DNA from: Lutjanus erythropterus
Lineage: Eukaryota; Chordata; Actinopteri; Lutjaniformes; Lutjanidae
Assembly (NCBI GenBank): GCA_020091685.1
Contig: CM034602.1
Location: forward strand, 3,272,380 to 3,336,379
Reading direction: 5' to 3'
Length of the DNA: 64,000 bases
The notes under the pieces were generated by a model. It searched no databases, had not been told where the DNA came from, and worked only from the letters and a program-made list of their open reading frames with translations. Of this stretch, positions 1-64,000 are shown piece by piece. Each line of letters starts with the position of its first letter. Position 1 is the first letter of the stretch. The position numbers were made by a program, and so were the translations under genes.

Positions 1-996
1 ATGATGCACAGTCTTTTACTTTGAAAACCGACCACATGCTCTCCCTGTGTCTGACTTCCGACCTGGCTCGGTTTGCACAGTCGGCACCCCTGCTTTGCCG
101 TACCAAGTGATGTAGATTTCAGAATTTACGCGGTACCCCTGAATGCACCATTAAGTCTCTGTCCCCGAGTATGTCTCAAACTCCGACACAGACAGCGGAG
201 GACATAAGCGGTGCGCCCGTAAATGACACAAAAACGTGGTAAAGACTCCGTGTGGAGCATAACCTTCTGAGATTTACTTGGCAAACAGAAAATCCACCTG
301 TTTCAGACCCACACCTGCTTCATCATCTGACCAGCCGTGTAGAGACCACCAATCAAACTATTAGATAACAACTGGTGGCTGATTAATTGGAGCACCCTTG
401 CCTAAAATACATTTCTTATCTCTAATATGACTTACAGTGAGTACAAATATATAAAAAAGCCCTGAAGCTTAGATCAACACTTAAAGCAAAGAGATTAAAG
501 CGTCTGTACACCAAAAGTTCACTAACACATTTTCTCACTCACTGGTAGCTATGTTAATTATCCAAATTATGATGATTTCTGCAGTTTAGATTTCAGCTGC
601 CATCTCAGCTTAGTGGAGGTGAACAGCCTTGTGGTTCTCATTATATGCAAAATGCATTTAAAGAATTCAAAAGCAACATTTATCTTGAGAAACAATGTTC
701 CTGAAACTTGTAAAACAATCCCCAGTATTTTCAACATTTGGAAGAAAATACTTCAGAATGAAAACTGTTGATAAAAACAACGCCTGAGCCTGAAATGTGT
801 TTGGTGTGCAGCAGCAGATCTGTCAAAACTTTAGAAGAAAAGGATTTCATCACTCTCTACAGGCAGACAACAGTACTGGTAAATATGTAATTTGAGTGAA
901 CTGATCCCGTAAAAGAGATCAGATCAAATATCTTCCAGTGTTTGTGGTGTCATTGTGGACAGAAGTGTCCTGTGGAGAAAAGTAACAGACACTCAC
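1..996. other. glg1 intron 11 (partial): no exon found
   Basis: Holds the dispersed repeat at 121-400 and AT-rich DNA. Searched by eye for the next glg1 exon without success. Confidence 0.7.
121..400 (+). repeat. dispersed repeat, copy A
   Basis: Similar along most of its length to 2548-2912: shared segments include CTGAATGCACCAT, GACACAGACAG, and a tail CAATCAAACTATT with GGTGGCTGA. Same orientation in both. Family not identified. Confidence 0.6.
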
Positions 997-1150
997 CCTC
1001 CGTCCCTGCTCCACAGAGCGGTAGGCGTGGCGGTACAGGCAGGAGAAAATGGCGCCGGGTGGCATCATTTCGCTGGTCTCGTTCCAGCCGTGAGTGTGGC
1101 AGAGCCGCGCAGCGTCACCCTGACATTTCTTATACAAGATGGGATCCAAC
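997..1150 (-). CDS. glg1: glg1 coding exon 11 (last one in window)
   Basis: 154 nt: completes Lys523, then LDPILYKKCQGDAARLCHTH, GWNETSEMMP and a stretch ending EQGRR (residues 524-574). Acceptor CGCAG, donor GTGAGT, phase 0. The next expected sequence (LSRECRAEV in human) is not found in 1-996, so the gene continues outside the window. Confidence 0.94.
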
Positions 1151-4100
1151 CTGCGCGACAACACAGAGAAGAATGCTCTGATAAACAGCTGGGTCTGTCA
1201 TCATCTTCCGAAATCAAATGGAAGTACACGTCAATACTGTTCCACCTCGTTTCAAATCTCACATTGGACATTTTGCTTTCATAAGTCTCGATTGCGAAGC
1301 AGTTTATAAACTCTGTTTTAGTGAAGGTCATCGTGATTGAAGCTGCAGGTGTTTAGCCTGTGATGGGGAGGGGGATCAGCAGGACTTACTTCCAGTCTCT
1401 GGCGATGAAATACTGCAGCTCCAGCAGTCTGTGTTCACAGTCCTCCACCATCTTCTCAGTGTACAGATGCTCCATCAGACATGACAGGATCCTGCAAGAG
1501 CAGCAACACGAGCATGAGTATCTGATATTTAAAGCTTTATTTAGACTTTTACAAACATTTGCCTCATACAGAACACAGTATAAGATTTTAGAATCATGTG
1601 GTCTTTCATGATCATGAGGAACTGTCATGTCATGAAACATAAAGCTTTTATAATAAGAGGCGCTTTGAATCTTATTATATTTTTTATTGAAATCAATGAA
1701 TTAAAAAGAGTGTTGAAAGAAAAATCAGACAAAATTGTTAATGAAATAGATTATTACTAAAGGTGCGCCAATCAGGACTTTTGGGGACGATTGCTAGTCT
1801 CTGGAAGCAGCATCGGCCAGTAAACTTTCCATTTATTCTGTAGCATTATTTATATATTTAACTGTTTTTACCAACATTGTATATTACTTATACAGGTTTT
1901 CTGCAGGTCTCAAGTTAAATTTAAGACGTTTTAGGACCATTATAAATGCAATTTAAGACCTATTTCAAGTCGATCATTGCAAAAAAAGCACAAAGGATGT
2001 GAAAACTTGGTGGCTCCAGGTTTTTCTGAATACACATGCGACTGCAATGCCTTAAAACCACAGTTCCAAATTTGAGTTTGGTGCAGCAAACTTCAAATTA
2101 TTTTCAGCAGGCTTCAGCCAAACTTGAAATGTGTTGATCTCAAGCCAGGTCTTGCTTACGCTTGCACTTACCCATATTAAATGGAAGTAACCATTGTCAC
2201 TTTTTCTTCTTCTAGAAGTATCTAATTTTTTAAGAAGAGAATCAAGAGGCCTAAAATTCAAAGTAGTGTATTTTAGACTTTCTGAGGAAAACCTGCCTAT
2301 AAGTTACCACAGTGGTGCACACTTTTTGATGTGCAGATTCATCCATTTTCTCCACGTGCATTAATATGATTGTTGCAACCCAACTGTCACTTCTTGTGAA
2401 GCACTTTGTGCTGCCCTGTGTATGAAAGGTGCTCTGTAAAAAGTGTAAAGATTCACGTTCTGGAGGACCTGATAAGACATTTTTCCTAAATATGTTGAAA
2501 TGAATAAGCTATTGTTATAATTAACATTCCTGGCCATTTTTTCTGAGATTTCTGAGTTTACAAGGTGCACCTGAATGCACCATGAAGTCCCTGTCCCTGT
2601 GTGTGAGTGTCAAACTCTGACACAGACAGTAGAGGACAGAAGCAGCTCGCCTTAAACGACACCAAAACGCTGTAGAGACTCTCAGCATAGTTTTTTATTA
2701 CATGACTCATCTGGTGCAAACATTTACCCTCCAGTGTAACAGAGAGCCTCCTCGAAAATCAAACTGCATTTGAGGCTCGGCGGGGGTTAATTTCAGACCC
2801 TGCCACTTCATCACATGATCGGCTCTTCTGATTGGCCTTCATAGAGATCACGATCAAACTATTTAGAACCAATATCAACCAATAACAACCGGTGGCTGAC
2901 TGATCGGAGCATCTTTAATTATTACCATAGATTTCACATCAAATATGGAATATAAATAGAATGCAGAATTATATGAAAAAACAAAAATAAAAATACAATG
3001 AACAACTTTAAAGTCACTAAATCACTGCTTTTTTTAATAATTGCAATTAAACTATATCAGATGTTTTTATTACAAGTCTATGTTATTTTGTCTAGACTGA
3101 ATGAAAAGTTTAAAATTTATAAATATAGTAACAAAAATAAACAAAATTAAAATCATACCAGTGAAATGTGCAGACAGAGAAAATGAAGCATAAGAAATAT
3201 ACTATAACCCTAAACCCACACTGGGTGTCAGGAGGACTCACATGGGGTCTCCGTTGCGGATGTGTTTGCAGGCGGTCTGGATGACGGACTCACAGGCCTC
3301 GTTGAGCGCTCGGTCGATGCGGTAGTCGGCTCCAGGGTCGGCCTCCTGGATCAGAGTCTGGAGCTGTGGACGGAAGACACAACAACATCCACAAAATAAA
3401 AACAGGTTTAAAACAACTGGGAATTTGTTAACTAATCTGTTTTTCACTCCTGTTCATTTATTCCTGGAAACGACTTCTCAATGGCACAAAATCAATTAAA
3501 ATTATTCCTCTCATTTGCCGGCGACCCCTAAAAATTCACTCAAAGACTCCTGTTGGTTCCCTGAACCACTAATATGGAGAACATTTGCTTCACCTTGTTG
3601 CCAACAACAAAGGAAAATTTTTGGCTGCTGAAAGCCTGTTTTTGGTTCATTTTCACATGGCTAACACTGATGCTGACTCACCGCCCTCTGACAGTTGGGG
3701 TCGATGGCTCCCATGTCTCCTCGGCCGACTCTCATCAGGCAGTGCAGCGTTCGGCCTTTGCGGTGCAGACCGGAGCAGTGACCCTCGATCTCGCTCCGAC
3801 AGTGCAGCACAATCTCTGGGCTCAGGGAGAAATCCTCCATGAGCATCCGCCTGTAGTCCATCATCTCACCCTGACACTCGCCACTGACCACACGGCCTGA
3901 AATACACACACACACAAACACACACAGGAGGTTAAAATATAAAATATGGAGTTAATAATGATTTCTAGAAGTTTGCTCATGTAATTTTTTAAAAATGTTT
4001 TTCAAAATAATGCAGTGGCTTCAAAACAAAAACATGCATTTATCTTCTTAAAAATCTTCATATGGAGATAAATTGTTACAGATTTCTCTAATAATAAATT

Positions 4101-7100
4101 CTTAATTTACTTTTGTTCTCTTATGACTAAAGCTGCCTTTCCACCGCAGGAACTTTCCACAGGGACTAGGAATATTTGGAGGAACTCTGTGCATTTCCAC
4201 TGCATGGTAGAGTTTTTTAAATTAAGTACTTTTCAAAAGTCCGGGTCCTTGCAATGCTTTTCTGGTTGAATAATTTTAGCATTTTATTCTGCAGCCTTGT
4301 GTCCACTGCGCTTCGAAACAACAACATGAGTTACTGTGTAAAAAGCAGGGACAGTAGTTGTCAACAAAAATGACATGTAAAAACAGTCGTCCCTTTTTCT
4401 TATGTCATATGGACTAATTTGCCTAAACTTCACAGTAGGGGAAAAAAAAACACAGACAGTGTTCGGGGAGTTTTTCTGCATCAGCACTGTGTCCAGGTTG
4501 TTAAAATTTAAAAAAGAAAAAATATTATTAAACTATCTTGTGTGTCTTGAGTGTTTCTTTTTGCTGTGGTATCGACGTATCGATTATCGTTTTTTATACA
4601 AGTATTATATCAAAGTTTAAAAATCTGGTATTGTGACAACTCCACTTTGAGTGGAAAGTTAAAGGCAGCTGTTATGAAATGGTCTCAAATTATTACAGAT
4701 GCTTCTATTTGACCTTTATAAGCAAATGAGACCAATCAGAGAGAAGATCGGATGTTTCTATATAGTTGTTCGTAATGCATTTACCGCCTGCAACTGGGTC
4801 GGATTCTCTGTGAAATCGGATGAAACAAGCCTGTGTTTATATTTTCCTCAGACAGAGTTACAGTTATTATTACATTAGCCAGTTAAAAAGAGGCAGGAAG
4901 AGATTTTTATTAAGATAATTTTATTTTTGACATTATATTTTGTGGTTATTAAGGTGGAAACTAGGGTTGGGTGATGTCTACCAAAGTGGCTGATTGTGAA
5001 ACATCACGATGAATGATGACATCATTTGTATATACATTCTTTTATACTTTTTATATGTATTCATTTTGGATATTAATTACAGTTCATTATACTGTTTTTC
5101 CTTTTGTAAATCAAGTGAAAGGTTCTAATATAATAAATCCATCCTTCATTTTTGCACTCTCTGGCTCTAACTCATGAAAATACATATTCATCAGGTGTAA
5201 GGCAGTTTAACATCACAATGGTACAGGGCTCAGTGTTCAATGACGCTCAGGCATCACGAGGGACAGTGGTATCATCCATCAGTCCATCTCCTGTGGAAAA
5301 ACTACCGCTTTCCTCCAAATTCAACAAAATATGAAAGTTCCTTGCAGTAGCTTTAAATCATGAGAACCTGGCTGTCTTTTTTGCTGCAATCAAGCAAGCA
5401 GCATTAAGACAACCTTATTGCTTCTTTTTCTCCATTATCCTCATTTCGAGCTGAAGACCCTTTTCTCTTTTTTTACTCTTGACTAGACTGAATCCACACT
5501 GACAGACATGTAGGAGGTTCATTGTGTTGCTGACACGTCAATAAATTAGTGAGAGCAAACCAGCCACAGACAGATAATTCAGCTAATAGCAGCCTCTCAC
5601 TGTCAGTTGAGGAAACAGATTAGTGTGCAGGAAAGACACTGATTGACAGGCAGGGGATCCACTGTGAGGCAGAGTTGTTTACCTCGATGCACAGCAGACT
5701 CCAGACAGAGCAGCAGGTAGGACAGGCGGGCCTCTCTGGCTCGGGGCATGTTGGAGTCGGCGCTGCAGCGGTACTTCCTCAGGTCCGACTTGCAGGCTTT
5801 GGCCAGCGAGTAGCTCACCTTGTAGTCCTGAGCGATCAGCTTCTGCCTGGTGGTCAACGCCTCGCGGCACTGAGGACACACACACACACACAGCCCCCAT
5901 CAGCAACACAACAGACTGTGGTAGTCAAGTTTTAACCTGGGTTCTACTCCAAGTGGCAGAATGCCAGATAATCACGAGTATGACTGCAACTAAATTATTT
6001 TCACAATTTATCAATTTGTTTTTTAGTCTATAAAACGTCAAAAAAAATGTGAGAAAAGCTCATCGCAATTTCCAAGAGCCAAAAGTGACGTCTAATTGCC
6101 TTTTTTGTCCAATCAATAGTCCAAAAACCCAAGGACTCTTCATTTACTGTCATGAACGAAGATAAAAAGAAAAGCAACAAATTCTCACACGTAAGAAGCT
6201 GGAAATAGCAAATATTTGGCATGTTTGCTTGAAAAATGACTGAAACGATTAACAAATTATAGTTAGAATTAACTATTTGTGCATCAAGGCCATGTATTTT
6301 TCAAACTTTTCCCTGGAGATGCTCAAGTAAATGTTCCAGACTTCTCCAGACCCACGTAGTGAAAATACAAACATAATCCTCTTGAAGATGAAAACAGCAC
6401 TCACCCTCTCAGACATCGCCTCCTCAAACTTGTGATTGAAGAGACATTTGTAAACTCGTCCCTCCCCTGCCAGCGTCTGGAGGAAAAAAGAGAGACAACA
6501 AAAAACAAAACAAAATCACAACAGTCTGTCAACAGTAGAAAGATTTCCATTATCCGTTTTCATTATTCCATCAGCCAAAAATTCAGAAACATGTTTTCAG
6601 AGATGCACCGATTGCAATTTTCTTGGCCAATTCAGATTTCTGATTTCTTAAAAGTCTGACCTGCCAATTCCAATTTTCAGTCTAAAAACTATAATTGACA
6701 GCATACACAAACATGTTTGTGACTCTTCTTTCATGAAAAATAAAAATTATATGTTCATAATAGAACATTGACTTTTAAATAACTTATATTTTCTCCAAAA
6801 GTGCTCCAGGTACTGCCAGACCTTGGTTTCTTTTCCTCTTTTCTCTCTACCTCTCCACCTTTTACTTTTTCCAACCTTTCTTCTCTCCTCTCAGCTTTTC
6901 TCACATTTTCTGCTCATGACTTCTCCTATATTTGTCCCTCTCTTAAAGGCTGCATTACAGTAAAGTGATGTAATTTTCTGAACTTACTGAACTCACCCTG
7001 GGTGTTCTATTATTTACCTTCACCCACTTAGTAATTTTATCCACCAGGGCCTGACTGATACTGGATTTTTGGGGCCGTTGGACACAATGATCTCTCAAAT

Positions 7101-10100
7101 GTGGGCAGAGGATATGTAACTGTGACAGGATACTTCACAACAGCTATGTTTACAACATCTATTAAAGATGGATGAAATCTTATTTAGCTTTTATTTAGTT
7201 ATTTAGACATTGAAACAGTGCTTTAAATTTGTACTTATGCTTTACAAAATTACCTGACTGGTTTTGTGGAGGCACTAAAACAGAAGGTAAAACTTTCCAC
7301 TGCTGAAAGGCCATGAATGCAACATCAATGGTCACTGATTAGCCTAAGTCATGCCTGCGCCATTAACGTGAAATGTTAATAATTAGAGGAGATTTTCTTC
7401 TGCTGCTACGCTGTGTTAATGTGACAGCACCACAGGTATACAGGTTTGTTCAAGGCTATCCTGCAGCTTTCGCATCTCTTCATTTAAACACCTGCTGAAA
7501 ATCACAAAAATATAAAAAAGGACAGAATAGAAGAAGCATAGCAGGAAAAAGGTAAAAGTAAATGAAATACATTAGCATTAATCAGAACAGAAAGGATGCA
7601 GAGAACAATTTCTGGGATTAAGAAAATAAAAGCTCAATCTAACATAAACAGCTGCTTTACAAAGTCATAACTGCAGATCAGTCAACAGAAAACTGTTCAG
7701 GGCCCTGTCTGAACTAAATCCTCACGTTTTCACAGAAGCGTTCTCGGTCGTCACGGCAGGCGAAGTACAGGTAGCGGTCCAGGTGGAAGTCGTCTGATGA
7801 GAGCTCGGCGACTCTCATGATGGACTTTTTGCAGTCCTCCTTGATGGCGTGCGCCCCGGGCTGCTCCTCAGCCTCCCGCACCAAACCTTTCTCCAGACAG
7901 GCGATGACCTCGCCCTGAGAGTGGATGTCCTGCACACAGAGGAAACGTCACACAGTTACAGACGGTCACATCAGGGTCAGAGTCATTCTGCTCTCGTATG
8001 ATAAGGAACATCTGTAGAGAGATCAATATTACTTGTTTGTTTTAATAATTTTTTTGTTAACTTCATTCAAATCAATCCGTTCTTTTAAAACCCTTTATTT
8101 CAGATTTTTATTCCATATAACAAACAATAGAGGGACAGGTTTTAGCAGTAATAAATCTGTTCCCAGTTGTGCACCACGTTCACAGTTTCAGTCCTGGTTA
8201 GAGAGATTTTATAACCATTTGTAGGATCATTTGTCATCATTTGTAGACACGCACAATATGCAGATTTTTGCCGATGTTGGAGTAAAAAGGCATCAGTGTG
8301 TGCCGATCATCAGGCTCTGCAGCATGTCTAGTTACGACATCAATATCACAGCAGCTTTTTGTCCTTTTGCTTCAAGAGACCTTTTTTTTTCCTGCCTGGA
8401 TGGCATTTCTTTGGGAGGCTTATTAAAAGGGTCAGTTCACGCAGATTCAATAAGAACACCCCCACAAGGCTTCCAGAAACTGCATCAGAATCCAGTAACA
8501 GTGTCCCTGTTATTTTGGAAGAGAATGGACTGACGATGGGTTTCATTTGGGTTCATATCTTCAGTTCAAGACAGTCCCAACAAAAACTCCCAACTTTTAT
8601 CTGTGGATTATCTGTGATTGGCTGTGCCAAATGTGCACTGAACCTTGAGTCCTAAAACAGGATATCAACCAAGCCATGACTTCTGTCTACCGTTACACCC
8701 CTACTGTCAACACACTCATTAAGTCAACATGTCAGCGTGTTGCTGCAGGTTATTGGGTAGGATTTTACCATCTGTCATATTGCCTGATGAATACAACACA
8801 AACACCTTGCAAATGTGTGTAGTAATGTAACGATAAAGCTGAACGCCATGAAGAAGGTTCCCTTTTTTTAATTCCATTGAAAACAAACACTTAAAACATG
8901 AGTCATCGTTTTCTTATCGAGGTAGAAGTGAAGTGAAATCCAAAGCACTCAGCACTTCTTTTGGGGGAAAATGAACAAATATAATGTATGTTTTTTCAAT
9001 TCATTTTAAGAACACTGCCAAATGTTCCCAATCTGAAAGTAATGACTGTGTAGATTAGAACATCACTAATCCCACGTACAGTGAGGTTTCCTTTCTCCCC
9101 ATAAATCATTCTGTCAGAGTGTGTCTTGTATTTTTTTCAGTGTGGTGAGAGACGACAGCTCTGCCGGAGTAAACATGGTCAGTCTAATCTCCACTCCGAG
9201 CAGCTCCCAACACTGAAATGAGCCGCCATGACAAATTTCTGATAATGAAACCAACTCCGCTCCCGCTGACAAATAAATAATTTGCTCCGAGTTATAATTG
9301 TGCCGTCGTGATATCCCATAATAACTGCGTGTCAAACAGGCTTATGAGGTTCAGCTTGGCTCAGCAGCAGGAAAACACGTTCAGAGGAGATCGATTCGTC
9401 CTGCTCGCTGACAAACTGCTGTCAAACTTCTCTTTTCTCAGTCCAGCTGAGTCACACTTTGAACACAGTTTCTGAGTGGAAGCAGCGTTGAAGATTCGTA
9501 AGACCCACCACAAAATCTGGGAAAATTCAAGCTGTCTGGCAAATATGCAAACACTATTAACAACTTTCACATGTACAGTTAAGTCTTCTTTTTACCTCTC
9601 TGCAGCACCGGATTTCCAAAATAAAATGGGAAGCAATGACTGTATCCCCAACCTGTGGAAGTTCAGAGGCTTTCTTTTGCCTCGACATTATCGCATACTG
9701 CACTGATCGAAGTGTGCGCAAAGTGAATGTGCAATGCAACCAAACCTGTTGCCCTGCATGAGAGAGACCCTGATACACATTTGTTCATGTTAGACATACA
9801 TACACTGATAAAAGTCAAATCATTTCTTCTGTTAGTAGGAGGTAATGTTGTCAAAAGTATTGACACTTCGACATCACGTGTAGAACAATTCAAAATCTGT
9901 TAACTGGATTATCAAAAGTGCCAAAGCTATAAAAAAAAATCATCTAAAGGCTCATTCAAGACTTCAGTTCAGTTCAGTATTTATTGTCCTGCCTGAACCT
10001 TGGCTTGAAGCAAACTCAGACCAGACTGTGTACAGGGTTTTAATAAAAAAATAAATAATAATAATAATAATAATAATAAAAATAAGTTTAGTTTTCTTTT

Positions 10101-13100
10101 TTTGTGGTATCAAAAGAGGTATAAAGCATCTTTATTTTAATACTAGTTAAGTATCAAACTTTAAAGTTCTGGTACTGTAATGCCCTGTGGGACATCTTGT
10201 GATATCACATCAGCCAATGACAGATTCCTACTTGTATCTTGTGTTTCACGTGGTTTGATGAGTTCATCGGTGCAAAGAGTAATAGAGGTGAAGTAATTGA
10301 TACTAAATCTATATGTTTTTAATTGAAGTACTCCTTTCAGCAGATATATTCCACTTGATGACCCAGTATGAGCTGTGAGGGTACAGTAAAGGTGTGAGGT
10401 GGGAGTTTTTTTGTGTGTTTTTATTCTATAAATCCCAACTGATTAGCTTAATATTTTAATGCACACAATTTGGTTTTGGTGTAAGTAGGCAAAGCTGGCA
10501 GTTAGATTCAGTTCCTTGCAGGGCTGACCTGAATGCTTTGAAGCATCGACCACTGCCAAGGTAATCGACCAAAACAAGCAATAGAAGCAAAAAAAAAAAA
10601 AAGATAAAAAGTGAGAAATGAAGCGCTTTGATGGTGTTAAATTAGTCTCAAACTCTGAGCACCAGTTATATGCCCATGATACAGGCCACAAAACAGTATG
10701 CACCAGTGCTTTAAAGATGCTAGAATTTGTCATTTTGATAGAATGTACTGTGTGGGCGCTGCAACAGTATGAGTGTCAACTCGCTGCTGTAGAGAGTCAA
10801 GAGCAAGAAAGTACAGCTGGTAACAGAATATCTATACTGCAAGAAAAATGAGTAATGAAAACTTTTCAAATATTTAGTATGTACATTTCCATATTTTTGA
10901 CAACACTAGTATACACCAGCAGAAATGCATCCTGACAGGAAGCATTTCTGCTCTGTTGCACAAAAGGGTTCGTGCGAGCACAGGGTTGTGACAAGCGCTC
11001 GCCCGACCCTCCCTATGTAATGGCAACTGCTCAACAGTCGCTTGTCTGTCAAGTTGACTTTGGAGGCAGAGATGGAACACACAGTGGCCGTCCTCATCTC
11101 TCATTAGACTCATAATTAGAATTGTATTCATTATTTTACCAAAAAGACATAAATGTTTTTGGTGGCCTGATATGCCAAATAGAAAACTGCTATTTGCTTA
11201 CTTTTCTTACTAAAATAATGTGACTGGAATCAGAGGCACGACTCGACAGGAACTAAAATAAATTAACAGAATCAAGTCAAACCTGAAGAGCACCTCGCCC
11301 AAATCAGTCTGACAGTAAACGCAGTAACCATAGTAACCAGCTGTTAGTTTTTTGAGACTCACCTTCTCTCCGGTGCTAATGCTGCCGCAGCGCAGAGCGT
11401 TGATGTCCTCGCGACACTTGTCCATGAAGCCGCAGATCAGCCGGTAGTCACTGAAGATGATGCTGGTCATCTTGGTGATGTACTGGTTGCACTGGTAGTC
11501 GCTGATGTTGCCACGGTGATCAACCAGGCAGGACACCAGGTAGCCCTTCCCCAGCTCCTCTGCGGCACATTCTTTAATCTGAGCGAAGAGCACAGCGAGC
11601 GTCAAGAACTGAAAACATGTTTACTTGCCTTATTGTTGAAAAATGATATTAAAAGAAAAGTTACTTGTAGATAAAGTTGATCTGGTTATCTTTCAACAAA
11701 TATTTGGAATATTTGGGATTGACAAGCCAGCACTTGGAAAACTGTTGGACAATGTTCCAGTGCCGCAAAAGGAAGTAAAGTACCCAGTATATTTAATAAA
11801 ATAGTATTATATTATTTTTCCCCACAGATTTTTAGTCTCTTTTAGAAATAAGTTTGATCATATAATTTTCACTGTGTTTGGGCAGCCTTGTTTATTCGCC
11901 ATGTCCATGGAAGTGACAATGAAAGCAGCCACAAAGGTTTTACTTTTCTGATAACAACCTCACTGCAGAACTCATAACAGTTCAGACAAGCTTAATATGT
12001 TGTTATATGTTCTGTTATGTTTATATGCAATTCAAAGGTTGTTGCATTTTCTACATTTTGGACATGGATGTCTGGATTAGACACAGTTATGAAGCAGGTG
12101 GGACAGAGCTGTTCAGCAGGCTGTGACATACAGGCGTAGTAACAGCTCTGCAAAGGACTGCATGTTCAGTCTGACACTTAAATGATCTATTTGTTTCTAT
12201 TTATTTTATGAATTTGAAACTTACATTTTCCTGTACTTATCCAAACTTGGAAATTACTAAAATCAAATTCCATACTTTTGCATACTGCGTAGGGACCCTG
12301 AATGAGGCCAAACTTCAAACTTCAACAAGCACTGACTGTTTCCCAGTGACACGGCTCATTATGTTTGTTAGTATCAGGTATAAACAGGGCCGGAGGGAAA
12401 CTGCAGAGATGGGTAATAAGTCTCTGCGGGTTCATCACAACCAGCGACAACTTTCACACTTGAACCACTTTCCTATTTCCCTGTATCTTAGCGCTGCCTA
12501 CATGTTATCAAAGTGGTGAAGAGGTTTCCTGATTAGCATTTTGTCTATTTGAATCTGTTTTCATTGAAGGGCATGAAGCTCTCACTGCACAAAGCAATTC
12601 ATTCATACCTTACAAACAAGCAGGCTGAGCTACTATCATGCAATCTATGAAGGAAATGAAGCAACACATGCTTCATTTTTTAAAAAAAAATCATTTTATG
12701 TTTTTATTGCTTGATTACTACTATAAAGACACAATTACATATGAAGCCTGCCAATGGTTGGGAGGAGGACTGATATACTGAGACTAATAAAACGTGGTGA
12801 GCTCATGTTTTTGAATGGAAAACAGCTCCAGGAAGTTTCATCATTTTCTGAGGCTTTTTAAAAACAACTGCAGCTTGATGGCTGATACAGACACTTCAAA
12901 CTGTTAAAGATTAACATCTTCCTGTATATTAGAATCCGGTGTGTACTACAAGTAATATATTTCCATTTCCCACAGTTGTCAGATGCTTGTTGATTGCCTG
13001 ATTAAGTTTAAGTCTGTGAATTAATTATTAAAATGAGCCACAATCAATCAGATAATAACATCATTTACTTGACATAAATTTATAAAGCAGGCTGAAATGA

Positions 13101-14991
13101 ACAGACTATAGATTCTAACTGGATAAAGGTTTTATTTAAAGCTACTTCAATCCAAAATCCAGATGTACATAATATCAAGCATCTAGCATTACAAATTATT
13201 TTTAATTCAAATTCAAAACATGTACTGCCCTGATATCGGGTTTGAATTGGGTGTCCTTATGGTCGGACAGTTTTTACAAAAATTACACAATTACTCCGAC
13301 AAAATAAATTTTAAAAAATCCACTTCAGTTGTTCCACCAAACAGATGGAACAAAACTTCGCTGCCCCCAGACGACTAATGTGCCTCTTCAACAACGGGGA
13401 GCTGAGGGCGTTACGAGGTTTCTACAAGTTTCAACAAGTTACATTTAAGACTTTTTAAGACCTTGGTGAAGGTAATTTATTGTAATTTCACATCCATACT
13501 AGCAAAAATATACATGTGCTGTTTGTTTAATTCTTGCAGCATGATCAATACAATTTTTTCCCAAAAACACATTTAAAAGTGAGACACAAGTTAAATCCAA
13601 CTTTATAAACGTAACGTTAACTTTTCAAGACCTGTTGAAATCATATTTAAGACATTTTAAGGTCTAAAATTCAGATTATTTAATTTTTGACTTTCTAAGG
13701 ACCTACAGAAACACTGTGTTATATCGCTCCAGACTCCTTTGATAAAACCAGTAATTTTACCTTGCAGAACACAGGAGTCTGATCTACCGCTGCCTCAATC
13801 TGCAGCAAGTGACATTAGTTAGAATCCAAAACACCAAAGTCTTCCCGAGTTCTTTGAGGTAAAATGACTGTTTTGTCAAGGTGGTGGCTTTGAAATGAGA
13901 ACAGTGGGAGTTTCAGTCTGTCTGTTTTCAGCCAGTCTGTCTGACGACAAGGTTAAGTGGTGAAAATGTTCTAAATATAGCTTACATTTAAAATGATATT
14001 GACTTTTTTTTTTTAAAGGTGTCTAAAATACATTTGGTCCATTAAAATGTGATCTGCCACGCTTGCAGTCTTGAGAAACAGTCTAAACAGTAAAATGAAC
14101 TGTTTTTCTAAACTAGGTTTTCTGTTTTCACACATCTGCAGACGTTAATGAGACTCTCAACTTTGATAACATAAATACATGTTTACCACTTCAAGCCAAA
14201 TTTCCAGGGGCTTTGAGCACTCAGTTTTTTCTGTTAATAAGTTTCTTGAAAGATAATATTTCTGCTAAATCTCTTTTTTTGCTGTGAGGAATCAAAATGA
14301 TGCTCCAAACATTTCTGTGAGCGGTGATGAAGAGGAGCGTGATTGTCAGGCTACTACAGCAGCTGTGTGACAACAAGGGCTGCAACTAACTATTATGTTC
14401 ATTGTCATCTATTTTCTTGATTAATTGATTAGTGGTTTGGTCCAGAAAATGTCAGAAAATAGTGACAAACATCAATCAGTGTTTCCAAAACACTAAAAAT
14501 GTCTTGTGTTGTCCACAACCCAAAAATATTCAGTTTACTGTCATAGAGGAGTAAAGCAACCAGAAAAGAGAAGCTGAAATCAGAGAATTAGGACTTTCTT
14601 ACTCAAACCAATTAACTGATTATGAAAATAGTTGGCGATTAATTTAATAGTTGACAATTAATCACTACAGCTCTTGTGACGAAAAACAAGGAGAGACTGG
14701 TAGAGTGAGGTGAGAAAACATGGATGAGATTGCAGATGATTCTTTCACGATCAACTCTGAACACTGCCCTCCAAAAACACATCTGTCTGAAATTAAACAA
14801 GTTGACCAGTCAGCTCTGGGGGCTGAAATATTAGTCCCACGTTTAGTTTTAGCGACTGACCTCAGAGATGGTGGTCTTGCAGACCTCCACAGCTACTGAC
14901 TCAAACTTTGGGTCGGTGGTCAGGTTCAGTTTGTAGTTCCACAGCAGCTGGACGAGAGAAGACAAATAAAAACATCTGGATTACACACATG

Positions 14992-15023
<32 letters not shown>

Positions 15024-15425
15024 ACAGATACTGGCAGAGTCTAACTGGATCATCATGCTGCTGGTGTCTGCCTCTGTTTGCATTACTAAGACCTTAGTTT
15101 GGAAAATTTCACAGGCTGGTTACAAGACACAAACAAATATATTCAAGAGATCAATTATTTTCTGTTTTATACACTGTGGGTGTATTTGCTTTAACTTTAC
15201 TTTTTCTGTTTGTGTCACACACCCCTGACTGTGATTTAAGGCAGTAAAAATGAAACGTGAAATAAAATGAAATAACCACAAACAAAAAAATAAGTGCAAA
15301 TAAATAGTACATATACCCATAAACTCAGTGAATTGAATTCTGCTTAAAATATGTTGACACACTGATGTTCTTATTTTGGGTTTTATCCTAATTAATAGAA
15401 AAATGGAAAAAAAATAAACAACAAC

Positions 15426-15468
<43 letters not shown>

Positions 15469-17213
15469 TCTAACCTCCATCAACACTTTCTTTGATCATA
15501 AATTTTAATTTGTGCACTTAAAATCTGTTGCCTCGGCCTTCATGCCCCGTATTCTTCCTACCGATAACTCTAAAGCAGGTGGGTTATAAACTGCTAAAAG
15601 CCAGTGATATAATAAAGTATAAAACAAAGTTTTACACTTTTGATACCACTGAACGACTTAGCTATTTTTTGTCGTGGCAGATGCTGCGTCATCCCATCTT
15701 TTTTAAACTAAATATACAGCGCAGTACGTTCACCTTTTGTCCCCAGTCTACTGTGGGTTTCTGGCAACTACATACAGCAGAAGGTAACAGAGTTTGATGA
15801 ATACAGCCAGTTAATGCAAGATGGTCCAAATGTTCAGTTCAGCTCTCAGCAAACACAGATTTGATTTAAGTGCCAAACAAGTCTAGACATCAACTGTCGG
15901 TTCAAACTGGGCTAAATTTGGTTGTAAAGTGAAGTTGTTTAGAGATCTAGGTTACATATTTGAACAACAGTTAAATAACAAAACGTGCTTCAGGTTAAAA
16001 TACAGTCACTTATATGCACCTATATCGGTATATCGGTACCTAACTCTGTGTTTAACATCTGCATGTTTAAGATTTCAATTGCAAATACAGATAAAAAGAC
16101 ATTCTTAAAATGAATAAAACACAATTTGATTGATAATATCTTCAGTGCAAAATAAAAAAAAAAATCATGATTTATGAAAACTAAAAAGACAAAATTTACC
16201 AAAATAAATAAAACTACATATCTGGTCTGCACATGAACACTTAGGATAACATGTTGCATGCTGGGAAGTGGTGTTTTAGGGAGTGAAGATACTTACATGG
16301 TTGCATTCAGCAGCAATCTCTGTTTCCTGAAAGAGAAAAAGAGAAAGGAGAGGTGAGATAACTTTAGATTTAAGGTCGTTTCTCTAGAGATTTGTATCTT
16401 TATGAGGTCAATTAAGAGGAGCAACTACTTGAGATTTAAGACTAAATATGTCAGAATGGTTCAACCACACTGCCATTTCTCATGACTGTAAGAAATGTGG
16501 CCTTTGCCTAAAGTTTGAGGACACAATCAGTGTAACCTTTACAACCGGTAACATCCTATAATCCACTGCAAACCAGTGGTGTAAAGCAGGTACCATACTT
16601 TCTAGTAGCCAAATCCTCAAGTGTCCACACTGCATTGTTCATGATTACTCATTAATCGCCATTACAAATTGAAAAAAATCATTAACCAACAATATATGTT
16701 TTGTGTACCACTTCTCTGGAGCTCAGGTTTTCTTCATGATTTTGTTTGTTTGGCTTGTTACTTCAGAAATCATAGCTACTGTTCCCCATTTGATATTGTC
16801 TTGTTTGGAAAAAGGAAAAAAAAAAATTAAATACTAATTTCAACCTGTGGACTTGTCTACGCAGCCACTGAGCCACTACTGTAGACGTCAGAACAGAACT
16901 ATGAAGCCTTCATGAACAGTTAACCAGTCATGGTTACTAACTATAGAGGGAAGAGAAGCAGTTTTGGCCCACTGACCCTCAGCAGGACACACCTTCATAG
17001 GTGGCCTCCTCCAAATGAGGCGGCCCCTGACTCAGAAAACAGGTTCTGGGGCCAAAGTGAGGCCACATAGTTATTTTCCTGCTGTGCTGCGTTGACCTGA
17101 AGTGACCTGCCTGACTTCCTGCTTCCACCAGCAGCCAAACGCCTGCAGACCAACAGCCACCCCTGTCCTTTAAACCAGAGAAAAGAACGAAATCACTCCC
17201 AGTGGAGGACCAG

Positions 17214-17263
<50 letters not shown>

Positions 17264-17366
17264 TTGAAAGCACAGCTCTGCAGATGGCCGAAGAGTTTCT
17301 GACTGTTTACCACATGGCAGCCTCACCGCGAGCCAGGAATAGGTTGCCTGTGTGTGTTTGAATATT

Positions 17367-17400
<34 letters not shown>

Positions 17401-20400
17401 CTATTTACAGTCAAGTGTCACAATGCTCTTCACACAGACAGTAAATGCTGTGCGGTGGTGGTGGTGGTGGTGTTGGTGGGTGGGTGGGGTGGGGTGGGGG
17501 GTTCTCAGCCTGGTTGTACTGAAGAGGAGGACGGTACAGTGGGTAGAGCGCTGACAGATGTTATAAACAGCACAGAGCTGACTCAGTGGTCAACTGGGGT
17601 GGAAAAATAAATAAGTGGTCCTGGAAATGTGACCCAGACTGACCCAGCACCACCGACACACCCACCAACAGAACAGCAAAGTAGAACTAACTCAGGTAGA
17701 GCCCTCATTTAGGAAGCATTGGGGCATATATGAATACTTCAGCAGGGATCTCGACATGAAACAGCTTCTTTATGTTATTTAACTGGGTGGTTTTTGTTAC
17801 GTATATAGACACTGATTTGTTTTCAGAAATACTCCACATTATTATTAATAGAGTTTTATCAAAACAATCACTTTTAATTATGAGAAAAAGATATTTTTAT
17901 AGCCTAAAGCCAATAACCCTACAGTCCAGAACACTGAGCTTAAACTAGAAGACATATAAAGTCTCATGTTTTGTGGTCTGAACACCTAGAGTGATCATTT
18001 TCACAGGTTTTCACACAAAAGAAAAAAGTCCTTGTTGTAGTTCAGTACTAAAATTCTGACAAAATGCAATAAGTGAACTGGTGATCACACTGGGAAACTG
18101 TAGGAAAAATGGCGTCAGAATTCGGTGTGGGTCAGGAGTGGTTTAGCAGACTTTGCTTCCATTCAGCACCAGAGCTCAGAGCATCAGAAGGATGAGCAGC
18201 ACAAACACGTGAAGAAACCCTTTAATGTTTGTTACATTTAGGTTTGCAGTTAACTGATTTTGAGACATCCTGCTATGCTTTTAACATACGTAATGCAAGT
18301 ACAAAGCAGAGACACTGAAGAGTTAGATAGCTAGTCTCTGACAATAGAGAAATCACCATTATCTCACTGTATTTACTGTCAGGTAACAAAACTGTGACTG
18401 ATACAAGGTTTTCTAACAAAACTAAGCTGATTTTATATTTATGTTAAGACATGCATCCTGCCAAACATAGAGAATACAGTTTGTTCCCATATTTACAGCC
18501 TTGATTCTTCTGTTTATGGAGGCTCAACCTGTAATTCTGGTGCTTCAGACAGGCACCTGAAAGCAACTTCACGTTTGTTAGCAGAGTCAACACGTCATTC
18601 TGTCAGTGTCAGCACAGTGTATGAAAGGCAGAACATACCAAAGAAAAGCTGATGGAGGGGTGTTAACCTGGATGGAGCCGGCCAGTCTGATGCTGGATCA
18701 AACAGCATGGGACATTTGTTTTATTTTCTTTGTTTCTGGACCGACGCGCTGGGGAAAACCCCACCTCTGCACACACTCAGTCCACCTCTGGACTTAACAG
18801 CCAAACACCACATCACACTGCTGCAGAGCACAATGTGACTCATGTGGGCGTCTTATCCAGCTCTATCAGGGGATCTGCACATTCAGAAAGCCAAAACTTG
18901 TCATCAACTGGATCCTACACTGATTTAAAATCCAAAATAAATAAATATTATCTGTTCAGGTGAATTGGATAACAAGACTTGGCTGTTGTATCATAAGTGT
19001 GTTTATATGCATGTCAAACTCACTGTGACCAGCTGTTTGAGCAGTGATCTCTCACAACAGGAGAGAATAAAACCAATACAGCTGACACACCCGCTCACAT
19101 ACTTTAGTCACACTGAAACATTCAGGCTCTTTGTTTGCCGACGCTCCTGCTCCTTCTCCACTCGCTGAAAGTGAAAACTGTGAAAACCTCCATCTCGTTT
19201 AATAGCTGCTGCAGCTAAATTAGACTTAATCAGCTCTCCTCATTTTGTCTTGGGAAAACCGGCATGAGGTTGAGCTATAATTGGAAGTGGGTGAGAGAAA
19301 GAGATGGAGAGAGAAAATGACACATGAAATGACAGAAAGAGGAGAGAATCCAGAGGGAAACCAGCCATTTCCAACACCTTCTGAGTCATGAAGCACAGGG
19401 CTCTGCAGCTGGGTGTTTAGTTCACACAATCCTCATCTTAATCAATGCTTCTAGAACCCTGTTCCCTAGAGCTGACGGTAATAATTAACTGAAATTATAT
19501 CTAATGGAAACCTTCAGAATTAAGCATAATTTGACATACAAATTATTTGGACCAGCTGACTCACTCACACTACATAAACCCGAGGACACAGCATACCATC
19601 CTGTCTTTATTGTTTTATACCTGTAATAGTGTTGCCAAAAATATCACTATATATACACTCATTTTTCACAGTATCGACACGCCTGCATCAGCCGCACTTT
19701 CTTGCTCTTTGACACACACCACGTCTCCTCTCACTTACAGTGCTGTCTTCTTCTCGTCACTTGTCTCATTTTCTATATCCGTCATGTTACAGCCTTGTGA
19801 AGTTTATCTTTTAATAAAAACCTAAAAATCTGATGCCCTCACTGTCAGATCAATTTTTCCCTGTGGTACTAAATTTATTATCAAATCTCTATTTTTCAAA
19901 GTATTGTATTTAAATTAGAAATTCCTGTATGTTAACAACACTAACCTGAATTACCTGAATAATCTACATTAGCAGCTGCCAGTTATTTTATTAATTAATC
20001 GCTGTTTGGTTTATAAAAATGTCAGAAAACAATCAAAAATGTCCATCACGATTTCATGAATCCCAGGTAATATCTTCATTTTTTCTGGGCAAACAAACAG
20101 CACCAAACCACAAAATATTCAGAAGATATAAAAAGGTTTTTTTTCCATTTTTGCTTAGGATATGTCAAAATGGTTGCAAATTAATTTTCTATCAGTTAAT
20201 CAACAGAAAACTGTCTGAAATTGTTTGTTGTTGAAAACGATCATTTTAATTATCGATTAATCCACCCATTACTTTTTTCAATGATCAATTATTGTTTAGT
20301 ACATAAAATGTAAGGCTAATCTGAATGTCATTTTTTTAACATCCAAAGCTTCTGTTGATGTTTTTGAATGAAGCTTCAAATGACTGTCATCATATTTTAT

Positions 20401-23400
20401 GACACCATCACCCTCAAAGAAAAAAAACATAAATCTTCAATTTGAATAAAGTGATTCAAGTTAGTCTCTAGTTATATAAGTATAATTTATGATGCTGTTA
20501 GACTGTTGCTAAAGTTAATACTGGTGCATCCCTCCCTTTGTCTGTGGAAAGTGGGAGAGCAGACTTGTTTTTTTTACCGCAGTGAAAATGATTTTGAAAG
20601 GCAAAATGCTAACAAATACAGATTGAAGCAGAATATTTCACAAGATAAAAACATCCATTCCATTTTGGAAATGATTACATCCATCTTCAATAAATTTTGT
20701 TATTAGAAATGAGTTATTGGAAATGTCTGGATCTCACAAGTCGGGAAAAACAATCCTACACAGCCACCACTGGAATCTAATTCTACAAACAGTGTGATAA
20801 TATTAGTGCAACCTAATCTTTATCTGCAGCTGTACAGAAATACAACTAACAGTTCAAACTATGTCCAACAGAATAGCAGCAAATCCTCACAGTTGTGGAG
20901 CAGCACCAGAGAATGTTTGGCATCTCTGCAGGTAAAAAGACCTAACATGAGGATTAAATCAATTATCAAAATACTTTCAATAGATTTCTGCCTATCAACT
21001 GACTGATAAATAGACTTATAATCCTTTCAGCTCTCACATTTAAATATGCAAATTGCATGCTTCAGAGACAATAGCATGTCTAAAATAAAAGTGCATAAAG
21101 ATTATGGAGCAGAGAGAAGAGCTGCTCCAGTGGACATAAGCACACCAGTGAGAATGGCAGCTGATTATCTACAAAAGCCACAACAAAGCTGGAACTTGAT
21201 GCAGATGCATCCAGTCACCTTGGTGTTCACAGTGAACAATACATGCTGTACTTTCAATCAGTGCAAGTCAAAAGACTATTCATGGATGACTTCAGGCAGT
21301 ACATCAGCCAACAGTAGCTGCTTAACCACTTTTTCATGACTTAGAACTAGAAACACTTTCCAGCTTCTGCCGATTCTCTGCACGCTGTTTGTTTTATTTG
21401 ACTCTCCACCCAGAAACTGTGCTTTTTTTCCTACCAAACATCTGGACAGGGCAGTGTTCACATCAGGTGTGTGACAGATGTGTGTATGTTCACTACCACT
21501 GATGACACACAGGAAAGATGAAGGTGAAAACAGCTTGTGGCACTGACATTTCATCAAATTGTGAAATGCAGTAAAAGAAAACACCAAATTAGCTGTACAC
21601 ACACAGACACACTGAATACACACTGAATAAAGTCGACCACATTCACCTGTCAGTGATAAGCTGACCAAACTTCATGGGTGTGTTTTATTTCGGGTTCATG
21701 TTTGCTCTGGAAACAGTTAGTTATCCTTCCACCAAGGCAGTGGTGGCCTAAATGTTTGAGAAGCGAGCTTGTGAGCGGGAAGTTGCTTGTACAATGCCCT
21801 GACCAGTAGGATAAGTCTAAGTGGGGAAACCTCATTACCCCCATTGAGGTGCCCTTGAGCAAGGCCCTGATCTGTGGGGCCAGCAGATCAGACTTTGGTT
21901 GCATTGGGAAGTCTCCAGTACCCCTTTTCCATACACACAGCTGGTCTGGCTTGACTCGGTTTGATTCGGCACATCAGCCCAGCATGGCATGGGTTTGCAT
22001 TTCCGTTACAACAGGGCAACCCACCGGAGGGTAGGTCTTTTAACTGAAGACAAGCTTGGCGAAGCTCAAGTCTGTGAAGCGGTGGATAAACCATATGTGT
22101 CATATGTGTCTCAGTGATAAACAATCTGTTTCCTTAGATGCTTCACAATGTGGTCGACGAGACGACATCGCAGCCCACTTGGTGGCAGGTCGGGCTCACT
22201 TTGGCTCCGCTTCAGAGTAGGTCCATCTCAGCGGTGGCATGGCGCAGCTCAGCACAATAAAAGTGGTAAATGCAAATCAGCACAGAACGGTTTAATGGTG
22301 TGGCCAAAAGTGCCAGTGGAAAAGCCCCACAACTGTGAATGCAATCAGAGCTTTCCTAAAAAAAACAAAAAAAAACAAAAAAAAAAGAGCATTGCTCTCA
22401 GTGAAACCCCCCTGAATAGAACGACTAAATATAAGCAACTCTGAAAACCAGCTTAAAATATTGCCTGGGATGGACAGACTTTAAAAAACTAATGCACAGC
22501 TGTGGAAGAAGTGTTGGGGCTGCTCACACAGAGAAATAACAAATTAACAATCAGCTGCAGGTAACTTTCCCTTCTGAAATAACATGAATCCAAAGATAAA
22601 TATTTTGTAAGAAGGTTGTCTAAACTCACATAGCAGACAAATATTTTAGCCATCTATAATTGATGACTGTATTATGTTTAGTGTCAGCAAATTATCACAC
22701 CAGAACCTAGCTACTGTAGAAGTATCACTCTGCTTTATTTACATTTAACTAAACTGCTCCTGATCCGTTGCTACAAAAATACAACCACGCCAGTATATTT
22801 ATCTTAACCAACGGAGGGAAACAGGGATTTGAATGCGACTTAGTCTTAATCACCACCCACATCTTTTATTTGTTCTGTGACACCCATTAATGTATGTTCC
22901 CCCAAGCTTTGTAGGTGGGATTAAGAATGAATGTCTTCTTTCTACATAGCCGGCAACAGAAAACTGTTTCATGGAACGACATTCTTAACATATATTTTAT
23001 ATATATTTTCATTCATCAGAAATTTTGTCAATCATGTCCATTCTTTCAGGGAGTGGGATTCCTCCTCTGTGTTCATTTGCTGAACAACGTGCACAAGTAT
23101 GAAGGTGTTGGAGCAAAACGAGTGAGCACCTGTGACAGCGGAATTTGTAGTTGTAAAAAATAAAAAAATAGTCACACATGTATCTAAATTTGAACTCACA
23201 GAGAAAAAATATCTTCAGTTGCACAATTTATTTCTCTCCCACAAACACAACAGTTTGGCCTTCTCCAGTCCTTCACTGCAGGTGCACAAATCCTAAACTA
23301 CCAATCACAACAACTCATTCACTCAACTCAGTTTTTCCTACAGTTTCTTCAGTGAATGTGGTGCAAAACACATTCACACACCCGTATCAAAACATGTAAA

Positions 23401-26400
23401 ATCAAGGACGAAGTTTGCACATCTGCAAATCATTATTTGAATTCATGCAATGAAAGCTGCTCACCTACTGCACACAAGCAACATTTATGACACGGTGATA
23501 AATGTCACAGTAGAAAAGTAGAAAAACAGTCACAAGTTTAGCAAACTGACACAGAAACATCAGTTATACAGCCATGTTTAGTTTTCTAATGTGAGTCACA
23601 CTATTATCTGATGCTCATACCAGACCAAGGAATATAGAGTAGCAGCAGAACCTCTGTGTTTTTAGCAGGGATGAAATGGTATGAAAATTTCACATCACAA
23701 TTACACGAAAATAATCTGTTATCAGTATTATGGCAGCAGACTTGTTAAAATGTACTGACCATTTTAAAACATTTCTGATAAACACTGAAATAATTTAACC
23801 AACTTTTATTTTGAAAAGCTCTCAATGATTTGATGTTTTCATTAAGGCAGAATAAACTCATGTTGCTGCTGAGCAAAGTATTAAACACAGTTATTGCGAT
23901 AATTAAAATCTGAAATGATAATACTACTTGTAAAGACTTTTAACACTGAACCAAATATTTTTTCATCCCTATTATTTCCATAAGTTAAAGTGATTTTTAT
24001 TGCCTGTGATTTTAGATTTTCAACTTTAAAATACAGACTGGACAGACAGGATGACAATTCAATCTGATTATCAGGCTACATGCGTAGAGGATGTAGAGGA
24101 TGATCCACCGGCAGTGACGCCTCTGAGAGGGTTTTTTTTTTTTTAATTACCAGTAACATCACTGTTTCTACACACACAACAGTAGCAGAGCTGCAGTTGG
24201 ATGAACACTTGAACACTTCGGATAAATGTCAACAATAAGCCTGAATGGACAATCAGACACTAGAAGGACACAAAAGGATGTTGCTTAGCAACAGGAAGCA
24301 TTTTTTCTTCTTCTTCTTTTTGGTAGAGTACCAAAATAAATGTATCAAAACAAACTAAAAGCTCCTGTCTTTGTCTGGGATAATGCAACATAAGCCTATA
24401 AAAGCAGCAGCATACTTGTGTGGATTCAGAACACAGAGATGTTTCTGTGACTGCTTTATCATCAGGACACAGCAGTCCTGAGACTGACAACCTTCTCTGA
24501 CAGGCTGTTAGAAATTCAGGTGTTTTCTCACTGCAGCTGTGCAGGCGGCAGTAATGAAAGTAATCCTGTACCTCAATAAAAGTATCAGTACCAAAGTAAT
24601 GGGTAAATACTCCATAAATAACAAAATATAATTTGATAAAAGTGAAAAAAGAAACACAAGTAAAATGTACTTGGCTGGAGTGTTTATTATAATGAAAATG
24701 GGTGATGGCAAATGTTTTTAATGCTATATGTGCATAAGGTGGTGCTACACTAAACTGCCAAAAGTATGTGGACACCTGACGTCCCTTTGTGTACTTTTGG
24801 TAAGCACTTGTTTATCCTCATTTGGGCTCTTTAGCTCCAGTGAAGACATCTTATTGTAAATAAGAGTGTTCGTCCAACTTTGTGGCAACAGTTTGAGTTT
24901 AACTCATTCCCATTTCAGCTTTAATATTTCCTCTTGTTTATATTGTTCCTATTTTTATATCTCCTCTTATTTATATTGCTTTTTTAATTATTACTATTGT
25001 TTTCTTTATTGATACTTATTCTATTTTGATATCCTCTTTGCTGCTGTAACACTGCCAATTCCCTAGTGTGGGACTAATGAAGGATCATCTTGTTTTATCT
25101 TATCTTATGACAAGGCCTCTGTGCACAAAGCGAGCTCCACAAAGCTTCCCAAGTTTGGTGTGGAAGAACTTGACTAACCCGCACAGAGCCCTGACCTCAG
25201 CATCAGAGGTCACATTAACCGAATATTTTCTGTCACAGACTGATTCTTTTTTTTTTAAACAATGACAGAGAAATCTAAAGGGCATCCATCATTTTGACAA
25301 ATTAAAACACTGTGGGTGATCTATCCTAACAAGTGGTGGTGTCAGTTGCAGCGAGGGAATGATCATCTTAAACCATGTAAAAGATAGAGAAATCTTCAGC
25401 AAAGTAATACAAACTCGGACTCGCACTCAAACTCAGGAACATTACATATTTCAAGTAAAAAAGTTTTTTAAAAGTCTATGAAGGTAGGGAGAAGATCAAA
25501 TTAACTATTTAGTAACATACAAGAGAATGAATTACAACTGATTATATGTGAATATATTTCTTGCCTTCTCCCTGATGGTCTGAATCAATCGCTAAATTTG
25601 TTGTTTTTTTAGAAATGTCATACGCAGGTCAGCTGCAAACGACAGAAAAGTCACCAAGTTGGAAACACTGAGCTCAAAAATATGATGTGGCCGATAAATG
25701 AGATGAAAAAAGAGTTACTGATTCAGTGATCAGTTATCATTTCTTTAACAAAGATGGTGGTGTTTGGCACAGCCAGGGTTGCAGCGTCCGCTCCTTATGT
25801 TGCTCAACAGGAGCTGAATATACACCAACAAGTCAGTGTTTAACAGAATGTCCTGCAGTCTTAATGTGCTGATTGGCAATTATCAAACTGAGCAGAAGAA
25901 GGGTTCAACTAGGAGGCTGAGACACAAACAGACACATGGAGACTTCATGCGGCCGTTAGGCCAAAGTGAAACCTTCAATCTCCTGAGCCTCCTCCCTCTG
26001 GACTGAGAGTCTCTGCACCACGTACACAAAACCACAGCCACCAGCAGGACTGACAGCGGGCAGGCCGGAGACACACAAAAATGCTACGAGTCTAAAAGCA
26101 GCTGCTAATCTCACCCTGGAACCAGAGAACAGAAGCAGCAGCAGAGTGCCAGCTGGGCAGCTCGGGGCCTTCACACAGAAGGTGGACGGTAGCTGCTTGG
26201 CAGCGGCATTCGTGGTGGGCGTTAGGAGACGAGACGTCACACCCTAACTCCTGGGTTAGGTGGAATTCTCAAAGAAAATTCAGGTTAGGTCAGACATAAA
26301 CTTTGCTATCCCATGAGAACAAGAATGAGGAAGCTCTTCTTGGGACAAAGTAAATGATTACAAGATAAGATGGAATAAAAATCCCCAGGACACTGTGGCA

Positions 26401-29400
26401 CATTGTTTTGTTGCAGTAGACAAAAAAAAATCCATAGCACCTAATTTGACATCAGTAACCATGAACCACTCTATTTCATGACCAAAACCTCTGTGGAAAA
26501 AATATCTGTAGGGATGCATGATATGGATTTTTTCAGGTGATACAGGGAACCAATCAGGCCTCAAACAATAAGGCAGGTAAAATGCCCTGTTGGGCAAGTA
26601 AATCTAGCAACTCACATGCTTGACTTACTTACACTTACTACAACTATTTTGATTATTGATTTATGGTTAAAGTTTTTTTTTCCTGGAATAAAAAAATGCT
26701 GTTTCCAGACTCAGATATGGTGATTTTCTGTCGTTCTCCATTTATTATCATATTAAACTAAATATCATTAGTTATGGACTAACTAAAAAAGACAGACATG
26801 ACCTTGAACTTTGAGGAACTGGGATGGACATTCTTCACAACTGACTGGGCAAGTGAAAAAAAAAAAGAAACTACATTGAACCCTTACCTTGGTTCTCATG
26901 GCCAATACCAACAACATGACTGAAAATTTTATAGCTTTGCATTTTAAAAAGAAGTTCCCCATCACCTGTAGTTTATACACAACCGAGAGTAAATAAAAAC
27001 AGGATATGATGAGCAAAGATTAATGATTTAATGCTGCATACCTTTGACTGAACCAAATCTAACTGACGTCCCTAATACAACAAAAGCAAAGAACAGTTAT
27101 CACTCTTCAAATGTTCATTTAGTTTTTCTAAAACTTCACTGTATAGCTTAGCTTTTATAGCACATTTTGCAGAAGAATTCAAAATATTTTGACATAATCT
27201 GTCAAATCAGATATTATTACAGTCAACATTTGCTATATGGCGATACAGACCCACATAGCTGTGATCATTTATGGGCCTCGTTATTTATCATGGCTCATGA
27301 TCATTTCCTGTACAGACGCATTAAAACTGCCTTCAGAGGTGTTGATAAGAATCAGTCAGCAACCTGAAACTGATACAGATGCCACTGATACATCAGTTTG
27401 CAAACAACATCAACCTGCTACCACGTGAAGAATGAAGACGGAAGGAAAAACAAAGCATTTAACTCATCTTTTGACTTAGGTGACTGACTAATTTCTATTT
27501 GTAACGATTACCTTAAACTTCAATACAGTACTGGTATAAAAAAACGATACTAAACACCACAGCAAAAAGAAAAAATCCTTAGCATGCAAAACAGGATAAT
27601 GTCTTTCTTTTTTTAATTCACTTCCTGCACACAGTGCAAATTTTAGGCAGGACTGAACTGAGCACATACTGTATTATTTTAAATGTGGTACTGAAGTATC
27701 TGTACTTTTGGCTACCTTGGTTAATTCCTGGACAAAATTAGGTTTCTTTACATTTAAAATGGCAGACAGGAAATGACAGTTTGTGTTCGATTTGTATTCA
27801 AATATGACCTATAGAGCCGATATATCAGCCCGATATTGGCCTGACATGGACCTATCAAAGATATATATATATAGCATCAGAGTATACCAATTTACAACTT
27901 TACCAATATACAACTTTTTCATCCAGAACATATGATGCAGAAAACGACGCTTGGGGTGATTTCAATTTAGCATGATGGGGACCATTTATGAGGACAAGAG
28001 GAACTCCCTGCAGGTCTACATGCTGAGAAGCTGCTTCTCGTTTTACAACCTGCCCCTAATTGACTGATGCTGAACAGTACTGATGTTTATTAAAGCTATT
28101 TAATTTTTATTTGTTCTTTTTCCAAAATGTTCTTTTCTACAATTGGTTGTCTTCTATATCTTCTATATGTTAAATCATTTAACAGCTTAAATAAAATACA
28201 TTATATTTTTTAATAGTTATTTGTTTCAGAAAACAGCCCTCTGACGGCCTTTGAAGAGCCATAACACATAAATCACATTGAAAAGGTCTATTTTTATTCC
28301 AGCTCAGAAATCCACTATATATAAAAGGTAAAATCTTCCCCTCAAAATGAGTATCAGTCTCAAAAATCCCACACTGGTCCAGCTCTAATGATATCTGATG
28401 CCTCTATGCTTGCAACTTAATAGTACTCTCCTCATTGATTCATCTGTTTTTTGTCATAAATGACAAATAATAATAATAATATCTGTCATAAATAATCAGT
28501 TATTAGGATAATCTGATGTTTAATTTTCAACCTAACTTTTCATGTCTGAAAATGTTTACAATGATATAAACAGAGAAAAGCAGCAAATTTGAGAGATTGG
28601 AACCAAAATATGCATAATATTTTAGCTTAACAATCACCAAAAGTAGTAGCTGATTAATTTTCTGTATGTTCACCAATCATTTCATCTCTGGTTACGTCCC
28701 TCAAGTCACGTGTCAAAAGTGAAAAAGCTGATGAGAAGCAACAAAACCACTACAATCATGGTTCTTTTTTCTTCAGCAGCTACTCTGTAAATTCTATGGG
28801 TGAACAGCGTATTTAATGGCGACTTTTTCCACTAGAGGGGACGCTGTCTTGTGATTCTGAGTAAGCAGATAATTGGCACAATTCAAGGCTTGTCTTAGCC
28901 GCTGTAAGCTCCCGCTGCAGCGTATCAGAGATCTCTCAGTCTGCCGTACTTCTGCTGTTGAAAAGCAGTTAATGAGCTTAGAGAAGTGAGCTCAGCAGTC
29001 AGCCACCGGCCAGCAAACAGCCGCAGTCCCGGGCTGATCTTTCAGGACGCACTTGAATGGACCTAAAGGTCACAAAAGCAACCTGGTGACCTGAAAATCA
29101 CAGGTTCAGCTACCAACATACAAGCCTGGGAAAGGTTCTCACTGAGTCTGAGTATGTGTGAGTAAGTAATGAGTAATCCCCCACCTTTCTCAAACAAATA
29201 CTTGTGAATTTAGTTGGACTAAGATAAACAAATCCTCTAGCTGCTGGCAAAACACTGCCTATCTTTCAACAGTTTCCCTCACTGTAAATGAAATTCTATC
29301 TTATCTTACGGTACATCAGGAATACAGTTAACAGTAGTTATCTCTCTAATTATTGTGTAAATGTAAGTGACGATGTATGTGCAAATAACACCTCCCCTAT

Positions 29401-32400
29401 CCGCCAAACTGCCGCTGCTCCTCAACTTCAACCCGCTTAAATTTAGTTTAGAAATGAGTAGAGAGGAAGTCAAACGAGCTGAAATAACTAGTAGACTAAG
29501 TGGTTCGTCAACAAACGTTAAAGAATTTTCATAGTTGTCAAAACTTTGCTGGTTCTGGATTCTCAAATGTGAGGATTTGGTGCTTTTCTCTGTTTTGAAT
29601 TACTGTAATGAGGATATCTTTAGGTTTTGAACTGTTGGCCAAACAAAAGACTGGTGTTAGACGATTTCACCACATCCTTGTGATGGACATTTTAGTGAGA
29701 TTCTTGTTATTGAGACTGCTGACTCTTCACTCCTCTTTACAGGCCAGTAAGGGCCACAAGTCATCAACAACTACTACGCCAAAAAACAAGGCCTGTCATG
29801 GCCCCGAAGCTGACATCCATATAAAGGTTTCTTCTCATCTCAAACTGGAGCATCTGAAGACAAATTCCACACCTGGTATGTTATGATCAGCTAAAGTTAG
29901 ACACAATACAAGATGAATAAATCCCCCATATATTTAGTTTCACTGTCATCTCTGCTTTGTGTTTTCATAGCTGCCATTGGGGCATTCAAGATCCACTAAT
30001 AAACAAATGAAAGATGCCAACTTACAACCTTGACTGTAACTAATATTTTCATGAAATTTGATTTGTTATAAATGTGAGGCTACTTGTTGGAATTAAATTC
30101 AGTTCCTGGCAGCGATCTAATCAGCTCTGCCAAAACATGAACCTTCTGAATAACAACAACTTCCACTGGAACATGCAGCTCCAATCTATGAATAGGCAAC
30201 ATCATGTGTAGATTATTCAGAATTTCAGTTTTTGTGAGTTTCTCCAAAAACGTAGCTTTCTATATATATTATATTGTTGTATATTGTTGCCTGGTTGCTT
30301 GTGATGTTCTAATGGTCTGAATAAATGACAAAATGTTGTAAATGAATGTTTAAACTGAGAAGTTTAGACTTATCCTCCCATTTATTGTTTCCATATTACG
30401 CTTACATGATACCAGTACACACAGTTACAATATGATTATACTGTTCTATACATCTTAGAGAAAACTGAGACCTTATGATGCAAAAATGCTTAATTAAAAA
30501 CTCTGTGTACATCTATAACAAAAAACTTGCACTATATAATTAAAAACTGGTTGCATTTGGCAGTTGTGGTGGCATTGCAATAGGTGCATCAACATCTGTT
30601 GCCTGGCAGATCTGCTTTCTACTGACGCTATTCTTCTGCATCCAAATAACACCTGACCTGATTATAGTTTTGTTAACATAAAACAGTTCTCCTTAGCCAA
30701 TGCTGTAAAGGAGTTTAGAAAAAACTGCATTACAATCATGGCTTATTCTTAAAATGAAAAAAGGAACTTTTTGCAGAATATATTCTGCACATTAAGGTAC
30801 AAAATGCATGTCATTGAAACTGGTATTGAACGCGGAAGACAAGTTTTATCTTTATTGACATCTGGTGATGTGTTGCCTGAACATGTCAAGACAACATTCA
30901 CTACCCCAAAACCACAGTGACTACTAATCCTGGTGCAGCCCCAGGCTGAAGAGGGAGGTCACTGACAACCTTTCCCAGGGGAAAAAGGAGAGTCTCTGCA
31001 GACGAAATGGGTTGAAACTGTCCTGTCTGCCTCACATTAAAACTCAAAAGACCAGTTTGAGCCCACACACTCTCAATAACCAGTTTAACTTGGTTAATTG
31101 TCAGTCATTAAACTCTAAACGCTGCAGGTATGTCCACGTCCCTGGCCAACATTACTCTCTTGCAGAGGCTGTAGCAGGCTTTTAAAGCTGGAGTGAAGAC
31201 ATGGGTATCATAAAACAAAATGACCCAAGGAATTCATTGGTACTAACCATGTCATTCTGTCTTGTCAGGAAGTGGGGTGAAGCCAGAGCCATTTTTAAAG
31301 GGGTCCCGTGATGTCCCACCTAAATGAAATGGGTTTTATGGATATCCAAGAGTCTCTCCTTTATAGCTGAGCTCTCTTTATGCTAATACCATACAGTCTT
31401 TTTGCATGCAGTATAAATGTGTAATTTTTGTCTATTCTAAAAATGGCGTATTTGAATATTTTTGCATACCGAGGTACATAAACAGCATTGGACTAACATG
31501 AATTAGGTCTGACTGGAAAGCTGAGACTCTTGTGGAATCAGTGAGCCCAGTTTTATTCAAATGTGATGATAGTTCAGTCCCTACAGTAGCCATTTCATTA
31601 TAGTGACACCATTATTTGAAATGCCCCTTCACTGTATAAAATGGCCTGTTGTGACCTCTAAGATAATCATAACCTCATGAAACTTCACAACCACAAGCTA
31701 GAGACCCGGGACAACCGGACGACGGATGGAATTTTTGGTATACTGACAATAAAGGGGGTCTATGAACAATCCCCAAAATGAGAAATGCTTGCCATCCAAT
31801 CACTGAAAAAAATGCAATTTTCAAAGAAATCTCCCATATGTTTTTGATACCAAATCAAGAATTGAGTGATCAGAAATTAGAGTTGGACAATTTGGTAAAA
31901 AAAAAAAAAATCATACTGCGATTATTTTTATTGAAATTTTGATTGAAATATGTCACGCAACTAGAGGATATGATCAATTTTGTGTAAGGATTTTCGTGTT
32001 CACTGAAAAAACAGTGAAGGTCTGTCCCAAACAAAAATGTTTTCTTTCATCTGGAACACAAGGCTGGTTGTACCTCATTACAATGCTGTTTTCTCATACA
32101 CTTTTCCTTTTTCAAGAAAATGCAACTTGGTTCTGCAATTTGGATATTGCACTTTGCCATAATATGATTAACTGTGCAGCCCTATAAAAATGGTAAAATT
32201 GTGCACCAGATCTGTGTTATAAGTGCTATCAATGCAAAAAGTGTTGCAACAGCTTATGAGACATGATAGAACATGGGAATGACCATCATATACTTCAGTC
32301 AAAATCTTCTTAACCCTTATAAACTCCAAACTCTTAAAATGTGCAACTGCACATAAAGCAAACAATGTTTATTACAGATTCAAGACTACAAAAATTTGAC

Positions 32401-34047
32401 ACACAATGGGGAGTTTCATGTTAAATTGATCTCCAGGTACCCAGCTTTCAGATGATGTGTACCACTTCTGTGTGCCATATACTGTTGACCTGCTATCCCC
32501 CCAAAGATCTCCTGTCCTCACCAAAAAAAAAAGGCAAAATAAGTGTATGGTAGGGAGGGGTGGAGTGGAGGAGGTTAAAGCCAAAAGAGCTGTGTAACGT
32601 CACGGTCTAAAATTAAATGAAACGTTGTAATTACCGATAATACAGAAAGCCAAAAAAATCAAGCAGCGAAAGGCTGGGTAACGGGTTATCTCGGCTAACA
32701 TCTCGATGTAGCTACAGCTGCTAGCAGCAGTTAACGTTAGCAAATAGTTGGCTGCCATAATGTTAGCAAACCTGGGTTAAAAAGTTACCAGATTAACGAG
32801 CTGTCTAAAGCCTCGTATGGTGAATTGTGGTTCTGAACTGTTACGCCTGCATGATGGCAAATTTTGTGGTCAATTTTACATTTAGCCGCTAGCTAACTTA
32901 GTCCAGATGCACGACGACTGTTAGCGTCTGGAACTGCGCTCATAAGCTGCCCGATTACCGTTATACCTCACTGATAAATCATTGACAACAAGCAAAACAA
33001 AACTTTTCAAGTTAATCTGCAAGAACTGTGTCTTCTTGTAAATTCGGCTCATGAAATGTTCCATAAAGCGACGTTTATTTCAGCGGTTTCCCATTGTTTT
33101 TTCTGCTAATCAACGTCACACTGCTCCAATCTGGTGTACATAATGAGAGACGTTTAACACAAGAAATATGAAGAGACACGATTCAAAAACTTGTAGGTCT
33201 TACAGAAAATACGCACTTTTCGTGCCATTGTATGTACGCCGAATTGACAGGACGATCGCGTAGATGCTAAAAATGTGGTCAATCCTGTTATAAAATACCC
33301 GTCATACTGAATATGATATCATAGGTAATGAATTGGTGATTTTTTGACCGGCATTTAGCGTGACGTTCTCTCAATACAAAGGCTAGTCTAGAAGGGAACC
33401 CCAGACCCGGGAAAAACCTCGCGAGAATCAAAATTTTAACCCAAACCATTATATTTTCCTACCAATAACCAAGGGTTTTCTTTGCCTAAATCTCCCTATG
33501 TTTAAAACATATATTATAAAACATAACAAGTTTTAACACAACGCACAGCGAGGAACTAACCCTTACAAATCTCGCGAGAGTTTTACAAAGCAAGGGTTCC
33601 CTTCTAGACAGGACTCTGGCTAACGGTGGCAGCAACCGTTAGCTGGTCGGTTCAGCAGGCAGTCACACCCTGCTTCTTTCCCTGCCAACACAGGACACCG
33701 TCTCGCTATTTTACCTCTTTCTTATCCTGGAGACACTCCAGCACCGCCAGGTTGTTGTTCCAGGAATGTTTGGGGCAAAGCCGGGTCAGGTCGTCCCTGC
33801 ACACCGCCTCCTCAGCCAACTTCCAGCCGGTAGAGCGCCTCCGAGGCAGCGAGGCCCCAGCGCCCAGGTTCCTCTCAGCGGCTCCCGGGTTCACCGCAGC
33901 CGGCCCCGGTCCTCCGGCTGGATTCTGTGGGATTTCGGCTTTAGGTCCAAGTCTGGGGACATTGTTGTTTTCTCCATGAATTGGATGCACAGACGACAAG
34001 ATGCACATCAAAAGCAGGAGCAGAGGAACACGTATACAGTCCGCCAT
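997..34047 (-). CDS. glg1: Golgi glycoprotein 1 (cysteine-rich FGF receptor, E-selectin ligand 1), 5' part of gene
   Basis: Eleven coding exons in consistent phase: 34047-33715, 16326-16297, 14947-14861, 11578-11363, 7929-7726, 6476-6405, 5869-5683, 3896-3682, 3363-3242, 1491-1390, 1150-997. They encode about 574 residues: a signal peptide (residues 1 to about 25, MADCIRVPLLLLL...), a short Pro/Gly/Ala-rich linker, then successive Cys-rich GLG1 repeats with the family pattern (GWKLAEE, LLWNYKLNLTTDPKFES, YRLICGFMDKC, SSDDFHLDR, CQGDAARLCHTHGWNETSE). Vertebrate GLG1 is a type I membrane protein of about 1,150-1,200 residues in the Golgi that binds FGFs, E-selectin and TGF-beta precursors. The remaining repeats and the C-terminal membrane segment lie beyond the left edge. 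All splice sites are GT-AG and no frame breaks are seen. The start ATG at 34047 has A at -3 and G at +4. Recognition is from protein similarity known to me; boundaries are inferred from splice signals and phase. Confidence 0.95.
1390..1491 (-). CDS. glg1: glg1 coding exon 10
   Basis: 102 nt: completes Met489, then ILSCLMEHLYTEKMVEDCEH and RLLELQYFIARDW (residues 490-522), then AA of Lys523. Acceptor TGCAG, donor GTAAGT. Confidence 0.94.
1889..2296. mobile_element. short inverted-repeat transposon (CAGGTTTTC ends)
   Basis: Begins ACAGGTTTTCTGCAGGTC and ends GAGGAAAACCTG, with TTTAAGAC-rich subterminal sequence. Related to 13418-13712, which has the same TTTAAGACTTTTTAAGACC subterminal pattern. 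Non-autonomous, no coding capacity. Confidence 0.5.
2548..2912 (+). repeat. dispersed repeat, copy B
   Basis: Partner of 121-400, with about 60 bp more in the middle (CCTCCAGTGTAACAGAGAGC region). Lies in glg1 intron 9. Family not identified. Confidence 0.6.
3242..3363 (-). CDS. glg1: glg1 coding exon 9
   Basis: 122 nt encoding LQTLIQEADPGADYRIDRAL and NEACESVIQTACKHIRNGDP (residues 449-488), then AT of Met489. Acceptor CACAG, donor GTGAGT. Phase 2 end fits the one-base start of exon 10. Confidence 0.94.
3682..3896 (-). CDS. glg1: glg1 coding exon 8 (Cys-rich repeat)
   Basis: 215 nt completing Gly377 and encoding residues 378-448, including VVSGECQGEMMDYRRMLMED and CSGLHRKGRTLHCLMRVGRG. Acceptor TTCAG, donor GTGAGT, phase 0 at the end. 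Close match to GLG1. Confidence 0.94.
3897..5682. other. glg1 intron 7
   Basis: Short AC run at 3902-3927, a TTCCACCGCAGGAACTTTCC-containing repeat near 4138-4250, then the nested repeat at 4660-5345. No gene. Confidence 0.6.
4660..5345 (+). repeat. dispersed repeat with a nested insertion
   Basis: 4660-4970 and about 5290-5345 match 37780-38115 (shared ATTTTATTTTTGA, TATATTTTGTGG and AAAGTTCCTTG). About 4972-5290, starting AGGGTTGGGTGATGTC, is absent from the other copy and so looks inserted. In glg1 intron 7. Confidence 0.5.
5683..5869 (-). CDS. glg1: glg1 coding exon 7 (Cys-rich repeat)
   Basis: 187 nt: CREALTTRQKLIAQDYKVSY ... EARLSYLLLCLESAVHR plus the first base of Gly377. Acceptor CTCAG, donor GTAAAC. 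Ends in phase 1, matching the two-base start of exon 8. Confidence 0.94.
5978..6275. mobile_element. GCTGCAACTAA-type hAT-like MITE (copy 1)
   Basis: Starts near ACTGCAACTAAATTATTTTCA and carries the family internal pieces (TATAAAACGTC, TTTGTCC, TTTACTGTCATGAA, AAGAAGCTGGAAATA, GATTAACAAATTA). Assigned to a common teleost non-autonomous family whose consensus ends are AGGGCTGCAACTAAC. Superfamily from memory. Confidence 0.5.
6405..6476 (-). CDS. glg1: glg1 coding exon 6 (72 nt)
   Basis: 72 nt encoding residues 291-314, including GEGRVYKCLFNHKFEEAMSE (human GEGRVYKCLFNHKFEESMSE). Acceptor TCCAG, donor GTGAGT, phase 0. Too short to stand out as an open reading frame; placed by phase and homology. 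Confidence 0.92.
6477..7725. other. glg1 intron 5
   Basis: AT-rich, with a pyrimidine-rich tract at about 6825-6930. No gene or clear repeat recognised. Confidence 0.55.
7726..7929 (-). CDS. glg1: glg1 coding exon 5 (Cys-rich repeats)
   Basis: 204 nt, 68 codons (residues 223-290): DIHSQGEVIACLEKGLVREA then AELSSDDFHLDRYLYFACRD and ending ERFCEN. Close match to GLG1. Acceptor TGCAG, donor GTGAGG, phase 0. Confidence 0.95.
7930..11362. other. glg1 intron 4
   Basis: AT-rich, with the (AAT)n tract near 10050 and a diverged repeat near 10110-10350 (ACTTTAAAGTTCTGGTACTG) like one near 4600. No gene. Confidence 0.55.
9968..10085 (+). repeat. unclassified tract ending in (AAT)n
   Basis: A run of AAT units at about 10047-10080 follows a stretch of unclear origin in glg1 intron 4. 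Confidence 0.35.
11363..11578 (-). CDS. glg1: glg1 coding exon 4 (Cys-rich repeats)
   Basis: 216 nt, 72 codons (residues 151-222), starting IKECAAEELGKGYLVSCLVD and ending CGSISTGEK. Cysteine spacing and the sequences HRGNISDYQC and FSDYRLICGFMDKC match GLG1. Acceptor CTCAG, donor GTGAGT, phase 0. Confidence 0.95.
13418..13712. mobile_element. short inverted-repeat transposon, second copy
   Basis: TTTCTACAAG ... CATTTAAGACTTTTTAAGACC at one end and AAGACATTTTAAGG ... GGACCTACAGAAAC at the other, as in 1889-2296. In glg1 intron 3. Confidence 0.45.
14376..14676. mobile_element. GCTGCAACTAA-type hAT-like MITE (copy 2, well preserved)
   Basis: Starts GGGCTGCAACTAACTATTAT and ends AATCACTACAGCTCTTG. 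Full set of internal pieces, including GTTTACTGTCATAGAGGAGT and AGAAGCTGAAATCAGAGAAT. In glg1 intron 3. Confidence 0.6.
14861..14947 (-). CDS. glg1: glg1 coding exon 3
   Basis: 87 nt encoding LLWNYKLNLTTDPKFES plus VAVEVCKTTISE (residues 122-150), nearly identical to the human protein at this place. Acceptor CCAG, donor GTCAGT, phase 0. Contains the N-linked glycosylation sequon NLT. Confidence 0.94.
14993..15019 (+). repeat. (AC)n microsatellite
   Basis: Uninterrupted AC run of 27 nt in glg1 intron 2, about 45 bp upstream of exon 3 on the transcript. Confidence 0.95.
15424..15467 (+). repeat. (AAT)n microsatellite
   Basis: About 14 uninterrupted AAT units in glg1 intron 2. Confidence 0.9.
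16297..16326 (-). CDS. glg1: glg1 coding exon 2 (30-nt small exon)
   Basis: A 30-nt exon encoding ETEIAAECNH (residues 112-121), matching ENEISSDCNH of human GLG1. A pyrimidine-rich tract and AG precede it, and donor GTAAGT follows. Phase 0 on both sides. Too short to appear as an open reading frame; found by joining exon 1 to exon 3 in frame. Confidence 0.92.
17217..17259 (+). repeat. (TG)n microsatellite
   Basis: Pure TG run, glg1 intron 1. A second TG run follows at 17369-17399. Confidence 0.95.
17369..17510 (+). repeat. (TG)n then (GGT/GGGT)n tract
   Basis: TG run at 17369-17399, then a G-rich GGT/GGGGT tract at about 17453-17510 (potential G-quadruplex). glg1 intron 1. Confidence 0.85.
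19970..20300. mobile_element. GCTGCAACTAA-type MITE (degenerate copy 3)
   Basis: TTAATTAATCGCTGTTTGGTTTATAAAAATGTCAGAAAA plus a TTATCGATTAATCC end identify it; the middle is diverged. glg1 intron 1. Confidence 0.45.
20708..20795 (+). repeat. dispersed repeat (pair member 1)
   Basis: Shares TTATTGGAAATGTCTGGATC and CCACCACTGGAATCTA with 42815-42895, in the same orientation. Family not identified. Confidence 0.55.
21907..22337. mobile_element. short inverted-repeat transposon (CCCCTTTTCCA ends)
   Basis: Begins AGTACCCCTTTTCCAT and ends AGTGGAAAAGCCCCAC, typical of a widespread teleost non-autonomous element. No transposase. glg1 intron 1. Confidence 0.5.
24752..25222. mobile_element. Tc1/mariner-like remnant
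   Basis: One end AACTGCCAAAAGTATGTGGA (24754 on) and internal pieces at 24868-24893 and 25110-25210 (complement: GTTGCCACAAAGTTGG, GTCAAGTTCTTCCACACC, GGCTCTGTGC) match a common teleost Tc1-like transposon. Much is deleted and no transposase frame is left. Recognised from memory of the family. Confidence 0.6.
24901..25104 (+). mobile_element. LINE 3' tail inside the Tc1 remnant
   Basis: TGCTGTAACACTGCCAATTC, GTGTGGGACTAATGAAGGAT and a TCTTA-type repeat tail are typical of the 3' end of teleost LINEs, placed between pieces of the Tc1 remnant. Confidence 0.5.
28430..28690. mobile_element. GCTGCAACTAA-type MITE (very degenerate copy 4)
   Basis: Weak likeness only: AAAGCAGCAAATTTGAGAGATTGG and GTAGCTGATTAATTTTC. 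glg1 intron 1. Confidence 0.3.
31881..32184. mobile_element. short transposon with GTGCAGCCCT end
   Basis: Ends TTAACTGTGCAGCCCT, and carries a start-side AGAGTTGGACAATTTGG and ACTGCGATTATTTTTATTG, as in the teleost GCTGCACGATT family. glg1 intron 1. Confidence 0.4.
33386..33609. mobile_element. inverted-repeat element with paired CTCGCGAGA motifs
   Basis: The 16-bp ends GTCTAGAAGGGAACCC (33386-33401) and its exact complement (33594-33609) bound 224 bp. Inside each arm is a CTCGCGAGA core: 33418-33426, and a full TCTCGCGAGA at 33570-33579. The latter is the consensus of the BANP/ZBTB33-type promoter motif. About 100-330 bp into glg1 intron 1. A MITE or a promoter palindrome; no clear target-site duplication seen. 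Confidence 0.6.
33715..34047 (-). CDS. glg1: glg1 coding exon 1 (signal peptide, start of first Cys-rich repeat)
   Basis: Encodes residues 1-111. The ATG at 34047-34045 sits in a good Kozak context (AAGATGG) and is followed by a Leu-rich hydrophobic signal sequence, a variable Pro/Gly/Ala linker, then the conserved stretch GWKLAEEAVCRDDLTRLCPK and NNLAVLECLQDKKE. Donor GTAAAA follows at 33714. Phase 0. The linker is much shorter than the Gln-rich linker of human GLG1. Confidence 0.93.
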
Positions 34048-34802
34048 CTTCACAGAGCCAGTCAGCCTGCTGCTGCATTCAGGAACTGTGGGAAATATGG
34101 GTTCTAGGAGTAAAGTTGCAGACGGATTTTTTTTTTCTTTCTAGGATGGCTGTGGACTGCTCATGAATAATTAATGAGCGCGTGTAGGTTCATCCAATCA
34201 CACAACACAACCACCACGGAAACGTCATCTCCTGGCATTGCTTACTTTAATGGAATGAATAAAAAATAAACACTGAACATTTTCTATAGTAGTATTTGCA
34301 CAACAGCTAAATTTTGATGCAGACACCAGCATGATACTTCTTTTTTTTTAACCTAAGATTGAGAAATATAAATATGCTGTTCAACAAACCCCTTTTCATA
34401 AAAAAAAAAAACATTAAACTTTGGTTGAATGATATATCATTTCTTGAATCACCTGTTTGCACAAAATAACTTACTGATGAAAAGATTTGGTGTTTGTCAT
34501 ATGTCAACCGATAAGTTACAAGAAATGTAAGTTATGTAATTAGAAACCACAAATACAACAATTCAAAATATAAATTGGACATTATATTGAAACATTAAGA
34601 GTCAGCTAATGGGAACGCTCCCCCACCTAAAGTTACATCCATGAACCGATTTATCTGCATGGTGGGAGGGCGTAACGCACAACGCTATTGGGTACTGTAA
34701 ATGCCAATCAATATCTGGGACAAGTCCCTCCCTAGCTGCTGATTTTACAGGAAACATGTAGGCTATAAGCTCCACTCACCATTTCATGGCAACTTCAACC
34801 AT

Positions 34803-35234
34803 TAAAGGGACAGTTCACCACAAAATAATGATTTAAAAAAATCCTCTGGCCTGCAGTGCTGTTTATCCATCTATTTTTTTGTGTGTGTGAGTTGCAGAGT
34901 TTTGGAGATATCAGCTGTAGACATGTCTGCCTTCTCTCTGATATAATGGGACTGAATGGAATCAGGTTATGGTGCACAAACCACTGAAAAATATACAGTG
35001 GAAAAAATTCAAAACCATTGTCTCTTTCCAAAAATCATGACCTCAAATGTTTTTTGTTCCTTTTTTTTCAACAAGCCAAGTGCCACTTGTGCCACTTGTC
35101 AGCTGTAGAGGCAGACACCTCTACAGCTGACATCTCCAAAACTCTGCTACTCACAACACAAATCTTGGTGAATAAATAACACTACAAGCCAGGGGAAAAA
35201 ATGTATTTTTGATTTTGGGGTGAACTATCCCTTC
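34803..35234. mobile_element. long palindromic MITE (AAAGGGACAGTTCACC ends)
   Basis: Ends AAAGGGACAGTTCACC and GGTGAACTATCCCTT are inverted. Internally GCAGAGTTTTGGAGATATCA is mirrored by the complement around 35120-35150, so the element could fold into a long stem. A partial copy is at 59661-59760. Confidence 0.6.
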
Positions 35235-36056
35235 TCCAGAATTGCATACTGCAGCTTTAATGTAGTTTGAAATGATGTAAAAAGCAGCAAATCTTCACGT
35301 TTGAGCCAGAAAATGTTTGACATCTTTGTCCAATAAATGAATTAAACAATTTATCGATGATAAAAAAAAAATGTGTATTCATTTTCTGTCCATCAACTAC
35401 CAGTACATAATTGGGATTAGAGCTCATATCTTTTTTTGTGTCTCTGTAATGTGAGACGTTGGCTCAGACACTTCTCACTGTGGGACAGTTAGTGTCCACC
35501 ATTAACCAGCCTGAACTGGTGTCCAGCTGTAACTGGTGGAGCGTTTGCACAAGAGTGAAAGCAGATGAGCCAGTGTTTGTTTGGATCTTTAGAAAATACT
35601 TTCACTCAAACAAAAAAAAAAAAAAAGAAAACATCAACACTGACTTGAGGAGGAACGCTGCCTTTCCTCAGATCCAGGAACAGGGAAATATGCGGTGGTT
35701 TACTTTTATGCTAATATGTAACTGAATGCTAAAATTTACTGTTCAACCAGTGAATAAAACACAGCTGCAAGAACAATCTAATTATTAAAGTATTAAATAC
35801 ACATGTATAATACAAGACCATTAAAAGACATTTCACCAGGAAAAGGAGATGTCTGGTTGCTCTTTTCACTCAAACACAGATCTAAAATAGAAACAGAAAG
35901 GCAAACCATGCTCTCCAAAATGTAATAAAAATAACTTAAAAAAAAGACATTTAATCAATTTGAAATATGAATAAATTCATTATATATTTTTTTTCTATTT
36001 TAATTGTTTATCAAAACATTTTGTTATAATAATAATTTTTTAAAAGGTCGATCTTG

Positions 36057-36350
36057 TAGACATTATTGATCATTTACTCAATCAATCGATTAGTTGTTTG
36101 GTCCATAAAATCTGTGTGTCACCCAAAGCCTAAGATGACGTCCTCAAATGTCTCGTTTTGTCCACCAGCCAAAAATATTCATTTTAATGTCATAAAGGAA
36201 TAAAGAAACCAGAAAATATCCACATTCGATGAGCTGAAATCAGAGAATTTGGACATTTTCTCTAACAATAACTCAAAACAATTAATCAATTATCAAAATA
36301 CAATAATTTAATAGTTCACAACTAATCAATTAATAATTGCAGCGTCAGTC
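36057..36350. mobile_element. GCTGCAACTAA-type hAT-like MITE (copy 5)
   Basis: CAATCGATTAGTTGTTTGGTCCATAAAATCTG, CCTAAGATGACGTCCTC and AATTAATAATTGCAGC identify it. Between glg1 and rfwd3. Confidence 0.55.
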
Positions 36351-36850
36351 ATGAGCCCATAAGAACAGTACATTTGACATTCATCTACTTGACTGTAAAG
36401 TAGGAATTTACGAGCATGCTTTGAAAGCAGCACCTAGTTGAAGAAATTTGCATGTTTCTAGGTTGAAGCATCCCATAATAACTGATGAGGACGCAGTGTA
36501 ATATAGCATTAAAATTGATTTACGTGACACTTCTTTGTCACATGAATCTGCAGACGTTCTGTCCACTCTGAAGTTCTCTTAGCTGTTTGGTGGTGAGTAC
36601 ATTAAAACCCACAATTAATTTTTTATTTATATTTATTTATACTTCATATCTTCAACTGAGCAATAATAACCCACAATAACTTTGTGCAAAAACTCCACAG
36701 TGCGACAAAGTTGTGTAAGAATACTTCAGCTGTGCAATACTCTGATATATACCCTGCATTTAACACTTACAGATCCATTCTCAGCTTTATTAAGACATAC
36801 TGTTGTTTTACTGGAATATATGTATTTGTAATTATTTCTTTTTCTATTTA

Positions 36851-36918
36851 TTTATATATATATGTATATATGTATATATACATATATATATATAAATATA
36901 TATATGTATATGATATAA
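36851..36918 (+). repeat. TA-rich microsatellite
   Basis: (TATA/TGTA)n tract between glg1 and rfwd3. Confidence 0.9.
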
Positions 36919-37774
36919 ATGGAAATGTTGCACTTTAACTTATTCAACTTTTAAAATGTTTTTTCACTATTAAACTATTTTATCACTATTAAAATACCAC
37001 CAGACTACCTACACATCTTTTTTAAATTAAAACATCTTAAACTCTGATTTATTCTTCACAAGGAGAACGTTTTCTTCGTTACTGCAGAACATTTTGAGGC
37101 TTTTGTTTTGATAAAGGGACTGAACAACCCAAAGCAGCTTTGGATGTGCCACCAAAACAATGACCGACTTTAACTGTGTTTAATTACAATGAATTTAGAA
37201 ACACATTTTGAAAAGAATTTATTGAATGATGCACCATAAAACTAAGACTATAATAAGACCTTAGAAATTGTCGCCCATGATGAGAGACTCTGGCCAATCA
37301 CAGGTCGGTCAGATGGTGAATAACCGAGTTTCATTCCCAGACCATCAGTATTTGACAAAAATGAGACTCGGCAGCAGACTGTCCCTCTCCAGAGTCGCTT
37401 CCTGCACCTTTAAAACATCCTCTGTGGTAAACTGCCGCTGCACATCTGGTTTTTCGTTTACAGCCTCAAACAATGGAATATCCTCCCAGCTGAGCTTGAA
37501 ACCTGCACTTTTCTTATTTTCCCATGGTGCAATGTCAACACATTGTTTGACCACGATTCAGTCGTACTGGATGAACGTGAGCTTGGAGATTTGTCTGTAT
37601 AATTGCTAGTGCATGTATATATGATGTTGTATGTAAATGTTGTTAGCATGAATCTGCCCAGAGACTGAAGACAGAAATTAATTAGTATATAGATATGGTT
37701 TAAACATCTCTTCTCATTTTGAGATCGTTTTTTTGTGCACATGACCCTTGTTTAAAGAAAACTAAGTTACAAGT

Positions 37775-38115
37775 TTCGAGTTTTCAACTGGTTATGAAAC
37801 AGTCTCAGTTTAACACTGATGCCTCTATATAACCTACACAAGTGAGACCAAAGAAGATTAGTTATTTCTATTTATATATTCTTTACGTCTGCTACAGTCT
37901 GATTCTCCTTGAAATTAGATGAAAAGAGCCTGTGTTCACTTTTTCACACACAGTCACAGTGAGTAGTAGTTAAAAGGAAGTAGAGGAAGATTTTTCTGCA
38001 GATAATTTTATTTTTGATGTTATATTTTGTGGTGATTACAGTTGAAACACTACCAGTTTTGTCCACATGGGCCTCCAAACTCAACTAAATCTTAAAGTTC
38101 CTTGTAGTTTCTGTC
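37775..38115 (+). repeat. dispersed repeat, uninterrupted copy
   Basis: Matches 4660-5345 without the roughly 320-bp insert. Intergenic between glg1 and rfwd3. Confidence 0.5.
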
Positions 38116-38278
38116 GTAGTTTCTACAGGATATTTTGTCTCTTATCACAAGAATTATGACTTATATTCCTTGAACTGTTTTACTGTTGCTGATTGTACAC
38201 TACACTGTGTGATAACCTCACAAGATCCCTCCAAAAACAGTCCACTCTGATGACATTAAGTAAAAATAAGTCATCATT

Positions 38279-38284
38279 TTTATT
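38279..38284 (-). terminator. candidate rfwd3 polyadenylation signal AATAAA
   Basis: TTTATT on the plus strand is AATAAA on the transcript, the first canonical hexamer noticed after the rfwd3 stop. In an AT-rich context, so chance is possible. Confidence 0.45.
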
Positions 38285-38977
38285 AACTTTGAAGTCGTAC
38301 ACAAACAGTTGGTAGCAAATATACATATTTACAACTTCCTTTAGAAAGAAACAAGTAAAGTAAAATGTACAACGACAGCAGAGTCTTTTGGCACTTAATG
38401 TTCGGGTTCAGAGGGGAGCGAAGTTTAAAAGAACCTAATCAGATAAATAAACTGAGGTGAAAATGGAAGGAATGTGGGGTTGTTCTGGGGTAAATACTGA
38501 AAATGTGTGGTCATCAAGGCCATTTTAAGTCTCAGTCAGGTTGAAATCAAGCGTAGAAAGTTGAAACTACCAACAGGACAGAAGAACACCTTCTGTTGAC
38601 TCCATCGAACTTCAGCAACAGTTAGCAGCTGATTGGACGATGTGAACACGTCAGGACTCCAGCGGACAGACCGACCAGATGACGAGCGGGTTCACGAATA
38701 CGTTAATAATTTGGCCCCTTGACTCATGTAAACATCTTATTACTGGGAGCAGCAGAACCTGGTTAACACAGATTCATTTCTCAGTCACTGCACACCGGAC
38801 TCTGGCTTCATTTAGAAAGCTTCCTCTGCAGGTCAAAGATCACTAATGAAGTTTAAAAAAACTAGAAATGATAACAGTAGATTTGAACTGTTTCCTCAGG
38901 TCGATCGCTCCCAGTAATCTGTTTTTGCGTGTCTAAATGTACATAAAAAGTTCAGCAGCATTAGATTTTCCACAGGT

Positions 38978-39079
<102 letters not shown>

Positions 39080-39142
39080 CATCGTCTCCTCGTTCTCTGG
39101 GACTGTGTGTGAGAGGTTTTTATTCTCCAGTTTCCGTCTCCT

Positions 39143-39282
39143 TCACTCCCACCTGTAGATCTTCAGCATCTTCTCCGTGAGCGAGGCCAGGAAGTGCTCG
39201 TTGTTCACAGAACGGACTGATGTCCAACACTGGGAGGTCGGCGGAGCTTCTGCAGCAGAGAGCCGCTGCCTGCGTCCCACAC
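39143..39282 (-). CDS. rfwd3: rfwd3 last coding exon, with two apparent frame shifts
   Basis: Opens in the expected phase as [13 protein letters not shown] (human LWDAASGSLLQDL). The family sequence then continues in a second frame (PVLDISPF, near 39238-39212) and in a third ([20 protein letters not shown], about 39208-39146), ending at a TGA at 39145-39143. Two losses of 2 bp, or two gains of 1 bp, near 39238-39243 and 39206-39212 explain this. Read literally, translation ends at TGA 39207-39205. Either a sequence or assembly error or a real change to the last WD40 blade. Acceptor CTCAG is preceded by a long CTC/TCC repeat. Confidence 0.88.
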
Positions 39283-42105
39283 CTGAGGAGGAGGAGGAGG
39301 ACTGCGGGAGGAGGAGGAGGAGGAGGAGGAGGAGGAGGAGGAAGAGGAAGAGGAAGAGGAGGAAGATACAGTAGGAGGAGGGAGACAAGAGTTCAGATGA
39401 AAATGGAAGATGAGACAGAAGTGGAGGAAGACGATGATGAGAAAGAATTTTATTAGGCAACTTTAGGCTCTTTCAAATGAAAAAGAAACAAATAATCAAA
39501 TTGAAATTAATTGAAAGAAATCTTTAGATAAATTTATGGTCTCTGAAAGAAAAAAAAAACCTTTTAAATGTATATATTGCCCAATATCAGCCTACCACAG
39601 CTATAGCTTAGCATATTTTCTAATATTGGTATCAGCCTCAAAAATCCAGTGTTTGTTGGCTCTTCTTTTAAATAAGTCCCCCCAAAAATGAAAGACTTTG
39701 CATTAAGGACAGTAATTTGGAAGAATGGTCTCTCTAAAATGACAAAATAAAATACCATAACACTGTTCAATGTAAAAAAAAATTGTTTGAGGAATATATA
39801 TAAATACACTTTAATAAGCAAACATCAAAAAAGGAAAAGAAAACAAAAGGAATAAAATAAACTAAAAGAAAATATAATAAAAAGCTACATTCTGTTGATT
39901 AAGGATGTCAGTTTAGGTTAATTTTGCTTTCAGTAGCCTACACCCACTAACTAGCAACTAACCACTTAAAAAAAAATAAAATGAAGTAAAATACAAGAGG
40001 CACGTAGTCCAGCGCTCTCCTTCCTGTTGGCTTTGCTGAAATGTAGTCACTATTTTTCTGCTTTACAGCAGCACAAACATCAGGATCGCGCTGCGCTCAG
40101 TGACGCTCATCCTGCAGCTGGAGCACAGAAGCTGTCTGCCTAATTTGTTAATTAGGCTCCTGTTACACTAAAAAAAGCTGTTCTGAGTGACTGTTTGCTG
40201 TGCTTCTCTCTTTTAAGTTGGCTTGTGTAATGCTAACCCATCCACCACCCCAAACGCACTCGACCTCAGGGTTTGATGTGAACATATCAAAGTGTTAAAA
40301 TGTTAGACATCTTAAGATCAAAGTATACGCAACTCCATTTCTTCATTTTTTCATCAGGAATGCAGCTAAATGAAACAGTTCATTGTTGACCTTCTAAACT
40401 GTCCTGACCGCTCCTGATCTGTCCTCTCACACAAACACAAACAGGACTGACCATTGTAGAGTTGGAGGCCTCGTCTCCGGCGCAGACCAGGGTCCCGTCT
40501 CCATCTGGGCTCTTGAAAACGGCGTTCTTGGTGAGCAGTTTGCAGGACGAGCCGGCGCTGAACGTCTGCACTGGAGAGCAGGAGCAGATGGGCAGCTGGC
40601 TCGAGTCCTGCTGGGGCGTCCGGTTCAGAGACATGAGGACGCAGCGCAGAGACGGGTTGGAGCGTCCTGTGGGAGAGACGGGACGCTTCATGACACAACT
40701 GGCCTCCACGTTCAGATAAATTAAACTAACTACTGACTGCGCTTAGATGCACACTAGTATTGCCATCTTGGTTTTTCAGAGCCAAAAGTGGCCATATTTG
40801 GAAGAGAGGGTGGAGCTGGAGAGAGCTGTTTTGCCCAGATCTGACAGAGAACTCAAGGACACACTATGGTGGCACCGCCCTAAAGCATAGTCCAATTTAC
40901 TCTAAATGGGACCATAATTTACAAAATAAACATTATGCTTTATTGAAGAAGACTTTAAACTTGTGATTGAAACCAAAACTCATGAGGAAACTGTTTGTTG
41001 ACGTAAAAAATCAAGTGAGAAGTAGACAAATCTTCTCATAGACCCATTTACAATCAGACTCCTTTTTGCAACCAGTACGTTTGTCCCCTGCTGGCCATTA
41101 GAAAGAATGCAGAATGCAGGTCAGACCTGGAAGCCCCGCCCACTTGCTGTATTATACAGTCTACGTGTTCAGCTGAAATTGGTCCGATTGTTTTTGGTTG
41201 AGACATTGCAGTAATTTTTGTGTCGTATCAAAATGGTCAACTAATAGTAAAAAAAAAAAAGAATGGACTAAAGGAAACAAAAAAGAAACTTTGGGCACTT
41301 TTAATCATCACTGCTGCTGAAGTGATTCTTGAGCTGAAGCATCAGCTTGTGAAACTCTCTCTGATTTAAACAATTTCCTTTCTCATCAGCAGTGTCACAA
41401 TCATCTCTGCTTGAGGGCGGTTTTGTATTTTCTGAGTGTATAAATGTTTTTTTAAATGAGTTTTCAGAAAGACACAATTCAGTGCACAAGGTGAACAGGT
41501 TGCTTTTTGTTAAGAAGATCATCCTGTGTTAAGTTCTGGCAGTGTGTAGGCCGGTGTAGGGTTAGGGTCAGTGGGGTCAGGGTCTCACCTGGCCTGTAGG
41601 TGACCAGACAGTGTCGGCTCTCCGTCTCCACCTGGATGTCTGTGCAGCCGGCGTTCTCCAGCGGCAGGACATGAGGTCTGTACGTGGTCTCGTTGACCTG
41701 CTCCCAAAAACACCCACCCTCCAGAGAGCCGGCAATCAGCCCGCCGCAGGGGAACGAGCTGGACGCCGCTCGCGGGACATAGCACAGAGACGCCACCGGA
41801 CACCTGGAAACATTACAAGCTCAGTAAAGGATAGCTTTCTAGGAAAAACAAGCGGTGGGTAACTATTACTGTCAAAAAAGTCTACCTCATGTTTTAATGT
41901 GTGCATGTCTGTGTGTGTGTACCTGGAGCGAAGCGGCTGCAGCTCCTGGATGTGTGTGCTGGTGTCTCTGGTGTCGTAGACGAGCACGGACCCGTTGCTC
42001 AGACCTGCATAGACGTAGTTACTATTGTCCAAACACCAGCAGCAGCTCCATACAGGTTTACCTGTATTATAAGTCTGAACCACTGTGTTGGTGAGCAGAC
42101 TGCCA

Positions 42106-42177
<72 letters not shown>

Positions 42178-44239
42178 GTCCATTTATCACATGATAATAT
42201 TCATTCATTCTCATCATATCATCTGTGTGAATATGGAGAATTTAGAGCTTGTCTATGATCATTTAAAAAACACAGAAGAAAACACTACGGTTGTGTGTAT
42301 GTGTGTGTGTGTGTGTGTGTGTACCTGGTCAGTTTAATGGTGTTGTCCAGAGCAGCGGACAGCAGCAGACTGTCATTCTGCCTGTTGAAGGACAGACCTC
42401 GGATCTGTTTACTGTGGATGGGAATATACTGACTCGCCTTCATGTTGACGATGCTCACCTTCTTCACCCCACAGCCTGGAGGAGGAGACAGAGAGGTAAC
42501 CAGTGAGACCCTGAGTCAAGTCGGAGCTGGGTGACAATACAAGACGGGATCGCACCATCATCTGATTTTTCCCATCTTTCTATAGCTGGTGTTTCTCAGA
42601 ATTTAAAATATGTCCTTAAAATGGGACTACAGCAAAGGCCGTAAGGGTTCATTCTCTGAGGAGAAAGAATAAGCCTAATAAATTTCCTGGTTTTCTTCAT
42701 GTTAGCAGCCAGCTAGTCAACTGTGATTATCAAACTGATCAAACACAGAGAAAACACAGAATATTTCATTAGATAATAAGCCTTTTGCAATAAACTTTTG
42801 GACAGCACTCTGTAATTATTGGAAATGTCTGGATCACACAAGTCAAAACAATCCTTCACAACCACCACTGGAATCTACCTCTACCAACACACAGAATAAA
42901 TAGACATGAAAAGATTGAAAAAAAAAAAAAAAACTATATTGATTTAGAATTCAACAAAGCTTCCAGCTATTTGGAGCAGCCCTAGACCATGCCTTAGTTT
43001 TCATAACAGTCTATCTAGATGTGCTGCTCTGGAAAAAAGTGCGGGACTGACAGATGAACTAAACAATACTGCCATCTGCAGGCCGCTGAAGGAAGAAGAA
43101 GGAATGTCTCACCAGGCACCAGCGTGGAGTGGGGGGACGGCTGCGAGGCCAGCAGGCAGCTCAGAGGTTCACAGTAGGATAAAACCCTGGAGCCACCGGC
43201 CTGAGACACCAGCACCGCCTTGGAGAAACTGTACTGGGCTGTCCTGGAGCCGCCCGCCCGCTGAGACAGACCAAGGAGAAGCGAGGTTGATGGTGTGGAG
43301 GAGGACGAGGAGGAAGAGGAGGGAGCAGAGCTTCTACCAGCCTGGGCCATCAGAGCCCTCAGCTCCTGCACAGACAGCAAGGAGAGGAGAGGAGGGAAGA
43401 AAGAGGTTACATTTTAATCAGTCAACTAGGAATCTCTGAAAAGAAACATGATAGAGTTAAACAACAAAAAACAAACAGTGAAAGCCTTTTTACTGGGGTT
43501 GCAAATTTTGTGCTTGTTCTTTAACCGATAGCTGAAAACACTAACAATCGATCATTCATAATGAATACACAAAACATGCTTTTCTCTCTTGTTTCTCATT
43601 TTAAGTTTCCTTATTCAACAAACGACTCCAGGAGACAAAACAATGTCAAATTACAGCCAATTCTAGACTATGGATTCTTATTTTTTTAAGTGTCAAAACA
43701 TGATTCTTCTGACTATTCTGTCTATAAAATAAATACATAATATAAATAAGTAAATGGATGAACAAATTTGTAAAACTAAAATCTTAAATAATCTTTCAAA
43801 TTTGACTTTCTGTCATTCAGTTCTCTAATTTACTTACTGCCATTATCTGTCTCATAATTCGGAATATTTTATACGCAAAGAATTAATTCCACTGTCACAC
43901 TCAGGACTCTATTAATATTATGAATACTATTGCAAATTTCAAATGAAAATATGGTGCAAAAAACCTAAATTAAGCAAGTGATAATGCTCAATGTTGGACA
44001 CATTTTGGTAAGTACTAACAAGAAAGATCATGGTCAGATTCCCTTTAAGTTCAAACAGAAAAATAATCAAACCTAATTCAATTTCAGTGTTTCAGGAAAT
44101 AAGAAAAGAAGTCATCACTGATACCTGCAGCTCCTGTTGTGCTTGTCCATACTTGTTGGTGACGACCTGCAGTTTTAGTTTGTACTGAGCCGATTCCAGT
44201 TCAGCCTTCCTCCTCAGAGACTGTTCCTGCTCCAGAGAC

Positions 44240-44309
<70 letters not shown>

Positions 44310-47240
44310 AAAATGTTTTTTTTTAAGTTCACCAATGACATTACTAACATGGTAATCACTTAACCTGCATCATAAGAGAAGGTCAAGTTGTGTCAGTATT
44401 TTAGAAGAAATAAGACAGATCAGTTATCTTTGGGACAATAAAAAATATTCTTGAATAGTGACTTACTTACTTAACTTAGTAATATGAATACTTCTAATAA
44501 CCCTGGAGTGTGTTTTCCACCAATCCGCTCGTAATATGCTCACATTCTGTACATCATATTAGCTTTTCTTTTTAAGAGAGAATTTTTCAAAACTGCCAGT
44601 GGAGAAATGGGTGGGGTGCTGTTATGATTTTAGCATCTAATTATAAAAAATTCTGTAGTGAAAGAACAAGAAAGTGATGACAGATGTCAGCCGTAAAGAA
44701 AAACATCACTCACTTCTTTAAGCTCTCCTGCTCGGAGTTGTCGAGCGCTCTCAGTTTCGGAGCGTACAGCAGAACGATGTCGGAACGCTTTGCTTTCTTG
44801 TTGCACTACAGACAAACGACAGAAACGCATCATCATCATCAAAGTCCAGGTGAGAGAAGCAGGATATGACACCAGTGAGGGTTCAGAAAAAAGGACTGAA
44901 GCAACTTCCTGTTAAAAACAGTACCAGCACTGACCTGTGGACATTTAGCTGCCGGGCCCTGAGCTTTCAGCCAGCGCTGGATGCAGGTGAAGCCGAAGAG
45001 GTGTCCGCAGCGCAGAGCCGACAGTCTGTGTTCGCCCGCCGTCGTCCACGCCTCGAAGCAGATGGTGCAGTTTTCGCCTTCGCCCTCTTCGCCGGGTGAC
45101 AGCTGAACGGAGGCCGAGGCCACGGGGACCGGCTAGCAGGGGACATGAAAACAGTCTCAATCTACAGGGACACTAAAACATCATAAACTATATATGCAAA
45201 ATGAGGTTGGCCTAAGACTGAAACATTATCTTTTTAGCATTCAGACTGTCATGTTGCAACAGGTACAGACAAGATATTTAAGTTTAAAGCTTCACAAACA
45301 GGATTTTATAACATGAATAAATAATTAATTAAATGAATTACTGAAATGAATTATTTTTATCATCAATAAATTTACCAGTTATTTCCCCGATTAATCATTT
45401 GTTTATTGAATGTGGGGGAAAAAAATGCAAAAAATGTTCATCATAAGCTCATGTGTGCTCATGACTTCTTCAAATTGCTTCTTTTGTCCAACCAACAGTC
45501 CAAAACCACAAACATACTTCGTTCACTGCCATAAATGACAAAAAAAGCAGCAAATCCTCACATTTAAAAAGCTAAAACCACTGACCTTTTTGCTTGAAAA
45601 AAACAAAATTGACTAAAACCATTAACTGATTATCAAAATAGTTGCCAACTAATTTTCTAACTAATAGACTGACTGTTGCAGCTCTAGCCTGGACACTTTT
45701 GCTAAATGTCAGACCTTTGTAAATGTTGAGAGACTTTGGTCCATCTGGAACAACTCTTTAAAACACCAAAGTCTGGTTGTTTTGGAGAGAGTGATATTTG
45801 ACTTGTGTAACAGCAGCTGCCTGTCAGAAAAGGCTGTCTGATGTTCTACTAAATATTCTAAATATACTCCTGCTGCTTCTCCAAACTGGGACCATGTCGA
45901 TTGCCATCTACTGTAGATATTACACTGACTATTGACAAGTACCTCATACAAACACACTTCAAATAATCTGAACTATCCCGTTAAAACAAAGAAATACAAA
46001 AGACTGGACTTGTTGTACACAAATGAGTCTACAACACTCACCCTTCCCCCCATCTTGTGCAGTCTGACCATTGCTTCCTGTTCCTGATTCCAATCTGCAA
46101 ACTTCTCATCAGCAGAAAAGATCTGGACTAAGGACGTGACAACTTCATGGAAAACAACCCCTGCACCACATGGTGACGTGACAGGAACATCTGACTATTA
46201 ATAAAGTCACAACATGTCTGCTCCTGACCGACACCGCTCCCCCCTGATTCTTTGACTGATTCTTCCACTCCTCCAACAACGGATTAATGGGTGACAACCA
46301 GCCACCCACACACTAAAGCCACTGGACACAGGTATTTATCAGCTTCAGCTCCAAGCAGCAGTGATGGAAACACGCCTGATTGGACCCGATAACCGTGACA
46401 GAAAAGGTCTGAACATTACCTGGACGACCTGATTTGGAGCATCTGTCCTCTCGCCATCTGCAGTTGAACTGGAGTCTGAACACAGCAGGGAAAAAAAAAC
46501 ACAAAATCACACTGGACTCTCAGAACACAACACAGACTCTGTACTGGTCTGTAAAAACCAGTGGACAACATGCTGCTCAGACTCACTGGTTGGACCAGCT
46601 TCCTGTGGCTGTGTGTGTTGGCTGGAGGTGTTGAGGCGAGGGCTAGCCGGCGGCACAGGGTCGACAGGCTCGGCAGCAGCGGGTGCGGCTTCTTCATCAC
46701 CTTCCTCCTCTTCTTCCTCGTCAGACTCGCTGACCTCGGTGGTGCTGCCAGAGTCCGGCTCAGCCACGCTGGCAGCTGGCGCTCGGAGCAGGAAGTCTGG
46801 AAAGCCTCTGGAGGGCGCTGCGGTCTGGCTGGGGTAGTGCACCCTGAGACCTTGCCTGGAGCAACACACAAACACAGACAGGTTTACACTAAACTGTCTA
46901 CCAGAGGCCAGTTGGAAAATTTTTACCTATCGCCTAGCCCTAGTTCTGTGTACCTGAGTCTCCTCCGTATTGGTGCCCCCTGAGCAGCTGAAGGTGTGAC
47001 TGCAGAGCCGCCAACCGCTCTCTGACTGAACGCCCAGGTGGCAGGAAGTCTGGGCGGCACACGAGCTGCTGTCTGTCCTCCTTCAGTGTCATCATCATCA
47101 TCCTCGTCCACCTCTGTGCTGCTACCATAGTCTGAGATGACCTGTGGTTCGTTGGTGTCCTCGGCTGCAGCAGCGACCACGGGCTGTCCGCTGCCTCCTC
47201 CCTGCACCTCCACAGGGGAGTCCACCTCCATGGCCTCCAT
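39143..47240 (-). CDS. rfwd3: RING finger and WD repeat domain 3, E3 ubiquitin ligase
   Basis: Twelve coding exons: 47240-46954, 46855-46587, 46475-46420, 45132-44935, 44805-44714, 44239-44125, 43365-43113, 42475-42325, 42099-41923, 41803-41589, 40666-40452, 39282-39143. Domains: an acidic, Ser-rich N-terminus with SQ/TQ motifs (residues 1 to about 204), a RING finger (from Cys226: CTICFEAW ... [10 protein letters not shown] ... KCPQCNKK), a coiled coil (about 285-339), then a WD40 propeller to the C-terminus. In mammals RFWD3 ubiquitinates RPA and RAD51 at stalled forks and damaged DNA (FANCW) and stabilises p53. The first eleven coding exons read cleanly (676 codons). In the last exon the frame breaks twice, so literal translation stops at 39207-39205 after about 701 residues, where the family would give about 723 (human 774). 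Identification is secure; whether the C-terminus is truly broken is open. Confidence 0.93.
39283..39371 (+). repeat. (GAG)n/(GGA)n tract next to last rfwd3 exon
   Basis: GGA-rich triplet repeat that reads (CTC/TCC)n on the rfwd3 transcript and forms the pyrimidine tract of the last acceptor. Confidence 0.9.
40452..40666 (-). CDS. rfwd3: rfwd3 coding exon 11 (WD40)
   Basis: 215 nt: completes Gly605, then [60 protein letters not shown] and [11 protein letters not shown] (residues 606-676). Human has [30 protein letters not shown]. Acceptor CACAG, donor GTCAGT, phase 0. Confidence 0.95.
40740..41168 (+). repeat. dispersed repeat (GCCATCTTGG ... CCCCTGCTGGCCATTAG)
   Basis: Contains TTGCCATCTTGGTTTTTCAG and CCCTGCTGGCCATTAGAAAG, recurrent in teleost genomes. 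Lies in rfwd3 intron 11. Family name not certain. Confidence 0.4.
41589..41803 (-). CDS. rfwd3: rfwd3 coding exon 10 (WD40)
   Basis: 215 nt: completes Arg533, then [60 protein letters not shown] and [11 protein letters not shown]. Human has CPLVSLSYMPRAASAAFPYGG. Acceptor TCCAG, donor GTGAGA, phase 1. Confidence 0.95.
41923..42099 (-). CDS. rfwd3: rfwd3 coding exon 9 (WD40)
   Basis: 177 nt: [40 protein letters not shown] and [18 protein letters not shown], closely matching human [21 protein letters not shown]. The acceptor GGCAG sits a few bases after a long TG repeat; donor GTACAC runs into a second AC/TG stretch. Confidence 0.95.
42104..42177 (+). repeat. (CA)n microsatellite abutting rfwd3 coding exon 9 acceptor
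   Basis: Reads (TG)n on the transcript and ends a few bases before the AG at 42101-42100. Confidence 0.95.
42291..42322 (+). repeat. (TG)n microsatellite abutting rfwd3 coding exon 8 donor
   Basis: Reads (AC)n on the transcript, directly after the donor GTAC at 42324-42321. Confidence 0.9.
42325..42475 (-). CDS. rfwd3: rfwd3 coding exon 8 (WD40)
   Basis: 151 nt: completes Gly424, then [40 protein letters not shown] and ALDNTIKLT, plus two bases of Ser474. Human has MKSSQYIPMHGKQIRGLAF. Acceptor TCCAG; the donor GTACAC runs straight into an AC repeat. Confidence 0.95.
42815..42895 (+). repeat. dispersed repeat (pair member 2)
   Basis: Partner of 20708-20795; lies in rfwd3 intron 8. Confidence 0.55.
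43113..43365 (-). CDS. rfwd3: rfwd3 coding exon 7 (linker into WD40 propeller)
   Basis: 253 nt, residues 340-423 plus one base. Starts [13 protein letters not shown], runs through a poly-Ser stretch, then [20 protein letters not shown] and [20 protein letters not shown], matching human [29 protein letters not shown]. Acceptor TGCAG, donor GTGAGA. Confidence 0.94.
44125..44239 (-). CDS. rfwd3: rfwd3 coding exon 6 (coiled coil)
   Basis: 115 nt: completes Lys301, then [20 protein letters not shown] and [18 protein letters not shown] (residues 302-339), helical and coiled-coil-like; human has RKQAELESAQCRLQLQV. The acceptor AG is directly preceded by a TG repeat. Donor GTATCA, phase 0. Confidence 0.93.
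44242..44305 (+). repeat. (CA)n microsatellite forming rfwd3 coding exon 6 acceptor tract
   Basis: Reads (TG)n on the transcript and runs straight into the AG at 44241-44240. Confidence 0.95.
44714..44805 (-). CDS. rfwd3: rfwd3 coding exon 5 (end of RING, start of coiled coil)
   Basis: 92 nt: [20 protein letters not shown] then [10 protein letters not shown] plus two bases of Lys301. Human has CNKKARHSDIVVLYARTLRA. Acceptor TGTAG, donor GTGAGT. Confidence 0.94.
44935..45132 (-). CDS. rfwd3: rfwd3 coding exon 4 (RING finger)
   Basis: 198 nt, 66 codons (residues 205-270). Contains most of the [40 protein letters not shown] and KCPQ, very close to human ([24 protein letters not shown]). The last RING cysteine is in the next exon. 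Acceptor GCTAG, donor GTCAGT, phase 0. Confidence 0.95.
45133..46419. other. rfwd3 intron 4
   Basis: One MITE (45336-45691) and unique AT-rich DNA; no further exon found. Confidence 0.55.
45336..45691. mobile_element. GCTGCAACTAA-type MITE (copy 6)
   Basis: GATTAATCATTTGTTTATTG at one end and ACTGATTATCAAAATAGTTG ... GACTGTTGCAGCTCTAG at the other. rfwd3 intron 4. Confidence 0.5.
46420..46475 (-). CDS. rfwd3: rfwd3 coding exon 3 (56 nt)
   Basis: 56 nt joining in frame as [19 protein letters not shown] (residues 186-204). Acceptor TTCAG, donor GTAATG, ends in phase 0, as required by the RING exon that follows. No strong homology, so it rests on splice signals and phase. Confidence 0.75.
46587..46855 (-). 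CDS. rfwd3: rfwd3 coding exon 2 (low-complexity acidic region)
   Basis: 269 nt: completes Arg96 and encodes residues 97-185, with an acidic run [15 protein letters not shown], an Ala/Pro-rich run, and SQ/TQ motifs (YPSQ, SSQHTQ). Acceptor TCCAG, donor GTGAGT, phase 1. Poorly conserved in sequence, as expected of this part of RFWD3. Confidence 0.85.
46954..47240 (-). CDS. rfwd3: rfwd3 coding exon 1 (start codon, acidic N-terminus)
   Basis: The acceptor TGTGCAG is followed immediately by ATGGAGGCCATGGAGG, so the exon opens at the start codon ([13 protein letters not shown]; human MAHEAMEYDVQVQ). A second in-frame ATG lies at 47231. Encodes residues 1-95 plus two bases, including an acidic run ([11 protein letters not shown]) and FSQ. 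Donor GTACAC, phase 2. Confidence 0.88.
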
Positions 47241-47539
47241 CTGCACAGCACAGTGGGAAAGAACACAGATTAGACTGGTTAATATTGAAGACTATGATCT
47301 ACCAGCACATCATGTTAGCAAGATTGCACATTACATCCCTTCACAGGTATAAACTGAAATAATCTGCAGTTCTTCCTCAACACCAATGACATCACTGGAT
47401 GCAGAAACAACAAAAGAGTTTGCAGCAAAGAACGCAACTTTTTCAGTCAGTATAGCAGCACTGAGGAATTTATTACTTCCATTCCACTTTGTCAAAGTCA
47501 CCTGTCAAGTGACCTTTAAGTTATGACTTAAATACTTTA

Positions 47540-48067
47540 TGGCTGCAACTAAGGATTATTTTCATAATCAATTAATCTGTTGACCATTTTATTTATTAAC
47601 TCAATTCAGGGTTGCAACTAATGCATATATTTACGCTTGATTATTCTCTCGATTAATTGTTTGTCTTACAATGTCAGAAAATGGTGAAAAATGTCAATTG
47701 GTCTAAGCCTAAGATGACGTCCTCATTGAGTTACTCACAACCCAAAGATATTCATTAAATGTCATAGAGGAGTAAATAAATCACAAAATTTCCACACATA
47801 AGAAGCTGAAATCAGAGAACTTACTTTTTCTTTTAAAAAAAATGCTCAAACTGATTAATCTATTATCAAAATAGCTGCAGATATAACTGATTAATAATCG
47901 GTTAATCGTTGACGCTCTAAACTGATAAGTTGTTTGGCTCATAAAATGTCAAAAAATGAAAGAAAGAAAAAATTTAAGAAGCTTATTAAGTCTTTTTGTT
48001 AAAAAAATATGATGTTAATTTTCTAATCAATTAATAATCGATAATTCAATCAGTCGCTGCAGCTCTG
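47540..48067. mobile_element. two GCTGCAACTAA-type MITEs, one nested in the other
   Basis: 47540-47607 and 47926-48067 are the two halves of one copy; a complete second copy (47608-47925, GGTTGCAACTAAT ... GTTAATCGTTGACGCTC) lies between them. In rfwd3 intron 1. Confidence 0.5.
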
Positions 48068-48802
48068 AAATACTTTAACAGGTGTTTTCACAGTGAAGTC
48101 CCACTCAGCTGCACAAAGTCAAAAGTTACACAACCTACATGTTTTGCTCACCAGCCAGCTAACGTTGACTTGCACAGTATTCAGCAGGTTATTAGCGGCG
48201 ACAACTCTCCCTGCAAAGTATGACTGTCTCTGGCTGTCAGCTGTAAAACTCATCACCTTTATAATTCATGAATGTTAATATATCGTTTTTCTCTGATGGC
48301 TAACGCCTCACATCGCGCTCCCGGGCTAGGGGGTGTGTTCTTCGGCTAAGCCCTAAACTAGAGATCGAGGCCTCCGAGGCCTCCAGGCAAAAACAGAGCT
48401 AACAGGGGCTGCTTGTATTCAGATCAAAGTTTATTGAACGTGGTTATTCATGCATATTGTTAGCATGTAAGACACGTTGTATAATAATACAGAAAAGAAG
48501 AACAGAATCTCTGCTGTGATCTCCTGGTAACCACGGACGCTTGGGCTAACACTAGCTAGCATTACAGAGGTTGAGAGGCTTCCAACGTGCGCTTAATATG
48601 TTGAATAACGCTTTAATTAAAGTCAGTGCATACGTAGCTAGTGTTGATATTAACTGTGGTGTTGTTGCTCTAAAGACACTTCTGAAACGAGTCAGCTCGG
48701 CTGGCTCGTTTGCGCGGTTAGCTTGTTAGCTAACAGACTGTGGCTCTGCTCGGGTTGTTAGCAGCAGCAGCAGCAGCGCGGTGAGAAGCGGCAGACACCT
48801 AC

Positions 48803-48880
48803 CTGACCTGTGTGAAAGGGGAGGTTTAACAGCCGTTAATCCCGGTCTGAAAGAACACGCACGGTAACAACATGGCTCCA
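48803..48880 (-). other. rfwd3: rfwd3 5' non-coding exon 1 (start estimated)
   Basis: A donor site CAG|GTAGGT ends at 48803 (an alternative is ACAG|GTCAGG at 48808). The upstream edge is uncertain. The sequence lies in a CpG-rich stretch and would splice to the exon that opens exactly with the ATG at 47240. A 15-codon upstream ORF (48873-48826) would lie in this exon if transcription starts above 48873. Confidence 0.5.
48826..48873 (-). other. short upstream ORF in rfwd3 5' UTR
   Basis: ATG at 48873, G at -3, encoding MLLPCVFFQTGINGC then TAA at 48828-48826, inside the estimated exon 1. Counts only if transcription starts above 48873. Confidence 0.3.
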
Positions 48881-49004
48881 AAGAAGATAATCAAACTGGT
48901 GTGGCTGTGCTGAGTGTACGGGGCTTCTTCCCGTTCATTCAGAGGCGTTATAATGCAGTCAGGACCGCGGTCAGGGATCGAATCTCCCGGCGCCAGTTCA
49001 CTCT

Positions 49005-49031
49005 GCCCCGCCCCATCCTGTCGTGACGTCA
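49005..49031. promoter_or_regulatory. rfwd3 promoter: GC box and palindromic CRE
   Basis: GCCCCGCCCC (49005-49014, Sp1/KLF type) and a perfect TGACGTCA (49024-49031, CREB/ATF type) lie 130-230 bp upstream of the estimated exon 1 in a CpG-rich, TATA-less stretch. Motifs are seen; function is inferred. Confidence 0.5.
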
Positions 49032-49186
49032 CCGCCGAAGATCGTATGTTGACGAGATGGATCATAACCCGGTGTATGGTTGATAACATTGACCCTGTGT
49101 TTTGTTTGTATTGGATGAATGCACAGTTTGGTTTCCACAGAAACATTAACAAGAAATGTAAAGAAATGTACATTTAAAAAAATGTT

Positions 49187-49378
49187 GAAAAAAAATTCCT
49201 CATAGTAAGTTATAATTATGTGGTTAAAAAAGTCAAAATTATGAGATTAAAAAAGTCATAATTCTAAGTAGAAATTTAGACTTTTTATCTCTTTTTTTAA
49301 ACTATAATTATGACTTTTTAACTAATAATCTTTACTTTTTTATCTCATAATTATGACTTACCATGGGGATTTTTTCTT
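49187..49378. mobile_element. AT-rich palindromic element
   Basis: Outer arms CCTCATAGTAAGTTATAATT and the complement of its right end (CCCCATGGTAAGTCATAATT) match, with repeated AAAAAGTCATAATT units inward. A foldback MITE-like element between mlkl and rfwd3. Confidence 0.6.
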
Positions 49379-50099
49379 TCAGTGACAGAAATGGACTTCC
49401 ATACAAATATCATATCCACAAATCCAAATTTAGCCATTCTGAACCTCAGTCTATAGTATCTGAAAATGAAATGAAACAGTGTATTAAAACCACGTACCAG
49501 ATTCAAAAAGTAAGAAAGCTATGAAGACGACTGATTTGTTCTTCCTCTTTAATGTGTTGATTTAATTTCATCCCCCCGGTACTAATATTTAATCTCTCTG
49601 CTTCTATTAATGACTTCCTAGTTTGTATGTCTTTTTATCATTATAAATAAAAAACAATTATAAAACACGGAGTGACATGGAGGAATTTGTTTACATCAAG
49701 ATTAGACATTCTATAATAATCATGCCTAAAGACATTCTAACTAAATTTGAATGCAATAATAATAGTAAATTCTTTCTAATTCTTTCAACATTTTAATTGT
49801 TTTATTGATGTGATTGCCTCAACTTGAAGTGGAAACCATGTCTCCCAGTGGTGCAGTCTGTAAGTCTATAAACGGATGAATGTGTGATTGATCAATTGTA
49901 AAAATGGTTGGCAATTAGTCTCCTGATCAACTGCTTGATCTGTCACTGCAATGTTGCCTCTCCTTCCTTATATAGCCAATAAATAAAAATCAAAAAATCA
50001 AGTTGTATTTTTCACAATTAACAAATCAAATAAATAAAACAAATAAACAAATAAAATCAAGAGTCATACATGAGCACTCATGTTGTATCAAACACCACT

Positions 50100-50105
50100 T
50101 TTATT
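50100..50105 (-). terminator. candidate mlkl polyadenylation signal AATAAA
   Basis: TTTATT on the plus strand is AATAAA on the mlkl transcript, followed downstream by a stretch with several TG pairs. Confidence 0.45.
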
Positions 50106-50672
50106 CACAGAGAGAATTTGTGGTCATGGTAGTAAACATAAAGGCTAAAAGATAAAAGCAAACTTTAAAAACAAACCCGACTTTTCAAAGACATGTAGTT
50201 GTTTTTTTGTGACATTTAAAAAAAGAGAATCTGTTGTAATATTGAGTCATACCACCAGGTGGAGGCCTTTTCAGTTTCATGAGAGTGAGAGCAGCCTGCA
50301 GAGCTAGTGTTTTTCTCAGGTTTGTGCGTGTGTGGCAGTTTTTTAAACTGCTTGTGAATGAGCAGAGCATTAAACAGGGTAGTGAAGACCTGTGTTTCTG
50401 AGATTGATACGTGCTGTAAAATATAGTTTTATCATCTTTGGGCTCTCTGGTTTCCTCTGAAATGACCACCAGCTCTAAAACAACAACAGTATGCGATGCT
50501 TGTCCAAAAGTTACAGTAAACTGAAATGCAAATTTATGGCTTTTTGTAAACTTTCTTGTGGATTATAAGCTAGTTTTTCTGTTTCTCCATTTTGTGACTT
50601 TACAGTTCTATTTCTCTTCCTGAGGATGATCAGAGTCCTGCTGATGAAGACGCAGAGGGATGAAGAGTTGTT
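50100..50672 (-). other. mlkl: mlkl 3' UTR
   Basis: About 570 nt from the stop codon to a candidate AATAAA (complement of 50100-50105). Nothing conserved recognised within it. Confidence 0.5.
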
Positions 50673-50719
50673 CTACTCCTCTAACTGTGCCACCATGCTG
50701 TGCAGTTTATCCACGAGCA
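50673..50719 (-). CDS. mlkl: mlkl last coding exon
   Basis: Completes Val467, then [14 protein letters not shown] and TAG stop at 50675-50673. Human ends DEILKKLSTFSK. Acceptor CACAG. Confidence 0.9.
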
Positions 50720-53700
50720 CTGTGGAAGAGAAAAATACAGTCACAATTTATTTTGATATAATTTACAGAGATGCTGCTGTTACCACCTGTGAGCCCCTGG
50801 ATGCAGTTTACGACTCTGCTCTTAGATTCATCACATCATACCTACAGTATCCATCACTGTACTCTATAAAAAGAAATTGTGGACCAACACTGGCAATTAT
50901 TTATCTATAAAGCGAGCGCTCCTAAACAAATTACCAACTTACTTTACCTCACTGTTACACCTCAGGACAGGATCTTATCAAACCTGCTCTCAGGATTGGA
51001 TAACTTGAAATGCAATTTAAATCTTGAGTCTCTGATAACTTTATGAGAAATTCTAATATTCTTACATGTACATGCTTTAACTAGGAATAATCTGTTAGGG
51101 TTAGGGTTAGGGGTCTCATTATCTGTCTTATTTCTTATTATCGTTCTGTTTTTTCCTGTTTTGTTAGAAGATTGTATTGTAAAACACATTAAAACCATTA
51201 TGTTGTGTCATTTTTTCAGGGACCTGTACCAAACTAAGTTGTTGTTTTTTTTTAATCTAGAGAATGATGTGTTGTCCAGGACACCTCTGCAGCACCACAA
51301 TATTTGATTAAAAATGACATTTTGACACATATTTTGCCTTGACAAATATTGTGCATCCTGCAGTTTGGTAGACCATATTACAATTTCAATAAAGGTTTTG
51401 ATTAATTGCTCAGTGAAACAGCAAAGAGAGGATAAGACTGCAGTGCAGTGCAGCAGTATAGTTATGGCAGGAGTTGTTGGTCTACCACTGCCTTGAACGG
51501 TTAGTTTGTTTGCGCAACTTTGGCAAATCTGAAAAAATCCTGAAAAAACACCGAAGTCATATAATAACACAAACAAAGTAACCAATCGAGGCAGCGGTAG
51601 ACCAACAGCTTCTCGTTCTGTGAGATGAAACTGATGATTTTGTCAAAGCAGAGGGTGATATTTGACTGTGACAGTGATTGTATTTACCTCCAGCTGATGG
51701 TCTCTGGAAGCTGTCATAGGCCCGACAGGTGTCGATCAGATGTCCCAGATGTTCAGGACAGTCATCAGGGAGCGGCTCCTGATATTTCTCTTTGCACACT
51801 TTCTGATAGATATCGTGACTCGACCAACCTGGAAGAAAAGCGAGAACAAATCAAGAACAGAAGTCGAAGCCAATCATCACGTAGTTTACCTTAACTGTAT
51901 TAAGTATGTATTTAGAACACGGGAGCTGCTGGTCCACCACTGCCTCAATCTGTTAGTTTGTTTGTGTTGTTTGTGCGACTTTGTAAAATCTGAGAAAACA
52001 CGTTAAACCACTGAAGTCACACAATAACACAAACAATCTAACCAATCAGCAGCGGTAGACCAGCAACTCTTGTGTTCTGTGAGGTAAAATTGATGTTTTA
52101 TGATCCGTAACCTTAATTAACAGTTTTCTGAGTTTTAATGTTTGCCTGCATGGTAGGTAACATGCAAAAGACAATGAACTGCTCTCATTGGACCATCCTG
52201 CATAAATAAAAGCTGAATGAATGAGCAAATTAAAAAATTAATGATTTCGATAGTAGTGATTATAAATAATTGTCAAACAGAACACCAAGATTTCTTGCAA
52301 AAAAACAGATTCTCTAACATGGAACTATTAGACCTCTGTCTCTCTATTAGTTCTCTGTCAAAGAGGAAACTTCACAGCTGCCTGTGAAGTCTAAAGCAGG
52401 TGAGAGCTTGATGCTGAGAACCGTGTGTTTGACTGGATGTTGATCGCTGTGTTCTGCAGATACTCACCATCAAATGGTCTCTTCCGGGTTGCAACTTCCC
52501 ACAGGACGATTCCAAAGCTGAAAGACAACATTTACAAGTTAGTGAGTGCTGTTTTTATTTTATTTTATTTTATTTTATTAAAGTTGCCCTCCAGTCAAAA
52601 ACGTGTCTGTGCTGAGTTTGACACTAGAGGACTGTTTTTACATTCATCTGCTGAAGGGGGAAAGTTTCTCTGATCTCCGCTTAAACCTCAGTTTAACACC
52701 TGGGTGCACCTGCAGGATTCTGTGACATCACAACTAGTTTGGGACCAATCACAGTTCAGTATGTAACTTTAATATGTGTGATGTGTCCAGTAGTTAAACA
52801 TTTGCAATGACCAATAAGAATGCAAACAACTATGTTAATAATTTTAATGTTGTCATTAATAAATCATTTACTAATGCTTTACATAAACCATTAATAAGAA
52901 GAACACCTGGGTTGCCAGGTTGGTGTTTAATCCCCTCCAGCAGGACATTTACTTTGTCCAGCTGGAGACCCACTAATGAACTGTTTGAGTGTTTGGAAAA
53001 CATCTGCAGAGCATCTGGACCAAAAATAATTTATTAGCAACTTAATAGCATTTACAACTGCAAAACTGATTTTAAGTAAAAGTAGTAATACTACACTGTA
53101 AGAAAAAATATTCACTACAAGTAAAAGTCCTGCAGTGAAAATGCTACTTAAGTGAAAGTATGTAGGTATAAACATGAAAATGTGAAAAGTATTAAAAGTA
53201 AAAGCACTCAGAGCAAAAAAATATTGTATATGATGTCATTAGATGATTCTGACTCATGCATTAATGTAAAAGCGGGATTTTTCTGTTGCAGTTGGTTAAT
53301 TAATAATTAGAGTAATTGGTTGGTTGGTATCTGACCTGTACATCTCACACTCTTTGCTGTACTTGTGGTTGATGTCGTTGAGCATCTGAGGAGGAGAGTA
53401 ACACAGCGTCCTGATCTCTTTGTCCTTCGTTGACTTCTTCAGTGACGTCTCGGTTTTTGCCAACTCAAAACCTCCCAGCTGAACACAAAAACGACAATGA
53501 CGTCAAGGCTCTATTCATTTTCACCAGCCCCTTAAATCCCAACATGCACTGGCCTCCGTACCTTGACTGTGTAGCCTTTAGCCACGAGGAACTTGCTGCT
53601 GTTGATGCATCCATGAACCTTGGATTTTATTTCTGTCTGGTGCAGTCTAAGAGACAACAGCGATAATCATCATTACAGCCCTTTCGGTCATAAAAAAAAT

Positions 53701-56700
53701 GATGTAACAACAAGAAGAAAACAAGAAGAAATGGAGACTTGAACGTGGAGAAAAAATGAGGTTCAGTTAGATTTGCACAGAAAAAGTCATCCTGGAACCT
53801 TCAGAAAGCAACTTTTTACTTTTACAATTTGAGTAAACTTCAGAACCTGCAATTTTTCACTTTTACTGCAGTAAAGAAACTGAATTAGTACTGCAAGTCT
53901 TTGTTTTACACAAGTGTCTGTAACACCCCATTACCATGACTCACATCCAAAATGTTAGATGCAAAACAGAATTTTACTTCTTTATAATTTTCTGCGCTCT
54001 CTGTTTCATAATGTCTCCTACACGTCAAAGAGACAGACGTACTGTACAGAGTTACTGTCGACTGACCTGTAGAGTCCTTTTGCTGCGTCCAGACACATAC
54101 AAGCTTTCCTGGTCCAGGACAGCTTGCAGTCAGAGTCCAGAACCTGCCGCAGACTTCCCTTCTCGCAGTACTCCATGATGATGAGGAACTGAGGGCTGGG
54201 TCCTGCAGGCGGTCACAAGGTCACATCATCATCATCATGACTCATCACTTTAAAGGTGCATTGTGCCTGATATTATGTCGCTCACCGTCCTCGTCCTTGA
54301 CACAGATGCCGAACATTCGCAGGATGTTGGGCGACTCAAACCGCCTCATGGTTTCAACTTCCTTATTGAAAACAGACCGCACTTCCCTACACATGGAGAC
54401 AGTGTTTGTTTGGACAATGAATATGGGACAGTTTCACTCGGTCACAAAGGAGCAGTGTACACAAGTCTAAATCTTGATTCATATTTTTTAAACTCTCTAA
54501 ATTGTTTGTCCCCAGTTTAAGCAACAAATGCTGGGAGATTATCCTCGGTGTTTATTGAGGAAAAGGTTTGGAGACTGACTATTGAATCTAAGTGCCTCAT
54601 CATTTGAAACGTACGGCCAGGCTGCAGAATTTAACAAACTGGGAGTGGGAACATATCAGATAGTGGGACCTTCTGGTTGTAACAAATCCAGAGTTTAAAC
54701 TTTGCACAGGCAGGAATAATGATGGTAAAGAAAAAGTAAAAAGTAAAATCATAACAGCATTATTCTCCAATTTTCCTATTTTCCTGCATTTTAATTCAGT
54801 ACTGTCCTGAAATGTGGTACAGACTTTGGGCTGGTGTTCAGTGAGTCGATGTATCTCTTGATGGCCACCGAGAATCCGCGGTACTCTCCTCTGTAGACCT
54901 CTGAGGTCGGCGTCGTCATGAAGGGCTTTTTGGGATGTTCATACTGCAGCTCGTCTGGTCTGATCATCCGGATGACTTCATCAGTGATGCTGGGCTTATC
55001 CACTGTAAAAACACATGGACACAAGTTAATCTGATACCTGCCATGCGACTTGTTAAAATGTCCTTTTAACCAGTAAGGGGTGATTTTTTTGGCCACCTGG
55101 GGGCAGCAGATACAAGTCTTGAACCATCATTGACTTATTATGACCTTTAAAGCTGCTTCTTTCCAAGTGGGACGTAAATAAATACAAATACTTTACTGTA
55201 CTTAAGATTTTCAGGTATCTGTACATATTTTGCTGACAACTTTTAATCTTTACTCCCTGAATTTTAACACAAATATCTGTACTTTCTATTCCAGGCTTGT
55301 TACTTCAGTTTTTAATGTATTATGTTTAATGTTTAGTGTAATTTTTCATTATTTTTTTTGCATCATTGTGCACTGCCTTCCCAAAATCAAGACTGATTTC
55401 AGCCTAAATGGATGAGACAATGAAAAAGATGAAAAAGCTGCGACAGGACTAAAAACAAAGAAAAAGACGGAACAAGACAAAAAACAACAGAACAAAAAAA
55501 GCAATATGCAATAATGCAATAACTTGAAAAACAATGTAAAAGACGTTAACAAAACAAAAGAACAATGTAAAAAACATACAGTATCCTGAGCGCAGTCGGA
55601 CCTTATATTAGAGCGACCCACTTGTGACGCATGTTTGTGTTTTATATTGTTTTAGGTTTCCATCCTGAACACTGAACAGGACAGCTGAAGTGAAGGAAAC
55701 GGGGAAAGAGGAAGTCTGAACAGGTTTGAGAGTGAGAGCAAGCTGAAAACGCGTGATGAACCAGGGAAAGAAACACGTCAAACAACCAATCAGAGCAAAG
55801 TGAAGCAAGCCGACTCACTGTGTCTGCAGTCAGCAGCTGGGCGAGCTCGAGGGAGAAAAGTCATTTTTTAAACACAACTCTACATTTATTCATGCTTCAC
55901 AGAATAACAGACACTAAAAATACCAGCGGATTAAAAATACTATAAATTGTATTAGTATCAGTCTTGCTTTGCTTCTTCTACAGTAACAACACTGATGCAG
56001 AAGCTTGTGTGTCTGTAAAGTTGTTTTCCCACAGAATCATACTGACATATGAGTGTTTACTCACAGATGTCCACGACTTTTTCCACGTTGAGTTTGACTT
56101 CTTCAAATTGTCTCAGCATGGCGTCAGTTTTCTCCTGCTGCTCCTTCATGTAGTCCAGGAGCACTGAGGGACAAACACTGATGAAACAGACCAGCCTCTC
56201 CGCTCTGATATAATTTGACCAGTTGAAGAGTGCTGTGAAACCTCTAGTTGAAACTGTTGACATAAATAAAGATGGACGCCCCGTCTCTAATTCCTTCCTC
56301 TGTGCAAAAATGAAGCCAAAATATCCCAGATATGAGTGCCGCCAAAAATGAATGCTTGAACAAACATTGGAGTGATAAGAACTACCTAAAATCACAGAGA
56401 CCATCTGTGGGAAAAAATTTAATTGACATGTAATTTGATGTTTTAGGCCCATCTGCTAACATTAAGGGGGCGGAGTTTATGACTTATATTGCAGCCAGCC
56501 ACCAGGGAGCGATTGCGATGTTTTGGCTTAACTTTCAGGGAGCTGTCATGTTGTACACTCTATGTATGTCAGTGGTTGAAACACACAAATGTTGAAACAC
56601 ATTTTACTTTTTCCGGACAGAATTTATGCCCCGCAGTCCTTCTATTGACCCTACAAAGAATAAATCCTTGCAGGAGAATTTGCTTTGGGATTAATAAAGT

Positions 56701-57203
56701 TTATCTTATCATATCTTATATCCTACTCTACCAAAGCAACATCAGTTTCTCTCACATTTCTTCAGCTCTGTGTCGTCCGTCTTCCCGTCCACCTCGTCTT
56801 CTGTCTGTCTGGAGGTCAGTTCAAACACCTTGTACAGCATGTTCCCCTGCTCCACCTGCAGAGCTCCAGACAGAACCTGGAAGGCATCATTGAGACGTTC
56901 GTTCACGCTGGCGAACTCGTCTCCGTGGCTGCTGGAGTTCAGGATCCGCTCCACCCAGTTGGCCAAAGTATATTTCTTGATGAGCTCCTGAGCTGACATC
57001 AGGGTGATGGAGAGTTCCCTCAGAGCTTGCTCTACTTCGGCAGAGTTTTGTATCTGCTCTCTCTGTTTAATGGACCTCACCAGCTCCTCCAGGGCTCTGA
57101 CTCTGTCACAAACACGCCGGCAGCGCTTCCGATTGGCCTTCACATTCTCCACCAGGGTGTAGATCTGTGTGGCGATGGACAGGATGGGATCTACGAAGTC
57201 CAT
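50673..57203 (-). CDS. mlkl: Mixed lineage kinase domain-like pseudokinase (necroptosis effector)
   Basis: Coding exons: 57203-56756, 56163-56065, 55836-55819 (candidate microexon), 55002-54825, 54386-54286, 54202-54067, 53646-53562, 53478-53336, 52517-52468, 51828-51688, 50719-50673. Together they give 481 residues (475 without the microexon; human 471). Residues 1 to about 150 are the four-helix bundle ([20 protein letters not shown] ... [10 protein letters not shown]), about 151-190 the brace helices, and about 215-470 the pseudokinase. VAIK is kept (Lys237). The catalytic loop reads HGCINSSKF, with no HRD aspartate, and the DFG place reads GFE (358-360), as in human MLKL. The activation loop keeps a Thr-Ser pair (366-367). 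In mammals RIPK3 phosphorylates MLKL, which oligomerises and permeabilises the plasma membrane. All phases agree; splice signals are GT-AG, one donor (GTCTGT at 54824) being weak. Confidence 0.94.
51095..51112 (+). repeat. three TTAGGG units
   Basis: (TTAGGG)3, telomere-like but only 18 nt, in mlkl intron 11. Confidence 0.8.
51688..51828 (-). CDS. mlkl: mlkl coding exon (pseudokinase C-lobe end)
   Basis: 141 nt: completes Gly420, then [40 protein letters not shown] and QRPSAG. Human has [23 protein letters not shown]. Acceptor TCCAG, donor GTAAAT, phase 1. Confidence 0.94.
52468..52517 (-). CDS. mlkl: mlkl coding exon (50 nt)
   Basis: Completes Ser403, then [16 protein letters not shown] (human FGIVLWEIATGDIPFQ), plus one base of Gly420. 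Acceptor TTCAG, donor GTGAGT. Too short for an open reading frame search. Confidence 0.93.
52552..52580 (+). repeat. (TTTTA)n microsatellite
   Basis: Five or so TTTTA units in mlkl intron 9. Confidence 0.85.
53040..53225. mobile_element. AAGTAAAAGT-type short repeat
   Basis: TTAAGTAAAAGTAGTAATAC and AAGTAAAAGTCCTGCAGTGA are typical of a widespread teleost non-autonomous element; 53765-53935 is a related piece. mlkl intron 9. Confidence 0.45.
53336..53478 (-). CDS. mlkl: mlkl coding exon (GFE motif, activation loop)
   Basis: 143 nt: [40 protein letters not shown] and SKECEMY. GFE stands in the DFG place; the Thr366-Ser367 pair aligns with the human Thr357-Ser358 RIPK3 sites. Acceptor TTCAG, donor GTCAGA, phase 2. 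Confidence 0.94.
53562..53646 (-). CDS. mlkl: mlkl coding exon (degenerate catalytic loop)
   Basis: 85 nt: [20 protein letters not shown] and VAKGYTVK (residues 328-355). The catalytic loop reads HGCINSSKF in place of HRDxxxxN, which agrees with pseudokinase status (human HGKIRSSNF). Acceptor TTAG, donor GTACGG, phase 0. Confidence 0.94.
53765..53935. mobile_element. AAGTAAAAGT-type short repeat (second piece)
   Basis: TTTTACTTTTACAATTTGAG and CTTTTACTGCAGTAAAG link it to 53040-53225. mlkl intron 7. Confidence 0.35.
54067..54202 (-). CDS. mlkl: mlkl coding exon (pseudokinase hinge and C-lobe)
   Basis: 136 nt: [40 protein letters not shown] and KGLY. Human has [20 protein letters not shown]. 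Acceptor TGCAG, donor GTCAGT, phase 2. Confidence 0.94.
54286..54386 (-). CDS. mlkl: mlkl coding exon (pseudokinase alpha-C region)
   Basis: 101 nt: [20 protein letters not shown] and [13 protein letters not shown], matching human [20 protein letters not shown]. Acceptor TGTAG, donor GTGAGC, phase 1. Confidence 0.94.
54825..55002 (-). CDS. mlkl: mlkl coding exon (brace to pseudokinase N-lobe, VAIK)
   Basis: 178 nt: [40 protein letters not shown] and [18 protein letters not shown], with Lys237 in VAIK (human LYKGEYHRAPVAIK). Acceptor TACAG. The donor AA|GTCTGT is weak but is the only one that joins the next exon in phase. Confidence 0.91.
55819..55836 (-). CDS. mlkl: mlkl candidate 18-nt microexon
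   Basis: Preceded by a pyrimidine-rich tract ending CCCAG and followed by a consensus donor GTGAGT. Its 18 nt keep the phase (1 in, 1 out) and would add SADCRH before Met189. Skipping it also keeps the frame, so it may be alternative or spurious. The added Cys falls near PPKCMQ of human MLKL. Confidence 0.5.
56065..56163 (-). CDS. mlkl: mlkl coding exon 2 (brace helix)
   Basis: 99 nt: completes Leu150, then [20 protein letters not shown] and [12 protein letters not shown], an amphipathic coiled-coil-like helix that fits the brace region. Acceptor CTCAG, donor GTGAGT, phase 1 on both sides. Confidence 0.9.
56195..56580 (+). repeat. dispersed repeat (GGGGGCGGAGTTTATGAC)
   Basis: AAGGGGGCGGAGTTTATGAC, CAGCCAGCCACCAGGG and ATGGACGCCCCGTCTC are recurrent in teleost genomes. 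mlkl intron 2. Family name not certain. Confidence 0.4.
56756..57203 (-). CDS. mlkl: mlkl coding exon 1 (four-helix bundle)
   Basis: The acceptor TCCAG at 57206 is followed by TC then ATG. Encodes residues 1-149 plus one base: [20 protein letters not shown] ... [10 protein letters not shown] ... [16 protein letters not shown] ... TDDTELKK. Basic helical region, Cys/Arg-rich at [10 protein letters not shown] as in the human KKQCRRLGHRV. Donor GTGAGA. Confidence 0.93.
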
Positions 57204-57699
57204 GACTGGAGAGACAAGAGAGAAAGAAATCTGATCTGTGAGCCAGAGTAAACTGAAAAAAACTGAACCAACTGAACTGGATTTAAGTCAATAGAGCAAG
57301 TCTGGCTGCATAGGAAGCTGTGAAAATTGTAATTTAACACTATCTTATCAAGTCGCTATGCATAGACATTGCATGTGATTATAACTTCTTTCAAATGATT
57401 CTGAAGTAGTTTTTGTTCCTGGTAAAAATTTGTGCTATTTCAGTCCTTTCATCTCAGCATCCTTCAGTTGGATTTAGCAGCAAGCATTGCTCTATACCAC
57501 AGTGTTCTCCTTGATAATACCACCAGATAGTGCAAAGTAAGGAATTCTCTGCTTTCCTTTTGCTATCCTCCACCCAGTGCCACTATAAGGACAAGGCTGC
57601 TTATGGTTATGGTTAACAAGTATCATGCATGTATCAAAGCCCCGTATATCTTCTTCCTCTGTGACATAGAGTTCTACGAAAGCCCTGAGAGGCCATCGA

Positions 57700-57960
57700 A
57701 GAGGTGGGTCAGAGGAGGATGGACAACACCTCTCACCCCCTGCATGAGACTGTCCGCGCCCTGAGCAGCTCGTCCAGCAGCAGACTGCTGCACCCACAGT
57801 GCCAGAGGGAGTGCTACCACAGCTCCTTCATTCATTAATGTAGCACTGTTATATCTGCTGCATTACCCACTCACTCACCTCACCTTGTGCAATACCGTAT
57901 ATTTACACAGTGTAATCCTTTCTGTGCAATATTTATCCTTATCCCAGTGTGAATCCTCAC
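57700..57960 (+). mobile_element. LINE ORF2 C-terminal fragment
   Basis: A plus-strand reading MDNTSHPLHETVRALSSSSS ... RLLHPQCQREC, stopping near 57838, has the Leu-His-Pro-Gln-Cys type tail of a LINE ORF2 end and is followed by LINE-like 3' sequence. Opposite strand to mlkl, inside intron 1. Degenerate. Confidence 0.45.
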
Positions 57961-58949
57961 TGTGAAACCTCGGCTGCTGTGCAACCCAACCTACTGCTTT
58001 GTGCAATCTGTCTCTGCAAGGCAACACGGTTGAAGAGCAGGTGGGGGAACAAAAGGTTTTGCCAGGATCAATCTGGTTTTTTTTTCATCTGTGAAAACAG
58101 GAGCCAAAACTTTCTTCCACCTGTTTCTGCAAATGATCTATTTATTTTTTATTTGTATAATCATTTATCTAAGTGTTTGTTGTTTTAATACTCATTTTTG
58201 CCACAAGAGTCTGAATTGTACGTGCAGGACTCAAGTCATCAATAGAACATATGCAACATCTAAAGGCAGGCTTTTTAGGTTTAGGAAAACATCCTGGTCA
58301 ACGCCTACAGAAATTATGCTAGAGAGGTCTCTACAGTGTCACAGCTTGAAGCACAGAGATGCTAACGAAGCTGCTGGATGTGACGCGTTGAGAGCGAGAC
58401 TGAATTGGTAATTTTCGCTGGCAATACAAAAATATTTCCCAGTGATTTTTTGGAATAGCAGCATGGCAGTTTGTACTGAAACGTAAAATAATTGCTTTCA
58501 TGACAGAACAGGTCTGCTTAATTATCAGCAGCTGGCTCCATACTGAACTGGACTGACATGAATTTAATTAAAGTGACATTTTCTTCACTCAGGTGAACTG
58601 AGCCGATGTTACGTGAAGTTATCTGCAGAGAAGATTTCCCTCGAGGGCGTCCCTCCAAATCCAATCAGGAAGGCCTTGTGACACTGAGCTCAGCTTTCAG
58701 GTGAGTGAGGAGACAATTCGTCCCTCAATAATTCATGTTGATGGTGTAACGTATCGCTGAGTCACAGCTCATCACTCACATCCAGACAGACCTGCTGACT
58801 GTTTCCTTAAAACCCGTCCACACACCTCAACGTCAAAGAAAATCCAGTGTTGATTTAGGCAGATTATCTTTGTATCGAATTATGGACATTTTGCTCTCAG
58901 ACCAGAGTTATGTCATCAGACTGATGCTGCTGTCTTACAAAGTTTAAAA

Positions 58950-59398
58950 CAAGGTTATTATAGCTGATTAAAACTACAAGATGTGAAAAAATTTAAGTTG
59001 ACTGAAATAAAACTAGATGAAAGAAAAAAGGAAAATAACTGAAACAATATTGTGTATTTACAGAACTAAACTAAAATAGAAATATATATAAAACGCCCTT
59101 GTCAACACAATAAGCATGAGTCGGCTTTAGTGCATCTATTTATTGAGACTGAGATTTTTCACATGACTATGAGTCAATTGGTTGTATTATAATACATATT
59201 CTGAACTTAACTCTTGTTCCTCACAAATATTTCCATACTATCATAAAAAGCAACTACAACTGATGCTGAAACTAATAAAAACTGAACTAAAACAATAAAA
59301 AATAAACTGAAACTCACAAACCCACTCACTGAAACTGAACTGAACTGAAAACAAAACTGAAAAACTAATAAAAAATAGAAACCTTTAATAACTCTGGA
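58950..59398. mobile_element. short repeat bounded by GTTATTATAG / TTTAATAAC
   Basis: Starts AAGGTTATTATAGCTGATTA and ends GAAACCTTTAATAACTC, with ACTGAAAC/ATAAAAACTGAAC-rich body; a common teleost non-autonomous element. mlkl intron 1. Confidence 0.45.
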
Positions 59399-59660
59399 GT
59401 AAAAGCAAATAGCTACAAGGCCTCACTTATTACAGCAGAACAAAAAGATCCACAATAAGGACATTTGTATTTGCTCAGACTTGTCTTAAGATAAGATAAA
59501 CCCTTGTTCATCCCTGGAGGGAAATTTTTTCCTCAAAGACTGAAAAATAAAAACCTTTTCCTTTCATTCAAGAGTTGAATTCTAGTATGTGATGTTGTCA
59601 CACTTTACTATTAACAACACTCTAAAAACAACCAAAATAAGGAATTTAAAAAAATCTTAA

Positions 59661-59760
59661 AGGGACAGTTCAACCCAAAAACAAAACTACATATTTCTAT
59701 CCATCTAGATAGTTTTGGTGTGAGTTGCAGTAGTTCCTGCAACTATGGATGATCTTGACT
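59661..59760 (+). mobile_element. partial copy of the AAAGGGACAGTTCA element
   Basis: AAAGGGACAGTTCAACCCAA followed by ATCCATCTAGATAGTTTTGG and GTGTGAGTTGCAGTAG matches one end of 34803-35234. mlkl intron 1. Confidence 0.5.
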
Positions 59761-60310
59761 AACTGGGTCATGACTTCAGGCAAGAGGCGTTGCTCTCTCT
59801 TTGTTTTTCAAATGCATGTTTTAGGGTGCGTTGTGTCCTCCACGCCTTCCTCTCCAGAGCTGAAGTTCAGTGGCTGCCTGACCAGACTCCAGTCACATAT
59901 TGTTCAATTTCACTGTTGTAAACACTTATACCTTCTACAAGATTATTAATGATTTCTTACGATTCATAAACAGACTCATTCAGCAAACACTCGGCATCTG
60001 CTATTTTCAGAGGCAAATATTTAAACTTGACATGTTTGTTTTCCTCTCTGATGACATATCGCGGTAGTTTTATGACTCATTCCAGTATTTCAGCTGGACC
60101 ACCAAGACTTCTGTGTCAGTAGGGGAAACCCGGCTGTGCCTTTTTTTTATCGCAGGGCTTTAAAGAGGGCAGGTTTGACCCGAAAACTGCTGGTGAAGTT
60201 CAACAAAAGCGCGGTTAAGAGGACACTCACACACTGCGTGAGAGAGAGTGTGTTACTGTGGCTGCAACCAGGCTGACAGGAAAAGCTCTTCAGAGAATAG
60301 TTAACACCAG

Positions 60311-61029
60311 GATGGAAGTAACTAATTACAAATACTCAGATTACTGCAATGATTTTTTTTTAATACTTGTACTTTTATCAGTAAATATTCATGTCTGTAC
60401 TTCTACTCATACTTAAATATGTATTACACTATGTAATCTACTTAGTTACTTTAGTTGAGTACTGAGCACAATTTGAATTAATATCCAAACCTTTCATCTG
60501 TATTTTAGTAGCCAGTAAGATGATCTGATCATGACCAAGCCAATGAAAACCAGGACGTACAAATGACAAACACAACAGCAGCACAGGTTTGGAACAAAGA
60601 TGTTAATGATTAATCATTAATCGATTAATTGTCATTAAGAATTTAACTAATTCAAAATGTATTGATGGATATTGAATCGTTGAGTCGTGGTTTTAACTGC
60701 ACCTCACTCGACAATGTTTTCTCTGGTGGAGCAATGTGTTGAATAAAAAAACTTAAAGTTGGACTTAAAAATTTGACAATGCAAAAATAAAAAATTGTAT
60801 TTTATAAATGATTAACAGCTATCGGTTAATTGAAATACACAAAATCTACAAACCCTCAAGCATCGCCACTTAAAAGGTAACTAATACTCTGAGTAGTATT
60901 TGAGATTAATACTTTGTACTTTTAATATAAGTATTTTCCTAACACCAGTACTTGTAATTGAGTAAAATTTTAGCAGTGTAACAGTACTGGTACTTGAGTA
61001 CAGATTTTCAGTACTCTTTCCTCCGCTGG
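60311..61029. mobile_element. AGTAACTAAT/TACTTGAG-type MITE with an insert
   Basis: Ends GGAAGTAACTAATTACAAAT and AGTACTCTTTCCTCCGCTGG are inverted; ATTAATCGATTAATTG-containing DNA at about 60590-60850 seems to be a second element inserted within. mlkl intron 1. Confidence 0.45.
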
Positions 61030-61059
61030 TTAACATGGCACAGAATATCATCGGGACTC

Positions 61060-61425
61060 ATTCTACTGGACTTGGACTCTGTCTACACCTGATGATGCCT
61101 GCAGGAGCCCAACAGCATCAGCAAAGATCCCTCTCATCTGTACTTACATCCATCACTCAGGACTTATGTACCTTTTAATGCACTATAAATATCTCCCCTT
61201 ATGCAATAATTGGAGCACTAGCCCAGTACATCAATATACTCTGGACTTCATGTACTTGAGTGCACTGGTATCTCAATATACTTAACAATTTATGTGCTTC
61301 CAAATCATGTTTATTTATCCTTCTGTCTTTTTTATTATGTTTGATTACACAAGCTGAGCAGTGAGAGCGTTCCACAATTTTGTTGTCTTGAATGATGACA
61401 AATAAAACTATATCTATCTACTGTA
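61060..61425 (+). mobile_element. LINE 3' fragment
   Basis: ACTGGACTTGGACTCTGTCT and a tail GATGACAAATAAAACTATAT then ATCTATCTA are typical of the end of a teleost LINE. mlkl intron 1. Confidence 0.45.
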
Positions 61426-62063
61426 TATTACATATTCCTGCTGTACTTCACTGCTCAGAGTCAAGAGACAATATACAGCACAAAGACCTTGTTAAATGAA
61501 GCAACAGCTGATTAATCTGTGTGTAAGGCAAGCTGCTCAGTTAAAAGCTCTGTAAAAATCACTGACTCCTCTGCAGTTCCTTTTAAAGCCTCACTATGTC
61601 AACATGCACTAACTTCTTGTTTTGTTCTTTGTTTTTTTTGGCAGGTAAATACTGTCTTTATTTAATTTGATAAAGTTTGTTCTTCCTTCTCTCCCTCTGC
61701 TCATTCATTTCATCTGAGCAGGTAAATTCCACCTTAAAGCCACAGCTGCTGGTGAGAGAGCGTGAGACGGGTAATTATCAGTCTTTGTTGCCCTGGAGGG
61801 AAGGACTCGTCTTTGTGTCAGATGTCACCGAGTTTAACCTCAGGGTGGGACTCTGTTTGAAATGTTTCTCTTGGGCAACACTGCAAAAACCATAAGCTTG
61901 TTGTAAAGACCCACAGTAGAGGAATGACTTCTTGTTCTTTTGATTACAAGCTGAATCTGCAGCAGACTGAGCTGCTCACAGAGACACCGACAAGAGGACA
62001 CATGAAGAGCCCTGAGCAGAGCAGTTTACCGTAGACGTGATCAAAAACATAAAGATTATTTAC

Positions 62064-62200
62064 CTGTAAACTGATTTCGATGAGAGCTTCCCGTCTCAGC
62101 CCAGGTAGATGTGGTCTGTGAGAGTGTTTGTGTGTGCGGTGAGAAAATGAAACTGCCTCTGAAACCCTCAGCTCCTCCCTCTGCTGCTCGCTCCTTCCTG
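62064..62200 (-). other. mlkl: mlkl 5' non-coding exon 1 (start estimated)
   Basis: Donor ACAG|GTAAAT ends the exon at 62064. No ATG in frame with the protein is needed here, because the coding start is in the next exon at 57203. The upstream edge is a guess; it may lie nearer 62215 if the AT-rich box at about 62244-62252 acts as a TATA element. Confidence 0.5.
62143..62154 (+). promoter_or_regulatory. consensus ISRE / IRF element at mlkl 5' end
   Basis: GAAAATGAAACT fits GAAANNGAAACT exactly. It lies 80-90 bp upstream of the exon 1 donor, that is at or just downstream of the likely transcription start. Mammalian MLKL is interferon-inducible through such an element, so direct regulation by IRF/STAT factors is a reasonable inference. 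Confidence 0.65.
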
Positions 62201-62243
62201 TTCCTCTCTGAGAAGTGGACTCCTTCCCCTCTCTTGAGTGTTA

Positions 62244-62252
62244 TTTATGCTC
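62244..62252 (-). promoter_or_regulatory. possible TATA-like box of mlkl
   Basis: An AT-rich CATAAATAAC on the transcript strand within otherwise G/C-richer DNA. If used, the start would be near 62215. Weak evidence. Confidence 0.3.
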
Positions 62253-62782
62253 CTCTGCTGTGACACGCCTGGGATTTATTCATCTCATCCTTGAAACAGA
62301 AGCATAACTCACCGCAAGAGGACAGAGGTGCAGGAAAGAGGCGTCCTGATCAACTGTTATAGTGACGATGTGTCAGGCTGGCTGCAGGTCAACACGCTGA
62401 AATGATGTAGTATGAGTAACGACAAAAATGCAAGGTCAAACAAACTGACAATTCAGTTATTTATACAAAAATGACTCCTCATGTCCAGAGTCTGCACACA
62501 TGACTATAACATCCCATGATGTCTATAGGTCCTAATAAGCAGCATGCTGTGTATCATCCAGAGGAATGAGGACAGTGTTTGTGGAAAACACAGCAGGGCT
62601 GACACCTTCATTGTGTTGTGTTGTGTTAGATGCAGGAATCTCAGGCACAGATATCTTAGAACCTGAATAATTACAGTCAAACCCAGACTATTACTGCCGG
62701 ACTACATTCTTCTACAGGTAAAGTGAGGCAAGTTTGTTTGTTGAACACATTTCATGCACAGATGCTTTTGCATTTATTTTGA

Positions 62783-63413
62783 CAACGCCAGTTCCAAAGA
62801 AGTCGAAGCACTGTGTAAAAGTAAATGAAAACAGAATGGAATAATTTGCAAATCCTTTACCACTTCTGTGCAATTGAATATCATACAAATGCAAGATATT
62901 TAATGTTCAAACTGATTAAATTCAAAGTTTTTTGTAAATATACACTCATTCTGAATTTGATGGCTGCCAAAAATTACATTTACCACTTTGATTCATCAGC
63001 TTTTCTTTAAACAACACTCAGTCAGTGTTTGGGAACTGAGGACACTCATTAAAGTGAAATTCTTTCTCATTCTTGCTTGATATATGACTTCAGGTTCTCA
63101 ACAGTTGTATTTTGTGCTTCATAATGCACCACACATTTTCAGTGGGAGACAGGTCTGGACTGCAGGCAGGTCAGTCTGGTCCACAATGTGTCTTGGCATC
63201 GTCTCGCTGAAATAAGCAGGGACGTCTCTGAAAAAGACATCTAGATACCAGCATGTGTTGCTCCAAATCCTACATAAATGGGGCTTTCACAGATGTCTCA
63301 GTTACCCATGATGCCATGGGCACTAACACACTAAGGAGGATTTGCAAATCATTGCATTCTGTTTTTGCTTACATTTAACACAACAGCCCAACTTTTTTGG
63401 AATTGAAGTTGTA
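62783..63413. mobile_element. inverted-repeat transposon (TTTGCAAATC, GAATTGAAGTTGTA ends)
   Basis: Left end GACAACGCCAGTTCCAAAGA ... ACAGAATGGAATAATTTGCA mirrors the right end TTTGCAAATCATTGCATTCT ... TTTTTGGAATTGAAGTTGTA over about 70 bp. A common teleost DNA transposon relic; no coding frame. Confidence 0.65.
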
Positions 63414-63840
63414 TAAAAATGACAAACCTGCACGGTGATGTGATGCTAAAAGCCTGAGACGAAAGCTTTATATCCCAGTCCAGGTAAATACTCAGAAGGA
63501 TTGTTCTTGTGTTGCAGAGCAGAATGGTTTCAAATGTATTATAATGCTGTTACAAGTTTCTAAAACCGTTCAGATGTTAACTCACTTAGGGAAATACTTA
63601 ATAAGTTATTTGGATAAACAGCACAAGGATTAGATTTGCTCTATTATGAGGGTCGGTTCACGCCAGCCTTGTTTAGTCTCAGTTGATTTCTCTGCTTCTC
63701 TGTTAGCATAATATATCTGTTGTTTATTCTTTGTTGTTTTTCTGTTTGCTTCTGTAATTGACTTGATGTCTTTGTAAATGAACTCGAGAATTGTAATTGT
63801 AATTTCAATGTCTAGACCTCTTAACCTCCCACCTGAAGTG

Positions 63841-63930
63841 CCGATACCTGACAAAGGAGTGTGAAAACACTCTGAGTAGGGCGCCGATACCTGCGGCAGA
63901 CAAAAGGGTGTGAAACACACCTTAGGGGGC
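63841..63930 (+). repeat. two tandem 43-47 bp units, each with a hairpin
   Basis: CCGATACCTG recurs at 63841 and 63884. Each unit has a short hairpin: GAGTGT-GAAA-ACACTC (63857-63872) and GTGTG-AAA-CACAC (63908-63920). A TATAAAT follows at 63941. May be part of an LTR or of a promoter. Confidence 0.55.
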
Positions 63931-64000
63931 GTTCCTCAGGTATAAATGTTTAGGTCTCCCCATTTTTGGGGTTTTTCTTCACTCTGACCGCTAGTGTGTT

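Follow-up and report, generated by a model that had tools for sequence, protein, structure and literature searches.

The window, a 64-kb stretch of DNA, holds mlkl, rfwd3 and a gene of Cys-rich repeats consistent with glg1, the name that we assume for it here; all three lie on the minus strand. The mlkl gene was recognized by a Pfam match to MLKL_N at 57287-56742, and Cys_rich_FGFR was found in five of the six stretches tried from the glg1-like gene. Overall, 10 stretches were spot-checked against Pfam (6 from glg1, 3 from mlkl and 1 from rfwd3, its RING), and 8 of them matched at E<=0.01, one of which, 51557-51850, falls under Pfam's own cut-off. The stretches 33706-34140 and 54791-55126 gave no Pfam match at E<=0.01. 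Judging from its gene content, the window appears to resemble teleost DNA. RFWD3 and MLKL have been described as neighbours (PMC11476962). Searches of the window with Rfam (gathering threshold) and for tRNA genes returned no match.

To establish the identity of rfwd3, we compared its protein with known domains and structures. A RING finger (Pfam) was found upstream of a WD40 domain, and the best solved-structure match by far was the WD40 domain of human RFWD3 (FANCW; PDB 6cvz), as expected of an RFWD3 orthologue. The joined fish WD40 part matched 6cvz with an E value of 5e-115, and 157 of 249 residues in the intact WD40 exons were identical; the foreign tail of the literally translated last exon fell outside the match. 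Unlike human RFWD3, the window sequence of the gene is unreadable in one frame through the last exon. A search for protein relatives of exons F-G gave 3 stretches in viral_contigs and 38 in genome_contigs that fitted the pattern, none of which was confirmed, as expected for a fish gene.

Eight rfwd3 exons upstream of the last one, named A to H, were checked for phase on the minus strand. They are exon A (44935-45132), which carries the RING finger recognized by Pfam; exon B (44714-44805); exon C (44125-44239), presumably coiled-coil-like by the label of human RFWD3; exon D (43113-43365); exon E (42325-42475); exon F (41923-42099); exon G (41589-41803); and the penultimate exon H (40452-40666). 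All 8 are bounded by AG/GT, their phases are consistent, and when joined they give 1,416 bp, or 472 codons, free of stops. The exons upstream of the RING were read by eye, and the linker from about 46568 to 45132 lies outside the phase check. An earlier note on this DNA had called every other coding exon of the three genes intact. For rfwd3 exons A to H this holds in full; for glg1 and mlkl it extends to the 10-stretch Pfam spot-check (the rfwd3 RING included), which covered part of their exons and met no frame break.

The last coding exon of rfwd3 (39143-39282, minus strand) is 140 bp long and contains two frame breaks, as seen by frame reading and by frameshift-aware alignment. It is entered from exon H in phase 0, with the acceptor in the correct phase. 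Segment 1 (39241-39282) continues the gene's own frame for 14 residues, 10 of which are identical to human; segment 2 (39210-39236) lies in a second frame and encodes LPVLDISPF (7/9 identical); and segment 3 (39143-39205) lies in a third frame, with 20 residues (12 identical) followed by the normal stop. At each of the two joins, 39237-39240 and 39206-39209, 4 bases stand against two human residues in the alignment, so that the exon is 4 bases below the human length. All three conserved pieces are therefore present, and yet no single frame reads through to the complete C-terminus. Read literally, the gene product has 14 native residues from this exon plus 11 foreign ones and ends at a TGA at 39207-39205. 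Frame reading thus bore out the coordinates, the three frames and the literal stop that the earlier note had described.

We then aligned the exon to human RFWD3 while allowing frameshifts. In agreement with the two breaks claimed earlier, the alignment put them at 39240 and 39209, and these positions were identical under 4 of 4 frameshift penalties. At a penalty of 20 the score was 126, compared with 40 when no frameshift was allowed. In 300 controls, in which the bases after codon 14 were shuffled, the mean score was 20 (s.d. 9.9) and the maximum 53. Since the observed score far exceeds the shuffle maximum and the same break bases are chosen under all 4 penalties, the frame breaks are a real feature of this sequence and not a product of chance. 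With X placed at both breaks, the last exon aligns without gaps, in the last-exon part, to human residues 728-774. The alignment did not pick the possible alternative of a single surplus base at each break, which would give a protein two residues shorter than human.

In human RFWD3, substitution of I639 by Lys causes Fanconi anaemia (PMC5459755). I639K and W543A each abolish RPA binding, and of the six repeats predicted, I639 is assigned to the fourth (Feeney et al., PMC5459755). The last blade had been proposed earlier to hold this RPA-binding, Fanconi-mutated region, which proved incorrect. With human residues numbered on 6cvz at a chain offset of 423, alignment placed W543 in exon F, where the Trp is conserved in fish, and I639 in exon G, both of them intact, whereas the last exon covers human residues 728-774. 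A truncation at this point would be expected to act through loss of the propeller end rather than through loss of W543 or I639. At the I639 position itself, the fish residue aligned to human is Thr.

The exon is flanked by simple repeats. On its upstream side an imperfect GAG/CTC array (39285-39363), located in the acceptor tract, ends 3 bp from the exon; on the other side a perfect CA/TG array of 97 bp, or 48.5 units (38979-39075), lies 68 bp past the normal stop. The earlier remark that the breaks lie beside an unstable CTC repeat was thus correct and, if anything, understated. Among the nine rfwd3 exons checked, only the last has an array within 70 bp of each of its ends. Other CA/TG arrays, at 42104-42177, 42292-42322 and 44242-44306, lie 3-5 bp from exons C, E and F, all of which are in an intact frame.

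To look for signs of decay, we compared the exon before and after the breaks with the rest of the gene. Past the breaks, 19/29 residues were identical to human, compared with 157/249 in the intact WD40 exons. Segments 1, 2 and 3 (14, 9 and 21 codons) had a third-position GC of 86, 78 and 95%, respectively; the value for exons A-H was 73%, and past codon 14 the literal frame gave 37.5%. When 15 random substitutions were simulated in the two later segments, identity fell from 19 to about 13/29 on average, and an in-frame stop appeared in 40% of 2,000 runs; long decay of the exon end is therefore unlikely. An old loss is likewise disfavoured, because identity and third-position GC are kept, the normal stop is still present and exons A-H are free of lesions. 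The gene does not look like a unitary pseudogene: exons A-H are clean, with those upstream of the RING judged by eye, and conservation is kept past the breaks. The chance that two random hits would both fall in the last exon over the 1,556 bp checked was 0.008, a post hoc value that speaks to clustering and not to cause. A sequence error should leave conservation and codon composition as they are seen here, the same on either side of the breaks, and a very young allele is equally expected to show this pattern.

Taking these features together, we consider it probable that this is an ordinary working rfwd3 and that both breaks are local consensus errors, each two bases short, for which we infer a technical cause. 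The exon is squeezed between the CTC array and the long CA array. Near such arrays, read alignment, consensus calling and polishing would tend to be weak, so short indels may survive. Each such error would leave the exon two bases short, and the animal's own exon would most likely encode the normal 47 residues that close the WD40 domain. Several observations count against a consensus error. Exons C, E and F are 3-5 bp from dinucleotide arrays and still intact, and the GC content of the last exon (59%) does not exceed the values of several intact ones (63-66% in exons A, D, G and H). The lesions also look like two-base changes, whereas long-read errors are usually of the single-base homopolymer type. 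Furthermore, earlier Illumina-based assemblies, one of them of a fish, had far fewer frameshift errors, according to the accessible part of PMC9516821.

The main rival is that the sequence is correct and that the sampled haplotype is a young loss-of-function allele whose protein lacks human residues 742-774. A stop in the last exon spares a messenger from nonsense-mediated decay, so the transcript should persist and would yield a protein whose propeller is incomplete and which would be expected to lose its fold. Under this explanation the frames stand as read, one of the lesions falls at a TGTG spot, a plausible site for unit loss by slippage, and the undiminished conservation fits as well as it does with an error. 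It requires, however, that a single young haplotype acquired two separate indels, 31 bp from each other, while the 1,416 bp upstream stayed free of lesions, and we regard it as unlikely. Error is favoured over a young allele because two separate lesions 31 bp apart fall in the last exon, which alone among the nine is closely flanked by arrays at both ends. A real truncation that has become fixed in the species or lineage, where RFWD3 works or is tolerated without its WD40 end, would fit a literal frame that is open as far as the last-exon stop and a gene otherwise intact in exons A-H, as in a working shortened protein. But the region past the literal stop is conserved like the rest and the normal stop is kept, neither of which is expected of sequence long untranslated, and we find such fixation distinctly improbable. 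It is just as doubtful that a teleost lineage has a genuine, recent RFWD3 lacking the propeller end, whose messenger escapes decay and whose open-propeller product is tolerated as a Fanconi-pathway ligase.

Duplicate genes are frequent in teleosts, and the window might mix two gene copies or show a decaying duplicate, with an intact rfwd3 elsewhere. This seems very improbable, given that exons A-H carry no lesion, that blastn over the 64-kb window revealed no duplicate of the exon, and that mlkl and the glg1-like gene adjoin rfwd3, RFWD3 and MLKL being described as neighbours in the accessible part of PMC11476962. We also considered that the exon is unused and that the protein is completed by a different last exon or splice site. 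The acceptor is present in the right phase, and blastn in the window gave no second exon copy. Conserved blocks 2 and 3 sit in different frames, so they cannot both be read from any one alternative splice site; alternative splicing was rejected for this reason, and an unused exon appears extremely improbable.

The earlier note had left the choice between a local sequence error and a real truncation. Two clustered lesions between arrays and the lack of any sign of decay favour the former, short of proof; the RFWD3 protein has probably not truly lost its end. Similar cases have been described in vertebrate assemblies, where short non-triplet indels in coding sequence create false frameshifts (PMC8081667, PMC9516821). 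As far as the available text of these two papers goes, such errors are linked to consensus calling and uneven polishing in one (PMC8081667) and to GC-rich sequence in the other (PMC9516821). Before polishing, the commonest errors were short indels introduced at consensus calling, which led to frameshifts, and an unpolished locus with frameshifts in TLK1 was shown (PMC8081667, in the part available). In the accessible portion of PMC9516821, the false indels of earlier bird assemblies are linked to 5' gene regions rich in GC, and false introns of 1-2 bp are reported that were made to compensate for them. Unlike those cases, rfwd3 carries its two lesions within a single last exon flanked by tandem arrays, and here the consensus sequence stands alone.

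If the cause is technical, as is likely, a conserved repair gene looks truncated because its last exon sits between two simple repeats, and automatic annotation could log a false loss of rfwd3. If the truncation is real, it would let one ask in a natural setting whether RFWD3 still functions when its WD40 end is missing. A truncated fish RFWD3 was not found in the literature searched (rfwd3 with zebrafish, teleost, and I639K/WD40), as represented by the accessible parts of the articles, which is no proof of its absence from print. Among the papers returned, RFWD3 serves as a PCR marker in one (PMC5932013, in the part available) and, in the available text of another (PMC9439954), is named only in the reference list.

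Downstream of the normal stop, we noticed an AATAAA on the minus strand (39119-39124), a candidate poly(A) signal by motif match, 19 bases past the stop. The TG-rich 97-bp array starts 44 bases beyond it (span 38979-39124, minus strand). On these motif matches one may speculate that the 3' UTR of rfwd3 is very short, with the TG array standing in for a GU-rich downstream element.
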